This document shows positions 1 through 64,000 of a DNA stretch of 64,000 bases, piece by piece (the stretch's first letter is position 1; the number at the start of each line of letters is the position of its first letter). The position numbers and the translations under genes were made by a program. A model generated the notes under the pieces. That model saw only the letters and a program-made list of their open reading frames with translations, did no database searches and was not told the origin of the DNA. Origin of the DNA: Rhodobacterales bacterium LSUCC0387 (lineage in GTDB: Bacteria; Pseudomonadota; Alphaproteobacteria; Rhodobacterales; Rhodobacteraceae); contig WVSR01000001.1 in NCBI GenBank assembly GCA_015689775.1, forward strand, positions 124,001-188,000. The letters are read 5' to 3'.

Positions 1-119
1 CCGTGCGGGCCGAGATTGACACACCCCTTGTCGATGCCGTGGCCAAGCTTAGCGCAGGTGAAGTAGAGTTTGACGAAATAACAGAGGCGCTTTTGGCGCG
101 CCCTTTGACAATGGAGTAA
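1..119 (+). CDS. gpsA: Glycerol-3-phosphate dehydrogenase [NAD(P)+], C-terminal fragment
   Basis: Only the last 38 codons are inside the window; the frame starts at base 3 and ends at the TAA at 117-119. The tail, with a hydrophobic helix followed by ALLARPL, resembles the C-terminus of GpsA, which reduces dihydroxyacetone phosphate to sn-glycerol-3-phosphate for phospholipid synthesis. The downstream YciI and EVE genes are the usual neighbours of gpsA in Rhodobacteraceae, which supports the call. No catalytic residues can be seen in this fragment, so the identification rests on the tail and on gene order. Confidence 0.7.
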   Translation, partial: VRAEIDTPLVDAVAKLSAGEVEFDEITEALLARPLTME

Positions 120-124
120 AGAAA

Positions 125-397
125 ATGCGTTACGCGTTGATGTGTACAGATAAGGCCGAAGCCCTACAAACCCGCCTTGATAACCGAGAGGCCCATTTAG
201 CCTATATCGCCGAGACAGGCGTGGTTGAAATGGCAGGCCCACTTTTGGATGAGGCAGGTAAGATGATCGGATCGCTCGTCATTATTGAGGTCGAAACCCG
301 CGCAGACGCCGAAGCTTGGGCCACAAATGATCCTTACGCAAAAGCAGGGCTTTTTGCGAAAACCCGCATCGAAGCGTGGAAAAAGGTCATCGGCTGA
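125..397 (+). CDS. YciI family protein
   Basis: A 90-residue protein, the normal size for the YciI (YCII-related) fold, a small ferredoxin-like alpha/beta domain of unclear chemistry. The family's conserved histidine (H24, in REAHLAYI) and the Asp-Pro motif (DPYAKAGLF, residues 69-77) are present, which form the putative active-site pair. It starts five bases after the gpsA stop and its own TGA overlaps the ATG of the EVE gene (TGATG), so the three genes are probably cotranscribed. A specific substrate cannot be inferred. Confidence 0.85.
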   Translation: MRYALMCTDKAEALQTRLDNREAHLAYIAETGVVEMAGPLLDEAGKMIGSLVIIEVETRADAEAWATNDPYAKAGLFAKTRIEAWKKVIG

Positions 398-813
398 TGG
401 CGTATTGGCTGTTCAAATCCGAACCCGACACGTGGAGTTGGGCGCAGCAATGTGCCCGTGGGGATCAGGGCGAGGAATGGAACGGCGTGCGCAATTATCA
501 GGCGCGCAATTTCATGCGGCAAATGGAAATCGGGGATCAGGGGTTTTTCTATCATTCCCAGACCGAAAAGGCCGTGGTGGGCCTTGTAGAAGTCATTGCC
601 ACAAGCCACCCCGACAGCACCACGGACGACCCGCGTTGGGACTGCGTGGATATCAAAGCCCTACGGCCCATGCCCCGCCCCGTCAGTTTAGAAATGGTTA
701 AAGCCGAGCCCCGTCTTGTAGCGATGGCCTTGCTGCGCCAATCGCGCCTCTCGGTGCAACCCGTGACGCCAGAGGCCTGGGATATCATCTGCAAAATGGG
801 TGGACTAAAATAA
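397..813 (+). CDS. EVE domain protein (PUA-like, thymocyte nuclear protein 1 type)
   Basis: 138 residues, one complete EVE domain. The N-terminus MAYWLFKSEPDTWSW carries the signature aromatic residues and KSEP motif, followed by GVRNYQARN (31-39) and the FYHS strand. EVE domains belong to the PUA-like fold and are thought to bind modified nucleobases in RNA or DNA; the role of this housekeeping version is not established. The start at 397 was chosen because it overlaps the preceding TGA; an in-frame ATG 21 bases upstream would lie inside the YciI gene and add a non-conserved leader. Confidence 0.88.
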   Translation: MAYWLFKSEPDTWSWAQQCARGDQGEEWNGVRNYQARNFMRQMEIGDQGFFYHSQTEKAVVGLVEVIATSHPDSTTDDPRWDCVDIKALRPMPRPVSLEMVKAEPRLVAMALLRQSRLSVQPVTPEAWDIICKMGGLK

Positions 814-983
814 AGAAGGAGGGCCCCGATCAGATCGGAACCTTCCACCACCCACGCGCTCTTCTCGCTCCGCACGTGTTCGAATGGGGGCCCGCCATAC
901 TGATCAGGCAGGGTGTGGATAACATAAACGCCTGCAAGCAATCAAAGAAAAAGCACGCCGAATTTTATTGATCACAGAACAAA
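814..983. other. Intergenic stretch after the EVE gene
   Basis: About 170 bases with no gene I can support. A run readable as protein on the minus strand continues antisense into the EVE gene, begins with TTG, and resembles nothing I know. A TTCGAAT string near 877 recalls a tRNA T-loop, but no pairing arms surround it. Confidence 0.5.
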
Positions 984-1013
984 GCCCCCAACATCGCCGG
1001 GGTAGTTGGGGGC
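984..1013 (-). terminator. Stem-loop terminator after the DUF2853 gene
   Basis: Perfect nine-base inverted repeat GCCCCCAAC (984-992) and GTTGGGGGC (1005-1013) around a 12-base loop. Read on the minus strand it is followed by a moderately T-rich run (TTTGTTCTG), and it lies just beyond the stop of the minus-strand gene at 1040. Confidence 0.6.
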
Positions 1014-1039
1014 CTGTCTAACTGATAAAGCGGTCAGGG

Positions 1040-1380
1040 TCAGAGATAGATGCTTTCTTTGCCGAAATGCTTGACCAGCACGTAATAGATCACCGCGCGG
1101 TGTTTATTACACTGTGAGCGACCACAAGTTTCGATGACACTATTGATCGCATCCATCAAATGGGGCCATCGGTTAGCCCCAGTTTCTTGATCAGAAAATT
1201 ATTCTTCAACGTCTCCAATTCGGACGGCTGGCTGCCTGCCACTGTTGCGGTATCTGCATTATAAATGGATGGACCCAGACCAATCGTCATCTTGGTCAGA
1301 AGATCTATATCCGCATCCATACCGCATTTGTTTTTCAAATCGTTCGCATATGTGACGATTAAATCATCACGTTTGCCCAT
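1040..1380 (-). pseudogene. DUF2853 family protein, frameshifted
   Basis: From an ATG at 1378-1380 with a good GGGGGAG ribosome site, the frame encodes a DUF2853-like N-terminus (MGKRDDLIVTYANDLK, later IYNADTATVAGSQPSELETL) and stops after 74 residues at LTDGPI. The missing C-terminal half (LMDAINSVIETCG, then KHRAVIYYVLVKHFGKE) is fully readable in the next frame up to the TGA at 1040-1042. One extra base in the four-G run near 1163-1166 restores a continuous protein of about 113 residues, the usual family size. This is therefore either a recent one-base deletion or a sequencing error in a homopolymer. The function of the family is unknown. Confidence 0.8.
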
Positions 1381-1479
1381 CAAGAACTCCCCCTAAAGAC
1401 ACATTGGCCCGAAAGGTAATCCCATCGGACCAAGGGTAGACTGGCAAGTAAAATATAAAAAGTAAGCCTAAAAATAAAA

Positions 1480-1502
1480 GATCGGGCTTTTTTTGCCCGA
1501 TC
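1480..1502 (-). terminator. Rho-independent terminator of ahcY
   Basis: Perfect eight-base arms GATCGGGC and GCCCGATC with a loop of seven T on the plus strand. On the minus strand the hairpin is followed by TTTTATTTTT, a canonical intrinsic terminator placed just after the ahcY stop. Confidence 0.9.
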
Positions 1503-1539
1503 GTTCAATCTTTTCAGCCATATCGCGCAGGATGACGCG

Positions 1540-2925
1540 TCAGTAGCGGTAATGCTCAGGCTTGAACGGGCCTTCAGGCTGAACACCGATATAATCCGCT
1601 TGGGATTTATCCAGCGTGGTCAGCTTCACGCCAATCCGATCCAAATGCAGACGGGCCACTTTCTCGTCCAAATGCTTGGGCAGAATGTAAACCTCGTTCT
1701 TATAATTTCCGCCATTCTTCCACAGTTCAATCTGCGCAAGCACCTGATTGGTGAAAGAGGCGGACATCACGAAAGATGGGTGGCCTGTTGCATTACCAAG
1801 GTTCAACAAGCGGCCTTCAGACAGAAGAATGATACGGCTGCCTGAAGGCATTTCGATCATATCCACCTGCTCTTTGATATTCGTCCATTTGTGATTTTTC
1901 AAAGCCGCAACTTGGATCTCATTGTCGAAATGGCCGATATTACCCACGATGGCCATATCCTTCATTTCGCGCATATGTTCGATGCGAATGACGTCCTTAT
2001 TGCCCGTCGTGGTGATAAAGATGTCGGCACTTGCGACTACATCTTCCAGAAGCACCACTTCAAAGCCATCCATGGCCGCTTGCAGCGCGCAAATCGGGTC
2101 AACCTCGGTGACTTTTACGCGCGCGCCCGCGCCACGCAAACTCGCGGCGGAACCTTTGCCCACATCGCCATAGCCACAGACGACAGCAACCTTACCTGCC
2201 ATCATTGTGTCAGTCGCGCGGCGGATGCCATCAACGAGCGATTCCTTACAGCCGTATTTATTGTCGAATTTCGACTTGGTGACGCTGTCATTGACGTTGA
2301 TAGCAGGAAAAGGCAGCTGACCTTCGCGCACCAATTGATAAAGGCGGTTAACGCCTGTGGTGGTTTCCTCGGACACGCCCTTGATCTGGTCGCGCACCTT
2401 GGTGAACCAACCTGGACTTTGCGCCATACGCTTCTTGATCTGCGCCTTAACCACTTCTTCTTCTTCGGATTGCGCCACAGGGATGATGTCCTCACCCGCT
2501 TCAGCGCGCGCGCCCAAAAGAACGTAAAGGGTCGCATCGCCGCCATCATCCAAGATCATATTGGGGCCATCTTCGAAGAGGAAGGATTTATCAAGATAAT
2601 CCCAATGCTCTTCCAAGGTTTGGCCTTTGATGGCGAAAACAGGTATACCTGCCTTGGCAATCGCGGCGGCCGCGTGATCTTGGGTGGAGAAGATATTGCA
2701 GCTTGCCCAACGCACATCGGCACCCAAAGCCGCCAATGTTTCAATCAAAACGGCGGTCTGAATAGTCATATGCAAGGAGCCGACGATGCGCGCGCCTTTG
2801 AGAGGCTTTTCTGCGCCGTATTCTGCGCGCAGTGCCATCAGGCCTGGCATTTCGGTTTCAGCAATGTCCAATTCTTTTCGGCCATAATCGGCAAGGGCGA
2901 TATCTTTGACGATGTAATCGTTCAC
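1540..2925 (-). CDS. ahcY: Adenosylhomocysteinase (S-adenosyl-L-homocysteine hydrolase)
   Basis: 461 residues, the bacterial length that includes the roughly 40-residue insert. It reversibly splits S-adenosylhomocysteine to adenosine and homocysteine, removing the inhibitory product of methyl transfer. Visible signatures are [16 protein letters not shown], the [13 protein letters not shown] active-site segment, the NAD-binding loop CGYGDVGKG, and the C-terminal KPEHYRY tail that reaches the neighbouring subunit's cofactor. The start is GTG at 2923-2925, preceded by AAGGAG at a nine-base spacing. It stands alone with its own terminator. Confidence 0.98.
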
Positions 2926-3088
2926 GAGTGCAGGCTCCTTGAAGGCGGATAATCATGTCTCTAATTTGGCGTGGCCATAGCAGCCCTGAAGCCCAACAGC
3001 AATGGCGCTGCGTCGATTCGCGCGTGACGCGTTGCATCTGGGGCGAGGGGCTTTATGGTTTCGCAAAACGTTAAGGACAAAAGAACCT

Positions 3089-3688
3089 ATGCCGCGCTCA
3101 ACACCAATCCGTGCTTGGCAACGAATGTTATCGGGTCGAAGGCTAGACCTGCTTGACCCCACACCTGTTGATATCGAGATCGAGGACATCGCCCATGGCC
3201 TTGCGTTCGTGGCGCGTTGGAACGGTCAAACGCACGGCGATTATCCGTATTCCGTGGCAGAGCATTCGCTACTGGTCGAACAGATTTACGAATTGCAACA
3301 TCCCAAAGGCCCCGTGAAATGGAATTTGGCAGCGCTTTTGCATGATGCGCCTGAATATGTGATTGGCGATATGATCAGCCCCGTTAAATCCGCCGTCGGG
3401 CCCGGATATGCGGAGTTGGACGCACGCTTGACCGCTGCAATCCACCTGCGGTTTGGCCTGCCTGCAGAATTACCCAAAACGATCAAAACACGGATCAAGC
3501 AAGCGGATTGCATCAGCGCGTGGATCGAAGCCGTGCAAATTGCGGGCTTCTCAGAAACCGAAGCAAATCAATTCTTTGGCAGGCCCGAAGCCAAGCTTCT
3601 TTCGCAAATCACCCTTGAGCTGCGCCCGCCCGCAGAGGTGCGCGCAGATTTTACCGCACGGCACAACGCCCTAATCGCACAGATTTAA
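3089..3688 (+). CDS. HD domain phosphohydrolase (YfbR-like)
   Basis: 199 residues with a metal-dependent HD fold: H59 in YSVAEHS, the H85-D86 pair in LLHDAPEY, and a distal D140 (KQADCISAW) give the H...HD...D metal set. The arrangement resembles the YfbR 5'-deoxynucleotidase group, so a nucleotide monophosphate substrate is plausible but unproven. The ATG at 3089 was chosen because AAGGA lies 11 bases upstream and the family begins here; an earlier in-frame ATG at 3002 adds an unlikely arginine-rich leader. Its end is three bases from the convergent regA stop. Confidence 0.85.
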   Translation: MPRSTPIRAWQRMLSGRRLDLLDPTPVDIEIEDIAHGLAFVARWNGQTHGDYPYSVAEHSLLVEQIYELQHPKGPVKWNLAALLHDAPEYVIGDMISPVKSAVGPGYAELDARLTAAIHLRFGLPAELPKTIKTRIKQADCISAWIEAVQIAGFSETEANQFFGRPEAKLLSQITLELRPPAEVRADFTARHNALIAQI

Positions 3689-3691
3689 GAC

Positions 3692-4249
3692 TTACTTCGG
3701 GCTGCGCTTTGCCAAGATCCGTTGCAACGTGCGGCGATGCATATTCAAGCGCCGTGCTGTCTCAGACACATTGCGATCACATAGCTCATAAACGCGTTGA
3801 ATATGTTCCCAACGCACGCGGTCAGCACTCATCGGGTTTTCGGGCGGCGGGGGGAGATCATCATCACTGGCCAAAAGTGCGGCGGTGATGTCATTCGCGT
3901 CCGCCGGTTTCGACAAATAATCAGTTGCGCCAATCTTTACCGCGGCGACCGCAGTTGCAATCGCGCCATAGCCCGTCAAAACGACAATCCGCGCTTCTGG
4001 CCGTTTGGCGCGGAGCGTTTCCACAACGTCCAGGCCATTGCCATCTTCAAGCCGCAAATCGACCACTGCATAAGCAGGCGGGCGAGCCATCGCGATCGCT
4101 TTCCCCGCAGTCACAGTTTCGGCGGCTTCGACCTCAAACCCACGCTTTTCCATGGCGCGCTGCAATCGGCGCAGAAACGGCTCGTCATCATCCACCAAGA
4201 GAAGTGACTTATCAGGCCCGATATCCCGTAAAGTACGCACTTGCGACAT
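3692..4249 (-). CDS. regA: Redox response regulator RegA/PrrA
   Basis: 185 residues, essentially the length of Rhodobacter PrrA. The receiver domain has the acidic pocket VDDDE (19-23), phospho-acceptor D64 (VVDLRLEDG) and the conserved threonine and lysine (VVLTGYG, LSKPAD). A proline-rich hinge (PPPPENP) leads to the Fis-type helix-turn-helix SETARRLNMHRRTLQRI, nearly invariant in this family. RegA activates photosynthesis, carbon and nitrogen fixation and respiratory genes under low oxygen. The ATG at 4249 has AGAGGA before it. It lies downstream of senC on the same strand and divergent from regB, the classic regB / senC-regA arrangement. Confidence 0.96.
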   Translation of the reverse strand: MSQVRTLRDIGPDKSLLLVDDDEPFLRRLQRAMEKRGFEVEAAETVTAGKAIAMARPPAYAVVDLRLEDGNGLDVVETLRAKRPEARIVVLTGYGAIATAVAAVKIGATDYLSKPADANDITAALLASDDDLPPPPENPMSADRVRWEHIQRVYELCDRNVSETARRLNMHRRTLQRILAKRSPK

Positions 4250-4387
4250 TGGCGTTCCTCTCATGGAGCCAGTCTACCCAAGGCTCTGGCGGCAAAATTT
4301 GGTCTATATAGCTTTATTAGGGAAAAATCTGCGCGGGTCAAATGCACGATGGCCAAGACCCGCTCAAAGCATTTTGCAAGCAAGGGT

Positions 4388-5071
4388 TTAGCTGCTTGCA
4401 TCTAGAAAACACTGCACCGCATCTGCCATTTCTGTCGGGGCGGTATCGCGGCGGAAAAATTCGACAAACCCAGCATCAGGCAACACCAAATAGGTAAAAG
4501 TCGAATGATCCACCAAATAATATGGATCGCTTCCGTCATCATGGCTGTTGTAATAGGTGCGAAAAGCACGGCTTGCAGCGGCGACTTGCACTTCACTCCC
4601 CGTCAGGCCGATCATATCGGAGTGGATGTTTTCGGTAAATTCGCGCAGCCGTTCAGGCGTGTCACGCTTGGGATCAATCGAAATGAAAACAGGCAACACG
4701 GCTTCACCGCGTTCGGCAAGAATATCCACCACTTCAGCATTGCGCACCGTGTCCAACGGGCAGACATCAGGACAAAAGGTATAGCCAAAATACAGCAAGG
4801 TTGGCTCCGTGATCAGCGCCTCACTTGTGACCAACTCGCCATCCTCGGTGATCAATTCAAACGGGCCGCCGATGGCATCAGACCCGCCCGCGATGACAGT
4901 CGAGCGGCATTGCGCAAAGGCATCCTCATTTTGAACAAGTCCCGCTCCGCCAAGCGCACTTGGTTGTTGAAACAATGTCAAAGGCGAGCGTCCTTGCAAA
5001 ATCAGTGCCGTTGTCCCGCCCAAAACCAGAACGAGAATTGCAAAGGCACCAATTGCAAAATACCGTGTCAT
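4388..5071 (-). CDS. senC: SCO1/SenC family copper chaperone (PrrC)
   Basis: 227 residues: an N-terminal membrane anchor (about residues 4-26) and a periplasmic thioredoxin-fold domain. The copper-binding set is complete: C100 and C104 in GYTFCPDVCP, and H189 in LVDHSTF. SenC/PrrC delivers copper to the CuA or CuB centres of cytochrome oxidase and in Rhodobacter links oxidase activity to RegB signalling. ATG 5071 was preferred over a GTG at 5086 because GAAAGG lies at proper spacing and the anchor begins here. It is divergent from regB and about 140 bases upstream of regA. Confidence 0.95.
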   Translation of the reverse strand: MTRYFAIGAFAILVLVLGGTTALILQGRSPLTLFQQPSALGGAGLVQNEDAFAQCRSTVIAGGSDAIGGPFELITEDGELVTSEALITEPTLLYFGYTFCPDVCPLDTVRNAEVVDILAERGEAVLPVFISIDPKRDTPERLREFTENIHSDMIGLTGSEVQVAAASRAFRTYYNSHDDGSDPYYLVDHSTFTYLVLPDAGFVEFFRRDTAPTEMADAVQCFLDASS

Positions 5072-5164
5072 CAAGCAGCCTTTCACCGCGTTAGTCTCAC
5101 GCTAGGCAATCTATGACGAGACCCGCAGAAATTCATCCCCACCTGACTGTGACAGAAAGCCCCA

Positions 5165-6589
5165 ATGACCAAAGACCCCACCCAAAGATTATTTGCAGAT
5201 GATGCACGCAGCAATTGGGTGCGATTGGAGACGCTGTTGCTGTTGCGCTGGTTGGCCATCATTGGCCAAACTATCACAGTCGCCATTGCCGCCTATTTCA
5301 TCGGCCTAAGGGTGGAATTGGGCCTGTGCTTTTTGGCCATTGGCGCGAGCGTCATTTCCAATCTTGTCGCGATGGCGATTTTCCCACGCAGCCAGAGATT
5401 GTCTGATCGCGATGCGATGCTTACCCTTCTCTTTGACCTCACACAGCTGGGGTTTTTGCTGTTTCTGACAGGGGGTTTAAACAATCCTTTCGCCTTGTTG
5501 ATCTTGGCGCCTGTAACCATTTCGGCCACCGCGCTGACGCTAGGTTCAACCGTAATGCTTGGCGGGATTGCCATTGGTTTGATTACGGTTTTGGCCTTTT
5601 ACCATGTGCCGCTGCGCAGTCTGGACGGGTCAGTTCTACAGATCCCCCCTCTTTTCTTGCTTGGGTTTTGGACTGCGATTGTCATCGGCATCGTCTTTCT
5701 ATCCTCCTATGCGCGGCGAGTGACCAAAGAAACGCATTCGATGAATCAGGCTCTCTTGGCTACACAAATGGCCCTCGCGCGGGAACAAAAACTAACCGAC
5801 CTTGGGGGCGTGGTTGCTGCGGCGGCCCATGAACTGGGCACACCTTTAGCCACGATAAAACTTGTCTCTAGCGAATTGGCCGATGAACTAGCCAAGGCGT
5901 TGGCGAACCGCCCTGATCTATTCGAGGATGCAAAACTGATCCGTGATCAAGCAGATCGGTGTCGCGATATCCTCCATTCCATGGGGCGGGCGGGCAAAGA
6001 TGATTTGCAAATGCGCTCCGCCCCCTTTGGTGAGGTGCTCCGCGAAGCGGCGGAACCCCATGCTGATCGCGGTATTGACTTGCTCTATGATCTAGCGCCC
6101 GCCCTGCCCGATGTTGCAGATGAGGGCAGCGCCCCGCCTGTGATCTATCGCAAGCCTGAAATCATCCACGGCCTGCGCAATCTTGTCCAAAACGCCGTAG
6201 ACTTTGCCAATGCGACAGTCTGGATTGAGGCAGCATGGGATTTGGCCGAAATCCGTCTTTGCGTCATTGACGATGGCGCAGGCTTTCCCCCCGAGGTATT
6301 AAGCAGGCTTGGCGATCCATTTTTGCGCCGCCGCACAAGACAATCCACTAGCCCGCAACGTGCCGGGTATGAGGGCATGGGTCTTGGCCTATTTATCGCC
6401 AAAACCCTTTTAGAGCGTTCAGGCGCGCGGGTCAGCTTTCGCAATTCCAGCGACCCATTCCTGACGGAATCCGAAAAAGGCGCCAAGCGCGGCGCGGTGG
6501 TTGAGGTTGTTTGGCCAAAGTCGCGCATTTGTTTATCCGAAGAAGAACGAAATACACCTCTAGGACAAAACAAACCTTTTTCTCCGTGA
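5165..6589 (+). CDS. regB: Redox sensor histidine kinase RegB/PrrB
   Basis: 474 residues. Six hydrophobic segments fill residues 20-185, with the quinone-sensing heptad GGLNNPF at 103-109. The phosphorylated histidine is H222 (AAAHELGTPLATIKL), and the redox-active cysteine is C266 (DQADRCRDIL). The ATP-binding N, G1 and G2 boxes follow (NLVQNAVDFA, DDGAGFPP, GMGLGLFIA). The protein senses quinone redox state and phosphorylates RegA. It is divergently transcribed from senC-regA across about 90 bases. All known sensory residues are intact, so it should be functional. Confidence 0.97.
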   Translation: MTKDPTQRLFADDARSNWVRLETLLLLRWLAIIGQTITVAIAAYFIGLRVELGLCFLAIGASVISNLVAMAIFPRSQRLSDRDAMLTLLFDLTQLGFLLFLTGGLNNPFALLILAPVTISATALTLGSTVMLGGIAIGLITVLAFYHVPLRSLDGSVLQIPPLFLLGFWTAIVIGIVFLSSYARRVTKETHSMNQALLATQMALAREQKLTDLGGVVAAAAHELGTPLATIKLVSSELADELAKALANRPDLFEDAKLIRDQADRCRDILHSMGRAGKDDLQMRSAPFGEVLREAAEPHADRGIDLLYDLAPALPDVADEGSAPPVIYRKPEIIHGLRNLVQNAVDFANATVWIEAAWDLAEIRLCVIDDGAGFPPEVLSRLGDPFLRRRTRQSTSPQRAGYEGMGLGLFIAKTLLERSGARVSFRNSSDPFLTESEKGAKRGAVVEVVWPKSRICLSEEERNTPLGQNKPFSP

Positions 6590-6747
6590 GAAACCCTCAA
6601 AATTTCCAAAAATTAATAGAATATTAAGATTAAATCCCCAGTTTTATCCTTAAGGGGTGTTTCTGCCCATCACGCGGCGCCTGTTCATTCTACGTAGTGA
6701 GCGCCCCAATATTAATTGAATGATGCACATCTCTGGGAGGTAAGGGT
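6590..6747. other. A+T-rich gap downstream of regB
   Basis: A+T-rich DNA just after regB with an imperfect CCCC / AAGGGG inverted repeat near 6632-6658 that might end regB transcription. It runs into a strong GGGAGG ribosome site at about 6735-6740. No gene is seen in it. Confidence 0.4.
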
Positions 6748-7073
6748 ATGGCCGCTATCGGCGCAAACCCGCTATTCATTGTCGGTGGTGTCGGCTCCTT
6801 GGCGGCTCTGGTGGTCAGCCTGCTGGTTCAGTGTGTCATTTTACAACAAGGCCACAGATTAGTATTTGATGGACCCCGAGGATCACGCAGGCGCTTGGCG
6901 CAATCTTGCCCTAGTCTTAAAGCATCTGCACCCAGATATCCGCCGCAAGCGGCTTAACCCAATGGCGAGATACGGGCAACTTCACCAATCACATTGCCGA
7001 TGAACTGCGCAACATCACAAATCAGATAAATAACGAAAGCATAACCCTTCGCTATGGCTTGCGCCCCGTATGA
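6748..7073 (+). pseudogene. Possible frameshifted small membrane-protein gene
   Basis: A strong GGGAGG site precedes an ATG at 6748. The first frame encodes one membrane helix (GGVGSLAALVVSLLVQCVIL) and then degenerates to arginine-rich sequence after about residue 41. From 6872 a second frame reads DPEDHAGAWRNLALVLKHLH then IRRKRLNPMARYG, and from 6976 the third frame reads NFTNHIADELRNITNQI and ends at the TGA 7071-7073. Removing one G near 6871 and one near 6974-6976 joins them into a protein of about 107 residues. I do not recognise the family. It could instead be an intact 69-residue product followed by non-coding DNA. Confidence 0.35.
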
Positions 7074-7093
7074 TCCCTTGTAAACTTGACCTA

Positions 7094-7624
7094 ATGTCTG
7101 ATGGATCCACTGCACCCCTCTCTGATTTGCCTCCCTGCCATGCGCATCTGCGCTTGGCTTCGCCCGAAGCCATGTCAGAATTTGCCCAAGCCCTCGCACC
7201 ACTACTGGAACCAGGCGATGTTTTGGCGCTTTCTGGTGATCTCGGCGCAGGTAAAACCCATTTCGCGCGTGGGGTGATCCGCACCCGACTGGCACAAATC
7301 GGACGCGTGGAGGACATACCCTCCCCAAGCTTTACTTTGGTACAAATCTACGAGGCACACCCGTGTGAGATTTGGCATGTTGATCTGTATCGCCTCAGTG
7401 ATCCGCGCGATGTGGATGAACTGGGGCTCATAGATGCGTTTGAAACCGAAATTTGCCTCATCGAATGGCCCGAACGGATGATGACCGATCTGCCAACACG
7501 CACAATCTGGCTTTCGTTTATCTATGATCAAAGCGCCCCTGATCAGCGCCACATCAGGCTATGCGCTTACCAAGATCATCCCAAACTCCCGCAACTTTGC
7601 GCCTTGGCCGAGAGGTATGCATGA
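7094..7624 (+). CDS. tsaE: tRNA t6A37 biosynthesis ATPase TsaE
   Basis: 176 residues. TsaE is the P-loop ATPase that works with TsaB and TsaD to install threonylcarbamoyl on A37 of ANN-decoding tRNAs. The Walker A loop SGDLGAGKT, the PSPSFTLVQIYE segment, HVDLYRL and the LIEWPERM signature are all present. The ATG at 7094 was chosen by alignment of the N-terminus; an ATG 24 bases upstream is in frame but adds nothing conserved. Its stop overlaps the next start as ATGA, making it the first gene of a coupled run through addA. Confidence 0.95.
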   Translation: MSDGSTAPLSDLPPCHAHLRLASPEAMSEFAQALAPLLEPGDVLALSGDLGAGKTHFARGVIRTRLAQIGRVEDIPSPSFTLVQIYEAHPCEIWHVDLYRLSDPRDVDELGLIDAFETEICLIEWPERMMTDLPTRTIWLSFIYDQSAPDQRHIRLCAYQDHPKLPQLCALAERYA

Positions 7625-9300
7625 CTACGCTCTCACCAGAGGCGCGCACTTTTCTTGACCGCATGGGATGGGGCATGGCGAAGCCAAGTCCCGTTGCAGG
7701 CGATGCTTCAGCGCGCAGCTATACCCGCCTACATCTCTCAGACAACTATAGTGCAGTTTTTATGCAAACGCCTAAGAGCGAGATCCAAAGCCAAGCGGCG
7801 TTTTGCGATGTATCGGCCTATTTGCGCGGTTTAGGAGTATCAGCCCCGACAGTTCTTGGCGAAGATGCTGTTTCAGGCTTCCTTTTGGTTGAGGATTTTG
7901 GTGATCAAACCTACAGCGCAATTTTGGATCAAGGCCTCACTCGTGAAGTCGAGCTTTATCGCACCGCGCATGATGTTTTGGCGGTTTTGGCGCGGACAGG
8001 AGCAATGGGTGGGTTGCCCATTTTAGCCGCCTCAGAATTGGCCCGATTGACGGCAGTCACCTTTGAAGAATTGCCCGAAGGCCACGCGCTGAAATGTGAA
8101 CAAGTCACCTTTCAAAACGACCTCCAAGGTCTTGCAACATGGATCTTACGGGGCGTGCCTGTGACAGTGTTGCGCGATTTCCATGCGGGAAATCTGATTT
8201 GGCTAGCTAACCGCACAGGGCTGCAACGTACAGGCGTTATTGATTTTCAAGACGCACTCTGCGGCCCCAAGGGATATGACCTCGTCTCGCTGATTGATGA
8301 TGCACGGCGTGATCTGTCGATTGAATTGCGCACCACATTGATCCGCGATCATGCGCATATTTTGAACATCAGCGAAGATGATATGATCCTGAGGACGAGT
8401 TTGCTATCGCTGCAACGCAACTTCCGTATTTTGGGGCTGTTCCGCCGCCTCGCGCGAACAGGGAAACCGGTCTATCTGCGGCATATGCCACGAGTTGCGG
8501 CCCATGTTCTTCGCGCTGTAGACCATCCAAGGCTTGCGCCTTTGGCCGCAACAGCGCGTGCGATCTGCGCGCATTACCTGCAGTCCACCGCCGATCATGC
8601 CCCCCGCGGCGCAATGATCTTGGCTGCAGGATTTGGTACGCGTATGGGGGCGTTAACGAAAGCCACACCAAAGCCATTGTTGCCTGTGGCAGGACGGGCC
8701 TTGATTGACCATGCGCTCGATGTTGCTCAGGGGGAGCATGCCGCACCTTGCGTAATCAACACCCATTTTCACGCCGATCAAATGCGCCACCATTTGCGCA
8801 ACCACGAGGTCATCCTCAGCGAAGAGCAGCCAGAGATTTTGGATTCGGGCGGCGGTATTCGCCATGCCCTGCGCTATTTTTCGGATAGTGCGATTTTTAC
8901 GCTGAATTCTGACAATGTTTGGACGGGCCAAAATCCCTTTGCCACGCTGTCCGCCGCTTGGCGCCCCACAGAAATGGACGCGCTGATGCTACTCATCCCA
9001 CGGGATCAGGCCACAGGCCGTCAGGGGGATGGTGACTTGGGCCTTGATGCCACGGGGCGGGTTTTGTTTGACGATCCCAAAAAGCCCTATGTGTTCACAG
9101 GCGCGCAAATCCTAAAGACAGCACCAATCGCTGCCATGGATATCCCCAAATTCGGCCTTCGGATGCTGTGGGAAACCTTTGCGCGAGAGGGGCGGCTGTT
9201 TGGTGTCATCCATCTGGGCGGATGGGCCGATGTTGGGCATCCAGAGGGGATCACGGCAGCAGAAGACTTGCTTGCCATGGAAAAGGCCGCCGTCACATGA
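7621..9300 (+). CDS. AmgK-MurU fusion: sugar kinase and MurNAc-1-P uridylyltransferase
   Basis: 559 residues combining two enzymes that are usually separate neighbours. Residues 1 to about 328 are an aminoglycoside-phosphotransferase-fold kinase (VAGDASARSYTRL, catalytic loop LRDFHAGNL, metal loop GVIDFQDA) like AmgK, the anomeric MurNAc/GlcNAc kinase. Residues 332-559 are a nucleotidyltransferase (MILAAGFGTRMG, KPLLPVAG, LNSDN) like MurU. Together they recycle cell-wall MurNAc to UDP-MurNAc, bypassing de novo synthesis. The join crosses a run of six C at 8600-8605; with five C the kinase would end in a TGA overlapping the MurU ATG at 8614 as ATGA. The fusion may therefore be real, recent or an artefact. 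It is coupled to tsaE and addB by ATGA overlaps. Confidence 0.88.
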   Translation: MTTLSPEARTFLDRMGWGMAKPSPVAGDASARSYTRLHLSDNYSAVFMQTPKSEIQSQAAFCDVSAYLRGLGVSAPTVLGEDAVSGFLLVEDFGDQTYSAILDQGLTREVELYRTAHDVLAVLARTGAMGGLPILAASELARLTAVTFEELPEGHALKCEQVTFQNDLQGLATWILRGVPVTVLRDFHAGNLIWLANRTGLQRTGVIDFQDALCGPKGYDLVSLIDDARRDLSIELRTTLIRDHAHILNISEDDMILRTSLLSLQRNFRILGLFRRLARTGKPVYLRHMPRVAAHVLRAVDHPRLAPLAATARAICAHYLQSTADHAPRGAMILAAGFGTRMGALTKATPKPLLPVAGRALIDHALDVAQGEHAAPCVINTHFHADQMRHHLRNHEVILSEEQPEILDSGGGIRHALRYFSDSAIFTLNSDNVWTGQNPFATLSAAWRPTEMDALMLLIPRDQATGRQGDGDLGLDATGRVLFDDPKKPYVFTGAQILKTAPIAAMDIPKFGLRMLWETFAREGRLFGVIHLGGWADVGHPEGITAAEDLLAMEKAAVT

Positions 9301-12275
9301 GCGTGCGAAACCTCTTTGCCACACCCATTGGGGTAGAGTTTACATCAGCATTGATCGCAGGGCTTGACGCACGGCTTACAGGGCAGCCACCCGAGGCGAT
9401 TGCGCGCGTGGAAATTTGGGTGAACTCCGCCCGAATGGAACGAAATTTGCGCACCCAATATCTGAGAAAAGAGGCGGCATTTTTACCCCGCATTCGGCCC
9501 TTCGAGGCCATGGCCCATCTGCCTGATTTGGGCGGCATGGCGCAGCCTGCCTCCGATTTACGGCTGCGTTTGCATCTGGCTCAACTGGTCGGGCGGCTTT
9601 TGGATGCAGCCCCGGATTTAGCACCGCGTGCTTCGATCTGGTCGCTTGCCGATAGCCTTGCCGATCTGTTGGCGGAAATGCACGAGGAACGGGTCGCGCC
9701 CGAGGTGCTAGAGCGACTGAATGTCGAAGGACATTCAGAACATTGGCAGCGCAATCTAGAGTTCATAAAAATCCTGCGGCACTATTTTGAGGACAATCCC
9801 GAGCTGCTCACCCAAGCTGCACGCCAAAGCAGTTTGATTGATCGTTTAGCGCAACATTGGCAGGACAACCCACCTGACCATCCCGTGATTATTGCGGGCT
9901 CAACAGGGTCGCGCGGGGCTACCGCGCGTCTGATGAAGGCGGTGGCGGGGCTTGAGCGCGGTGCGGTGGTTTTGCCAGGGCTGGATTATGATCTACCGCA
10001 CGAGATTTGGCATGCACTTTTGTCGGGCGGTGGCCCCACAGGCGGCCTGACGGGGCAAGACCATCCGCAATACCGATTGGCAAAATTTGCGCATAACTTG
10101 AATGTGAACCCTTGGGAAATCCCCCGTTGGATTGAAACCACGCCCCATAATCAAAACCGCAATCGCCTTGTATCTCTAGCCCTAAGACCTGCCCCACAAA
10201 CGGATCAATGGCTTGAGGAAGGGCCAAAACTTAACGATCCCCAAGGCGCTCTGCGCGATGTGATCTTGATTGAAGCTGAAACCCCGCGCGAGGAGGCGAT
10301 GAGCATCGCCCTCGGACTGCGTCACGCCATCGAAGCGGACAAACGGGTTGCGTTAATATGCCCAGATCGGATTTTGGTGCGTCAGGCCTGTGCCATCCTT
10401 GCCAGATGGTCGCTCTATCCTGACGATTCTGCAGGCGTGCCCTTGGGGGAAACGGCAACGGGGCGCTTCTTGCGCCATGTTAGTGATCTGATGCTTGCGC
10501 CTTTGACGGGCGAACACTTGTTGATCATGCTCAAACACCCCCTTTGTCACTCTGGCGGCGAAGATCGGGGCGCGCATCTGCGCCGCACCCGTGAGCTAGA
10601 ACAAAAGATGCGGCGGTTTCTGTGGGCGTTCCCGAAACGATCTCAGATTATGGATTGGGCCGCAGAGCAAACCGATGATCCAGACCTGATCATTTGGGCA
10701 GACTGGGTTTGCCGCGAATTGATAGACCGGCCCGTCTTGCCACAATCAGGTGCGATGGTTGAGTTCGTGCGCGCCCATATCGCTTGGGCCGAGCGTTTGG
10801 CAGCGGGCCCTCAGGCCACAACCGAGGCTGAAACATCGGGCGCACTTTGGCGCCAAAATGCGGGCGAAGAGGCGCTGCGCCTGATGAACCGCTTGGGCGA
10901 AGAAGCCGATGCCGCAGGCGCAGTGAGCTTGCGTGATTATCGTGACCTCTTTTCTGGCATCCTCAGCGAGGCCCTTTTGCGCAACCCCGTTCGACCACAC
11001 GCAGATCTGTTGATCTGGGGGCCGATGGAGGCGCGGGTGCAAGGCGCAAATCTCTTAATCCTTGCCGGCCTGAATGAAGGGGTTTGGCCCAATTCGAGCG
11101 ACGCTGATCCATGGCTTAATCGCACCATGCGGGCTGAGGCGGGGTTGCGCCTCCCAGATCGGCAGATCGGCCTTGCCGCGCATGATTTCCAACAGGCACT
11201 CGGCGCGCAAGAAGTTTGGCTCACCCGTGCAAAACGCGATGCAGAGTCCGCCACCATCCCGTCCCGATGGCTCAACCGCTTGGTGAACCTTCTGCGAGGC
11301 AGTAGCGATGCAAGCCGCACGGCCTTGAGTGAAATGGCCGAACGAGGCGCGTTTTGGTTAAGCCTTGCCGCAGAGATCGATAGGCCAGAGGCGCAAGACC
11401 TAAAGCCACGCGCCAAACGACCTGCCCCGAAGCCCCCCGCCGATGCGCGACCAAAATCCCTTTCGGTGACGCGCATAGAGACCCTCGTGCGCGACCCTTA
11501 TGCGATTTATGCCCGCTATGTATTGGGTCTTTATAAATTGGGCGAATTAAACGCCCTGCCCAATGCCGCAGATCGGGGAACCGCGCTACACCGCGTGTTG
11601 GAGCGCTTCGTTGACCAATGCCGCAGTGCCGAAGATTTCGGCGACCTGACATCTGCCCAAACAAAACTTTTGACCATGGCCGATGAGGTATTTGCCACAG
11701 ATGTCCCATGGCCCTCGGCCCAACGGATGTGGCGCGCCAAGGTCGTTAAATTCGCAGATTGGTTTCTTGAAGGAGAAGCGAAGCGGCGCCAAACCCAAAC
11801 CCCTGAATTGCTTGAGGCCAAAGGATCTTGGCCGATTGCCGAAATTGATTTCACCCTCACAGGCAGTGCAGATCGAATTGACCGCGATCAAAACGGGAAT
11901 TTATGGATTTACGACTATAAGACAGGATCCGCTCCAACGGCCAAGCAAGAGGCGAACTTTACGAAGCAACTTTGGCTTGAGGCGTTGATGGCCGAAGCGG
12001 GCGCGTTTACGGGCAAACCTGAAACCGTTGTAGGTCACGGCTATCTTGCACTTGGGAAACAATCGGATGGCAGCGATTACATCACTGCAGATGATCTGCG
12101 CGGCATGTATGACAGCTTCCTGACACTCATCCGCGCCTATCAGTCACCCGACAAAGGCTATATCTCGCGGCGTGCCGTGTTTGATCAAAATTTTGACGGC
12201 GATTATGATCACCTCGCGCGCTACGGGGAATGGGACGAAACAGAGCTTCCACCACAGGAGGCTGATCCAGAATGA
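9297..12275 (+). CDS. addB: Double-strand break repair protein AddB
   Basis: 992 residues, the alphaproteobacterial AddB type. It is the partner of AddA in the helicase-nuclease that resects double-strand breaks and loads RecA, replacing RecBCD. The N-terminal two thirds is a divergent inactivated helicase-like region. The C-terminal PD-(D/E)XK nuclease shows EIDFTLTGSADRID and IYDYKTGSAP with the catalytic D and K, then a Q-containing helix. The start ATG at 9297 overlaps the preceding TGA; an upstream in-frame ATG at 9168 would read antisense-like sequence within murU. It overlaps addA by four bases. Confidence 0.94.
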   Translation: MSVRNLFATPIGVEFTSALIAGLDARLTGQPPEAIARVEIWVNSARMERNLRTQYLRKEAAFLPRIRPFEAMAHLPDLGGMAQPASDLRLRLHLAQLVGRLLDAAPDLAPRASIWSLADSLADLLAEMHEERVAPEVLERLNVEGHSEHWQRNLEFIKILRHYFEDNPELLTQAARQSSLIDRLAQHWQDNPPDHPVIIAGSTGSRGATARLMKAVAGLERGAVVLPGLDYDLPHEIWHALLSGGGPTGGLTGQDHPQYRLAKFAHNLNVNPWEIPRWIETTPHNQNRNRLVSLALRPAPQTDQWLEEGPKLNDPQGALRDVILIEAETPREEAMSIALGLRHAIEADKRVALICPDRILVRQACAILARWSLYPDDSAGVPLGETATGRFLRHVSDLMLAPLTGEHLLIMLKHPLCHSGGEDRGAHLRRTRELEQKMRRFLWAFPKRSQIMDWAAEQTDDPDLIIWADWVCRELIDRPVLPQSGAMVEFVRAHIAWAERLAAGPQATTEAETSGALWRQNAGEEALRLMNRLGEEADAAGAVSLRDYRDLFSGILSEALLRNPVRPHADLLIWGPMEARVQGANLLILAGLNEGVWPNSSDADPWLNRTMRAEAGLRLPDRQIGLAAHDFQQALGAQEVWLTRAKRDAESATIPSRWLNRLVNLLRGSSDASRTALSEMAERGAFWLSLAAEIDRPEAQDLKPRAKRPAPKPPADARPKSLSVTRIETLVRDPYAIYARYVLGLYKLGELNALPNAADRGTALHRVLERFVDQCRSAEDFGDLTSAQTKLLTMADEVFATDVPWPSAQRMWRAKVVKFADWFLEGEAKRRQTQTPELLEAKGSWPIAEIDFTLTGSADRIDRDQNGNLWIYDYKTGSAPTAKQEANFTKQLWLEALMAEAGAFTGKPETVVGHGYLALGKQSDGSDYITADDLRGMYDSFLTLIRAYQSPDKGYISRRAVFDQNFDGDYDHLARYGEWDETELPPQEADPE

Positions 12276-15200
12276 CCCTGACGCCCCCAAAATTTGACGA
12301 AGCCACGCTGGCGCAGGTGATTTCAGCGGATCCTTTGCGCTCAACTTGGCTATCAGCCAATGCTGGCTCTGGAAAGACGCGGGTTCTGACAGATCGCGTA
12401 TCGCGCCTCTTGCTGCAATCTGTGCCGCCTGAACGGATTTTATGCCTGACCTATACCAAGGCTGCCGCGGCAGAGATGCAAAACCGCCTTTTCTCTCAAC
12501 TTGGCACATGGGCCATGTTGGCCGATGCCGAGTTAATCAAAGCCTTGGCGAAATTAGGGGTAGCCAAGGACGACCTTGGCACAGACACGCTCGCCCATGC
12601 CCGCACGCTGTTTGCGCGGGCGGTTGAGGCACCGGGCGGTTTGAAAATCCAGACAATCCACTCCTTTTGCGCCTCAGTTTTGCGCCGCTTTCCTGTTGAG
12701 GCGCAAATATCGCCCGCCTTTGAGGAAATGGACGATCGCGACCAGACCGACCTCATCTCGGAAATCCTCGAAGATATGGCCACCGATAGTCTCGGACAGG
12801 GCCGTATCGCATTGGATGCGGTCGCCCCGTTTGTGTCTGACCTCGATGGGCACGAACTGGCCAAGGCGGTCATCAACAAGCGAGAGGCGTTTGATCCTGC
12901 CGCCACGGACGCCCAACTGCGCCAATTTTTTGAGCTTGGAACCAAGACCTTTGCAGATCTGATCTCTGAGACATTCATGGGGGATGAACAGGCGCTTTGC
13001 GATAAATTAGCCAAGCTTTTGAGCTATGAGAACTACAGTCAAAAAAGGCCCAAAGCCAAGTTAGAAACCTATGATTGGTCAAAGCACAGCTTGGCTTCCA
13101 TCGCCGCATTGGAAGATATTTTCGTTATCGGGACAACTGCGAAAAACAATCCAGATCAGGCCAGAGGCGACACAATTTTTAACTCAGATGTGCGCAAGGA
13201 AATGGGCGATGATTTCCCTGCACTTTGTGATTTCATGGAGCGGCTTGCAACAGCGCGGCAGACCCGCCGCGCCTTGATCATGTTTGAAAAATCAAACGCG
13301 CTGCATCAATTCGCGGCAGAGTTTCTCACCCGATATGATCGCGCCAAGGAACGGCGCGGTTGGCTTGATTTTGACGACCTGATCCGTCTGACCAATCGAC
13401 TTTTGACCAAAACCAGTCTGGCCCAATGGGTGTTGTTCCGCCTTGATGGCGGCATCGACCATATGCTTGTGGATGAGGCGCAAGATACCTCTCCCGCGCA
13501 ATGGCAGATCATTGCAAAACTGGCTGAAGAATTTGCGGCGGGCCAATCTGCGCGCAATGGTTTGACCCGGACGATTTTCGTTGTGGGGGATAAGAAGCAA
13601 TCCATCTATTCTTTCCAAGGGGCCGACCCTGAAGGGTTTGATCGCATGCGCGATGAGTTTGATCATCGCCTTGAAGCGGTGCAATCAAAACTCCATAAAA
13701 ACGTACTGAAATATTCCTTCCGTTCGGCGCCAAGCATTTTGCAATTGGTTGACCGCGTTGCCACAGATCAAGCCTATGCGGGTTTGGGCCAAGATGTGGA
13801 ACACGCAGCCTATTTTAGCGACCTCCCCGGACGGGTGGATATTTGGCCTGCAATTCCTAAAACCGAAAACGCGGATATGCCCGACTGGGACAGCCCCGTG
13901 GATTTGATTTATGACAGCCACCACACCGTGATTTTGGCTGATCAAATCGCTGATTTCATCGCGCATAAAATCAACTCAAAGCAGATGATCCGCGCCAAGG
14001 GTAAAGACCCGCGTCCCGTGCGGCCGCGTGATTTTTTGATCTTGCTGCGCAAGCGCAGTGATTTATTCCACCAAATCATTCGCGCACTCAAATCACAGAA
14101 TTTGCCCATCATGGGCGCGGATCGCCTGCGCATCAGCGCAGAATTGGCTGTGCGCGATCTCACGGCTTTGATGAACTTTCTGGCAACGCCAGAAGACGAC
14201 CTCTCACTGGCCGCCTTTTTGCGCTCTCCCCTTGGCGGTTTGAGCGAAGACCAACTTTACGAGTTAGCCCATGGCAGGGCGGGCACGCTGTGGCAGGCGC
14301 TCTCTAACCACTCTGCTTACGCGGGGATCGTGTCCACGCTGCGGGATTTGCGGAACAAGGCCGATTTTGAGAGGCCCTACGAGATTCTGGAAAACATCCT
14401 CACCCAAAAAGGTGGCCGGCGCGCTTTGATTGCGCGGTTGGGTCAAGAGGCCGAGGATGGGATCAACAGCCTGCTGCAACAGGCGATGAGCTATGAGCGC
14501 CATGACGTGCCTAGCATTGCGGGATTTGCTGCATGGCTTCGGCGCGGGGATGTGACCATCAAGCGGGACATGTCAGGGGATGATGACCAAATCCGCGTCA
14601 TGTCCATTCACGGGGCCAAGGGTTTAGAAGCCCCGATTGTGATACTGCCTGATACGGCGCGACATGGTAATCGCGACGGCGGTGGGGTTAATGTGCTTCA
14701 ACCCAAAGATGGGCCACTGATTTGGGCCAATTCTTCGGACGACTTGGGTGCCGATCTGCGCGAAGTCAGCGGGGCGCGCAAAGCCGCGCAGCAGGAGGAA
14801 GAAAACCGCCTGCTTTACGTTGCAATGACCCGCGCAGAGACTTGGTTGGTCATCGCAGCGGCTGGTGACCTATCAGCAAAGAAGGGCGACACAATATGTT
14901 GGTATGATCAAATTCGCGCCGCAGCTGAAAGCCTGCCCAATGTGCAGGCCATAGACATGGCAGGGCAAACGGGTCTGCGACTAGAGAACGGCAATTGGGA
15001 TAGTCCCGCTCACAGCGCAGCTGAACCTGCCCCGCCTCAAGGTATTTCTGCGGAGGTGCAAGCCGCGCTATCCTCTTGGGCGCGCCAAGCGCCGCCCCCA
15101 AAGACGAAAGACAAACCTGCGCTCAGCCCATCAGATTTGGGGGAGACGTCCAAACCCACTCCTCAAGAGGCAGCTCTCAAGACCGATTGGCGCGATGTGG

Positions 15201-15727
15201 AGACAGCCAAACTGCGGGGGCGGCGTCTGCATCTTTTATTGGAGCATTTGCCCAAAACAACGCCCGCCGCATGGGCGGCAACCGCGCCCATGATTTTGGC
15301 GGCAGAGGGGGATTGCAACTCAGAAGAGCGCGCCGCCCTTTTCAGCGAGGCACACCGCATTCTAACCGACCCCAATCTGCGTGCCCTGTTTGAGGGGGAT
15401 GCATTGGCCGAAGTGCCGCTGACAGCCTTTAGCAAAACATTGAACCATCAGGTCTATGGTGTGATTGATCGCTTGATCCTGCGCGATGACCAAGTGTTGG
15501 CAGTAGATTTCAAATCCAATCAAATCGTGCCGCAAAGCCCTGCTGATGTGTCCGAAGGCTATTTGCGCCAAATGGCGGCCTACGACGAAATGCTCAGGGC
15601 GCTTTATCCCACGCGGGCCGTAAAATTGGCCATTTTGTGGACAAGCGGGCCAAGCTTGATGGAACTGCCAAATGATCTGTTAGAACAAGCGCTGCAAAGA
15701 GCCGCAGGAACAGGCGTGGGTTCTTGA
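12272..15727 (+). CDS. addA: Double-strand break repair helicase-nuclease AddA
   Basis: 1151 residues, UvrD/Rep-type superfamily 1 helicase with a fused RecB-like nuclease. Walker A is [12 protein letters not shown] near residue 28, helicase motif II is [13 protein letters not shown], motif [16 protein letters not shown], motif [13 protein letters not shown] and motif [12 protein letters not shown]. The C-terminal nuclease carries GVIDRLIL and AVDFKSNQ with the metal-binding D and K. AddA unwinds and degrades broken DNA ends with AddB. ATG 12272 lies in an ATGA overlap with addB, supporting stoichiometric coupled synthesis. Confidence 0.96.
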
Positions 15728-15789
15728 CGCGGGGCAGCGGCATTCATAGGTTTCATGCTAACCACTGGCATCCCAAGGAGGGCTATATC

Positions 15790-16110
15790 ATGGCCACGAC
15801 CGCAGTTACTGATGCGACCTTCGATAGCGAAGTTCGTCAATCCTCTATTCCCGTCATCGTTGATTTTTGGGCAGAATGGTGCGGCCCTTGCCGTCAAATT
15901 GGCCCTGCTTTGGAAGAACTATCCTCCGAGTTTGAAGGCAAGGTGAAAATCGTCAAAGTGAATGTTGACGAAAACCCTTCCTCGCCAATGGAACTGGGCG
16001 TGCGCGGCATTCCAGCATTGTTCATGTTCAAAGATGGCGAAGTGATTTCAAACAAGGTCGGCGCAGCGCCTAAAGCCGCGCTTCAGAAATGGATCGAAGA
16101 CACGATCTAA
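15790..16110 (+). CDS. trxA: Thioredoxin
   Basis: 106 residues, a complete thioredoxin. The active site is WCGPC with C31 and C34, preceded by VIVDFWAEW, and the cis-proline loop is [12 protein letters not shown]. It reduces cytosolic disulfides such as those of ribonucleotide reductase and peroxiredoxins. AAGGAGG lies just before the ATG at 15790; an in-frame ATG at 15724 would overlap addA and has no support from the fold. It is the last gene of the tsaE-addA-trxA block and is followed by a strong terminator. Confidence 0.97.
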
Positions 16111-16131
16111 TTCATCTGTAAAATCTGATAA

Positions 16132-16162
16132 AAAGGGCGCCCCAGTTGGGCGCCCTTTCTTG
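16132..16162 (+). terminator. Rho-independent terminator after trxA
   Basis: Arms AGGGCGCCC (16134-16142) and GGGCGCCCT (16148-16156) form a nine-base stem with a short loop, flanked by A-rich sequence upstream and TTCTTGT downstream. It lies 24 bases after the trxA stop and may also slow transcription arriving from the convergent amtB. Confidence 0.9.
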
Positions 16163-16217
16163 TACGTCTCTTCCTGAAGGGAGGGAGGGAGGATAAGGCA
16201 GAGGACGTTTTCCTAAA

Positions 16218-17546
16218 TCAGCCTTTGGTGAAGTCAGGATAGGCTTCCATGCCTAGCTCTGACACATCAAGACCACGGATCTCGTCCTCTTCGGATGGGC
16301 GCAGACCCATGATACCTTTGAGGATGATCCAGACGATCAGCGAGGTTACAAAGACGAAAGCACCGATTGCCGCGATACCGATAATCTGCGCGCCCCAGTT
16401 GCCTGTGTAGAAGGCCACGGCAAGTGTGCCCCAGATACCTGCTACTAGGTGAACAGGAATTGCGCCCACTACATCGTCAATCTTCATTTTGTCGAGCATT
16501 GGCACCGCAAAGACCACAATGCCGCCACCCACAGCACCTGTAAGCAGGGCGCCGAACAAGGATGGGGCGAGAGGCTCGGCAGTGATCGACACCAGACCTG
16601 CGAGGGCGCCGTTGAGCACCATGGTCAGGTCAGCCTTGCCATATAGAACCTGCGTCAAGATCAAGGCAGCAACAGCACCTGCAGCAGCGGCCATATTGGT
16701 GTTGGCGAAGATACGGCTTACATCTGCAACGTCACCCACTGTACCCATGGCCAACTGCGAACCGCCGTTAAAGCCAAACCAACCCAACCACAGGATGAAT
16801 GTGCCAAGCGTAGCCAAGGCGAGGTTGGAGCCCGGCATTGGGATTGTCTTGCCGTCTTTGAATTTACCCAAACGCGGGCCAAGTACGATAGCGCCTGCGA
16901 GTGCAGCAAAGCCACCTGCTGCGTGCACGAGGGTCGAACCTGCGAAGTCGGAGAACCCGAGTTCAGACAACCAGCCGCCGCCCCACTGCCAAGATGCTTC
17001 GATTGGGTAAATGAAGCCAGTCAGCACGACAACGAAGACCAGAAACGGCCACAGTTTGATGCGTTCGGCCAATGTGCCGGAAACAATCGACGCGGTGGTT
17101 GCACAGAACATCAGCTGGAAGAAGAAGTCGGAACCGACAGATGCATAATCCAATGCGGTTTCTTCCGGCGAAACGCCGACAGGCTCCAGCGAGGTTGGCG
17201 CGAATGCCCCAAGCCAGCCGCCGATGCTCCAACCATCACCTGGATACATAAGGTTAAAGCCAACCAACCAATACATAATCGCGGCCAAGGAAAAGAGCGC
17301 AATATTTTTGGTCAGCTGCATTGTTACGTTCTTGGAGCGTACAAGACCCGCTTCCAACATGGCGAACCCTGCCGCCATCCAGAACACGAGGAAACCACCC
17401 ATCAAGAAGAGAAGGGTCGTCAAAATATATGATGTATGGAGCGCAGATTCACCCGTAGCAACGGTGGCGTCCTGAGCAAGCCCCATCGAAGGCAGCGCGA
17501 CCGAAGCGGTCACGGCGGCGAGGGGAAGGAGGAATTTGGTATTCAT
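16218..17546 (-). CDS. amtB: Ammonium transporter AmtB
   Basis: 442 residues with a signal peptide (cut near residue 25, SMGLAQ|DA) and eleven hydrophobic segments. Signature parts include the FWMAAGFAMLEAGLVRSKN segment of the first helices and GGFAALAGAIVLGPRLGK in the central signature region. It conducts ammonium across the inner membrane. The ATG at 17546 has AAGGAC at eight bases; upstream in-frame codons run antisense through glnK. It sits 31 bases after glnK, whose P-II product blocks the channel when nitrogen is plentiful. Confidence 0.96.
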   Translation of the reverse strand: MNTKFLLPLAAVTASVALPSMGLAQDATVATGESALHTSYILTTLLFLMGGFLVFWMAAGFAMLEAGLVRSKNVTMQLTKNIALFSLAAIMYWLVGFNLMYPGDGWSIGGWLGAFAPTSLEPVGVSPEETALDYASVGSDFFFQLMFCATTASIVSGTLAERIKLWPFLVFVVVLTGFIYPIEASWQWGGGWLSELGFSDFAGSTLVHAAGGFAALAGAIVLGPRLGKFKDGKTIPMPGSNLALATLGTFILWLGWFGFNGGSQLAMGTVGDVADVSRIFANTNMAAAAGAVAALILTQVLYGKADLTMVLNGALAGLVSITAEPLAPSLFGALLTGAVGGGIVVFAVPMLDKMKIDDVVGAIPVHLVAGIWGTLAVAFYTGNWGAQIIGIAAIGAFVFVTSLIVWIILKGIMGLRPSEEDEIRGLDVSELGMEAYPDFTKG

Positions 17547-17577
17547 TGGAATGGTGTCCTTCTTGTCGGAAAGGCGC

Positions 17578-17916
17578 TCAAAGCGCGTCGTCGCCAGTTT
17601 CGCCCGTGCGCACGCGCAACGAAGACGCAACGTCCAGAACGAAAATCTTGCCATCACCAATTTTGTCGGTTTTGGCGGTTTTGTGGATCGTGTCGACCAC
17701 CTGATCGACAAGACCATCAGCGACCACGATTTCCAGTTTCACTTTCGGCACGAAATTCACGGCATATTCCGCGCCGCGATAGATTTCGGTGTGACCAGAT
17801 TGCGAGCCAAAGCCTTTGATCTCAGTCACCATCATGCCGCGCACGCCGATCGAAGTGAGCGCCTCGCGCACCTCTTCCAGCTTGAACGGTTTAATTGCTG
17901 CAATGATGAGTTTCAC
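17578..17916 (-). CDS. glnK: Nitrogen regulatory protein P-II (GlnK)
   Basis: 112 residues, the standard P-II length. The T-loop holds the uridylylated tyrosine Y51 in YRGAEY, and the nucleotide-binding KIGDGKIFV segment is intact. P-II integrates 2-oxoglutarate and ATP/ADP signals and, next to amtB, is the GlnK type that gates the channel. The start is GTG at 17914-17916 with AAGAGGT in front; a nearby ATG is out of frame and hits TGA at once. The 246 bases upstream are A+T rich and hold the ten-base palindrome TTTGCGCAAA (18044-18053), a candidate operator; I see no sigma-54 promoter. Confidence 0.97.
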   Translation of the reverse strand: MKLIIAAIKPFKLEEVREALTSIGVRGMMVTEIKGFGSQSGHTEIYRGAEYAVNFVPKVKLEIVVADGLVDQVVDTIHKTAKTDKIGDGKIFVLDVASSLRVRTGETGDDAL

Positions 17917-18162
17917 GTCATTTACCTCTTGCGGTTGGTGCTGTCCCCTACGGACTTCATGGCTACAACAACACGGTGAGACGGGGGTCGCGACAATAAA
18001 GCGGGCGGTTTCCAAGGGCCCGAAACAGGAAAAATGCAAAAATTTTGCGCAAATTTTGGAATCTGCACAATTATTAATCACATGATTTATGACTTCTTTT
18101 GCCGCTGCCCCTCCACAAGTGAGTCGAAAAAGCATATTTTGTAGAAAAACCGGCAGGTCAAA

Positions 18163-20337
18163 ATGAGCAAACCCCCTTCAGGCAGACGGCCCCTCGTGGC
18201 CCCGCGCCGCAATTCTGGTTCTGCATCACGCAGTGGTAGCGGAGCAGCTCGGCCCGCGCGGCGCAGCCCCAATAAGAAGAAAAAGCCAAGCGGCACTCAT
18301 TCGCTGCTTGGGCGTTTCTTCCGTTGGATTGTGCGGATGGTTTTTGCCGTGGCGTGGCGCGGCACGCTTTTGCTTGCGCTGATCCTGTTTGGCTTCACCT
18401 TCTACTACTATAGCAAGCTGCCCCCCGTATCCGACCTTTTGGACGCGCGCGCGCGCGGTTCCGTGACGATGTTGGATCGATACGGCGAAGTTTTTGCTTG
18501 GCGAGGCGAGCAATTTGGTGGCGCAATCACACCTGACACTGTCAGCCCCCATCTCCTGCATGCGGTTGTCGCAACCGAAGATCGCCGATTTTACAATCAT
18601 TTTGGGGTGAGCCCGCGCGGCATTTTGGGCGCAATGATCATCAATATGCGCGAAGGGCGTGGACCCTTGCAGGGGCATGGTGGCTCAACCATCACGCAGC
18701 AGGTGGCCAAGCTGATGTGTTTGGGCACACCCTATGATCCAGAACTCTGGGACAGCGAGGCAACATATGAGGCGGATTGCCGAAAAACAACCATCGCCCG
18801 CAAATTGCAAGAAGTGCCCTTCGCACTGGCGATGGAATGGCGCTACAGTAAAAATGATATCCTCAGCATCTATTTCAATCGCGCCTATTTGGGTGCGGGC
18901 ACTCGGGGCTTTGAGGCGGCGGCGCAACGATATTTTGGGATATCCGCGGCCGAAGTTAACGCGCCCCAAGCCGCGATGTTGGCAGGGCTTTTGGTGGCAC
19001 CGTCATATTTCGCCCCCACCCGAAACTTGGAACGCGCGCAAGAGCGGGCCAATGTGGTTCTGGGCCTCATGGCGCGCGAAGATTATTTGACGGCCTCTGA
19101 GTTATCCGCCGCGCAGACCAACCCCGCCACACTTTCAGATGCGGCTCGCGATAGTATGGGCGGATATTTCGCCGATTGGATCATGTCCGAAGGGCCAAGC
19201 TTTCTGACACGCGACACCACAGAAGATGTAATCCTGCGCACTACCTTTGACCCCGCCATGCAGCGCGCCGCTGAAGACGCAATCAATGATGTCTTTACCA
19301 ACCAAGTCCGCGAAGGATCAGAGGCGCAAGCCGCAATTGTGGTGATGAGCGCCGATGGGGCTGTGCGTGCCATGGTCGGGGGCCGCGATCTGCGGGGGGC
19401 AGGTTTGTTCAACCGCGCAACACAGGCGCAGCGACAGACAGGTTCCGCGTTCAAGCCCTTTGTCTACGCAACCGCACTGGATTTGGGATGGCGTTTTGAC
19501 GACCTTATTCTGGATGCGCCGCTGACATTGAACATTCCTGGCTCTGGCGCATGGTCACCTGAGAATTACTCAGAAGAATTCTATGGCGAGGTCACCCTGA
19601 CCGAGGCCCTTCAAGCCTCACTCAACACTGCAGCGGTACGTTTGTCTGAACAGGTGGGTCGCGATTTGGTGCGGCAGGTGGCCAGTGAATTCGGCATAGA
19701 CAGCGATTTGGCGGCAGGCCCTGCGTTGGCGCTTGGGGCCTCTGAGTCAAGCCTCTTGGAAATGTCAGGCGCCTATGCAGGTATTTTGAATGGTGGCTCT
19801 GCGGTTACGCCTTATGGCTTGTTGGAACTGCGCCTCATGGGGGAGAATTCACCCTTGATGGGCCAAACAGGCGGCATTCGCGAGCGCGTGATCACGGACA
19901 CTGCTGCGCGCCAATTGATCTATATGATGAACCAAGTGGTCGAAAATGGCACTGGTCAACGGGCCAATCTTGCCAATGTTGAGGTGGCTGGAAAGACGGG
20001 TACCACCAATTCTGCGCGCGATGCCTGGTTTATTGGCTTTACCTCCAATTATGTGGCGGGCGTCTGGATGGGCTATGATGACAATCGCCCTCTGACAGGC
20101 GTCACAGGAGGCGGACTGCCGGCCGAGCTTTGGCGACAAACGATGGAGCGCATCCAAGCCAATCAACCCGCCTCACCCCTGCCAATGATTGACCCAATTG
20201 CCGAAGGCAGCCGCGGACCAAACCGTGTTCTCAGCACCAATGAGGGCACAGGCCAAGTCCTAGATGGCGCGGCTGATCTGGCTGAACAAATACTGATGCA
20301 GGTTTTGGGCGGGCTTTTGGGGCGCGGCGGCCAATAA
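18163..20337 (+). CDS. Class A penicillin-binding protein (PBP1A type)
   Basis: 724 residues: a basic cytosolic tail (1-45), one membrane anchor (about 60-85), a GT51 transglycosylase domain and a transpeptidase domain. The glycosyltransferase motifs are ATEDRRFYNHFG and GGSTITQQVAKL. The transpeptidase motifs are SAFK (in RQTGSAFKPF), SLN and KTGTT, all intact. It polymerises and crosslinks peptidoglycan in the periplasm. It is divergent from glnK and convergent with the mlaC-like gene, ending directly at that gene's stop. The insert CLGTPYDPELW between catalytic motifs seems typical of Rhodobacteraceae homologues. Confidence 0.95.
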   Translation: MSKPPSGRRPLVAPRRNSGSASRSGSGAARPARRSPNKKKKPSGTHSLLGRFFRWIVRMVFAVAWRGTLLLALILFGFTFYYYSKLPPVSDLLDARARGSVTMLDRYGEVFAWRGEQFGGAITPDTVSPHLLHAVVATEDRRFYNHFGVSPRGILGAMIINMREGRGPLQGHGGSTITQQVAKLMCLGTPYDPELWDSEATYEADCRKTTIARKLQEVPFALAMEWRYSKNDILSIYFNRAYLGAGTRGFEAAAQRYFGISAAEVNAPQAAMLAGLLVAPSYFAPTRNLERAQERANVVLGLMAREDYLTASELSAAQTNPATLSDAARDSMGGYFADWIMSEGPSFLTRDTTEDVILRTTFDPAMQRAAEDAINDVFTNQVREGSEAQAAIVVMSADGAVRAMVGGRDLRGAGLFNRATQAQRQTGSAFKPFVYATALDLGWRFDDLILDAPLTLNIPGSGAWSPENYSEEFYGEVTLTEALQASLNTAAVRLSEQVGRDLVRQVASEFGIDSDLAAGPALALGASESSLLEMSGAYAGILNGGSAVTPYGLLELRLMGENSPLMGQTGGIRERVITDTAARQLIYMMNQVVENGTGQRANLANVEVAGKTGTTNSARDAWFIGFTSNYVAGVWMGYDDNRPLTGVTGGGLPAELWRQTMERIQANQPASPLPMIDPIAEGSRGPNRVLSTNEGTGQVLDGAADLAEQILMQVLGGLLGRGGQ

Positions 20338-20940
20338 TCAGCTGGCGTTGAGAGCCGCAATGAGGACGTCGATGCTGCCGCCATTGGCATCCAAAATCGA
20401 GCGCATTTCTTGAGCTTCGGTGCTGCGCAGGTCGATGCCTTCAATCAAGATGTTGAAGATGCGCAGCTGCCCAGATCCATCAGATACAAGCCAAATCACC
20501 TCGACAGGCGCTTGTCCAGCAAGACGCGCGCGTGAGCGCACTTCGAAAAAGCTGCGGATCGGACGCGCACCCATCACTTCGATTGAGCCGCCCTCAAATT
20601 CATGGAAACGCGCACCATATTTACGGGCAAGGTACCCCCGCAGGGCCTGTGTGAACCCGCGCCTCTGCGCATCTGACGCGCTACGCCATTCCACCCCCAA
20701 CACAGTTTGGGCAATGATGGGCATATCCGCATAGCGATCCAAAATGCGCTCAAACTGTGGGGGCGAAGCCGCGGCACTGCCCGATGCAATGGCGTTTAAA
20801 TCAGCGCTGACGGTCTGGATCAATGCAACCGCATCCCGCTCAGTCATTGCAGCTTGCGCAATATGCGGCGCGGAAAGCGCAAAAGACGAGGCCGCAATCA
20901 AGCCTGTCAACACAGCACGGCGGTTTGGACGGTCAAACAT
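20338..20940 (-). CDS. MlaC/Ttg2D family phospholipid-binding protein
   Basis: 200 residues with a twin-arginine-like signal (DRPNRRAVLTGLIAASSFAL) and an alanine site near SAPHIAQA. The mature part matches the MlaC (toluene tolerance Ttg2) fold: ILDRYADMPIIAQTVLG, the aromatic helix RGYLARKYGARF and the FNILIEGIDL strand. MlaC shuttles phospholipids through the periplasm. ATG 20940 has AAAGGTGG six bases upstream; a GTG at 20958 would overlap the mlaA stop and is an alternative. It is encoded directly after the MlaA homologue, pairing two parts of the same pathway; the Mla ABC transporter is not in this window. Confidence 0.88.
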   Translation of the reverse strand: MFDRPNRRAVLTGLIAASSFALSAPHIAQAAMTERDAVALIQTVSADLNAIASGSAAASPPQFERILDRYADMPIIAQTVLGVEWRSASDAQRRGFTQALRGYLARKYGARFHEFEGGSIEVMGARPIRSFFEVRSRARLAGQAPVEVIWLVSDGSGQLRIFNILIEGIDLRSTEAQEMRSILDANGGSIDVLIAALNAS

Positions 20941-20954
20941 CGCGCGGCCACCTT

Positions 20955-21791
20955 TCACTGTGAATAAGGATCCGCGTAGGGATCCAGATATGGATCGGCA
21001 TAGGGGTCAGATGCGGATGGAGCCTGCCCCTCACCATTTACGGCTTCCCAATCACCAGTTGCGAAGTCGTTCAACTCAAACCGTCTGTTTTGCAGATAAA
21101 TTAGTCGTGACTGCGCATAGCTGTCCGTGCTGTCATAAAGCACCGCATCAATCGTGCTACGCAACGAGTAGCGCAAGCCAACCGTATCAGCGATGCGCAC
21201 CCGCCGCGCAGCAGACAAGACATCATCACTGGGGCTAAGATAGCCGAAGGGGTTCATGGCAAAGTCAATGATAAGCCCAGTCGCATCCCGCGTGGTTGAG
21301 GGGCCAAACAGTGGCAATTCCAAATACGCCCCCTCTCCCGCACCCCAAACATGGAGGGTCTCACCGAAATCGGCGGGCCGCCCCTCAATCCCCATCAGGG
21401 TTGCCACGTCAAGCAGGCCTAGCACGCCGATAGTCGAGTTGATCAAGAACCGCGTCCCATTGGTCGCCGCCTGATCCAACCGGGCCTGAAGGAGATTATT
21501 CACGAAATTCGCAGGCTCGCCCAAATTCGAGGCCATATTACCGATACCTGTGCGCAGACGCGCAGGGATAACAGTGCCATAGACCATCGAGACAGGGCGC
21601 AAAACAACCGTATCGACACCTTTGTTAACCGCGTGCATACCGCGATTAACGGGTTCCAAAGGATCTTTGGAGCTGCGGCTTGCAGCATAATCGCCTAAAG
21701 TCGAGCAGCCTGCCAAAATGGCAAAAAGACCTGCGCAAAGCACAGTTCTTGCTACCCGCTTTTGCGATGTAGAGGTCTTCACAGCCGTCAC
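20955..21791 (-). CDS. MlaA/VacJ family outer-membrane lipoprotein
   Basis: 278 residues. The lipobox LAGC places the lipidated cysteine at residue 29, after a basic start and hydrophobic stretch. DPLEPVNRGMHAVNKGVD is the MlaA signature, followed by SNLGEPANFVNNLLQ and FGETLHVWGAG. MlaA removes misplaced phospholipids from the outer leaflet of the outer membrane and hands them to MlaC. The last 17 residues are a repeated DPYADPY-type tail unlike the family core. The GTG start at 21791 lacks a strong ribosome site, and a second GTG nine bases downstream is possible. Confidence 0.92.
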   Translation of the reverse strand: MTAVKTSTSQKRVARTVLCAGLFAILAGCSTLGDYAASRSSKDPLEPVNRGMHAVNKGVDTVVLRPVSMVYGTVIPARLRTGIGNMASNLGEPANFVNNLLQARLDQAATNGTRFLINSTIGVLGLLDVATLMGIEGRPADFGETLHVWGAGEGAYLELPLFGPSTTRDATGLIIDFAMNPFGYLSPSDDVLSAARRVRIADTVGLRYSLRSTIDAVLYDSTDSYAQSRLIYLQNRRFELNDFATGDWEAVNGEGQAPSASDPYADPYLDPYADPYSQ

Positions 21792-22007
21792 TTACAAAAA
21801 TCCCATGAGTCGCATTACGGAAACAATAGATTAGTGCTGTCTGTAGGCCAGCCCAAGGTCAGAAACAATATTTTCTAGATTCAATCGCCAATGTGTGCCT
21901 ATTTGGCCGAGTTATTTGCAGCTGCATTAAAATGCGTTGCAATTGCCAATTGGCGGCGGCTGTGGCAGCGGTAGGGTCAAAGCAATGTTATCACAGGGGA
22001 TACTGCA

Positions 22008-22475
22008 ATGAGCCAAACCTACGAAGCCCGTCTTGCCGAGCTTGGCGTGACCCTTCCAGACGCGCCCGCCCCCGCCGCCAATTACGTGCCATTCGTGCAA
22101 TCAGGCAATATGGTCTATGTGTCAGGCCAAATCTCGATGAAAGATGGCGGGCTGATTACGGGCAAATTGGGCGCTGATCTTGATGTGACCGAAGGCGCAG
22201 CTGCCGCCAAATGCTGCGCTATTGCCCTACTGGCCCAACTTAAGGCGGCCTGTGGCGGCGATCTTCAGCGCCTGCACCGCGTGGTGAAACTGACGGGGTT
22301 TGTAAACTCTACCCCAGATTTCACCGATCAGCCCAAAGTCGTAAACGGCGCCTCAGATTTTCTGGTTGAGGCATTGGGGGATGCAGGGCGTCATGCCCGC
22401 TCTGCGGTTTCAGCTGCAGCTTTACCGTTGAACGTGGCGGTGGAAATCGAGGCGATTTTCGAAATCTCCACCTAA
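22008..22475 (+). CDS. RidA family protein
   Basis: 155 residues, the longer YjgF/YER057c/UK114 variety. The fold signatures are FVQSGNMVYVSGQI near the N-terminus and LTGFVNSTPDFTDQPKVV in the middle. Canonical RidA deaminates reactive enamine/imine intermediates from PLP enzymes; this subgroup's substrate is not known. It is preceded by a 216-base gap containing the palindrome GCCAATTGGC (about 21950) and followed by a hairpin at about 22490. Confidence 0.9.
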   Translation: MSQTYEARLAELGVTLPDAPAPAANYVPFVQSGNMVYVSGQISMKDGGLITGKLGADLDVTEGAAAAKCCAIALLAQLKAACGGDLQRLHRVVKLTGFVNSTPDFTDQPKVVNGASDFLVEALGDAGRHARSAVSAAALPLNVAVEIEAIFEIST

Positions 22476-22488
22476 AGCTGAATCGCAC

Positions 22489-22514
22489 TGCGCGGGTCTA
22501 CCTTGACCCGCGCG
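22489..22514 (+). terminator. GC-rich hairpin between ridA-like gene and acyltransferase gene
   Basis: Inverted repeat GCGCGGGTC and GACCCGCGC around a six-base loop (TACCTT). No T-run follows, so it may be a weak terminator or an mRNA processing/stability element rather than a full intrinsic terminator. Confidence 0.4.
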
Positions 22515-22563
22515 GACCACACGCCACATTTCAAAATCTGACAGTAGGGTCAAAACGCGCGCA

Positions 22564-23751
22564 ATGGGCCACGACAATCTCACCATTGAAACTCATGATC
22601 GGATCAGCGCTATTAATGCCGCAGATTGGGATAGCTGTGCCTGCCCGGAAACAAGCGATGGCGGCAGGCCCTTAGACCCTTTCACAACCCATAGATTTCT
22701 TGCGGCCCTTGAAGATAGTGGCTCCGTTGGGATGGGAACCGGGTGGCAGCCGCTATATCTCAGCGTCAAATCTGAAGCGAAGATCATCGCCTGCGCGCCG
22801 ATGTATGCCAAGTCGCACAGCCAAGGCGAATATATCTTCGACCACGCCTTTGCCGATGCCTACATGCGCGCGGGTGGACGCTATTACCCCAAGCTGCAAA
22901 TTGCTGTTCCCTTCACTCCGGCCACAGGGCGGAGATTGCTTGTCGCCCCTGAAGCCAAAGGTGTGGGCGATCGCGCGCTAATAAAGGGCGCAGTGTCGGT
23001 GATGGAAGATCATCATCTATCTTCGCTCCATGTAACCTTTTGCACGGTGGACGAGGTGGCCGCCCATGCCGATGCCAACCTATTGCCGCGCAAGACCCAA
23101 CAATTTCATTGGCACAATCAAGACTATCAAAACTTCGATGATTTTCTTGTCGCGCTCTCCTCGCGTAAGCGTAAGAACATTCGCAAAGAACGGACAGAAG
23201 CGCAGAATTTCGGTGGCGAAATTGTGCTTTTAACGGGTGATCAGATCGAACCGCATCACTGGGATGCATTTTGGGAATTTTACCAAGACACGGGCGCGCG
23301 CAAATGGGGGCAGCCCTATCTGACACGGCGCTTTTTCGATATCGCCCATGAAACCCTGCGCCATGATATGCTGTTAGCTCTTGCCATGCGCGCTGGGCAA
23401 CCCGTGGCGGGGGCGCTGAATTTCATCGGACGCGAGACGCTTTACGGCCGCTATTGGGGCTGTGTCGAAGACCATCCCTGCCTGCATTTTGAGTTGTGCT
23501 ATTATCAGGCGATTGACTGGGCGATAGCCCAAGGTCTGTCACGGGTCGAGGCGGGCGCACAGGGCGGGCATAAACTGGCGCGCGGATATCTGCCCGTTGA
23601 AACCTATTCGCTGCATGCGATGCGCGAGCCCAGTTTTTCGCGCGCCGTGGCAGAATATCTCAAAGCCGAGGCCCGCGCGATGGAGGAGGACATCGAGATC
23701 CTCACCAGCTATGGCCCGTTTCGGAAAACAGCCGTGGAGGAACAGGAATGA
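22564..23751 (+). CDS. FemAB-like N-acyltransferase (COG3146 / DUF482)
   Basis: 395 residues. The protein matches the COG3146 predicted N-acyltransferases, which have a duplicated GNAT/FemAB fold. Visible landmarks are the N-terminal [16 protein letters not shown], the central [16 protein letters not shown] and [20 protein letters not shown], and the C-terminal [19 protein letters not shown]. The acyl donor and acceptor are unknown. It overlaps the pterin dehydratase gene by ATGA. No better start than the ATG at 22564 was seen. Confidence 0.85.
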
Positions 23752-24047
23752 GTGTTGCAAAACTGACCCAAGCCAAGCGCGACAGTGATCTGGCCAGCCT
23801 TTTAGAAAAAGGATGGTCGCTTACGGATAACCGCGATGCAATCACGAAAACCTATCAATTTTCCAATTTTATTGCCGCATTCGGTTGGATGACCCGCGCT
23901 GCGCTACACGCGGAAAAAATGGATCATCACCCCGAATGGTTCAACGTCTACAATCGTGTCGATGTGGTGCTGTCCACTCATGATGCAGGCGGCCTGACAG
24001 ATTTGGATATAAAATTGGCCCGCGCCATGGATCGCCTTGCAAGCTGA
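23748..24047 (+). CDS. phhB: 4a-hydroxytetrahydrobiopterin dehydratase
   Basis: 99 residues, the normal PCD/DCoH size. The catalytic motif [17 protein letters not shown] is complete, with H60 and H61. The enzyme dehydrates the carbinolamine of pterin cofactors after aromatic amino-acid hydroxylation and can also act in molybdopterin metabolism. No phenylalanine hydroxylase gene is in view. Its ATG overlaps the stop of the upstream acyltransferase gene (ATGA), so the two are translationally coupled. Confidence 0.93.
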
Positions 24048-24049
24048 AC

Positions 24050-24068
24050 GCCCAGCCCAAAGCTGGGC
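24050..24068. terminator. Hairpin between convergent phhB and peroxiredoxin genes
   Basis: Arms GCCCAGC (24050-24056) and GCTGGGC (24062-24068) with a five-base loop, directly after the phhB stop and 17 bases from the stop of the convergent gene. There is no T-run on either side, so termination efficiency is uncertain. Confidence 0.45.
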
Positions 24069-24084
24069 AGGGTGCGCTCGTCGT

Positions 24085-24573
24085 CTAGATCGCCGCCAAA
24101 AGGGCTTCGCCACCTGAGATCTCGCAGGTGCCACGGCTTTCCTCTGGATGAAATACTTTTACGATGCCGTCTTCCGCATAGAGCGCATAACGTTTTGAGC
24201 GCTCGTAAAAGCCCACAGGTTCAGCAGTAAAATTCATACCGACTGATTTGGTAAATGTTGCTGCTGGATCAGCAAGCATTGTCAAACCTGCGGCCTTTGC
24301 CCCAGTTGTCTCTGCCCATGCGTTCATCACGAAAGGATCATTCACAGAGATGCAGATGATCTCGTCCACACCTTTTTTGTCAAATTCTGCCTTAGTGCGA
24401 ATAAAGCTCGGCACATGGGCAGAGGTACAGGTGCCAGTATATGCTCCAGGCAGACCGAAGATCACAACTTTTCGATCCACCAGTTTATCGGTCAAAGCGA
24501 TAGTTTCAGGACCATTTTGACCCATTTGCAGAAGGGTTGCTGGTGGTAGTTTAAAGCCAACGTTGATCAACAT
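24085..24573 (-). CDS. Prx5-type peroxiredoxin
   Basis: 162 residues of the AhpC/TSA superfamily, Prx5 branch. The peroxidatic cysteine is C49 in LPGAYTGTCTSAHVPSF; further cysteines are C74 (EIICISVND) and C150 (RGTCEISGG). It reduces hydrogen peroxide and organic peroxides. C150 lies where the vertebrate PRDX5 resolving cysteine sits, so an atypical two-cysteine mechanism is possible instead of the usual one-cysteine type of bacterial relatives. ATG 24573 was chosen for the fold start with GAAGGA upstream. It is divergent from the flavoprotein gene at 24668. Confidence 0.92.
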   Translation of the reverse strand: MLINVGFKLPPATLLQMGQNGPETIALTDKLVDRKVVIFGLPGAYTGTCTSAHVPSFIRTKAEFDKKGVDEIICISVNDPFVMNAWAETTGAKAAGLTMLADPAATFTKSVGMNFTAEPVGFYERSKRYALYAEDGIVKVFHPEESRGTCEISGGEALLAAI

Positions 24574-24667
24574 TTTTTTTAAGCGTCCTTCGCTTGTACA
24601 ATTTCTGCGTGACTTTATAGAGTTAAGCGGAAACAACGCCAGACCAAATCTGACTAAGGGCGCGCAA

Positions 24668-25876
24668 ATGGTGGGGATTGCAGTTATTGGGGCGGGGCAG
24701 GCAGGGGCGGCGCTTGCTGCAAAACTGCGCGGCAAAGGTTATGAGGGTGAAATTGCGCTCTTTGGCCGTGAGCCTGTGCCGCCCTATCAGCGCCCGCCTT
24801 TGTCAAAGGCCTATCTCTTGGGAGAAAGCCCCAAAGAGCGCTTATTTCTTCGCCCTGAAACATTTTACGCAGATCAGAACATCACGCTGCATCTTGGGCA
24901 GACCATCACCGGAATTGATACCGCAGCACAAAGAATCACCACGGCGGACGGTGCGGTTTTCGTCTATGACCAACTTGCGTTTACCACTGGCGCAGAACCC
25001 CGCCGCCTGAGTGCCAAACAAGGGGGCGATTTGGGCAATGTTCTAACCATGCGCAGCATCGATGATGCTGACAGGCTTGCGCCGCTCTTGGGGGAAGGCA
25101 AACGTGCTGTAATTATCGGCGGCGGCTATATCGGGTTGGAAGCCGCCGCCGTCTGCGCCAAGCGCGGGATGCAAGTCACTGTGATCGAAGCCGCCCCACG
25201 CATCTTGGGCCGTGTGGCTTGTGAAGAAACTGCCACCTATTTCCACAACTTGCATGAGGATCGTGGTGTCACCATCCGCGAAGGCGTAGGGCTTGATCGG
25301 CTGAGCGGCATCGATGTGGTGCAGGCGGTGCATCTCACCTCGGGCGAGACTTTGGCGGCAGATTTGGTTTTGGTGGGCATCGGGATTATACCCGAAACCC
25401 AACTGGCCGAAGCCGCAGGTGTTGCGCTAGATCGGGGGATCGCAACAGACGACATGGGGGCAACCTCGCTACCGCATATTTGGGCCGCTGGGGATTGCAC
25501 AAGCCTGCCCTACCGGGGGGAACGTATTCGCCTGGAATCGGTCCAAAACGCGATTGATCAAGCCGAGGCCGTGGCCTGTAACATGCTTGGGGCAGCAACT
25601 CCTTACGTGCCAAAGCCTTGGTTCTGGTCGGATCAATATGACACGAAATTGCAAATCGCAGGATTGAACACGGGCTATGATCGCATTGTCATTCGTGACA
25701 ATGGCGAGGGCGCGCGCTCGCATTGGTATTATCAGGGCGACACGCTTTTGGCGGTGGACGCGATGAACGACCCCCGCGCCTATATGGTCGGCAAGCGTTT
25801 AATTGAGGCAGGCAAAAGCCCCAATGCGGCAGCCATTAAAGATACAAGCGGCGATATAAAATCGCTCTTGCGCTGA
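24668..25876 (+). CDS. FAD-dependent NAD(P)H:ferredoxin reductase family protein
   Basis: 402 residues, the size of rhodocoxin/putidaredoxin reductase-like flavoproteins. It has an FAD loop AVIGAGQAGAALAAKL near residue 5, the PYQRPPLSKAYL motif typical of this group, an NADH loop VIIGGGYIGLEAAA in the middle, and the FAD-contacting segment IWAAGDCTS. A reductase-type C-terminal domain follows. It should pass electrons from NAD(P)H to a small [2Fe-2S] ferredoxin, which is not encoded here. AAGGG precedes the ATG at 24668. Its TGA overlaps the rsmD ATG. Confidence 0.9.
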   Translation: MVGIAVIGAGQAGAALAAKLRGKGYEGEIALFGREPVPPYQRPPLSKAYLLGESPKERLFLRPETFYADQNITLHLGQTITGIDTAAQRITTADGAVFVYDQLAFTTGAEPRRLSAKQGGDLGNVLTMRSIDDADRLAPLLGEGKRAVIIGGGYIGLEAAAVCAKRGMQVTVIEAAPRILGRVACEETATYFHNLHEDRGVTIREGVGLDRLSGIDVVQAVHLTSGETLAADLVLVGIGIIPETQLAEAAGVALDRGIATDDMGATSLPHIWAAGDCTSLPYRGERIRLESVQNAIDQAEAVACNMLGAATPYVPKPWFWSDQYDTKLQIAGLNTGYDRIVIRDNGEGARSHWYYQGDTLLAVDAMNDPRAYMVGKRLIEAGKSPNAAAIKDTSGDIKSLLR

Positions 25877-26436
25877 TGCGGATTATTGGCGGGACATTGC
25901 GCGGCAAGAAATTGGCCGACCTTGGCGCAGGTGATCTGGCCGCACATTTGCGTCCGACGTCTGACCGCGTCCGCGAAAGCCTGTTCAATCTCTTGATCAA
26001 TGGGGCGCGCGGGAATCTTGTGTCAGAGGCCCGCGTCCTTGATCTTTTTGCGGGCACGGGCGCTTTGGGGTTAGAGGCGTTGAGCCGAGGCGCGGACTAT
26101 GTACAATTCGTGGAAAACGGCGCGAAGTCAAACGCGATTCTGCGCGAGAATGTCATCGCCTGCCGCGCCGAAGAGAACACCCACCTTCACCGAAGGGATG
26201 CGCTGAAGCTTGGGCGCACGACACTGCCCCCCTCGACCCTTGTTTTCCTTGATCCGCCCTATGGAAAATCCATGGGCGAAGCAGCCCTTGCTGCGGCCTT
26301 GTCTGGCGGTTGGATCGCACCAGATGCCATCTTGGTTTGGGAAGAAAGCACCCCCCCTGTTTTGCCGCCAGAGTTCACCCTTCTTGATCAGCGCAGCTAT
26401 GGTGGCACGCTGATCACCCTAGCCGAAAGACTTTGA
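25876..26436 (+). CDS. rsmD: 16S rRNA (guanine966-N2)-methyltransferase
   Basis: 186 residues. The starting RIIGGTLRGKKL is characteristic of RsmD. The SAM-binding motif I is DLFAGTGALGLEALSRGA, and catalytic motif IV is DPPYGK. It methylates N2 of G966 in 16S rRNA during 30S assembly. The gene is coupled to the upstream flavoprotein (TGATG) and nearly abuts the HAD phosphatase downstream. Confidence 0.95.
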   Translation: MRIIGGTLRGKKLADLGAGDLAAHLRPTSDRVRESLFNLLINGARGNLVSEARVLDLFAGTGALGLEALSRGADYVQFVENGAKSNAILRENVIACRAEENTHLHRRDALKLGRTTLPPSTLVFLDPPYGKSMGEAALAAALSGGWIAPDAILVWEESTPPVLPPEFTLLDQRSYGGTLITLAERL

Positions 26437-26438
26437 TC

Positions 26439-27098
26439 ATGTCCCTCTCAGCTGTCCCTCATCTTGTGATTTTCGACTGCGATGGCGTGTTGGTGGATAG
26501 CGAGCCAATCACGAACCAAATCTTGGTCAATAATCTGGCGCGTTATGGTTTGCAGGTGTCACTTGCCGATTGCATGACGCTTTTTGTGGGCGGCACGATG
26601 CGAGGGGCAGAGACCCGCGCTCGCGAGATGGGCGCCGATTTACCCAAAGATTGGATCGATGAGATTTACGGCGATATTTACGCGCGCCTGCGTCAAGGCT
26701 TGCCATCCGTTCGCGGGATCGAAGTTGTGCTTGATCGGCTAGAGGCGGCACATGTCCCGTATTGCGTGGCCTCAAATGGCAGCGAAGAAAAGATGGAAAT
26801 CACCTTGGGCGCAACAGGGCTTGCGCGCCGCTTTGAGGGCAACCGCTTTTCGGCCCATACGCTTGGCGTGGCCAAACCTGATCCACGGTTGTTTTTGATT
26901 GCAGCCGAGAAAATGGGGGGCGATGCCGCCCATTCCGCAGTGATCGAAGACAGCCCCACAGGCGCAAAAGCTGCAGCGCGGGCGCATATTCCCTGCTTTG
27001 GCTATGCGGAACATGATGACGGAGCGCGCCTTGCTGCGGAAGGGGCCTATGTCTTCCACGATATGGCAGATTTGCCTGCGCTTTTGCGCCTGCCTTAA
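26439..27098 (+). CDS. HAD-superfamily hydrolase (phosphatase, subfamily IA)
   Basis: 219 residues with the full HAD motif set: nucleophile FDCDGVLVDSEP, motif II CVASNGSEEK, motif III lysine in GVAKPDPRLF, and the acidic motif IV VIEDSPTGAKAA. The DSEP sequence and helical cap match the beta-phosphoglucomutase / phosphoglycolate phosphatase-like group; the substrate cannot be named. ATG 26439 was preferred over an overlapping TTG six bases earlier. It follows rsmD by two bases. Confidence 0.9.
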   Translation: MSLSAVPHLVIFDCDGVLVDSEPITNQILVNNLARYGLQVSLADCMTLFVGGTMRGAETRAREMGADLPKDWIDEIYGDIYARLRQGLPSVRGIEVVLDRLEAAHVPYCVASNGSEEKMEITLGATGLARRFEGNRFSAHTLGVAKPDPRLFLIAAEKMGGDAAHSAVIEDSPTGAKAAARAHIPCFGYAEHDDGARLAAEGAYVFHDMADLPALLRLP

Positions 27099-27158
27099 CC
27101 TTGTGCCTTTGGCCCCGATATGGGACAGAAGGGCCAAAGCAACAAAAAATAATCAGGC

Positions 27159-29201
27159 ATGAGCAGCGCAGAGGCCCTTTTATCCCGTGTATTCGGCTTC
27201 CAAAGTTTCCGCCCTGGACAGGCGGAGATTGTCGAGGCCGTAGCCAAAGGTGAAAACGTCCTCGCCATTATGCCGACAGGTGGGGGGAAATCCCTTTGCT
27301 TTCAGCTGCCCGCCTTGATGCGCGAGGGCGTAACCTTGGTCATTTCGCCCCTGATTGCATTGATGCGTGACCAAGTGCGGGGCTTGCGCGAGGCAGGGAT
27401 CAATGCAGGTGCGCTCACCTCAGGCAACACGGCCGAAGAAACTGATGCGGTCTGGGACAGTCTGTCTAAGGGTGTATTGAAACTTCTCTATATCGCGCCA
27501 GAACGCTTGGCCTCAGGCGGGATGGAACGGGTTTTGGCAAAATCCAATGTCAGCTTGATTGCCGTGGATGAGGCCCATTGTGTCAGCCAGTGGGGCCATG
27601 ACTTTCGGCCTGATTATCTAAAAATCGGCGCGCTCAGGCGCAGCCTTGATGTGCCGCTTGCGGCCTTTACCGCGACAGCGGATGCCGAAACCCGTGCCGA
27701 GATTGTGACGCGGCTCTTTGATGACCAAGCACCGCAAACCTTTTTGCGTGGCTTCGACAGGCCAAATTTGAGCCTTGCCTTCGAGGTTAAAAATCAACCA
27801 CGCCAACAAATCTTATCTTTTGCAGCGGCGCGAAAAGGACAGTCAGGCATTATCTATTGCGGCACACGCGCAAAGACTGAAACCTTGGCACAAGCCATGC
27901 GCGAGGCGGGGCACAATGCTTGCTTTTATCATGGCGGGATGGAAGCCGAAGATCGGCGCATCGTTGAAAGCCGCTTTGCCAATGAAGATGGTTTGGTTGT
28001 GGTTGCCACAATCGCCTTTGGGATGGGGGTCGATAAACCTGATATCCGTTGGGTGGCCCATGCTGATCTGCCCAAATCTATTGAAGGCTATTACCAAGAA
28101 ATCGGGCGCGCAGGTCGCGATGGCGCACCTGCGGACACACTCACACTCTATGGCCCCGAAGATATCCGATTTCGCCGCACCCAAATTGACGAAGGGCTTT
28201 CCCCAGCAGACCGCAAAGCGGCAGATCACGCACGGCTGAACGCACTTTTGGGTTTGGCTGAGGCCATTTCTTGCCGCAGGCAAGTTTTGCTGCATTATTT
28301 CGGGGAAGATAGCGCAGCTTGCCAGAATTGTGATCTGTGCCAAAGCCCACCTGCGCTATTCGAAGCAGGCGAGGCCGTTCAAAAGGCGCTATCGGCAATT
28401 TTGCGCACAGGCGAAAGTTTCGGCGTTGGCCATCTGACGGATATTCTGATTGGCAATCCCACCGAAAAAGTGCGCGAGCGTGGCCATGACAGCTTACCCA
28501 CATTTGGGGTCGGGCGCGAATTTGATACGCGGGGATGGTCAGCGGTGTTTCGGCAGATGATGGGCCATGATTTAGTGCGCCCCGACCCGACACGGATGGG
28601 CGCCTTGCGGATGACTGAGGCCGCGCGACCCATATTGCGCGGTGAGCAGGGCATCACGTTGCGTCGCGATACGGTGCAAAAAACAACGCGCCAACCGCAG
28701 GTCAAAACACTTGTTTCCGAGGATGATGCGCCACTCTTATCCGCCCTCAAAGCCAAGCGCCGTGCTTTGGCCGAGGCAGGTAGCGTGCCACCATATGTCA
28801 TTTTCACCGATAAAACCCTGATCGAAATGGCGCAAACGCGGCCCCAAGACCTTGATGCAATGGCGCGCATCTCAGGCGTGGGCGCGGTTAAACTGGATCG
28901 CTATGGCGCAGATTTTCTCGCCATTATTAAAGGGGAAAGCAGCGCCAAGATGCATCCTGCACGCCGCAAATTGGCGGGCCAGGCAGGGGCTGATCTCTAT
29001 GATCAATTGTTCGAATGTCAGGCGGAGCTGTATTACGGGGCGGATAACACAGAAAAACCTCTCAGCTGCACTGCTGCACAAATCGCAAAGATTGCGCAGA
29101 TGCGTCCGCGAGATGGCCAGAGCCTATCGCGAATTCTAGATGAGAAGCGCATCGCGCGATTTGGCGAGGCCTTTCTAGAAATTTTGCGTACGGGTGGATA
29201 A
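27159..29201 (+). CDS. recQ: ATP-dependent DNA helicase RecQ
   Basis: 680 residues. Helicase motifs are intact: motif 0 FGFQSFRPGQ, Walker A MPTGGGKSLCFQLP, DEAH box VDEAHCVSQWGHDFRPDY, motif VI QEIGRAGRDG. The zinc module is CRRQVLLHYF...CQNCDLC, followed by a winged helix. An HRDC domain (about residues 525-595) binds DNA, and a further C-terminal HRDC-like repeat follows. RecQ unwinds forks and recombination intermediates in the 3'-5' direction. It stands alone on the plus strand. Confidence 0.97.
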   Translation: MSSAEALLSRVFGFQSFRPGQAEIVEAVAKGENVLAIMPTGGGKSLCFQLPALMREGVTLVISPLIALMRDQVRGLREAGINAGALTSGNTAEETDAVWDSLSKGVLKLLYIAPERLASGGMERVLAKSNVSLIAVDEAHCVSQWGHDFRPDYLKIGALRRSLDVPLAAFTATADAETRAEIVTRLFDDQAPQTFLRGFDRPNLSLAFEVKNQPRQQILSFAAARKGQSGIIYCGTRAKTETLAQAMREAGHNACFYHGGMEAEDRRIVESRFANEDGLVVVATIAFGMGVDKPDIRWVAHADLPKSIEGYYQEIGRAGRDGAPADTLTLYGPEDIRFRRTQIDEGLSPADRKAADHARLNALLGLAEAISCRRQVLLHYFGEDSAACQNCDLCQSPPALFEAGEAVQKALSAILRTGESFGVGHLTDILIGNPTEKVRERGHDSLPTFGVGREFDTRGWSAVFRQMMGHDLVRPDPTRMGALRMTEAARPILRGEQGITLRRDTVQKTTRQPQVKTLVSEDDAPLLSALKAKRRALAEAGSVPPYVIFTDKTLIEMAQTRPQDLDAMARISGVGAVKLDRYGADFLAIIKGESSAKMHPARRKLAGQAGADLYDQLFECQAELYYGADNTEKPLSCTAAQIAKIAQMRPRDGQSLSRILDEKRIARFGEAFLEILRTGG

Positions 29202-29213
29202 TTACCCCACCTA

Positions 29214-29228
29214 ACCCTAAGTTAGGGT
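29214..29228. repeat. Palindrome before yaaA
   Basis: ACCCTAA-G-TTAGGGT, perfect seven-base arms about a single G, 25 bases before the yaaA start and just after the recQ stop. It could be an operator or a weak hairpin; no T-run follows. Confidence 0.35.
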
Positions 29229-29252
29229 CAAGTTCTGTTCAGGAGGTTTGAT

Positions 29253-30026
29253 ATGCTGGTCGTCATTTCCCCCGCAAAGCGTCTTGATTGGGCTGCGCAA
29301 GACGCTGTCACAACCACACCCGCCTTTGCCGCACGCGCGCGCGAATTGGCGGCCGTTGCCAAGAAACTGAAGCCCGCTGATCTAAAAAAGCTGATGTCCA
29401 TCTCTGACGATTTGGCACAGCTTAACCATGACAGGTTCCAGAATTTTGAGGCAGAAACCGACCTGCGTCCCGCAATCTATGCTTTTGCGGGGGACACTTA
29501 TACGGGATTAGAGGCGCAAAGCTTGTCTGACGATGGTTTGCGCTATGCCCAAGACCACTTGCGGGTTTTATCAGGGCTTTACGGTATTCTGCGCCCACTG
29601 GATGCCATTGCGCCCTATCGCCTTGAGATGGGCAGCCGCATGAAAAACGCCAAAGGCGCTAACCTCTATGCCTATTGGGGCGATAGTTTGGCACAAGCCC
29701 TACACGAACAGGCACAAGCCACTAGCAGTACACATCTGGTTAACTGCGCTTCGGTCGAATATTTCAGCGCGGTGGATGAACGCAGCCTCGCCCTTAAGGT
29801 CATCACCCCTGTCTTCATGGAGGACAAACCCGCAGGGCCGAAAATCGTGAGTTTCTTCGCGAAAAAGGCACGCGGTGCAATGGCGCGGTTTATCGTTGAA
29901 AACCGCATCACCGACCCTGAAGGCCTCAAGGATTTTGATCTTGGCGGCTATAAATTTGCGCCAGAGCTCAGCACAGCCGAAAAGCCAACTTTCCTGCGGG
30001 ATGAGGCCACTGCAAAGGCGGTCTAA
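29253..30026 (+). CDS. yaaA: Peroxide stress protein YaaA
   Basis: 257 residues, full length for the YaaA/DUF328 family. It begins with the signature MLVVISPAKRLDW, and has YAFAGDTYTGLEA, LSGLYGILRPLDAI, YRLEMGSRM and the C-terminal FKLEGYKF-equivalent LGGYKFAPELS. YaaA binds DNA and limits iron-driven damage during hydrogen peroxide stress in E. coli. A strong AGGAGG lies just before the ATG. Its stop overlaps that of the convergent DUF1244 gene by four bases. Confidence 0.93.
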   Translation: MLVVISPAKRLDWAAQDAVTTTPAFAARARELAAVAKKLKPADLKKLMSISDDLAQLNHDRFQNFEAETDLRPAIYAFAGDTYTGLEAQSLSDDGLRYAQDHLRVLSGLYGILRPLDAIAPYRLEMGSRMKNAKGANLYAYWGDSLAQALHEQAQATSSTHLVNCASVEYFSAVDERSLALKVITPVFMEDKPAGPKIVSFFAKKARGAMARFIVENRITDPEGLKDFDLGGYKFAPELSTAEKPTFLRDEATAKAV

Positions 30027-30319
30027 TCGGCAGGTTTGATCTTTTCAAAATCAGCCAATTGGGCCGCGCTGACATCAGATTGATACTGCGCTTTCCAATC
30101 TTCATAGGGCATTCCGTAAATTGCTTCGCGGGCAGTTTCTTTGTCTATGGAGAGGCCCTGTGCCTCAGCCGCTTCTTGATACCACCGCGATAGGCAATTG
30201 CGGCAGAACCCTGTCAGGTTCATCATATCAATATTCTGAACATCTTTGCGGCTATCAAGATGCGCCAATAGGCGACGAAACGCGGCGGCTTCAAGCGTGG
30301 TGCGGGTGTGCTGATCCAT
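30023..30319 (-). CDS. DUF1244 family protein
   Basis: 98 residues, the usual length. The family core is clear: a helical N-terminus, then QNIDMMNLTGFCRNCLSRWY with two cysteines (FCRNCL), then YGMPYEDWKAQYQ. Function is unknown; the small helical protein is widespread in alphaproteobacteria. Stop codons of this gene and yaaA overlap (CTAA). It is followed upstream by the N-formylglutamate amidohydrolase gene on the same strand. Confidence 0.9.
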   Translation of the reverse strand: MDQHTRTTLEAAAFRRLLAHLDSRKDVQNIDMMNLTGFCRNCLSRWYQEAAEAQGLSIDKETAREAIYGMPYEDWKAQYQSDVSAAQLADFEKIKPAD

Positions 30320-30342
30320 TCTGCCCTCTCCTTAATCTTACG

Positions 30343-31113
30343 CTAAACTTGGGCATCCCGAAGGGCTTGGTCAAGCAAAGGGGCCAATCGCACGGCCCAT
30401 GCCTTTTGATCCTCAGGGCGTTCAATCAAATCATTGCGCAATTCAATCAACACATGGGGTCGCCCTGTCTGCAGGCCATGGCGATCCATTGCATCCCCAC
30501 CCAAGGCCCCTGAATAGGGTTGATTATCGCCCACATATAGATCCACTTCACCGCGCAAAAGATCAAGAAGTGGCGCAGCCAAGCGCGTGTCTTGTGCATA
30601 GAGCACCCCTACCTGCCACGGGCGCAAGGCGCGACCGCGGAATTGTGGGGTAAAGGAATGCACGGCCAAAAGCACAGGGTTGGCTCGTGCGGCAATCACT
30701 TGGGCCAAGGCTATATGATAGGGGCGGTGGAATTTCGTCAAGCGGCGCTCAACTTCCAAATCGTCCACATGGCGATTAGTCGGAATAATGGTGCCATCAT
30801 AAAGCTTCATCACCAAGGTCGGATCATCCTCGCCCCGATTGGGATCAATCACCAAGCGCGAAAAGGTCGAGGCGACAACGGGCGCACCCATCACCAACCC
30901 CAGATGGCGCGCGACACCCAAAGCACCGACATCATAGGCGATATGGCGCGCCATATCTTCAGGCGCGATCTGAAGATCACCGCCGTTGACACAAGGCGGC
31001 ACCGCATTAGACGCATGATCCACCGAAATCACCCAACGAGAGGAGCGGGTTTCCCCCTCGACTGTGACGGGCACAAAATCAGGATCGGATATTTGTGGGT
31101 TTGACTTATCCAT
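30343..31113 (-). CDS. N-formylglutamate amidohydrolase family protein
   Basis: 256 residues. The metal-site segment SVDHASNAVPP, the IDPNRGEDDP loop, LAVHSFTPQF and the terminal RPHVLIELRNDLI match the FGase family, which hydrolyses N-formyl-glutamate in the formimino-glutamate route of histidine breakdown. No hut genes are in view, so the true substrate is open. ATG 31113 was chosen because conservation begins soon after; an earlier in-frame start at 31173 adds a non-conserved tail. It ends 24 bases before the DUF1244 start. Confidence 0.87.
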   Translation of the reverse strand: MDKSNPQISDPDFVPVTVEGETRSSRWVISVDHASNAVPPCVNGGDLQIAPEDMARHIAYDVGALGVARHLGLVMGAPVVASTFSRLVIDPNRGEDDPTLVMKLYDGTIIPTNRHVDDLEVERRLTKFHRPYHIALAQVIAARANPVLLAVHSFTPQFRGRALRPWQVGVLYAQDTRLAAPLLDLLRGEVDLYVGDNQPYSGALGGDAMDRHGLQTGRPHVLIELRNDLIERPEDQKAWAVRLAPLLDQALRDAQV

Positions 31114-31244
31114 CGTCACAGAACGCTCACACTTGTTTGTCAGATTGGCGTTCAATATCAATCGAACTGACAAAGGGCTAGGTCATCAATTCGAATTGAA
31201 GATAGATTGCTCTTATGAACGCTTCATCTATAAGAGGCACAAGA

Positions 31245-31258
31245 TGTGAGCGCTAACA
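31245..31258. promoter_or_regulatory. LacI-type operator upstream of pyruvate kinase
   Basis: TGTGAGCGCTAACA, a 14-base palindrome with one mismatch between the arms and a central CG, the form bound by LacI/GalR-family repressors. It lies 51 bases before the pyk start in a 195-base gap. PckR-type LacI regulators of alphaproteobacteria control central-carbon genes through similar sites; which regulator acts here is inference. Confidence 0.5.
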
Positions 31259-31308
31259 TTTGCGCAAAGCAGAACCAGACCAAGAGAGCGGCCATAGGGG
31301 AAGATCGG

Positions 31309-32757
31309 ATGAAACGGATGCGGAATGTGAAAATTGTCGCGACATTGGGGCCTGCCTCCAGTGACGAAGCGACAATCGAGGCGCTGTTTGAAGCAGGCGC
31401 GGATGTCTTCCGCCTCAATATGAGCCATGGCACGCAAGACGATATCGCAGCCCGCCATGCGATCATTCGCCGTATCGAAGAAAAAACGGGCCGCCCAATT
31501 GCAATCTTGGCTGATTTACAAGGGCCAAAACTGCGCTGCGGCGTGTTTGAGGGCGATGCCGCGCAAGATCTTGAGGTGGGTGCATCCTTCCGTTTTGATC
31601 TTGAGAAAACACCGGGCGATCCGACCCGCGTTTGTCTGCCCCATCCAGAGATTTTCGAAGCCTTGGAAGTTGGCGCGCATCTTTTGGTGAATGATGGCAA
31701 GCTAAAACTGCGCGTCACCAAATGCGGCAAGGATTTTGCCGATTGTGTCGCGCTGAATGCAGGCACGATTTCGAACCGCAAGGGCGTGAACGTGCCTGAT
31801 GTGGTTCTACCTTTGGCGGCGCTCTCGGCAAAAGACCGCAGTGATCTGGAATTTGCTTGCGAATTGGGGGTGGATTGGTTGGCGCTGTCCTTTGTGCAGC
31901 GTGCCGCTGACGTAGAAGAGGCCCGTGGATTGGCGAAGGGCCGAGCGGCCATCTTGTCAAAAATCGAAAAGCCCGCCGCCGTGAAAGCCTTTGATGAAAT
32001 CCTTGCCACCTCAGATGGGATCATGGTGGCACGCGGTGATTTGGGCGTGGAATTGCCCGTGCAAAACGTGCCGCCCATCCAAAAACGTCTGGTGCGCAAA
32101 TGCCGTTCTGCGGCCAAGCCCGTGATTGTGGCAACACAGATGCTTGAATCCATGATCGAAAGCCCTGTGCCGACCCGCGCAGAAGTCTCCGATGTGGCAA
32201 CGGCGATTTATGAGGGTGCGGATGCCGTTATGCTCAGCGCTGAATCGGCGGCGGGCCAATATCCGATTGAGGCCGTTCGCACCATGGATGCGGTAGCGCG
32301 CGAAGTGGAAAGCGATCAAACCTATCGCGAAGTTATTGACGCGTCACGCCGTGTGAACCGCGCTAGTGTTGCGGATGCGATCGTGGTGGCCGCACGTGAG
32401 ATTGCCGAAACAACCAATATCAAGGCGATTTGCTGCTTCACCCAATCAGGCACCACCGCCGCCCTTGTGGCGCGCGAGCGGCCTTGCGTGCCCGTGATTG
32501 GCCTGACGCCCGTCTTACGGGTGGCGCGGCGGATGTGTTTGACATGGGGAACAACCTGCGTGCTGACCGAAAAGGTAGAGCGGTTCAAAGGCGCCGTCAT
32601 CAGCGCCGCGCGCGCCGCGCGCGAAGGTGGCTTTGCCGAGGCTACGGATCAGATTGTGGTGACCGCAGGCGTGCCATTTAACGTGCAAGGCACAACAAAT
32701 ATTCTGCGGGTCGCCCCCTGTGATGAACGGCTGATTTATTCAGCCGATCCTGAGTAA
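31309..32757 (+). CDS. pyk: Pyruvate kinase
   Basis: 482 residues. It converts phosphoenolpyruvate and ADP to pyruvate and ATP. Start MKRMRNVKIVATLGPAS and substrate loop RLNMSHG are typical; the catalytic lysine region is AILSKIEKPAA, with the metal and substrate loop MVARGDLGVELP and the signature EGADAVMLSAESAAG. ATG 31309 follows GGGGAAG; the in-frame ATG at 31246 would overlap the LacI-type operator and add a non-conserved leader. It appears monocistronic, with a separate promoter region containing that operator. Confidence 0.97.
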   Translation: MKRMRNVKIVATLGPASSDEATIEALFEAGADVFRLNMSHGTQDDIAARHAIIRRIEEKTGRPIAILADLQGPKLRCGVFEGDAAQDLEVGASFRFDLEKTPGDPTRVCLPHPEIFEALEVGAHLLVNDGKLKLRVTKCGKDFADCVALNAGTISNRKGVNVPDVVLPLAALSAKDRSDLEFACELGVDWLALSFVQRAADVEEARGLAKGRAAILSKIEKPAAVKAFDEILATSDGIMVARGDLGVELPVQNVPPIQKRLVRKCRSAAKPVIVATQMLESMIESPVPTRAEVSDVATAIYEGADAVMLSAESAAGQYPIEAVRTMDAVAREVESDQTYREVIDASRRVNRASVADAIVVAAREIAETTNIKAICCFTQSGTTAALVARERPCVPVIGLTPVLRVARRMCLTWGTTCVLTEKVERFKGAVISAARAAREGGFAEATDQIVVTAGVPFNVQGTTNILRVAPCDERLIYSADPE

Positions 32758-33083
32758 ATGTGAATAACCCTCGCGAACCTTTTTCTGGTGACAGGGACAC
32801 TCTATGCAGGGCTCGGCGCGGTTGCGGTGATCTCAGATTAAGCAAATCGCAGACGAAACGTCATCGCGGCGGGCGATGCTGATTGTAGTTGATACCCTCG
32901 ACGGCCCTCCCATCGGTTGGGCGCCGTTGGCATCAAGTTTTGTTGAGGTGGCGGCACTTATACTCCCCTAACCAGGGGTTGCGCTTTTGCCGTTTTGGGG
33001 GTAAGCGGCGATCTCCAACGGTGCGATCGGCCAAAAGTGGCATGCCGAATCGCGCTTGAACGTTGCCTAAGAAGGAGACGAAA
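32758..33083. other. Gap between pyk and rpmI
   Basis: 326 bases. Right after pyk, in the same frame, ATG-TGA is followed by 25 codons encoding one hydrophobic segment (ITLANLFLVTGTLYAGL) and a TAA; without a valid start it may be a dead micro-gene. Around 32967-32979 CCCCT-aacc-AGGGG forms a short hairpin followed by a T-rich stretch, possibly part of the ribosomal-protein leader. The gap ends with the strong AAGGAG site of rpmI. Confidence 0.4.
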
Positions 33084-33284
33084 ATGCCCAAGATGAAGAC
33101 GAAGTCGAGCGCCAAAAAGCGCTTCAAAGTGACGGCGAGCGGCAAGGTCAAAGCTGGCCAAGCTGGCAAGCGCCACGGCATGATCAAGCGGACAACCAAG
33201 TTCATCCGCGACGCGCGCGGCACGACAACATTGTCGGCCCCTGACGCGAAGATCGTCAAAACCTACATGCCATACGCTCGTTAA
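33084..33284 (+). CDS. rpmI: 50S ribosomal protein L35
   Basis: 66 residues, basic, starting [21 protein letters not shown], the family signature, and ending in VKTYMPYAR. It belongs to the large ribosomal subunit. GAAGGAG lies just before the ATG at 33084; an in-frame ATG 21 bases upstream would overlap that site. rplT follows after 12 bases in the conserved rpmI-rplT order. Confidence 0.97.
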
Positions 33285-33296
33285 GGAGGCGCTGAG

Positions 33297-33656
33297 ATGT
33301 CCCGCACAAAAGGTGGTACCGTCACCCATCGCCGTCACAAGAAGGTTCTTGACGCGGCAAAAGGTTATTATGGCGCGCGTTCGCGCAACTTCCGCACTGC
33401 AACGCAGGCGGTCGATAAGGCCAACCAGTACGCAACCCGCGACCGCAAGGCGCGCAAGCGTCAATTCCGCGCTTTGTGGATTCAGCGTATCAATGCTGCC
33501 GTGCGCAGCTTTGACGCCGATCTGAGCTATTCGCGCTTTATCAATGGTCTTGCAAAAGCAGGGATCGAAGTCGACCGCAAGGTTTTGGCTGATCTCGCTG
33601 TACATGAGCCAGAAGCGTTTGGGGCGATTGTTGCGCAGGTGAAAGCCGCTCTCTGA
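33297..33656 (+). CDS. rplT: 50S ribosomal protein L20
   Basis: 119 residues. The basic extension [20 protein letters not shown] and the core [12 protein letters not shown] are diagnostic of L20, which is needed for early 50S assembly and in some bacteria represses its own operon. A perfect AAGGAGG precedes the ATG. A strong terminator follows. Confidence 0.98.
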
Positions 33657-33680
33657 TCTGCGCCAAAATTTGGTTAGCGA

Positions 33681-33716
33681 AACCCCTGCCAACGATTTGG
33701 CGGGGGTTTTTCTTTG
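33681..33716 (+). terminator. Rho-independent terminator after rplT
   Basis: AACCCCTGCCAA pairs with TTGGCGGGGGTT (one T-G wobble) around a three-base loop and runs into TTTTTCTTT. It lies 24 bases after the rplT stop. Confidence 0.9.
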
Positions 33717-33811
33717 CTGAACACGCGGCCAAAAGCCGTTGCCCCTGTTGCAGGCCTTGCATTTGAGGGTTCTTGTGATAGCTCAAGCGGCAGTTCTACG
33801 GAGACACGCTC

Positions 33812-34882
33812 ATGACCACATTTGATGACCTGCGCCACGTTTGGCTTGATCGCATCACTCAGGCCTCGGACGAAGCCTCACTTGAAGAGTTGCGTGTGGC
33901 CGCCCTTGGAAAAAAGGGCGAGATCAGTCTGAAGATGCGCGAACTTGGGCAGATGAGCGCCAAAGAGCGTCAGGTTGCAGGCCCCACGCTGAACGCGCTA
34001 AAGGATGAGGTCAACAGCGCGCTTGTGGCGAAGAAAGCCGCGCTTGGCGATGCTGCACTAAATGAACGGCTTAAGGCAGAATGGCTAGATGTGACCCTAC
34101 CCGCCCGCCATCGCCGTCAGGGCAGCATCCACCCTGTCAGCCAAGTCACCGAAGAAGTCACCGCGATTTTCGCGGATATGGGCTTTGCGGTGGCAGAAGG
34201 CCCGCAAATTGAAACGGATTTCTACAACTTCGATGCGCTGAATATTCCAGGCCATCACCCTGCCCGCGCGGAGATGGACACGTTCTACACCCATCGCGCC
34301 AAAGGGGACGACCGCCCGCCCCATGTGCTGCGCACGCACACAAGCCCCGTGCAAATCCGTTATATGGAGGCCAATGGCGCGCCCTGCCGAATCATTGCAC
34401 CCGGTCGCGTCTATCGAGCCGATTACGACCAGACCCATACACCTATGTTCCATCAGGTCGAAGGCCTGGCGATTGATAAAGATATCTCGATGGCCAATCT
34501 GAAATGGGTTTTGGAGGAGTTCTTTTCGGCCTTTTTCGGCACATCGGTCAAAACCCGCTTCCGCGCCTCGCATTTCCCCTTTACCGAACCCTCCGCCGAG
34601 GTGGATATCCAATGCTCATGGGTAGGTGGCACCGTGAAGGTGGGCGAAGGCAATGACTGGCTCGAGGTGTTGGGGTCAGGCATGGTGCATCCAAAGGTGC
34701 TGGAAGCGGGCGGGATTGACCCGAATGAATGGCAGGGCTTTGCCTTCGGCATCGGGATCGACCGCTTGGCGATGCTGAAATACGGAATCCCCGATCTGCG
34801 CGCGTTTTTCGATTCCGACCTGCGCTGGCTGCGCCATTACGGCTTTGCCGCCTTAGATACGCCAAATTTGCATCGGGGGTGA
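33812..34882 (+). CDS. pheS: Phenylalanyl-tRNA synthetase alpha subunit
   Basis: 356 residues. The coiled-coil N-terminal arm (about 1-90) binds tRNA. Class II motifs include [28 protein letters not shown], the [10 protein letters not shown] motif 2 region and [19 protein letters not shown] motif 3. With PheT it charges tRNA-Phe. GGAGA lies before the ATG at 33812. The pheT gene follows only after an unusual 256-base spacer. Confidence 0.98.
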
Positions 34883-35138
34883 GGGGCATCAATCCCCACC
34901 CCCCCCCCCGCCCGAATAGCGCCGAAATCGCCGGGCGAGCGCCTGCCCGCCCCATCCGGCTGGCGTTATGTCACGGCGTTCCTCGGCTCAGGGGTCGCCC
35001 GATCTTGAAACGATAAAGTGCTGATCCCAAAACGGATCAGCGCCACTTCGCGAGCAGGCGAGCGCCCTCAATCCACCCTTCCAATCACGAGCGCCGTGGT
35101 TTAATCGACATCCGACCGCTTAAACGGAGGCCCACGCC
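34883..35138. other. pheS-pheT spacer with poly-C tract, hairpins and direct repeat
   Basis: This spacer is G+C rich and holds no gene I can support. It contains a hairpin overlapping the pheS stop (GGGGTGAGGGG with CCCCACCCC), a run of eleven C at 34899-34909, an eight-base hairpin GCTGATCC (35020-35027) with GGATCAGC (35034-35041), and a ten-base direct repeat GGCGAGCGCC at 34934-34943 and 35057-35066. It may be an inserted repeat element or an mRNA element controlling pheT. Confidence 0.5.
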
Positions 35139-37547
35139 ATGAAATTCACACTGTCTTGGCTGAAAACCCATCTCGACACCACCGCTTCGGTTGAGGAAAT
35201 CGCCGATGCGCTGACCGATCTCGGGCTTGAGGTGGAAGGGATTGAAAACCCCGCCGCGAAATTGGCAGGATTTCGGCTGGGCCGCGTGACCCATGCCGAA
35301 CAGCACCCAGATGCGGATCGTCTGCGCGTCTGCACCGTGTCCACCGATGAGGGGGAGAAGCAGATTGTCTGCGGCGCACCGAATGCGCGTGCTGGCATCA
35401 CTGTGGTTGTCGCGTGTCCGGGTGACTATGTGCCAGGCATTAATGTGACGCTTTCGGTCGGCAAAATCCGCGGGGTCGAAAGCCACGGGATGATGTGTTC
35501 CGAGCGGGAATTAGAGCTTTCGGACGAGCATAACGGCATCATCGAATTGCCCTCGGGTGAGGTGGGTCAAAGCTTTGCCGATTGGTTGGCAGAGCATGAT
35601 CCAGAAAAGATTGACCCTGTGATTGAAATCGGCATCACCCCGAACCGCCAAGATGCCCTTGGCGTGCGCGGCGTAGCGCGGGATTTGGCTGCGCGCGGGC
35701 TTGGCACGTTGAGGCCCTATGAGGCAACCCCAGTCAAAGGCAATTTCCCCTGCCCGATCTCCGTGACGATTGACACCGATACGCTTGATGGCGCGCCGCA
35801 TTTCACAGGCCGTGTGATCCGTGGCGTGAAGAACGGGCCATCGCCCGCGTGGTTGCAAGCGCAGCTCAAAGCCATCGGCCTGCGCCCCATCTCCGCCTTG
35901 GTCGATATCACCAATTTCTTCACCTATGACCAAAACCGACCCTTGCACGTTTTTGATGCCGATAAGGTCAAGGGCGGCTTGCGCATTCATCGCGCCAAAG
36001 GCAACGAAGAATTGTTGGCTTTGGATGAGAAAACCTACCGCTTCGGTGCGGGCCATATGGTTATTTCTGATGAAAATGGCCCCGAAAGCATCGCGGGCAT
36101 CATGGGCGGTGAAGAAACGGGATGCACGGATGAAACCGTGAACGTGTTTCTTGAATCGGCTTGGTGGGATCCTGTGCAAATTGCCTATGCTGGGCGTGAT
36201 CTGAAAATCCATTCAGATGCGCGGTATCGCTTTGAGCGTGGGGTTGACCCTGAGTTTACCCGTGACGGGCTTGAGGCGGCAACGCAGATGATCCTTGATT
36301 TGTGCGGTGGCGAAGCCTCCGATATTGTTGAAGCAGGCGCGGCGCTGAAAACGGCGCGCAGCTACAGCTTGAACCCTGCGCGCGTGATCAGCCTTGTTGG
36401 TATGGATATTACCCGCGAGGAACAGGTGCACATCCTGACCGAGCTTGGTTTTTCGGCCAGCGGCGGTAGCGAGGCGCTTGAGGTTTGGGTGCCCTCGTGG
36501 CGGCGCGATGTTCAAGGTGAGGCCGATTTGGTAGAGGAAGTGGCGCGTGTCGCCTCGCTCACCAAACTGGCGCCAAAACCACTGCCCCGCCTCAGCACAG
36601 GCGTGACACGCGCCGTCCTGACCACAATGCAAAAACGTGAAGCCACAGGTCGGCGCACCCTTGCCACTATGGGGTACAATGAATGCGTCACCTATAGCTT
36701 TATTGATCAGAAATCTGCGGCGCTCTTTGGCGGCGGCACTGATGCGATGCGTTTGGAAAATCCAATTTCCTCGGAAATGAGCCATATGCGCCCTGCACTT
36801 TTGCCCGGCCTTTTGCAGGCAGCGGCCCGCAATCAGGCGCGCGGTATGACAGATTTGGCCTTGTTTGAACTGGGGGCCGCATTCCATGGCGGTGAACCAG
36901 AAGAACAGCACACACAGGCCGCTGGTCTTTTGATTGGTCAAACGGGCCCGCGTGACCCGCATGGGGCGCGCCGCGCTGTGGATATGTTTGATGCCAAAGC
37001 CGATGCGGAAGCCGCCCTTTTGGCCATGGGTGCGCCTGCGCGGATGCAAATCATGCGCAGCGATGATCCATGGTGGCATCCTGGGAGGCATGGGGTTCTG
37101 TGCCTTGGCCCCAAGAAAATCTTGGGCGTGTTTGGTGAAATTCACCCCAAAATCTTGCGCGAGATGGATGTGAAAGGCCCTGCGATGGGGTTTGCTCTCT
37201 ATCCCGCCGAAATTCCGTTACCCAAGAACGTTTCGGCCAGCCGTGGTGCCTTGGAAATCAGCGATCTGCAGCCCGTAGAGCGCGATTTCGCCTTTGTCAC
37301 TGATGTCACCACCGCCGCCCTTGATCTGGCCAACGCAGCCCTTGGTGCAGATAAGGCTTTGATCACCGATGTCAGCGTCTTTGACGAATTCATCGGCGGC
37401 TCACTTGGGGAAGGGCGCAAATCAATCGCGCTAACCGTGCGGATGCAGCCGCGTAACAAAACATTGACCGAGGACGAAATCGAAGCAATTGCCGCCAAAA
37501 TCATAGAAAAGGTGGGTAAGGCGACAGGGGCAACCTTGCGCGGTTAA
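35139..37547 (+). CDS. pheT: Phenylalanyl-tRNA synthetase beta subunit
   Basis: 802 residues, full length. Domains in order: MKFTLSWLKTHL start, tRNA-binding EMAP-like fold (about 40-150, with HPDADRLRVC and VCGAPNARAG), B3/B4 editing domain, B5 domain, core, and the C-terminal ferredoxin-like anticodon-binding domain (VTDVTTAALDL to the end). It supports catalysis and hydrolyses mischarged Tyr-tRNA-Phe. GGAGG lies before the ATG. Its TAA overlaps the stop of the decayed minus-strand gene downstream. Confidence 0.98.
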   Translation: MKFTLSWLKTHLDTTASVEEIADALTDLGLEVEGIENPAAKLAGFRLGRVTHAEQHPDADRLRVCTVSTDEGEKQIVCGAPNARAGITVVVACPGDYVPGINVTLSVGKIRGVESHGMMCSERELELSDEHNGIIELPSGEVGQSFADWLAEHDPEKIDPVIEIGITPNRQDALGVRGVARDLAARGLGTLRPYEATPVKGNFPCPISVTIDTDTLDGAPHFTGRVIRGVKNGPSPAWLQAQLKAIGLRPISALVDITNFFTYDQNRPLHVFDADKVKGGLRIHRAKGNEELLALDEKTYRFGAGHMVISDENGPESIAGIMGGEETGCTDETVNVFLESAWWDPVQIAYAGRDLKIHSDARYRFERGVDPEFTRDGLEAATQMILDLCGGEASDIVEAGAALKTARSYSLNPARVISLVGMDITREEQVHILTELGFSASGGSEALEVWVPSWRRDVQGEADLVEEVARVASLTKLAPKPLPRLSTGVTRAVLTTMQKREATGRRTLATMGYNECVTYSFIDQKSAALFGGGTDAMRLENPISSEMSHMRPALLPGLLQAAARNQARGMTDLALFELGAAFHGGEPEEQHTQAAGLLIGQTGPRDPHGARRAVDMFDAKADAEAALLAMGAPARMQIMRSDDPWWHPGRHGVLCLGPKKILGVFGEIHPKILREMDVKGPAMGFALYPAEIPLPKNVSASRGALEISDLQPVERDFAFVTDVTTAALDLANAALGADKALITDVSVFDEFIGGSLGEGRKSIALTVRMQPRNKTLTEDEIEAIAAKIIEKVGKATGATLRG

Positions 37548-37945
37548 TCCGCGCCCGTTTCGCTGCAATGGCGGCGGAAGGCTGATTTCAGAAAATCAAA
37601 TTCTGCGCGCAGCATGTCTAATTCTGCGCGCGAATCCCCTGCAATCTGCGGATCACAAACCACAGAAAAGCGATCCAAGACCGCCCCTGTCTCGTGGCGA
37701 ATGTTGACAATTTGCGCCTGCGCCCCAATCAGACTTGCTGGCAGTTCAAGGCGCAGAAGACAGGCTTGGCCCGTGCCACGCGTAGCCGTGCTGGTGGCAA
37801 GGACTTTCCATTTACAACAGCCTCGAAGCGCAATGCGTCCTCGGTCATATAGGCCACTGTGGCCCCATAAACCCTATCCCATTGCCCTCAAGCTTGGCCC
37901 ACCCTTCACAGTCAGATAGGGGCCTTTTTCCAGTTTAGCAGAAAT
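37544..37945 (-). pseudogene. Decayed conserved-looking gene, two frameshifts and lost start
   Basis: Minus-strand protein sequence can be followed through three frames. It begins at an ATT (37945) reading ISAKLEKGPYLTVKGGPSL. It switches frame near 37888 to GQWDRVYGATVAYMTEDALR, then again near 37806-37817 to WKVLATSTATRGTGQACLL, continuing through DRFSVVCDPQIAGDSRAELD to a TAA at 37544-37546. The reconstructed product is about 133 residues. The ATT where an ATG would be expected, plus two shifts, points to a true pseudogene. I do not recognise the family. Its stop overlaps that of pheT by four bases. Confidence 0.7.
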
Positions 37946-37964
37946 AGAGGTAAGGGGATTTTCT

Positions 37965-38825
37965 CTAATTGAAAAGTCTACGCAGCAATCCAACCGTATC
38001 AAGTGTGCGCACAACGGTGCGCGCAGCCCGTGCAGGTGAGGTGGTGCGGGAGGTTGGGCCGGTTGGGGCACTGCTTCCCGAACCATCGCCGCTTTGCGCA
38101 GTGGCTTGATCGCTATCATACGGGCCATCAGGCAAGGGGGTTGGTTCCGCGTCGCCCAAAAGCGCGGGCTGTAAACTTGTTTGATTGTTGGCCATAGCGA
38201 TTTGACCCGCAAAAGCGCGCAACGTCTCAAGGCTTTGCGCTTCAGTCAGATTACTGTCTTCTAGCGCAAGAACACTGAGCGTGGCAATGCGGTTGCCCAC
38301 ATCCATATACACGCGCCAATAATCCTCTTTCACACCCTGAATGGTGCTGGCCGAACTGTCGCGCGCATTCAAGAAAAACACGTCACCTTGGTGAAACACA
38401 TCCAGAATTTGAACCGAATTTGGATCTTGGTCGCGGCTCAACAACCCACGCCCTTGCTCAGAGGTAAAAAATGCAGCCATTGCTGGGATATTGCTGCGTA
38501 AACTGCCCTCTGGCCCTGCCTCAGAAATGGCGGCGGTCAGGATCGAGGGATGTTCTGGCTGTGGCAGACGCGGTGAATTTCCAATGGCCGCACAATTTCC
38601 CAAAAGCACAAAGGCGCTTATGCTGCGATCTTGGGTCGCGGCAGGATCAATGCAAAACCCATCAGGCCCAGTGACCACCAAGCGGTCACTGGTTACGGCA
38701 ATTTCTGTATCCACATCTGGAAGGGTGCCTGCATAAGGCGGCCCACCGCCTGAGCAGCCAAAAAGAAAAAGGCCTGCACCCAAGAGAGTGCAGGCCTGAA
38801 CGGATTTAGATGTCCATATAGACAT
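37965..38825 (-). CDS. Putative lipoprotein of unknown function
   Basis: 286 residues. A short basic start and hydrophobic run end in the lipobox LFGC, giving a lipidated C24. Two regions with paired cysteines ([21 protein letters not shown]) and a [15 protein letters not shown] strand follow; the C-terminal 70 residues are low-complexity, rich in S, G, T and P, ending in LRRLFN. I do not recognise a named family. The ATG at 38825 lies inside the last codons of ilvD, with its GAGGAG site also in ilvD, so it is probably cotranscribed with it. Confidence 0.8.
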
Positions 38826-40539
38826 GCTTCTCCTCTTTGCCGCCTGGATGCGTGACTGCCCCGTAGCGTGCTGAACCCACCTGTTGCGCATATTTCCAGA
38901 GTACGCCTGTAGCGTAGATCGTTGGCTTTGCGCCTTGCCAATCGGCGCGGCGGGCTTCCAATTCTGCGTCAGAAAGATCAACGTTGATCTCCCCATTGAT
39001 CGCGTCGATCGTTATCATATCCCCGTTTTTCAAGAGACCGATTGGCCCGCCATGGGCGGCCTCTGGCCCAACGTGACCGACACAGAAGCCACGGGTCGCA
39101 CCTGAGAAGCGGCCATCGGTGATAAGCGCCACTTTCTTACCCATGCCCTGACCAGACAAGGCCGCCGTGGTTGCCAACATCTCACGCATACCTGGCCCGC
39201 CAGACGGGCCTTCATTACGGATGACGATAACTTCGCCCTCTTTGTAATCGCGGGTTTGAACAGCTGCGAAAGCGTCTTCTTCTGATTCAAATACGCGGGC
39301 AGGGCCTGTGAATACAAGCTGCTCTTTTGCCATACCCGCAACCTTCACGATGGCACCATCTGGGGCAAGGTTCCCCTTCAGACCAACCACACCACCTGTT
39401 GGCGATAGGGGTTTCTCGATTGCATAGATCACGCGACCATCTGCTTCGCGGGTGATAATGTCCATCTCTTCACCAATGCTGCGGCCTGTTACGGTCACGC
39501 AGTCTTCATGGATCAGACCCGCTTTCCGCAATTCTTTGAGAACGACAGGAACGCCGCCTGCCTCATACATGTCTTTGGCCACATATTGGCCACCAGGTTT
39601 GAGGTCGACAAAGTAGGGGGTGTCTTTGAAAATCTCGCAGACATCAAACAGATCAAAATCAATACCCGCCTCATGTGCGATCGCAGGCAAATGGAGGCCC
39701 GCATTGGTCGAACCACCTGTGCATGCCACAACGCGCGCCGCGTTCTCAAGGCTTTTGCGGGTCACAATATCGCGCGCGCGAATGTTCTTCTCGATAAGCT
39801 TCATCACCGCTTCGCCCGAAGCCACACCATATTGGTCACGGGACTCGTAAGGCGCAGGCGCACCTGCCGAATTGGGTAGGGCCAAACCGATGGCCTCAGA
39901 CACACAGGCCATGGTGTTTGCCGTGAACTGGCCGCCACAGGCGCCCGCTGATGGACACGCCACACGTTCCAAAATAGCGAGTTGTTCGTCAGAATAATTG
40001 CCCGCCTGATGCTGACCTACCGCTTCGAAAACGTCTTGCACGGTAACATCTTTGCCGTCCAACCGACCCGGCAAGATGGAGCCGCCATAGATAAATACCG
40101 ATGGCACATTGAGGCGCACCATGGCCATCATCATCCCTGGCAGAGATTTGTCACAGCCCGCCAAACCCACAAGTGCGTCATAGCAATGCCCGCGCATGGT
40201 CAATTCCACGGTGTCCGCAATCGCTTCACGCGATGCCAAAGAGGAGCGCATCCCCTCATGCCCCATCGCGATCCCATCGGTCACAGTGATGGTGGTAAAT
40301 TCGCGTGGTGTGCCATTGGCGTGCTTTACACCCAATTTCACTGCCTGCGCCTGACGGCTAAGCGCAATGTTACAAGGCGCTGCTTCGTTCCAGCAGGTGG
40401 CGACACCCACAAAAGGCTGCGCGATTTCGTCCTCGGTCAAGCCCATCGCATAGTAATACGAGCGATGCGGTGCGCGCGCAGGCCCTTGCGTCACGTGACG
40501 GCTTGGCAGTTTAGACTTATCGAATTTGCTCTGCGACAT
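38806..40539 (-). CDS. ilvD: Dihydroxy-acid dehydratase
   Basis: 577 residues. It dehydrates dihydroxy-acids to the 2-keto acids of valine and isoleucine. Cluster and substrate motifs include [34 protein letters not shown] and the C-terminal [22 protein letters not shown] 40539 is preceded by AAGGGAGG; upstream in-frame codons to 40605 have no conservation. The gene ends overlapping the start of the lipoprotein gene by 20 bases. Confidence 0.97.
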
Positions 40540-40696
40540 GGCAGCCTCCCTTGGGGTCGATAGAAATGTTACACTCGGCATAAACTTTGGGCCCCTGCGG
40601 CACAAGCGCGATTGGAAAAAGACCCGCGAAACCTAAGTTTTCAAACTATAGAGGTGCCATTTATGGCTTCAAGCGGAATGGGGATTTAAAGCGCTG

Positions 40697-41611
40697 ATGA
40701 TTAGGGGATTTTTTGCATCACAAAATCAGCCAAATTTAATGGTCGAGGCCGCGCAGTTGCAGCCTGCTTTGTGGCGGGTGATTGTGGGCATGATCATCTG
40801 CCTTTTGACATATGTCTTGGGGTTATTGGCCTATTTCTATGTAATGTCACATCTGATCGGCACAAAATTCGAAGCCGTATGGATAGGCGATCCGCAAATA
40901 TCTGGCCCCAACCTGACGCTGATCCTTCTGGGCAGTTTCGTAACGTTGCTGGTTGGCCCTTTTTTTGTGGTATGGCTTCTGCATGATCGCAGCCCGTGGT
41001 CAGTATTTGGCCCATTGCGCACAATGCACCAACAGTTCTGGATTGCAGTGGCGGTGTTTTCGGCCCTCGCAACACTCAGCGTATTGATCCCCGCCGAATT
41101 TGCCCTTATTCGAAGTCTTGACCTCAAAAAATGGTTGATTTTGCTGCCTCTCGCCCTTGGGCTGATTGCCATGCAGACAGGCGCTGAAGAACTCCTGTTT
41201 CGCGGCTATCTCCAAAGCCAGTTAGCCGCGCGGTTCAAATCCCCAATCATCTGGGCGGTTTTGCCGTCTGCTCTGTTTGGTCTTGCCCATTTTGCACCAG
41301 AAGAACATGGCAGCGCGGCGTGGTATCTTGTGTTGGCAACAAGCGTTTTCGGTTTGTGCGCAGCTGATTTGACCCATCGCTTTGGGACAATAGGGCCTGC
41401 TTGGGGATTTCACTTTGCTAATAATGTGATGGCGATGTTGGCTGTCTCGCTGCCAGGTGCTTTGGGGGGGCTTGCCCTCTATCATTTACCGATTGCGGCC
41501 AATGATGCCAAGGCGATAGTTCCCGTCATCTTGCGCGACATTGCTGTTACAATTGTGATTTGGCTTGGCATCCGTTTTGCCCTGATGTGGCGCGAAAATG
41601 CCCATCGCTGA
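40697..41611 (+). CDS. CPBP family intramembrane glutamic protease
   Basis: 304 residues with about seven or eight hydrophobic segments. The CPBP/Abi motifs are all present: paired glutamates in GAEELLFRGYLQ (about 166-167), the histidine in FGLAHFAPEEH, and HFANN. Members include prenyl-protein processing (Rce1-like) enzymes and self-immunity proteins; the substrate here is unknown. It is preceded by 157 bases divergent from ilvD and lies 61 bases before accD. Confidence 0.9.
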   Translation: MIRGFFASQNQPNLMVEAAQLQPALWRVIVGMIICLLTYVLGLLAYFYVMSHLIGTKFEAVWIGDPQISGPNLTLILLGSFVTLLVGPFFVVWLLHDRSPWSVFGPLRTMHQQFWIAVAVFSALATLSVLIPAEFALIRSLDLKKWLILLPLALGLIAMQTGAEELLFRGYLQSQLAARFKSPIIWAVLPSALFGLAHFAPEEHGSAAWYLVLATSVFGLCAADLTHRFGTIGPAWGFHFANNVMAMLAVSLPGALGGLALYHLPIAANDAKAIVPVILRDIAVTIVIWLGIRFALMWRENAHR

Positions 41612-41672
41612 TTGCAATCTGCCGCGCCATTGCCTATTGCGAGTGTAAGGATCGGCCAATGGAAAAGACCCA

Positions 41673-42572
41673 ATGAACTGGATCACCAACTACGTCCGCC
41701 CAAGAATCAATTCGATGTTCTCGAAGCGAGATATGCCCGAGAACCTTTGGACGAAATGCGATGAATGCGGAACCATGCTGTTCCATCGTGAATTGAGCGA
41801 CAATCTTAATGTCTGCACAAATTGCAATCATCACATGGTCATCACACCGCGAGAGCGGCTCAATGCCTTGTTCGATGGCGGTATTTTCACCGAGGTCGAA
41901 GTGCCAAAGCCGATTGCAGACCCGCTGCAGTTCCGTGATCAGAAGCGCTATCCAGACCGCAAGAAAGCGGCACAGAAATCCACTGGCGAAACAGATGCGA
42001 TGCTTGTGGCCGAGGGCGAAATGGGGCGCACGCCTATCGTGGCATGTGCCCAAGATTTCAGCTTCATGGGTGGCTCGATGGGGATGTATGTCGGCAACGC
42101 CATCATTGCTGCTGCTGAGCGCGCAATTAAACTAAAGCGCCCGCTGATCCTTTTCTCCGCCGCAGGTGGGGCGCGGATGCAAGAAGGTATCCTCAGCCTG
42201 ATGCAAATGCCCCGCACCACGGTCGCTGTGAATATGCTCAAAGAGGCGAACCTGCCTTATATCGTGGTTCTGACCCATCCAACCACGGGGGGCGTAACCG
42301 CCTCTTATGCGATGCTGGGCGATGTACAGATTGCGGAACCAAATGCGCTTATCTGCTTTGCTGGGCCACGGGTGATTGAGCAAACCATTCGCGAAAAGTT
42401 ACCCGAAGGGTTCCAACGCGCCGAATATCTGTTGGATCACGGGATGCTTGATCGCGTGACCCACCGCACCGCGTTGCGCGATGAGTTGATCTCGATCCTT
42501 CGGATGCTGATGGGGATGGAACCCCCAGTCAAAGGGGATCTACCCGCTCCAAACGAGGCGGAGGCAAAATAA
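41673..42572 (+). CDS. accD: Acetyl-CoA carboxylase carboxyltransferase subunit beta
   Basis: 299 residues. The N-terminal zinc ribbon has C29, C32, C48 and C51 (KCDECG, CTNCNHH), and the carboxyltransferase core has [24 protein letters not shown] and [16 protein letters not shown]. With AccA it transfers CO2 from carboxybiotin to acetyl-CoA for fatty-acid synthesis. It is followed after two bases by folC, the usual accD-folC pairing. Confidence 0.98.
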
Positions 42573-42574
42573 AA

Positions 42575-43849
42575 GTGAGCATCCCCCGCTCGGATCTCTT
42601 GTTGGAGCGCATGATGGCGCTTCACCCAAAGATCATTGACCTGACGCTAGATAGAATGTGGCGGATCTTGGCCGCCCTTGGCGATCCACAACAGGCGCTG
42701 CCGCCTGTCATTCATATCGCAGGCACCAACGGTAAAGGGTCAACCCTCGCCTACATACGCGCGGGACTTGAGGCGGCGGGGAAAACCGCCCATGCCTATA
42801 CATCGCCACATTTGGCACGGTTCCACGAACGCATTCGATTGGCAGGCACGCTGATTGACGAAGACCATCTGTCGGACATTCTCGATGAATGTTTGGCGGC
42901 CAATGGCCCAGATGCGATCACCTATTTCGAAATCACCACGGCCGCCGCGCTTTTGGCATTTGCCCGAAATCCTTCTGATTACACGCTGTTAGAGGTGGGT
43001 TTGGGCGGACGTTTGGATGCAACCAATGTCATCGACAGCCCTTATTTGAGCGTGATCACCCCCGTTGATCTAGACCATCAGCAATATCTTGGCGATACGA
43101 TCGAGTATATCGCAGGCGAAAAGGCAGGCATTATCAAGCGCGGGCGCCCCGTGATTGTCGCCCCGCAACAAGAGGCCGCACTGGAGGTGTTCGAGGCACG
43201 CGCCGCGCGGCTTGGCGCGCCTATCTATGCCTATGGCCAACACTGGCATGTAACGTCCGAAGCAGGGCGATTGATTTTCCAAGATGAAAAAGGCCTTTTG
43301 GACTTGCCTCTGCCTGCGCTTACGGGCCCGCATCAAATCCAAAACGCAGGCACGGCCCTCGCGGCAATGCGGGTATTGGGCTTAGACGAGGCTGCCTGCG
43401 AGGGTGCCATGCGCAACGTCACTTGGCCCGCTCGCATGCAGCGCCTGCGCCATGGACCCCTGTTCGACACTGCACCCGATGCTGAATTGTGGCTAGATGG
43501 GGGCCATAACCCCCATGCCGCTCTGGCCATTGCAGCCACGCTCAAAGGCTTGCCCCAACGCGAGACGCATTTGATTTGTGGCATGCTGAACACAAAAGAT
43601 GTGACAGGCTTCATGGTTCCGCTTGCGCCTTTCGCGTCATCGCTTCATGCCGTCTCAATCCACGGCCAAGCCGCAACACTTAGCGCCGAAGACACCAAAG
43701 CAGCTGCAACCCGCGCAGGTATAGAGACCCAAACCGCACCAAATGTGATCAGCGCCCTGCGCGAAATCAGCACCAAAACCCCGAACGCACGGGTTTTGAT
43801 CTGTGGTTCTCTTTATTTGGCGGGCGAAATACTGAAAGAAAACGGCTAG
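42575..43849 (+). CDS. folC: Bifunctional folylpolyglutamate synthase / dihydrofolate synthase
   Basis: 424 residues of the Mur-ligase type. The P-loop is HIAGTNGKGSTLAYI, with the following YTSPHLARFHERI, LLEVGLGGRLDATNV and LDGGHNPHAA signatures. It adds glutamate to dihydropteroate and tetrahydrofolate. The start is GTG at 42575, two bases after the accD stop. Confidence 0.96.
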   Translation: MSIPRSDLLLERMMALHPKIIDLTLDRMWRILAALGDPQQALPPVIHIAGTNGKGSTLAYIRAGLEAAGKTAHAYTSPHLARFHERIRLAGTLIDEDHLSDILDECLAANGPDAITYFEITTAAALLAFARNPSDYTLLEVGLGGRLDATNVIDSPYLSVITPVDLDHQQYLGDTIEYIAGEKAGIIKRGRPVIVAPQQEAALEVFEARAARLGAPIYAYGQHWHVTSEAGRLIFQDEKGLLDLPLPALTGPHQIQNAGTALAAMRVLGLDEAACEGAMRNVTWPARMQRLRHGPLFDTAPDAELWLDGGHNPHAALAIAATLKGLPQRETHLICGMLNTKDVTGFMVPLAPFASSLHAVSIHGQAATLSAEDTKAAATRAGIETQTAPNVISALREISTKTPNARVLICGSLYLAGEILKENG

Positions 43850-43889
43850 GCTACTAGACAGCGCCTGCACTCTGGCCTAGCCCTGTTGA

Positions 43890-44837
43890 ATGCTCGCGAT
43901 ATTCCTCAAAACACTTCCATTTTTTGCGCTGATCGGTGTAGGTTTCCTCGCCGCCTATCGTGGGTTTTTCACGCAAAGCGCAACCGCCTATCTGACAAAA
44001 TTCGTGTTTTACTTCGCGCTATCAGCCATGTTGTTCCGCTTTGCCTCGACCTTATCCCTTGGCGATATTTTCGATTGGAACTTCATTGGGGCCTATCTGT
44101 TTGGCTGTTTCGCAATTTATGCGCTTGCGACTGCAGTTGCCTTGATCCGAAAGCGCCCCGCTTCGGAGGCTGCAATTGAAGCGCAGTGTGCCGTGATCGG
44201 GAATACTGGCTTCTTGGGCGTTCCGATGTTGGTGGTTTTGATGGGGCCTGCGGCGGCGGGGCCTGTCTTGATGATCTTGGCCACCGATTTGATCGTTTTC
44301 TCAAGCTTGATCGTGATCATTATCACGGCAAGCCGAGATGGCCGCATGAGACTGAGAATTTTCCGCTCAATCGCGATTGGATTGGTGAAAAATCCGATGA
44401 TTGTGTCGATGGTCGCGGGGCTATCCGTCGCTGCCGTAGGGCTAAACCTACCTGCGCCCGTGGATGAATTCATGGCGCTTTTGGGGGCGGCGGCAACCCC
44501 ATGTGCGCTGTTCGCAATAGGGGCGTCATTGGCAGGAAAATCAACCGAACGCGCTTCAGTCGCGCTTTGGCTGTCCTTCGCCAAGCTGATCTTGCACCCC
44601 GCCGCTGTCGCCATTGGCGCGCTTATAATTTTCGAGGTTGATCCCTATTCGGCTGCGGTGATGATCGCGGCCTCCTCGCTGCCTGTGGCAGGAAATATCT
44701 ACATGCTGGCGCAGCATTACAACGTGGCCTCGCAACGGGTGTCTGCCTCGATTCTGATGTCGACCGCCATTTCCATCATCTCCGTGTCGCTTGTGATCGG
44801 ATGGCTGTCTCAAATGGTGGGCTTTAGCCTGCCTTGA
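43890..44837 (+). CDS. AEC (auxin efflux carrier) family transporter
   Basis: 315 residues, almost entirely hydrophobic with about ten membrane helices in two halves, starting LAIFLKTLPFFALIGVGFLA. The ATPCALFAIGASLAG and AASSLPVAGNIYMLAQHY segments are characteristic of the AEC/membrane transport family, which carries malate, malonate or other small acids in bacteria. The substrate is not predictable. It nearly abuts the HAD gene downstream. Confidence 0.9.
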   Translation: MLAIFLKTLPFFALIGVGFLAAYRGFFTQSATAYLTKFVFYFALSAMLFRFASTLSLGDIFDWNFIGAYLFGCFAIYALATAVALIRKRPASEAAIEAQCAVIGNTGFLGVPMLVVLMGPAAAGPVLMILATDLIVFSSLIVIIITASRDGRMRLRIFRSIAIGLVKNPMIVSMVAGLSVAAVGLNLPAPVDEFMALLGAAATPCALFAIGASLAGKSTERASVALWLSFAKLILHPAAVAIGALIIFEVDPYSAAVMIAASSLPVAGNIYMLAQHYNVASQRVSASILMSTAISIISVSLVIGWLSQMVGFSLP

Positions 44838-44854
44838 TCGCGAAAGGTGTGATC

Positions 44855-45481
44855 ATGTCCAAGATTGACGCGGTGATTTTTGACATCGGCAATGTGCTGA
44901 TTGAATGGCAGCCCGAGCGGTTTTACGACCGCGCCATTGGGAAGGCACGCAGCCGCGAGATGTTTGCCACTGTGGATTTACGCGACATGAACAACCGCGT
45001 GGATTTAGGTGAAGGGTTCCGCGATATCATCTATGAAACGGCAGAAGCCTATCCTGATTTTCGCGCGGAAATCCGGATGTGGCATGATCACTGGTTGGAA
45101 TTGGCAAACCCTGTGATTGATCATTCCGTAATGCTCTTGCGCCGCCTTCGTGCCAAGGGTGTGCCCGTGTTCGCATTGACCAATTTCGGGATCGAGAGCT
45201 TTGCCTATGCGCAAGAGCATTTCGATTTTCTGAACGAATTCGACCATGCTTATGTCTCTGGCCATATGGGGGTGATCAAACCCAATCCAACAATATATCA
45301 AATGGTCGAGGATCATTGCAAAATCGCACCAGAGGCGCTTTTGTTTGCAGATGACCGCCCTGACAACATCGCCGCAGCACAGGCGCGCGGATGGAATGCG
45401 CATCTGTTTACAGCGCCGCACGGATGGGCCGAAGTCTTGGTCGACCATGGCCTTCTAAGTAAGGATGAAGCAGGACTATGA
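44855..45481 (+). CDS. HAD-superfamily phosphatase (YihX-like)
   Basis: 208 residues. The nucleophile motif is FDIGNVLIEWQPERFYD, motif II ALTNFGIESF, motif III lysine GVIKPNPTIY and motif IV LFADDRPDNIAAA; DIGNV and the WQPERF region are typical of the YihX/HAD-IA group. The substrate is unknown. ATG 44855 was preferred over a TTG at 44834. Its stop overlaps the next ATG as ATGA. Confidence 0.9.
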   Translation: MSKIDAVIFDIGNVLIEWQPERFYDRAIGKARSREMFATVDLRDMNNRVDLGEGFRDIIYETAEAYPDFRAEIRMWHDHWLELANPVIDHSVMLLRRLRAKGVPVFALTNFGIESFAYAQEHFDFLNEFDHAYVSGHMGVIKPNPTIYQMVEDHCKIAPEALLFADDRPDNIAAAQARGWNAHLFTAPHGWAEVLVDHGLLSKDEAGL

Positions 45482-46401
45482 CACAGACTCCCCTCCAGAT
45501 CATTGGGCCAGAGGCAGAAGCCAAGCTTGATTGGCTCAAACTTGGCGCGGCTTTGGAGGCGGGGCATAAGCTGCCGCGTGCGGAGATTTCGGATAGTTTC
45601 CTCTATCGCGGCAAGGACACGCTGCTCAATCGTGCCGCATGGATTGACGGGCTTGGCCTCTTGGTGAAATCGGCCACAATCTTTCCCGAGAACGGCGCGC
45701 AAAATTTGGCCGCCGTGAATGGTGGTGCAGCGCTTTACAGCGATAAGAACGGCCTTCTTGAGGCTTTGGTCGATTTCCATCTTTTGACCAAATATAAGAC
45801 CGCAGGCGATAGCCTTTCTGCCACGATGAAACTGGCGCGGCCCAATAGCAAAACCATTTTGATCGTCGGCGCAGGCACAGTTGGCCACTCGTTGCGCGCG
45901 GCTTATGGCGCAGGGTTTCCTGAGGCGCGCTTCCTTATCTGGAACCGCAATACATCGCGGGCCGAGGCCCTTGCCCGCGATTTCTCGAATACGGATGTCG
46001 CCGAAAGCCTAGCGGATGCGGTGCAGCAGGCCGATATCGTCACCTGTGCAACCATGGTGACAGAACCCATCTTGCGGGGTGAGTGGCTGAAGGCAGGACA
46101 GCATATCGACCTAATCGGGGCCTATCGCCCCGACATGCGCGAGGCGGATGATGCAGCGCTCAAAAAGGCGCGTATCTTTGTCGACAGCCGTGCCACCACG
46201 ATTGAGCATATTGGCGAATTGAAACGCCCCATCGCGGCAGGGGTTATCACAGCAGACGATGTTGTGGCCGATTATTACGACATCGCCTCTGGCACCTTTG
46301 CGCGGGACAATGACGCAGAAATAACGCTGTTCAAAAACGGCGGCGGCGCCCACCTTGACCTTATGACCGCCGCCTATATCCGTGATGCGGTGAAGGGTTA
46401 G
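45478..46401 (+). CDS. Ornithine cyclodeaminase / mu-crystallin family protein
   Basis: 307 residues. The NAD-binding loop is ILIVGAGTVGHSLRAAYG (about 123-140), followed by DIVTCATMVTEPIL and DLIGAYRPDMREAD, family signatures. Members convert ornithine to proline or reduce cyclic imines such as delta-1-pyrroline-2-carboxylate. The neighbourhood does not decide between these. It is coupled to the HAD gene by an ATGA overlap and shares four bases of stop with the convergent MFS gene. Confidence 0.9.
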   Translation: MTQTPLQIIGPEAEAKLDWLKLGAALEAGHKLPRAEISDSFLYRGKDTLLNRAAWIDGLGLLVKSATIFPENGAQNLAAVNGGAALYSDKNGLLEALVDFHLLTKYKTAGDSLSATMKLARPNSKTILIVGAGTVGHSLRAAYGAGFPEARFLIWNRNTSRAEALARDFSNTDVAESLADAVQQADIVTCATMVTEPILRGEWLKAGQHIDLIGAYRPDMREADDAALKKARIFVDSRATTIEHIGELKRPIAAGVITADDVVADYYDIASGTFARDNDAEITLFKNGGGAHLDLMTAAYIRDAVKG

Positions 46402-47645
46402 GCGGCCAGCGCCCGCTCGCGCAGGGGGCTTTCTTTCACGGGCAAATGTACGATGGCCGAAAGCAGCCCTACGCCAATACCCACCCACCAAACCGTGGTG
46501 TAGGTGCCATGCAGGTCATACATCCAACCGCCAAGCCAAACCCCGATGAAGCTACCCAATTGATGGCTAAAGAACACGATGCCGTAGAGTGTGCCCATAT
46601 AGCGCAGCCCATAAATATACCCCAAAAGTCCTGAGGTTAGCGGCACTGTGGCCAACCAGAGCGCGCCCATCGTGACCGAAAACACAATCACCGTTAGGGG
46701 CGTGATCGGCATTAAAATGAACGCTGCCGCAATGATGGTGCGGCCAAAATAGATGCCCGCAAGCAGGTATTTCTTAGAATAGCGTTTGCCCAAATAGCCC
46801 GCCAAGATCGTGCCACCAATATTGGCCAAGCCAATCAGCGAGATCGACACCGCCCCAAGCGCAGATGTGGTCGTGATGCCCAAAGAATGTAGGAAAGATC
46901 CAGGCTCTATCGGGCCACAAAGTTCGGTCACAAATGCAGGAAAATGCGCAGTGACAAAGGCAAGCTGATACCCACAGGAAAAGAAGCCGATAAAAATCAG
47001 ACTCAAAGACGGGTCACGAAATGCTTTGCCCAAAATCGCGCTCATGCTTTCGTCAAGTTCTGCTTTGGACAAAAGCGCAGGCGCGCGCAGCATGGGAAGG
47101 AACAAAAGAGAGGCCAAAATTCCCACTGCAAAGATCAAAAAGACGCTTTGCCATGGCATCACCGCCAACAGCGCCTCGGCCACAGGCGCACCAAAGACCT
47201 GACCCGTAGAGCCCGCTGCGGTCGCAATCCCAAGCGCGAGTGAGCGATGCTCATCAGATGCGGCACGGCCCACAATCGCCAAGATCACGCCAAAACCCGT
47301 GCCCGCAACGCCAAAGCCCACAAGAATTTCCAAAAGCTGATGCGCGCCGGGCGTGATCGCATAAGCCGAAAAAACCAAGCCAGCCGCATACATCAAAGCG
47401 CCAATGATAATGGCTTTGCGATCCCCGAATTTCTCAGCAATCGCGCCAAAAATCGGCTGCCCCACGCCCCAAGCAAGGTTTTGGATGGCAAGAGCCAAAG
47501 AAAACTCTGCGCGCAGCCAACCAAATTCGTCCGCTATGGGAATTTGAAAAACCCCAAAACTTGCTCGAATGGCAAAGCCGATCATAATAATAAAACAGCC
47601 CCCGATGAGGACGGGGGTGAAAATCGAATTGCGCTGCATCTTCAT
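46398..47645 (-). CDS. Major facilitator superfamily transporter
   Basis: 415 residues with twelve predicted helices. The motif-A-like loop GAIAEKFGDRKAIIIG follows helix 2, and GYLGKRYSKKYLL lies between helices 8 and 9. The sequence resembles monocarboxylate/oxalate-formate antiporter-like carriers, but no substrate can be assigned. ATG 47645 was chosen at the start of the first conserved helix, with GACAGGA upstream; a second ATG follows six bases later. It ends with a TTAG stop overlap against the convergent cyclodeaminase gene. Confidence 0.9.
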   Translation of the reverse strand: MKMQRNSIFTPVLIGGCFIIMIGFAIRASFGVFQIPIADEFGWLRAEFSLALAIQNLAWGVGQPIFGAIAEKFGDRKAIIIGALMYAAGLVFSAYAITPGAHQLLEILVGFGVAGTGFGVILAIVGRAASDEHRSLALGIATAAGSTGQVFGAPVAEALLAVMPWQSVFLIFAVGILASLLFLPMLRAPALLSKAELDESMSAILGKAFRDPSLSLIFIGFFSCGYQLAFVTAHFPAFVTELCGPIEPGSFLHSLGITTTSALGAVSISLIGLANIGGTILAGYLGKRYSKKYLLAGIYFGRTIIAAAFILMPITPLTVIVFSVTMGALWLATVPLTSGLLGYIYGLRYMGTLYGIVFFSHQLGSFIGVWLGGWMYDLHGTYTTVWWVGIGVGLLSAIVHLPVKESPLRERALAA

Positions 47646-47756
47646 TTGTCCTGTCAAAGGCCGCAGGCCTGTCATGCTGCGACAGACATTGCGCCGCATG
47701 CCCAAGGGCGTCAATGCTGATTGCGCACGCAAACCCTCTGGCCAGACGGGCCAGAG

Positions 47757-48857
47757 ATGTCCTATGAGGCGCTTATGTCGCAACATTTGACCGCCATATA
47801 CGACACCCGCGTCAGCGAAGGCTTACTGCGCGCAGACCCCGCGCAGCGCGAGGTTTTGCATCGATTTGAATCCTTGCGCGAAACACTTGAGGCGCGGCCA
47901 AAATCAGGGCTTCTTGCACGTTTCTTTCAGGAAAAACCACAATCTGGCCTACATAGTCGCGGATTTTATGTCTGGGGCGAGGTTGGGCGCGGAAAATCCA
48001 TGATTATGGATTTGTTCTTTGCGCATACGGCAATTAACGGCAAACGCCGCGTCCATTTTCATGCGTTTATGCAAGAAATTCAATCGGCACTGCACGAGGC
48101 GCGCAAAACAGGCACAGATGATGCGTTGAAACCCGTGGCCCAGGCAATTTCAAAAGACCTGCGCCTGCTGTGTTTTGACGAGATGCAAATCACCGATATC
48201 ACCGATGCCATGATTGTCAGCCGCCTCTTTGAGGCATTATTCAAGGCCGGGGTGAGCATCGTCATCACCTCCAATCGCCCCCCAAAAGATTTGTATAAAG
48301 ACGGGTTGAACCGACAGCTATTTTTGCCGTTTATCACGCTATTAGAGCAAGAATTAGAGGTGATTGAAATGCAATCACCCACCGATTACCGCCAAGACAG
48401 ATTGTCAGGTGAAACCACCTATTTCACGCCCATCACCGCCGCCACGCGGCGGAGCCTTGATAAAATTTGGCACGATCTGACCCAGGGGCAGGAAGAACCT
48501 CTGGATTTAGAGATCAAAAGCCGGCATGTCGTCATCCCACATTATTGGGCAGGCATGGCCCGCGCCGATTTCTGGGAGCTGTGCGGCAAACCTTTAGGCG
48601 CGGCTGATTATCTGGCGCTCACTGGGGCGGTAAAATTGCTGATGTTGGAGAATGTCCCGCGTCTTGGCATCCACAATTTCAACGAGGCAAAACGCTTTGT
48701 CACACTCATTGACGCGCTTTACGAGGCAGGTATCCGCGTGATCCTATCTGCCGATGATGTACCAGAACATCTTTACGCCAAGGGCACGGGCAGTTTCGAA
48801 TTTAAACGCACCGCCAGCCGCCTGCGCGAGATGCAATCGGCGGATTGGGGCCAATAG
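47757..48857 (+). CDS. zapE: Cell division protein ZapE (AFG1-like ATPase)
   Basis: 366 residues. Walker A is WGEVGRGKSMIMDLFF, Walker B LLCFDEMQITDITDAM, and the sensor SNRPPKDLYKDGLNR motif is typical of AFG1/ZapE. In E. coli ZapE acts on FtsZ at the septum under stress. The ATG at 47757 was chosen because the conserved helix begins there; a TTG 36 bases upstream is possible. It is divergent from the MFS gene. Confidence 0.95.
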   Translation: MSYEALMSQHLTAIYDTRVSEGLLRADPAQREVLHRFESLRETLEARPKSGLLARFFQEKPQSGLHSRGFYVWGEVGRGKSMIMDLFFAHTAINGKRRVHFHAFMQEIQSALHEARKTGTDDALKPVAQAISKDLRLLCFDEMQITDITDAMIVSRLFEALFKAGVSIVITSNRPPKDLYKDGLNRQLFLPFITLLEQELEVIEMQSPTDYRQDRLSGETTYFTPITAATRRSLDKIWHDLTQGQEEPLDLEIKSRHVVIPHYWAGMARADFWELCGKPLGAADYLALTGAVKLLMLENVPRLGIHNFNEAKRFVTLIDALYEAGIRVILSADDVPEHLYAKGTGSFEFKRTASRLREMQSADWGQ

Positions 48858-48920
48858 ATCGCGGCAAGGCTTGCAAAAACTGAACTGATCGGTTTACAAT
48901 GAGATCAGGGGGTATGCGCC

Positions 48921-49538
48921 ATGAACATGCAAGCACAGACACGCAAAGGTCGAAAATTCGATCAAGTCATTGATGGCGCGCGTAATATTTTCCTGAGCCA
49001 AGGGTTCGAAGGGGCAAGTGTCGATGTGATCGCACGCCAAGCGGGCGTGTCCAAAGCCACGCTTTATTCATATTTCCCTGATAAACAAGCGTTATTTATG
49101 GCGGTTCTTAACCAAGAATGCGACCTGCAACGCCGTGCGCAAATGGATATCGAATTTCTGCAGCGCGATGTTCGCGATGCCTTGCACCATTTGGCCTATT
49201 CAATGCTTGAATTCCTGATGTCGGACGAAGGTGTCTCGATCTTCCGCGTCTGCGTGGCTGAGGCCCAAAGGTTCCCCAAATTGGGGCGCGCTTTCTATGA
49301 AACCGGCCCCTCAACGGCCATGTCCCATGTCGCGGGCTATCTCAGCACGCCAAAAGTGGGCAATATGCTTGATATAGATGACCCGATGAAGGCCGCGGAT
49401 TTGTTCATGAAGCTGTGCCGCGGTGATCTGATGCTGCGCCGTCTTTTATGTGTCAGCAACGAAACCACCCATGAAGAAGTGTCCGAAGCCGCAGATGAGG
49501 TGGTGGCTACATTTATAGCACGGTATCGCAAGGCCTAA
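48921..49538 (+). CDS. TetR family transcriptional regulator
   Basis: 205 residues. An N-terminal helix-turn-helix (SVDVIARQAGVSKATLYSYF, about 34-53) is followed by an all-helical ligand-binding domain with the sequence FRVCVAEAQRFPKLGRAFYE found in AcrR-like members. Ligand and targets are unknown; no transporter or enzyme gene is coupled to it. A GGGGG-type ribosome site precedes ATG 48921, with another in-frame ATG two codons on. Its stop overlaps that of the convergent acetyltransferase gene (CTAA). Confidence 0.92.
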   Translation: MNMQAQTRKGRKFDQVIDGARNIFLSQGFEGASVDVIARQAGVSKATLYSYFPDKQALFMAVLNQECDLQRRAQMDIEFLQRDVRDALHHLAYSMLEFLMSDEGVSIFRVCVAEAQRFPKLGRAFYETGPSTAMSHVAGYLSTPKVGNMLDIDDPMKAADLFMKLCRGDLMLRRLLCVSNETTHEEVSEAADEVVATFIARYRKA

Positions 49539-50041
49539 TCCATAAGAGATTTGAACATCACAAGGGCGTCCACCAAACCTTTGCTTGGATGATCAAATGC
49601 TTGTGGCAAACGGCCCACAATCTCAAAACCTGCTTTTTGCCATGTCGCAACCGCACGCCTGTTTTCCGAGACGACAAAGTTATACTGCATCCCGCGATAT
49701 CCCTCGGCGCGGGCAGTCTGGAGCGAATGCGCCAACATCGTGCGCGCAATTCCGCGCCCTTGCGCCGCTGTGGCAGTGATATACCCGCAATTGCAGATAT
49801 GGGCGCCCCCGCCCGCCTGATTGGGACGGATGTAATAGGTGCCAACGACCTCACCACCCTGTTCCGCTATGAACACCGACTTTTCAGGGGCCGTCCAAAA
49901 GGCCAGTGCGGCGGTCTCGGATATGTCAGGGTCGACTGTGTATGTATCACCCACCCGAAACACAGGCAGCAATAGGGATACAAGCACCGCGTCATCGCGG
50001 GCCGTTTTTGGGCGAATTATAATTTTGGTTTTCGCGTTCAT
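49535..50041 (-). CDS. GNAT family N-acetyltransferase
   Basis: 168 residues. The GNAT core is visible: strand FIAEQGGEVVGTYYIRPN, acetyl-CoA loop QGRGIARTMLAHSL and the late strand NRRAVATWQKAGFEIVG. It acetylates an unknown amine. ATG 50041 begins MNAKTKIIIRPKT, the natural first strand; an upstream in-frame ATG at 50077 adds a non-conserved tail. It is convergent with the TetR gene and divergent from the rimP operon. Confidence 0.88.
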   Translation of the reverse strand: MNAKTKIIIRPKTARDDAVLVSLLLPVFRVGDTYTVDPDISETAALAFWTAPEKSVFIAEQGGEVVGTYYIRPNQAGGGAHICNCGYITATAAQGRGIARTMLAHSLQTARAEGYRGMQYNFVVSENRRAVATWQKAGFEIVGRLPQAFDHPSKGLVDALVMFKSLMD

Positions 50042-50086
50042 ATCGCGCAAATGGCCACGCCACGCCCCAAAGCGCAAGATGGCAGC

Positions 50087-50115
50087 TTGCTATAACCTCC
50101 GATTCTCTCTATATG
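50087..50115 (+). promoter_or_regulatory. Promoter of the rimP-nusA-infB operon
   Basis: A -35-like TTGCTA (50087-50092) and a -10-like TATATG (50110-50115) are 17 bases apart. Transcription would begin near 50122, just before the attenuator-like leader. Both elements deviate from consensus, so this is a prediction. Confidence 0.5.
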
Positions 50116-50121
50116 ACAGGT

Positions 50122-50194
50122 CAACAGGTGCTTGGGGGTCCAAACTCCACGCTCCACCCTAGATGCTTCCGCGGGCCCTGTGGCCCGTTTTTTT
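50122..50194 (+). ncRNA. rimP-leader attenuator with premature terminator
   Basis: A leader of about 70 bases ends in a textbook intrinsic terminator: CGGGCC (50172-50177), loop CTGT, GGCCCG (50182-50187) and seven T (50188-50194), only 15 bases before the rimP start. A terminator placed before the first gene of the rimP-nusA-infB operon matches the alphaproteobacterial rimP-leader proposed from premature-terminator surveys. The alternative antiterminator pairing was not resolved by eye, and a free-standing small RNA is also possible. Confidence 0.65.
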
Positions 50195-50209
50195 ATGTCC
50201 ATAGGCCTT

Positions 50210-50794
50210 ATGCCCAACCTGATCGCAAAATCGAGCATTGATCGCCGCATGGCTGAGATCATCACCCCTGTCATCGAAGATATGGGGTTTGATCTGGTGC
50301 GTGTGCGCCTGATGGGCGGCGAAACAAAAACCCTACAGGTGATGGCAGACCGCCCCGATGGCGGAATCAATGTGGATGATTGCGCCGATATCTCAACCGC
50401 AATTTCGGCAAGCCTTGATGTCGAAGATCCGATTGAAGGTGCTTATAACCTCGAAGTTTCTAGCCCCGGTATCGACCGCCCGCTGACGCGGTTGAAGGAT
50501 TTCGATATCTGGCAGGGCTATGAAGCCAAGCTTGAAACAAGCGAAATGATCGATGGCCGCAAACGCTTCAAGGGTGTTTTGGCAGGGATCGAAAACGATG
50601 AAGTGCTTATCAATGTTGAGCAAGGCGGCGAGACGGTCACCCTTGGCCTCAATTTTGATTGGCTTTCAGATGCGAAGCTCGTTCTGACCGATGACTTGAT
50701 TGCCGAGATGCTGCACCAGCGCAAAGCCTCGGAGGTCACTGACGAAACCCAATTTGATGAAATCACGCAAGAGCCCGAAGAGGCGGAGGACTGA
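50210..50794 (+). CDS. rimP: Ribosome maturation factor RimP
   Basis: 194 residues. The core [20 protein letters not shown] is the family signature, and the C-terminal SH3-like domain holds [13 protein letters not shown]. RimP is needed for 30S assembly. The ATG at 50210 ([13 protein letters not shown]) matches the typical N-terminus; an ATG at 50195 sits in the terminator's T-run. The last 25 residues are acidic. It is the first gene of rimP-nusA-ylxR-infB. Confidence 0.94.
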
Positions 50795-50800
50795 AAATCC

Positions 50801-52396
50801 ATGGCTATTACATCAGCAAACCAACTTGAGCTGTTGCAAACAGCAGAGGCCGTTGCCCGCGAAAAGATGATCGACCCCGATCTAGTCATCGTGGCAATGG
50901 AAGAAAGCCTCGCCCGCGCAGCGAAATCGCGTTACGGCTCGGAATTGGATATCCGCGTTTCAATTGATCGCAAGACAGGCCGCGCGACCTTTGCCCGTGT
51001 TCGCACCGTGGTTGAGGAAATCGAAAACCATTTCGTTGAAATGAACCTGCGGGATGCGCGTGCCTACAAAGCAGATGCAGAAATCGGTGACGAGATCATT
51101 GACGAAGTGCCCCCTGTCGAAATGGGCCGTATTGCCGCGCAAAGCGCCAAGCAGGTGATCCTGCAAAAAGTGCGCGAAGCTGAGCGTGATCGCCAATACG
51201 AAGAATTCAAAGACCGCGCAGGCACAATCATCAACGGTGTCGTAAAGCGCGAAGAATATGGCAATGTGATTGTCGATATTGGCCGCGGCGAAGCCGTTTT
51301 GCGCCGTAATGAAAAAATTGGACGCGAAAGCTATCGCCCCAACGAGCGTATCCGCTGCTATATTAAAGATGTCCGCCGCGAGGCGCGCGGCCCTCAGGTT
51401 TTCCTCAGCCGCACCGCGCCCGAATTCATGGCGGAATTGTTTAAGATGGAAGTGCCTGAAATCTACGATGGCATCATCGAGATCAAGGCGGTTGCCCGTG
51501 ACCCGGGCTCTCGCGCGAAGATCGCGGTTATTTCCTATGATAATTCGATTGATCCCGTAGGCGCTTGTGTGGGTATGCGCGGCAGCCGCGTGCAGGCTGT
51601 GGTGAACGAGTTGCAGGGCGAAAAAATTGACATCATTCCATGGAATGAGGACGCCCCAACCTTCCTTGTGAATGCGCTGCAGCCTGCCGAAGTGACCAAA
51701 GTGGTTTTGGATGAAGATGCAGGGAAAATCGAAGTTGTTGTTCCTGATGAACAGCTGTCCCTTGCCATTGGGCGCCGCGGTCAAAATGTTCGCTTGGCAA
51801 GCCAATTGACGGGCCTTGATATCGACATCCTCACCGAGGAAGAAGAAAGCGCGCGCCGTCAGGCCGAATTCGCTGAACGCACCAAGCTGTTCATGGATAC
51901 GCTGGATTTGGACGAATTCTTTGCCCAGCTTCTGGTATCTGAAGGCTTCACCTCTTTGGAAGAGGTTGCCTATGTCGAGCAAGAAGAATTGCTTGGCATT
52001 GATGGTGTCGATGAAGCAACCGCAGAAGAGCTTCAAGCCCGTGCGCGTGACTTTATCGAAGAGCAAAACCGCAAAACCCTCGAAAGCGCCAAGGCACTTG
52101 GCGTCGAACAAAGCCTGATTGATTTCGAAGGGCTAACGCCACAAATGCTAGAGGCGCTTGGCCAAGATGGGGTCAAAACGCTTGAAGACTTCGCAACCTG
52201 TGCTGATTGGGAATTGGCAGGCGGTTGGACAACCGTAAATGGCGAGCGCGTCAAAGATGAAGGCGTGCTTGAGAAATTCGATGTCAGCCTGGAAGAAGCC
52301 CAAAACATGGTCATGTCTGCTCGTTTGGCCTTGGGTTGGGTTACCGAAGAAGATCTTGCATCTGACAAAGAAGACATAGGCGAAGAAGAAGAGTAA
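50801..52396 (+). CDS. nusA: Transcription termination/antitermination factor NusA
   Basis: 531 residues. In order: N-terminal RNA polymerase-binding domain (1-130, DPDLVIVAMEESLARA), S1 domain (about 135-200, GVVKREEYGNVIVDIGRGEA), two KH domains (VGACVGMRGSRVQAVVNEL and LAIGRRGQNVRLASQL), and C-terminal helix-hairpin repeats typical of proteobacteria. It controls pausing, termination and antitermination. It follows rimP by six bases and precedes the ylxR gene. Confidence 0.97.
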   Translation: MAITSANQLELLQTAEAVAREKMIDPDLVIVAMEESLARAAKSRYGSELDIRVSIDRKTGRATFARVRTVVEEIENHFVEMNLRDARAYKADAEIGDEIIDEVPPVEMGRIAAQSAKQVILQKVREAERDRQYEEFKDRAGTIINGVVKREEYGNVIVDIGRGEAVLRRNEKIGRESYRPNERIRCYIKDVRREARGPQVFLSRTAPEFMAELFKMEVPEIYDGIIEIKAVARDPGSRAKIAVISYDNSIDPVGACVGMRGSRVQAVVNELQGEKIDIIPWNEDAPTFLVNALQPAEVTKVVLDEDAGKIEVVVPDEQLSLAIGRRGQNVRLASQLTGLDIDILTEEEESARRQAEFAERTKLFMDTLDLDEFFAQLLVSEGFTSLEEVAYVEQEELLGIDGVDEATAEELQARARDFIEEQNRKTLESAKALGVEQSLIDFEGLTPQMLEALGQDGVKTLEDFATCADWELAGGWTTVNGERVKDEGVLEKFDVSLEEAQNMVMSARLALGWVTEEDLASDKEDIGEEEE

Positions 52397-52419
52397 GCCC
52401 AATTTCAGGAGCCAAAACC

Positions 52420-53058
52420 ATGTCCCGTGGCGGTGCCACCAAAACCAAAGACACGTCCGAGCGGCGCTGTATCGCAACAGGCGACACAGCGCCAAAAGCG
52501 GGGCTGTTGCGTTTTGTGGTCAGTCCTGAAAATGTGGTGACGCCCGATATCCTTGAACGACTACCAGGCCGAGGCATATGGTGCAGTGCAGATCGCGCGG
52601 CGGTGGAATTGGTGGTCAAAAAAAACCTCTTCTCCCGCTCAGCCAAGGCCCAGGTCACTGTGCCAGATAATTTGGTGGGCACGCTTGAAACCCTGCTTGC
52701 GCGGCGCATTGGTGATTTGATTGCTTTAGCACGCAAATCGGGCGATGCCGTTGCAGGGTTCGAAAAGGTTAAAGATTGGCTTGCCACGCGCTCTGTGCGG
52801 GTGCTGCTGCAAGCTTCAGACGGGTCTGAACGGGGCAAGTCCAAGCTGTGGACACCTGAAGGCGCACGCTACTTCGCTTGCCTGACAGCTTTTGAATTAG
52901 GTTTGGCATTCGGGCGAGAAACTGTAATACATGGCGCGCTGGCGACTGGCGGACTCGGCGATCGTGTTGTAGAGGAAGCAGCAAAGCTGCAAGGGCTGCG
53001 GCCCAAAACCAGCTTGAACAACGGCGAGACCGTTGGGAAGGACAAGAAAGACGCATGA
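52420..53058 (+). CDS. YlxR/DUF448 RNA-binding protein with fused L7Ae-like domain
   Basis: 212 residues. The N-terminal YlxR domain shows [18 protein letters not shown] and [11 protein letters not shown] (about 8-60), a nucleic-acid-binding fold. The C-terminal half (about 90-200) has the alanine-rich L7Ae-like pattern found fused to DUF448 in alphaproteobacteria. It is the conserved third member of the nusA-infB operon and probably assists ribosome or nucleoid function. Its stop overlaps infB (ATGA). Confidence 0.88.
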
Positions 53059-55544
53059 GCGATCAAGACGGAAAAAAACCACTCGGACTATCTGGCGGCG
53101 CCCGCAACGGACGCGTGAACCAGAGCTTTTCGCGAGGACGCACGAAAACGGTTGTTGTGGAGACCAAGCGCAAGCGCGTTATGGTTCCCAAATCGGGTGC
53201 AGGCGGCAAAGACGATGGCACGAGTGATATGGAGGGTGGCAACGCGTCTGCCAATCCAGAACTCGAACGCCGTATGAAGGCCGTGATGGCCGCCAAGGCT
53301 CGTGAGACCGAAGACGAAGAACAGCGCCAGCGCGAAGAGCAGGAACGCGAAGAAGAGCGTCTGCGCCGCCGTGCAGAGGCAGAGGCCCGTGAACGCGAAG
53401 AGCGTGAACGCGAAGAGGCCATCCGCCTCAAGGAAGAAGAGGAGCGCCGCCGCCTTGAGAAATCAAAGGCTGCGAAGTCTCAGAAGGCGGACAGTGCCCC
53501 TGTGGTGACATCCCCCGCAGATCTGCCTGACCCTGCAGTCGTAGCCGCCCGTGCAAAATCAGCTCCAGCAGCTGCGCGCCGTGATGCAGATCGAGACGAC
53601 AAGCGGGAGCGCGTCTCCAAAGGTGATCGCGACAATAATGGCCGCCGTTCAGGCAAGCTGAGCGTCAATCAGGTTTTTTCTGATGGCGAAGGCGGGCGTC
53701 AGCGCAGCCTTGCTGCCATGAAGCGCAAACAAGAGCGTCAACGCCTAAAGGCCTTGGCATCCCAAGGTGACCGCGAAAAAATAGTCCGCGATGTGCAAAT
53801 TCCAGAAACCATCGTTGTTTCCGAATTGGCCAACCGCATGGCCGAGCGTGTAGCCGATGTGGTCAAATCGCTGATGCAAATGGGCATGATGGTCACGCAG
53901 AACCAATCCATCGATGCCGATACAGCAGAATTGATCGTCAGTGAATTCGGTCACCGCGTGCAGCGTGTGTCTGATGCTGATGTGGAGGATGTGATCAAGT
54001 TTGAGGAAGACAGCCCATCCGAGCTGCAACCACGGCCACCCGTAATCACCATCATGGGCCATGTTGACCACGGTAAGACCTCGCTGCTTGACCGCATTCG
54101 CAAAGCCAATGTTGTCTCTGGCGAAGCAGGTGGAATCACGCAGCATATTGGGGCCTATCAGGTGCGCGCCGAAAGCGGCGCGCTTTTGACCTTCCTTGAT
54201 ACGCCAGGTCACGCGGCCTTTACCTCCATGCGGGCACGTGGGGCGAATGTCACTGATATCGTGGTTCTTGTTGTTGCCGCTGATGACGCGGTCATGCCGC
54301 AGACAATCGAAGCGATTAACCACGCCAAAGCGGCCAAAGTGCCGATGATCGTGGCGATTAACAAAATCGACAAACCCGCTGCCAACCCTGACAAGGTGCG
54401 CACCGATTTGCTTCAGCATGAGGTGATCGTTGAGAAGATGTCAGGCGAGGTGCAGGATGTCGAAGTCTCCGCCGCCACTGGCCAAGGTTTGGATAAATTG
54501 CTTGAATCCATCGCGCTTCAAGCTGAACTGCTTGACCTGAAGGCCAACCCTGACCGCGCAGCCGGAGGTGCCGTCATCGAGGCGCAATTGGATGTGGGTC
54601 GTGGCCCTGTTGCGACTGTTCTGGTGCAACGCGGCACGCTGAAACAAGGCGATATCTTCGTTGTGGGCGAGCAATGGGGTAAAGTCCGCGCGCTGATCAA
54701 CGATCAGGGCGAGCGCGTTAAAGAAGCAGGGCCATCCGTCCCTGTTGAGGTTCTGGGCCTGAACGGCGCACCCGAAGCGGGTGACGTTTTGAACGTGGTG
54801 CAAACCGAAGCACAGGCACGCGAGATTGCGGATTACCGTATCCAAGTTGCCAAAGATAAACGTGCCGCAGCAGGTGCTGCGACAACCTTGGATCAGCTTT
54901 TGGCGAAGGCCAAGGCAGATGAAAATGTCAAAGAATTGCCCATCGTGGTCAAAGCCGACGTTCAAGGTTCGGCCGAAGCCATCGTTCAAGCGATGGAAAA
55001 AATCGGTAATGAAGAAGTGCGTGTGCGCGTCCTGCATTACGGGGTGGGCGCGATCACAGAATCCGATATAGGCTTGGCCGAGGCCTCGGGTGCGCCTGTC
55101 ATGGGCTTTAACGTCCGTGCCAATGCCCCTGCGCGCAATTCAGCCAACCAAAAGGGTGTAGAAATCCGCTATTACAGCGTGATCTATGACCTTGTAGATG
55201 ACGTGAAGGCCGCAGCTTCAGGTCTGCTTGGTGCTGAAATTCGCGAAAACTTCATTGGCTACGCCCAGATCAAAGAGGTGTTCCGCGTATCTGGTGTTGG
55301 CTCGGTTGCGGGCTGTCTGATCACCGAAGGTGTCGCGCGCCGCTCGGCGGGTGTGCGCCTGTTGCGCGATGATGTCGTGATCCACGAAGGCACGCTGAAA
55401 ACGCTCAAGCGCTTCAAAGACGAAGTCAAAGAAGTGCAATCGGGTCAGGAATGCGGCATGGCCTTTGAGAATTACGATGACATCCGCAAAGGCGATGTCA
55501 TCGAGATTTTCGAACGTGAAGAAGTTGAGCGTAAACTCAGCTAA
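53055..55544 (+). CDS. infB: Translation initiation factor IF-2
   Basis: 829 residues. A long charged N-terminal region (about 60-160, mostly E and R, predicted helix) precedes the IF2-N fold and the G domain: G1 [13 protein letters not shown]3 DTPGHAAF, G4 NKID. Domains II-IV follow, ending in [19 protein letters not shown]-2 brings initiator tRNA to the ribosome. It closes the rimP-nusA operon and shares a bidirectional terminator with the photosynthesis genes that begin on the other strand. Confidence 0.98.
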
Positions 55545-55561
55545 GCTATTCTGAAGATTAC

Positions 55562-55592
55562 AAAAAAGCGCGCTCCGCGGGGCGCGTTTTTT
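55562..55592. terminator. Bidirectional terminator between infB and tspO
   Basis: Stem CGCGCTC / GGGGCGCG (one T-G pair) flanked by six A on the left and six T on the right, so it works in both directions: after infB on the plus strand and after tspO on the minus strand. It marks the boundary between the housekeeping operon and the photosynthesis cluster. Confidence 0.88.
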
Positions 55593-56061
55593 ATACCAAT
55601 CCTTTGGCAACCTCTGGATTCAACCGCCAAACCTCAAAATTCAAAGCCCCTGCAATGGTGACCCACAGCAGATACGGCACAATCAACGCACCTGCCAGAG
55701 GGTCAAGCGTCCAAAAACTCAGCATTGTGCCACAAACCGCAACCCAAAGCGCGCTAAGGATGACCATGCCCGCACGAATGCGGCGCAACCCAAAGAAAAC
55801 GGGGCTCCACAAGGTGTTGAGCGCAATTTGCAGCGCCCAAAATCCCATCGCATGGCCATTTTCTGCGACCAAGGCCACGCGCGCCGCTGCATAAGCGGAG
55901 GCGATATATAAAACTGTCCAAGCAACGGGAAAAAGCCAATTCGGCGGCGTGAAAAACGGCTTGCTCAAATCGCGATACCACGCGCCCGGAGGAAACATCG
56001 ACCCCGTGGCCGCAGCAGCAGCACAAGCGGCAAAAAATATTATGAAAACCGACCAATCCAT
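55591..56061 (-). CDS. tspO: TspO/MBR family tryptophan-rich sensory protein
   Basis: 156 residues, five membrane helices. The family motifs WYRDLSKPFFTPPNWLFPVAW and ALNTLWSPVFFGLRR are present, rich in tryptophan. TspO binds porphyrins and in Rhodobacter negatively affects carotenoid and bacteriochlorophyll gene expression. It lies 18 bases after crtB on the same strand, the common crtI-crtB-tspO order. Confidence 0.96.
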   Translation of the reverse strand: MDWSVFIIFFAACAAAAATGSMFPPGAWYRDLSKPFFTPPNWLFPVAWTVLYIASAYAAARVALVAENGHAMGFWALQIALNTLWSPVFFGLRRIRAGMVILSALWVAVCGTMLSFWTLDPLAGALIVPYLLWVTIAGALNFEVWRLNPEVAKGLV

Positions 56062-56079
56062 GATGGAGCAGTTAGCGCG

Positions 56080-57102
56080 TTATGGGTTCGCTTCCAGTAT
56101 ACGCCCGCGATCTTGCGCCTCTAATTGCGCCAGAACAGATATGACCTGATCACTCCATCCTGTACGATCTGGTTGCCGCTTGGCTGCCGCATCGACCAAA
56201 AAGCGGGTTTCTTCCAAAGGTGGCGCATAAAGCATTGGGCTACGCGGAGCCAAGGTGATGATTGTAGCCTGAATCGCAGAATAGCTGAGCAACCCAAATT
56301 TTTGTCGCGCCGTTGTGAAGGCGCGTTGCGTGACACCATCATACCCACGCCGCGCCACAGCAGCGCCAATTGCATCATAGCAATGGCGCGCAGCGAGAAT
56401 CCCCGCACGGCTGATCAAGGGTAATTGCGACACACCCGCCTCGGACCGTTCATACAGCCTGCGCGCCTCGGCCAAGAGCCTGCGATTGATGCGCCGAAGC
56501 GCAGGCGAAATGCGCGGATCAGAGAGAAAGCGATCAAGGTTAAAACCTTCTTCCTCAAGCCAATCTAGGGGCAAATAAACGCGCCCTGCGCGGGCATCTT
56601 CGCCCACATCGCGGGCGATATTGGTTAATTGCATGGCCACGCCCAGATCACAGGCGCGCGCCAAAGCATCGCCCGAACGCACCCCCATCAACACGCACAT
56701 CATCGCCCCGACAGCGGAAGCAACCCGTGCAGAGTAACCACGCAAATCTGATAGGGTGTCATAGCGCCGTTCGGTCGCATCCCATGCAAGACCTTCTAGC
56801 AGGGCTTCGGGCAAGGCGCGGGGCATTTCGAAATCCTGCACTACAGCGGCGAAGGCGCGATCAGCGGGACAGTCCACAGGTTGCCCGCGATAGATACGAT
56901 CCAGCCGATCACTAAGATCAAGCACGGCATGTGCCTTGTTTTGGCTGAAATCCACCGCATCATCGGAAATGCGACAGAAGGCATAAAGCGCCAGCGCCGG
57001 ATCGCGCACAGTGCGCGGCAAGATGCGCGATGCAATATCGAAGGAATGTGAACCTTCGGCAATTGCCGCGCGGCAATAGGCAAGATCCCGATCTTCAATC
57101 AT
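56080..57102 (-). CDS. crtB: Phytoene synthase
   Basis: 340 residues. The two aspartate-rich magnesium motifs are DDAVD (in ISDDAVDFSQ) and DVGED (in LTNIARDVGEDARAG). The enzyme condenses two geranylgeranyl diphosphates to phytoene, the first carotenoid step. Its ATG overlaps the crtI stop (ATGA), so the two are coupled. It is transcribed away from crtA. Confidence 0.97.
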   Translation of the reverse strand: MIEDRDLAYCRAAIAEGSHSFDIASRILPRTVRDPALALYAFCRISDDAVDFSQNKAHAVLDLSDRLDRIYRGQPVDCPADRAFAAVVQDFEMPRALPEALLEGLAWDATERRYDTLSDLRGYSARVASAVGAMMCVLMGVRSGDALARACDLGVAMQLTNIARDVGEDARAGRVYLPLDWLEEEGFNLDRFLSDPRISPALRRINRRLLAEARRLYERSEAGVSQLPLISRAGILAARHCYDAIGAAVARRGYDGVTQRAFTTARQKFGLLSYSAIQATIITLAPRSPMLYAPPLEETRFLVDAAAKRQPDRTGWSDQVISVLAQLEAQDRGRILEANP

Positions 57103-58691
57103 TCTGCCGCCATCTTTATCTCATGGCCAGATGAGACGGAGACCGCATCTGGCACCAGTTTTGCCAACACTTCAGCCGATGAAATTACCCCAGGCAAACC
57201 CGCCCCAGGATGCGTGCCTGCCCCAACCAGATAGAGACCTTTCGCCTCCTCCGACACGTTATGGGGGCGGAAATAGGCACTTTGCAGGATACGTGGCTCG
57301 ATTGAGAATCCAGACCCGTTGGGGGAAAGATAGCGACTTTCAAAATCTGCGGGGGTCAGCACCTCGGAAGCAGAAACATGCGCGCCCAAGTCAGGCAAAA
57401 GTTGATCTTCCAAAACCTGCTGCACCTTTTGGCGATAGGCTTCGCCCATCTTGGCCCAATCCACGGGATCATCAAACCCCAGATGCGGCACAGGTGAAAG
57501 GGCGTAGAACGTATCATCCCCCTCGGGCGCACAGCTTGGGTCAGTCACCGAGGGGCGATGAACATAAAGGCTCATATCTTCGCTAAGTTTGCCTTTGATA
57601 AAGATATCTTTGACCAAACCACGATACCGCGCGCCGTTGAGGATCGTATGATGACCCACATCCGCCCATTTGTTGCGCGTGCCACGTGTGCCGAAATACC
57701 AAACAAAAAGACCCATCGACCAACGCGCGCGGGTTAATTTGCCATCCGTCCAACGGCGGCGGGGGCGATTGCGCATCAAATGCTTATAGGTATGACCCGC
57801 ATCCGCGTTTGAGACGACAATATCCGCCGCAACAACCTTGCCCGTGGCAAGGCGCACACCTGTGGCGCGGTTATCGTGAAAGGTGATTTCATCCACAACG
57901 TGATGAAAGCGAAGCGCGCCGCCTTGATCCTGAACAACGCGGGCCATGGCCTTGGCAATCGCGGCCACACCGCCCATTGCATAATGGACACCGAATTCTT
58001 TTTCGAGATGGCTGACCAAGATATACATCGAGGTCACGTTAAACGGATCCCCCCCGATAAAGAGCGGATGAAAACTAAACGCCATCCGCAGTCGTTCATC
58101 CTTAAACCGCTTTGCCGCATGAGCATAAACAGAGCGATCCGCGCGAAGCATGCCAAATTTTGGCAAAACCTTAATCAAATCCCAAAGCTTGTGCATGGAG
58201 CGGCGACCGAGATCTTCAAACCCAAACCAATAGCGCGCTGCACTGTCTTGCAGGAACCGCTCATAGCCCTTTGCATCTTGCGGCGAGAGGCGCGCCACTT
58301 CGGCGCGCATCGCATCGGTGTTTTGGCTGGCGGTGAAATGTGAACCGTCTGGCCAACGGATTTCGTAAAATGGCTCAATCGGACGCAGATCAACATCCTG
58401 ATCGAAATCCCGCCCGCAAACCGCCCATAATTCCCGAAACACTTGAGGCACGGTGACAATAGTCGGGCCGAGGTCAAAGCGATGCCCGTTCTGGTAGAGC
58501 GCAGAGCCACGCCCGCCCGCCATATCCAATTTATCAATGACCGTGACGCGATAGCCCTTCGCCCCTAACCGCATGGCCGAGGCCAATCCCCCCAAGCCCG
58601 CACCAATCACTATTGCATGGGGGCGGGCATCGCCCGCATTTGGGGGAAAGCCTGATCGAGGGTCACTATGCACTCGGTGGTCATCCATCAT
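57099..58691 (-). CDS. crtI: Phytoene desaturase
   Basis: 530 residues. The FAD loop is VIGAGLGGLASAMRLGAKG followed by DKLDMAGGRGSALYQ, and the C-terminal signature is VGAGTHPGAGLPGVISSAEV. It introduces double bonds into phytoene to give neurosporene or lycopene. The start lies near the divergent crtA, with a repressor box at 58708-58725 in front. It is the first gene of the crtI-crtB-tspO operon. Confidence 0.97.
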   Translation of the reverse strand: MMDDHRVHSDPRSGFPPNAGDARPHAIVIGAGLGGLASAMRLGAKGYRVTVIDKLDMAGGRGSALYQNGHRFDLGPTIVTVPQVFRELWAVCGRDFDQDVDLRPIEPFYEIRWPDGSHFTASQNTDAMRAEVARLSPQDAKGYERFLQDSAARYWFGFEDLGRRSMHKLWDLIKVLPKFGMLRADRSVYAHAAKRFKDERLRMAFSFHPLFIGGDPFNVTSMYILVSHLEKEFGVHYAMGGVAAIAKAMARVVQDQGGALRFHHVVDEITFHDNRATGVRLATGKVVAADIVVSNADAGHTYKHLMRNRPRRRWTDGKLTRARWSMGLFVWYFGTRGTRNKWADVGHHTILNGARYRGLVKDIFIKGKLSEDMSLYVHRPSVTDPSCAPEGDDTFYALSPVPHLGFDDPVDWAKMGEAYRQKVQQVLEDQLLPDLGAHVSASEVLTPADFESRYLSPNGSGFSIEPRILQSAYFRPHNVSEEAKGLYLVGAGTHPGAGLPGVISSAEVLAKLVPDAVSVSSGHEIKMAAE

Positions 58692-58707
58692 AGGCCCTAT
58701 CGTAAAC

Positions 58708-58725
58708 TGTCTAGTTTAATTTACA
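58708..58725. promoter_or_regulatory. PpsR/CrtJ operator 1 (crtI-crtA intergenic)
   Basis: TGT-N12-ACA with perfect TGT (58708-58710) and ACA (58723-58725). This is the PpsR/CrtJ consensus. It overlaps a possible minus-strand promoter for crtI (TTGTAA and TACGAT about 16 bases apart). PpsR/CrtJ represses photosynthesis genes under oxygen. Confidence 0.85.
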
Positions 58726-58823
58726 ACACGAATTCGCTGCTAAAGCTGGTCGCGACGCATGCATGTCAATAAAACAAAGAAATAATTGAAATATATTGTT
58801 CTCTTTCCTTTATTGGCTAAATC

Positions 58824-58841
58824 TGTCACTATTAATTGACA
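58824..58841. promoter_or_regulatory. PpsR/CrtJ operator 2 (crtI-crtA intergenic)
   Basis: A second perfect TGT-N12-ACA (58824-58826 and 58839-58841), 116 bases from the first, and 17 bases before the crtA start. Paired boxes of this kind allow cooperative binding or looping by PpsR/CrtJ. Confidence 0.85.
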
Positions 58842-58857
58842 GATAAAAAGATCGACT

Positions 58858-59580
58858 ATGCAATCTGTAACGCTAAGCCTATTTCGATTTGGAACCGTCT
58901 CCGCGCGAGTCTGGGCCTTTGCCCAAATGGCAACGGCACGATTCGCCTTGCGCCGTGAGGCAGGGATCGGTTTTTTCAAATTGCTTGGCTCAGGCACGGG
59001 TGAGGGATTTACACCCATTCCAAATGTTTCGGTTTATGCCATTCTTGCCACTTGGCCCGACCATGTGACCGCACAATCTCAGATTGCAAAAAGTCCAACC
59101 TTCCGCCGCTATCGCGCATATGCAGTCGAAGATTGCACCCTGTATCTCACCCCCAGCACGGCGCGGGGGGAATGGGATGGGCAAGCGCCGTTTGTAACCG
59201 ATGCTGAGCCAACAAACGGCCCGATTGCGGCGCTGACCCGCGCCACGGTAAAACCCTTAAATGCGCTGCGCTTTTGGCGGCGCGTCCCTGATATTTCGCA
59301 GGTCATTGGCGATGATCCCAACGTTCTATTCAAGATCGGCGTTGGCGAAGTGCCTCTCCTGCATCAAGTTACGTTTTCAATTTGGCCAGACACGCAAACC
59401 ATGGCGCAATTCGCGCGCCATGACGGCCCGCATGCGCGCGCCATAAAAGCCGTGCGCGATGGCGCATGGTTCAAAGAAGAACTCTACGCCCGCTTTGCCC
59501 TTAAAAATATCGAGGGCACGTGGGAGGGGGGCTGTCCGCTGCAATCTCGTATCTCGACCTATGAAAGACCCGTTATATGA
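58858..59580 (+). CDS. crtA: Spheroidene monooxygenase
   Basis: 240 residues, close to the Rhodobacter CrtA length. Conserved features include [32 protein letters not shown] and the C-terminal [20 protein letters not shown]. CrtA adds the keto group to spheroidene, giving spheroidenone in oxygen-exposed cells. The start is ATG 58858 with only a weak A-rich ribosome site. It begins a coupled run crtA-bchI-bchD-bchO, each joined by an ATGA overlap. Confidence 0.95.
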
Positions 59581-60581
59581 GCCACGCTTTTCCTTTTTCT
59601 GCCATCGTAGGCCAAGATGCGATGAAACAAGCCATGCTTTTGACCGCTATTGATGCGGGCATTGGCGGCGTTTTGGTTTTCGGAGATCGCGGCACGGGGA
59701 AATCAACCGCCGTGCGGGGCTTGGTCGCTTTGCTGCCACCGATTACGGCGATAAAAGGGTGCCCTGTGAATTCTGCCGCCGAAGCGGACATACCGGATTG
59801 GGCCAATGTTGCGGATCGTAATGTGGTCGAAAAACCCACACCCGTGGTCGACCTGCCGCTTGGGGCAACAGAGGATCGCGTGGTGGGTGCCTTGGACATC
59901 GAAAAAGCCCTTGCCAAAGGTGAAAAGGCCTTTGAAGCAGGGCTTCTTGCGCGAGCCAATCGCGGCTATCTCTATATTGACGAGGTCAACCTACTCGAAG
60001 ATCACTTGGTCGATCTTTTGTTGGATGTGGCGCAGTCTGGCGAAAATCTGGTCGAGCGGGAGGGTCTTTCAATCCGCCACCCTGCGCGATTTGTTTTGGT
60101 GGGTTCGGGCAACCCAGAAGAAGGCGAATTGCGGCCCCAACTTTTGGATCGTTTCGGCCTTTCAGTTGAAGTGAAAAGTCCGAAGGATATCGACACACGC
60201 ATTGAGGTCATCAAGCGGCGCGATGCCTTTGATCAAGATCGTGCCAAATTTGTGAAATCGTGGGCCAAATCGGATGAGGCTATCCGCAAATCCATCATTG
60301 CCGCACGCAAACGCCTGTCAAAAATCCGCACGAACGATGCGATCTTGAAAGATTGCGCCGCCCTTTGCCTTGAGCTTGGGTCAGACGGGTTGCGCGGCGA
60401 ATTAACCCTGTTGCGCGCCGCCCGCGCGCAAGCCGCGTTCGAGGGGGCATCCGAAATCACACGCGCCCATTTACGGGCTGTTGCACCCATGGCGCTGTCA
60501 CACCGCTTGCGCCGCGACCCGTTAGATGAGGCAGGCTCCACCACCCGCGTGATGCGCACAGTTGAGGCTGTGCTGCCATGA
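59577..60581 (+). CDS. bchI: Magnesium chelatase ATPase subunit I
   Basis: 334 residues, AAA+ type. Walker A is [14 protein letters not shown], the pre-Walker B insert region [13 protein letters not shown], Walker [15 protein letters not shown] and the sensor loop [19 protein letters not shown] are all intact. It hydrolyses ATP to drive insertion of magnesium into protoporphyrin IX by BchH, together with BchD. It overlaps crtA and bchD by four bases each. Confidence 0.98.
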
Positions 60582-62287
60582 CAACAGCACAGGAAAGATG
60601 GGCTAGTTTCAATCTGGCCATCGCCCTGTTTGCGATTGACCCCGCACCCCTTGGCGGTATTTGGCTTCGGGCCCGTGTTGGCCCCGTTCGGGATCGGATT
60701 ATTCAGGCTCTGAACATAGCTTTAGACACTGATTTTTTTCCGCGCCTTCACCCAAATATCAGTGATGAGGCCCTGTTTGGCGGGTTAGACCTAAGCGCAA
60801 CCTTGGCAACAGGGCACCCAATTCAAACAGAGGGACTGCTCAGCAAGGGCGGCACAGTGATCCTGACAATGGCCGAACGTGCCAAATCCGCGCTTTTGGC
60901 ACGATTGGCAGGGGCGTTGGACGCTGAGACGGGCTTGTCAATTATTGCCCTAGATGAAGCCGCCGAGGAAGGCGAGGGTTTAGGGCATAGCCTCAGTGAT
61001 CGCCTCGGGCTGCATCTGCAGCTTGATGCCATTCCACAATCCGCGGCGCAGGAAATGGAATTTGACAGCACAGCTTTGGCCGAGGCGCGTGCGCGCCTAA
61101 CCCATGTGCGACATGCGCCTGAAGACTATCGTGATCTCTGCTTGGTGGCTAAGGCGCTTGGCGTCACATCGTTGCGCGCCGTTCAGCATGCCCTGCGCCT
61201 TGCCCGCCATTCGGCGGCCTTGATGGGGTCGGATCAGGTCGAACAGGCGGATTTGCAACTGGCTGTAGAATTGGCCCTTGTCCCACGTGCCACGCAAATC
61301 CCTGAAACAGCCCCGCCTGAACAAGCGCGACCCCCACAACCACAAGAAACCGAGGCGCAAGAAAACCCGTCTGACCCCGAAGATCCGCAGACGGAGGGGG
61401 AGGATCTTCCCCCCTTCGAGGCGTTGATCGAGGCGGCTAAGGCCATGCTTCCGCCCGATCTCTTGGCACGATTGGCAGCACAGCGTGCCGCACGGCAAAG
61501 CAAGGGCAGCTCAGGAACGGGCAACCGCAAGAAGGGCAATCACCGCGGCCGCCCCGTTGCCTCGCGCAGTGGCGAATTGGGGGGCGGCGCGCGGATTGAT
61601 TTAATAGCAACCTTGCGCTCCGCCGCTCCATGGCAAGGGCTGCGCGCCCAGACGACAGCGCCTAAGCCACGCGGCATGCATATCCGCAAAGTTGACATCC
61701 GCGTAAAGCAGTTTGAACAAAGTTCAGATCGGGTGATTATCTTTGTGGTAGATGCGTCTGGCTCTAGCGCGATGTCCCGCATGGCCGAGGCCAAAGGTGC
61801 GATTGAGTTGATGTTGGGAGAGGCCTATGCGCGGCGGGATCATGTGGCCTTGGTTGCGTTTCGCGGTGCAGGGGCGGATATTTTGCTGAACCCCACGCGA
61901 TCCCTCGTGCAGACCAAGCGCCGCTTGCAAGACCTACCAGGTGGGGGCGGCACACCGCTTGCCGCAGGGCTGAAATCTGCCCTTGATCTGGCGGTTCTCA
62001 CAAGTGGAAAGGGAATGACGCCGTCCCTCGCGGTTCTGACGGATGGGCGGGCAAATGTCAGTCTTGATGGCAGCGCAAATCGCGCGCAAGCGGGCGAAGA
62101 TGCACAGAATATGGCAAAGGCCCTGCGCGGGCGGGGTGTTCCCGCGATTGTCATCGACACAGGGCAACGCCCAACGCGAGGGCTGGACGATCTGGCCAAG
62201 GTGATGGGCGCGGCCTATGTGCCGCTTCCGCGCGCAGATGCCAAATCCCTAAACGCCGCTGTCGAGGCGGCATTGCCAAGCGCATGA
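60578..62287 (+). CDS. bchD: Magnesium chelatase subunit D
   Basis: 569 residues. The N-terminal AAA-like region (1-230) lacks a proper Walker A, as usual in BchD. A proline- and acid-rich linker (about 245-280) follows, and the C-terminal von Willebrand A domain has the metal site [11 protein letters not shown] (DxSxS), [12 protein letters not shown] and [11 protein letters not shown]. It forms the platform with BchI hexamers and activates BchH. ATGA overlaps tie it to bchI and bchO. Confidence 0.96.
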
Positions 62288-63153
62288 GCGGGCTTGCGGA
62301 TATTCCAAGCAACTGGCCGTGGCGCGCCCATAGCCAAATCATCGCATCCCATCCGCATCGGTGGCATGTGCAGATTATGGGCACAGGCCCTGATCTGGTT
62401 TTGATCCATGGCGCGGGTGCATCTACGCATTCTTGGCGGGCCATGATGCCACTTTTGGCCCAAACCCATCGCGTCATTGCCTTTGATCTACCAAGTCAGG
62501 GCTTTAGCCGTGCTGGCACCCGCAGTCGGTCATCCCTATCTTTGATGGCACAAGATGTTTTGCGGCTGCTGCAGGGCCAAGGTATCACGCCCGAGGTGAT
62601 TATTGGCCATTCTGCGGGGGCCGCGATTGCCTTGCAGCTGATGCTGCTTGCGCCTGATGCCGCGCAAGGGGTCGTGGCCATCAACGGGGCGCTTGAGAAT
62701 TTCTCTGGCGCTGCGGGTTGGCTCTTTCCGATCATGGCAAAAATGATGGCCCTGAACCCGCTTACCGGGCTTTTCTTAGGCTCAGGGATGAGTGACCGCA
62801 GGCTGATTGCGATTTTGCAAACGACAGGCTCAGAACCTGACGCAGAAACCTTGGGCCATTATCGCGAATTGATGCGCAGACGCGCGCATATCGAGGCAAC
62901 TTTAGCAATGATGGCACAGTGGGATTTAGAAGTGCTACACCGCAGCCTGCCCCAGATCACTGTGCCGATCCTGTTCTTGCATGGCGCAAAGGATCAAGCA
63001 GTTGCACTAGAGGTCGCTCAGCGCGCCGAGGGGATGGTGGCGCAAGGCGCCTTAAAAGTGATTTCAGATGCAGGGCATCTTTTGCCTGAATCTCATCCCG
63101 CCGAGGCGGTTGCTGCGATTTTCGACTTCGTCCAATCGCTCCACAAGACATGA
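62284..63153 (+). CDS. bchO: BchO, alpha/beta-fold hydrolase of the photosynthesis cluster
   Basis: 289 residues. The oxyanion motif is LIHGAGASTHSWR, the nucleophile elbow GHSAGAAI, and the terminal histidine lies in SDAGHLLPESHP. BchO is encoded next to bchID in purple bacteria and is named a magnesium-chelatase accessory protein; its reaction is not established. It is the last gene of the coupled run and is followed by a bidirectional terminator. Confidence 0.94.
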   Translation: MSGLADIPSNWPWRAHSQIIASHPHRWHVQIMGTGPDLVLIHGAGASTHSWRAMMPLLAQTHRVIAFDLPSQGFSRAGTRSRSSLSLMAQDVLRLLQGQGITPEVIIGHSAGAAIALQLMLLAPDAAQGVVAINGALENFSGAAGWLFPIMAKMMALNPLTGLFLGSGMSDRRLIAILQTTGSEPDAETLGHYRELMRRRAHIEATLAMMAQWDLEVLHRSLPQITVPILFLHGAKDQAVALEVAQRAEGMVAQGALKVISDAGHLLPESHPAEAVAAIFDFVQSLHKT

Positions 63154-63181
63154 AAAAGGGCAGATCAATGTCTGCCCTTTT
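63154..63181. terminator. Bidirectional terminator between bchO and cytochrome c2
   Basis: Perfect 11-base arms AAAAGGGCAGA (63154-63164) and TCTGCCCTTTT (63171-63181) with a six-base loop. The A and T ends make it effective in both directions, for bchO on the plus and cytochrome c2 on the minus strand. Confidence 0.92.
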
Positions 63182-63205
63182 CAATGCCATCACAAAACCA
63201 TGCGG

Positions 63206-63649
63206 TTACTGCGCCGCAAGGCTTGCGATATATGCATAGACGTTTTTCGCGTCTTCTTCGCCACGGACACGGAACGCCATAGCACTGCGCGCTCGGTTGT
63301 CACCGGTTGCTTCTCGCAGATAGGCGGTCGGGTCTTGCACATAGGCCACAAACGCCTCTTCCGTCCAAACAACCCCTGCTTCACCTGCCGCGGTGATAGA
63401 TGGAGAATAACGGAAATCTTCGATCGATGCCACAGGACGACCTGCAACGCCGTAAAGATTTGGGCCTGTGCGGCCATTGCGGCCTGCCAGAGTTTCACCT
63501 GCATCGTTTACCACCACGTGGCACGCGACACATTGATTGAAGACACGCTCACCTGCAGCCGCATCACCCGATGCGCCATGGCCATCCGCGAAGGCGGAAG
63601 TTGCAGCGCATAGTCCTGCAACTGTTGCGATGATTGCAGATTTTTTCAT
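63206..63649 (-). CDS. cycA: Cytochrome c2
   Basis: 147 residues: a signal peptide (about 1-21, ending SAFA|DG), the heme site CVACH (about 40-44) and the axial methionine in SAMAFRVRGE. This soluble periplasmic protein carries electrons from the bc1 complex to the reaction centre or to oxidase. Its place between bchO and hemA is typical of photosynthesis clusters. Other small class I c-type cytochromes are possible, but length and context favour c2. Confidence 0.9.
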   Translation of the reverse strand: MKKSAIIATVAGLCAATSAFADGHGASGDAAAGERVFNQCVACHVVVNDAGETLAGRNGRTGPNLYGVAGRPVASIEDFRYSPSITAAGEAGVVWTEEAFVAYVQDPTAYLREATGDNRARSAMAFRVRGEEDAKNVYAYIASLAAQ

Positions 63650-63740
63650 TGTTCTCTCTCCCTCGGTTAAAGGTAACCGCTCAGCAACCTAGCCCTTTTT
63701 CAAGCAGCTCCAAGGGCAATTTACAGAAAACTTGTCACAT

Positions 63741-64000
63741 CTACGCGACTGCATGCGAAACAGCGCATTGTTTCCAGAGTGTTTTCAGAGCCAGCACAAG
63801 ATATTCGATGTCCTCATCCGTGTGCAAAGGGCCAGGAGTAAAGCGCAGGCGCTCGGTGCCTTTGGGAACTGTGGGGTAATTGATCGGCTGCACATAAATG
63901 CCGAATTGTTCCATCAAAATATCTGACAGCATTTTGCATTTCACGGGATCTTTCACCATCACAGGGATGATGTGGCTGGCATTGTTGACATGCGGGATCC
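63741..64000 (-). CDS. hemA: 5-aminolevulinate synthase, C-terminal part
   Basis: The last 86 or so codons of a gene that enters from beyond base 64000 on the minus strand. The sequence PHVNNASHIIPVMVKDPVK, then ILMEQFGIYVQPINYPTVPK and RLRFTPGPLHTDEDI, is the diagnostic end of the PLP-dependent ALA synthase of the Shemin pathway. It makes the first tetrapyrrole precursor from glycine and succinyl-CoA. It lies upstream of cytochrome c2 on the same strand, near the bch genes that use its product. Confidence 0.93.
   Translation of the reverse strand, partial: IPHVNNASHIIPVMVKDPVKCKMLSDILMEQFGIYVQPINYPTVPKGTERLRFTPGPLHTDEDIEYLVLALKTLWKQCAVSHAVA

Follow-up and report, generated by a model that had tools for sequence, protein, structure and literature searches.

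To date, the anomeric sugar kinase AmgK and the uridylyltransferase MurU have been described in Pseudomonas, Caulobacter (CCNA_03649/03650) and Agrobacterium (Atu0026/Atu0025), and in the openly accessible portions of these reports they are the products of two genes (PMC5371407, PMC13046382, PMC9790009). Published tools, as far as their accessible text goes, also carry amgK and murU side by side (PMC5411481, PMC7012605, PMC9764285), and the pair has served to introduce labelled MurNAc into the walls of bacteria (PMC5411481). No natural AmgK–MurU fusion was found in the literature searched, which consisted mostly of papers available without subscription. By the accessible published descriptions, these separate pairs and the locus reported here are alike in domains and predicted reactions, whereas the present locus encodes one protein in which a linker of about 8 residues joins the two domains. 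The fusion is a modest variation on the known AmgK–MurU pathway.

The window, a 64,000-nucleotide stretch of DNA from Rhodobacterales bacterium LSUCC0387, contains a single unbroken frame that runs on the forward strand from ATG 7621 to TGA 9298–9300 and comprises 559 codons before the stop (Table 1). It gives the only full-length match to the fusion in its own genome (G000). An earlier note on this DNA had read the kinase and the uridylyltransferase as one 559-residue protein, and this reading is borne out by the unbroken frame and by two kinds of domain that score above their Pfam gathering cut-offs: APH (PF01636, residues 23–243; 75.1 vs. 23.2 bits) and, at residues 331–456, the NTP transferases PF12804 (56.0 vs. 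27.0 bits) and PF00483 (48.6 vs. 21.2 bits). Among 79 related loci, the best of 534 by tblastn, a same-strand TsaE is present in 75 and a same-strand AddB in 78, so that nearly all of these named loci share the tsaE and addB neighbours, and the order of the two genes is the same in the five related loci that were looked at. Further upstream, and in the same orientation as the recycling genes and addAB, lies a gene for a RegB redox sensor kinase (5165–6589).

Table 1. Features of the amgK-murU locus (positions in the window).
Feature	Position	Strand	Remarks
tsaE	7070..7624	+	TIGR00150 above cut-off; ATGA overlap with amgK start, 7621–7624
GAGAGG, Shine-Dalgarno-like	7610..7615	+	before kinase ATG 7621
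amgK-murU fused gene	7621..9300	+	single frame, 559 aa; fusion in 4/4 genus members
AmgK-like anomeric sugar kinase domain, residues 1–322	7621..8586	+	Pfam APH, PDB 3csv, AlphaFold2 model; boundary is the end of helix 303–322
Linker, residues 323–330	8587..8610	+	between last kinase helix and first MurU strand
C6 run, codons GCC CCC CGC (Ala-Pro-Arg)	8600..8605	+	present in G000 and G002; absent from G003 and G001
MurU-like uridylyltransferase domain	8614..9297	+	starts at conserved Met, residue 332, of the M-I-L-A-A-G strand
Conserved MurU Met ATG	8614–8616	+	
TGA in +1 frame	8615..8617	+	outside kinase frame; by-product of ATG ATC (Met-Ile)
addB	9297..12275	+	TIGR02786 above cut-off; ATGA overlap with murU stop, 9297–9300
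addA	12272..15727	+	TIGR02784 above cut-off

The fusion was modeled with AlphaFold2 from a 44-row alignment comprising the window protein, 13 of the 17 named fused proteins, 15 of 60 kinases and 15 of 60 MurU proteins. The model (mean pLDDT 93.9, pTM 0.78) shows a kinase that ends with its last helix, a loop, and then a MurU strand (residues 331–334); the linker lies within the blocks of lowest confidence (block means 73 and 81). The closest solved structure to the AmgK half is PDB 3csv, a putative aminoglycoside phosphotransferase from Silicibacter sp. TM1040 (E 9.3e-57 as a PDB match; Foldseek E 4.8e-24), which is probably itself an AmgK. Among solved structures, the C-terminal half is matched best by MurU enzymes (4y7t and 8hhd; Foldseek E 7.0e-16 against 4y7t). 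Yet, 3csv, 4y7t and 8hhd are each single-domain chains (333, 231 and 239 residues), in contrast to the two-domain window protein. The residues D28, R32, D186, N191 and D208, which we take to form the kinase core together with D211, are present in 29/29 kinase rows of the 44-row alignment, and D211 is found in 27/29. The MurU rows likewise retain A-A-G and G-T in 29/29 and D431 in 29/29, and R341 occurs in 36 of the 41 rows lettered at that position, with kinase-only tails counted in; residue 537 is D in 20 of the 29 MurU rows and H in the other 9. A-A-G-x-G-T-R is presumably the signature of MurU-like uridylyltransferases, along with a metal-binding Asp. With these domains, the N-terminal kinase would place a phosphate on C1 of recycled MurNAc, and the C-terminal domain would then transfer UMP from UTP to give UDP-MurNAc; these are the two final reactions of MurNAc salvage. 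A single translated product of about 60 kDa would be expected.

The unbroken fusion is present in all four genomes of the genus examined (G000–G003), and the three other proteins share 90, 67 and 67% identity with that of the window. Two of these genomes are Rhodobacteraceae bacterium XHP0102 (G003, locus L034) and the metagenome-assembled genome (MAG) Roseicyclus sp. M30B80 (G001, locus L035); XHP0102 carries no MAG label and may represent an isolate. The gene, its frame and its domains are thus conserved, which upholds the part of the earlier note that proposed a fixed event. Aligning the joint with relatives, a step which that note had also suggested, gave a gapless alignment of the four congeners with the fused frame in each; G003 and G001 carry AAC at the position of the window's CCC, with the length unchanged. 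Over the 32 codons that lead up to the MurU Met, 4/8, 14/26, 18/40 and 20/44 of the differences in four pairs fall at third positions. Although these positions still change most, at least half of the codons that changed encode a different residue, indicating that the linker region is loosely constrained.

The origin of the joint was examined with a tree of 150 AmgK+MurU pairs, built by a quick method and containing long branches that meet. The four congeners group together as a single clade (SH-aLRT 100) within a group of seven that includes the unfused loci L011, L121 and L122. In these three, the genes are separate, and the kinase stop overlaps a possible MurU start as ATGA, located 7, 4 and 6 codons, respectively, upstream of the conserved Met. 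Overlapping amgK-murU pairs of Rhodobacterales (L121 and L122, which lie outside the 79 named loci, and L058) are the closest sequences to the fusion; in this type, the kinase stop overlaps or precedes a MurU in another frame, whereas the gene at 7621–9300 has one frame throughout. The leader of L121 reads M-R-G-C-M-I-L-A-A-G, as against P-R-G-A-M-I-L-A-A-G in the window, and by a short alignment made by eye the position of the L121 start is CCC or AAC in the fused genus. Within about 70 bases upstream of the conserved Met, none of the four congeners has an in-frame start codon.

According to the earlier note, five C in place of six would end the kinase at the TGA that overlaps the MurU ATG as ATGA. 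Whether this would restore an ancestral junction was assessed with 109 unfused relatives, i.e., the rows with a recognised motif, 18 of the 127 unfused rows being left out for want of one. ATGA at the conserved Met is found in 33/109, but the kinase ends at that TGA in only 3/109, and the three nearest unfused relatives overlap upstream; ATGA at 8614 is therefore an unlikely ancestral junction. In the note's favor, the kinase stop overlaps the A of the conserved ATG in 55/109, although by one base and so in a different manner. Of the 109, 39 allow the conserved Met as a start with this one-base overlap and offer no four-base alternative. The ancestral start therefore need not have been the upstream one, and translation of the ancestral MurU may have begun at the conserved Met itself. 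Kinase tails of unequal length among the sister loci prevent the indel from being placed exactly.

Collectively, these comparisons suggest that an overlapping amgK-murU pair became fused, most likely once, in the ancestor of the genus. A net one-base (modulo 3) change near the overlap would have joined the frames, and MurU's own upstream start was probably lost then or later, its short leader becoming part of the linker. The best reading is that the fusion is old and fixed in the genus. Very probably, it is a genuine two-domain enzyme converting MurNAc to UDP-MurNAc that arose from a single ancestral joining of the frames of an overlapping pair.

A free MurU could also be made besides the fusion if translation started internally at ATG 8614 or resumed by re-entry, although this appears unlikely. 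The Met is conserved in all four congeners and, as described above, is a possible start with a one-base overlap in over a third of the unfused relatives. However, it sits at the first MurU strand and is present in 105/109 unfused relatives irrespective of where they start, which means that it could be conserved without serving as a start. The predicted anti-Shine-Dalgarno duplex has an energy of −7.1 kcal/mol before the kinase ATG but −1.7 kcal/mol before the MurU Met; 400 random positions gave a mean of −2.6 and a 5th percentile of −7.0 kcal/mol. No Shine-Dalgarno-like site was detected at the conserved Met in the four congeners (−1.5 to −3.0 kcal/mol). The AddB start also has a weak duplex (−3.5 kcal/mol), which suggests that weak sites may work here, so the lack of a Shine-Dalgarno site is compatible with an internal start at 8614. 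Re-entry is further disfavored since no kinase-frame stop lies nearby and there would be no termination to re-enter from.

Slightly less likely still is that the enzyme acts on a different sugar, e.g., GlcNAc or another hexosamine. The best-named NCBIfam models for the two halves are AmgK and MurU, and the scores fall below the equivalog cut-offs of both AmgK models (NF045698, 167.3 vs. 500 bits; NF045759, 83.6 vs. 550 bits) and both MurU models (NF045697, 172.8 vs. 370 bits; NF045761, 97.2 vs. 250 bits). In addition, MurU positions 343–344 are G-A, where R and P are commonest in the alignment (19 and 15 of the rows with letters, respectively). However, NF045698 is also missed by the unfused kinases of L058 (261.1) and L067 (224.5), two other Rhodobacterales loci, and by the fused L034 and L036, and the unfused MurU proteins of L058 (172.1) and L067 (172.9) fall below 370 for NF045697; the shortfall is therefore not particular to the fusion. 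Across 14 control genomes, NF045698 found matches in two and its cut-off was passed in one. Against another substrate, the neighboring genes in related loci agree with an amgK-murU pair, the solved structures closest to the C-terminal half are those of MurU enzymes, and AnmK scores above cut-off in the genome.

The genome also contains a HAD phosphatase (G000:C2:337448), the third best of 11 TIGR01449 matches and below the phosphoglycolate phosphatase cut-off, which adjoins a 456 aa nucleotidyltransferase frame at C2:336896 that is probably GlmU. In the accessible part of the Caulobacter report (PMC13046382), the locus tags of MupP and GlmU follow directly on one another; by analogy with this arrangement, the phosphatase might be guessed to be MupP, which, like AnmK, acts upstream of AmgK and MurU in the salvage pathway. 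MurNAc is reported to build up in Caulobacter without amgK (PMC13046382).

The letters around the joint are as the earlier note had described them: six C at 8600–8605, an out-of-frame TGA at 8615–8617, the MurU ATG at 8614, and ATGA junctions on both flanks. The claim that the fusion depends on one C is correct as arithmetic, but the run is not special in this respect. In a deletion scan over positions 8221–8613, loss of a single base at any of 95 positions (8519–8613) likewise brings the kinase to a stop at TGA 8615–8617; this TGA, with its ATGA, exists because the MurU Met precedes Ile (ATG ATC). CCCCCC occurs 30 times in the window, compared with 40.0 ± 8.1 in shuffles (both strands, overlaps counted). 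It is very unlikely that slippage at the run, which the note had offered as another option, gives rise to two products, the fusion and a kinase that terminates at TGA 8615. A kinase-only form made in the shifted frame would be complete, and in each of the four congeners the +1 frame contains no stop for 90 bases or more ahead of the conserved Met. However, the run is present in only two of them (the other two are fused with AAC for CCC), such runs are not enriched in the window relative to shuffles, and many other positions would give an identical outcome. Since the base change behind the original fusion cannot be pinpointed, it may or may not have lain in the C run; we consider the run incidental to the fusion.

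Homopolymers are prone to sequencing errors, and one base fewer would abolish the fusion; yet an error in sequencing or assembly, with a true genome carrying two genes, is excluded for practical purposes, since four genus assemblies, with the others at 67–90% identity to the window protein and two lacking the run, have the same frame and their 32 codons before the MurU Met vary by substitution only, with no in-frame stop.

Fusions of the same pair were also found elsewhere in Alphaproteobacteria. Loci were sampled only if both halves were present: 27 of 160 have one frame without a stop, 22 are in frame but interrupted, and 111 are in other frames. Removing 10 duplicates with identical halves left the 150 pairs of the tree, 23 of them fused in a sample enriched for fusions; fusions are similarly over-represented among the 79 named loci (17/79). 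The tree requires at least eight changes between fused and unfused states, six of which are forced by well-supported branches. Three fusion groups comprise several genomes, namely the present genus (4), a Hellea/Robiginitomaculum-type clade (13 rows) and Paracoccus (3/61 genomes). The Hellea/Robiginitomaculum-type MAGs and the three Paracoccus genomes have the same domain order in one frame as the present genus, but the Hellea-type and Paracoccus sanguinis fusions are located elsewhere on the tree and have different linkers. Five further changes each rest on one genome among those examined (Neomegalonema MAG L049, G511, G316, G575 and G372). These single-genome fusions could include errors; for G511, no second full fused match was found among five genomes of its family. 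Unbroken fusions are present in at least four genomes of the family sample (G000, G003, G020 and G042; 267 matching of 295 searched) and at least five of the class sample (G000, G511, G316, G575 and G372; 281 matching of 385 searched). Ten loci with suspiciously long frames from both samples were inspected for hidden fusions, and all ten proved to be separate genes.

Several individual loci deserve mention. In Paracoccus, the unfused L192 has ATG ACC at the MurU start, as against ACG GGT in the fused L189 (aligned by eye), which suggests that the start was again lost with fusion. In another Paracoccus locus, L190 (G689), matching ceases after residue 467 of 554 and the reading frame terminates at L190:3010, so that this fusion seems to end early in its MurU half. 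The fused gene of L041 (CALGZC010000070.1), titled as a Blastocatellia (Acidobacteriota) MAG, groups inside the Hellea clade, and the contig is likely misbinned. Separately, amgK and murU share a frame in the Hyphomonas-type loci L053–L056, L110 and L154, but a stop codon interrupts it about 30 bases upstream of MurU.

A wider reading, tentative at present, is that overlapping pairs have fused recurrently in Alphaproteobacteria with loss of the MurU start, giving a bifunctional enzyme in which MurNAc-1-phosphate would be handed over or the two activities held at a fixed 1:1 ratio. A naturally fused enzyme could serve as a simpler tool, and it would permit asking whether joined active sites help flux. 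The recurrence of fusion in one overlapping pair shows a route from overlapping genes to a single enzyme.
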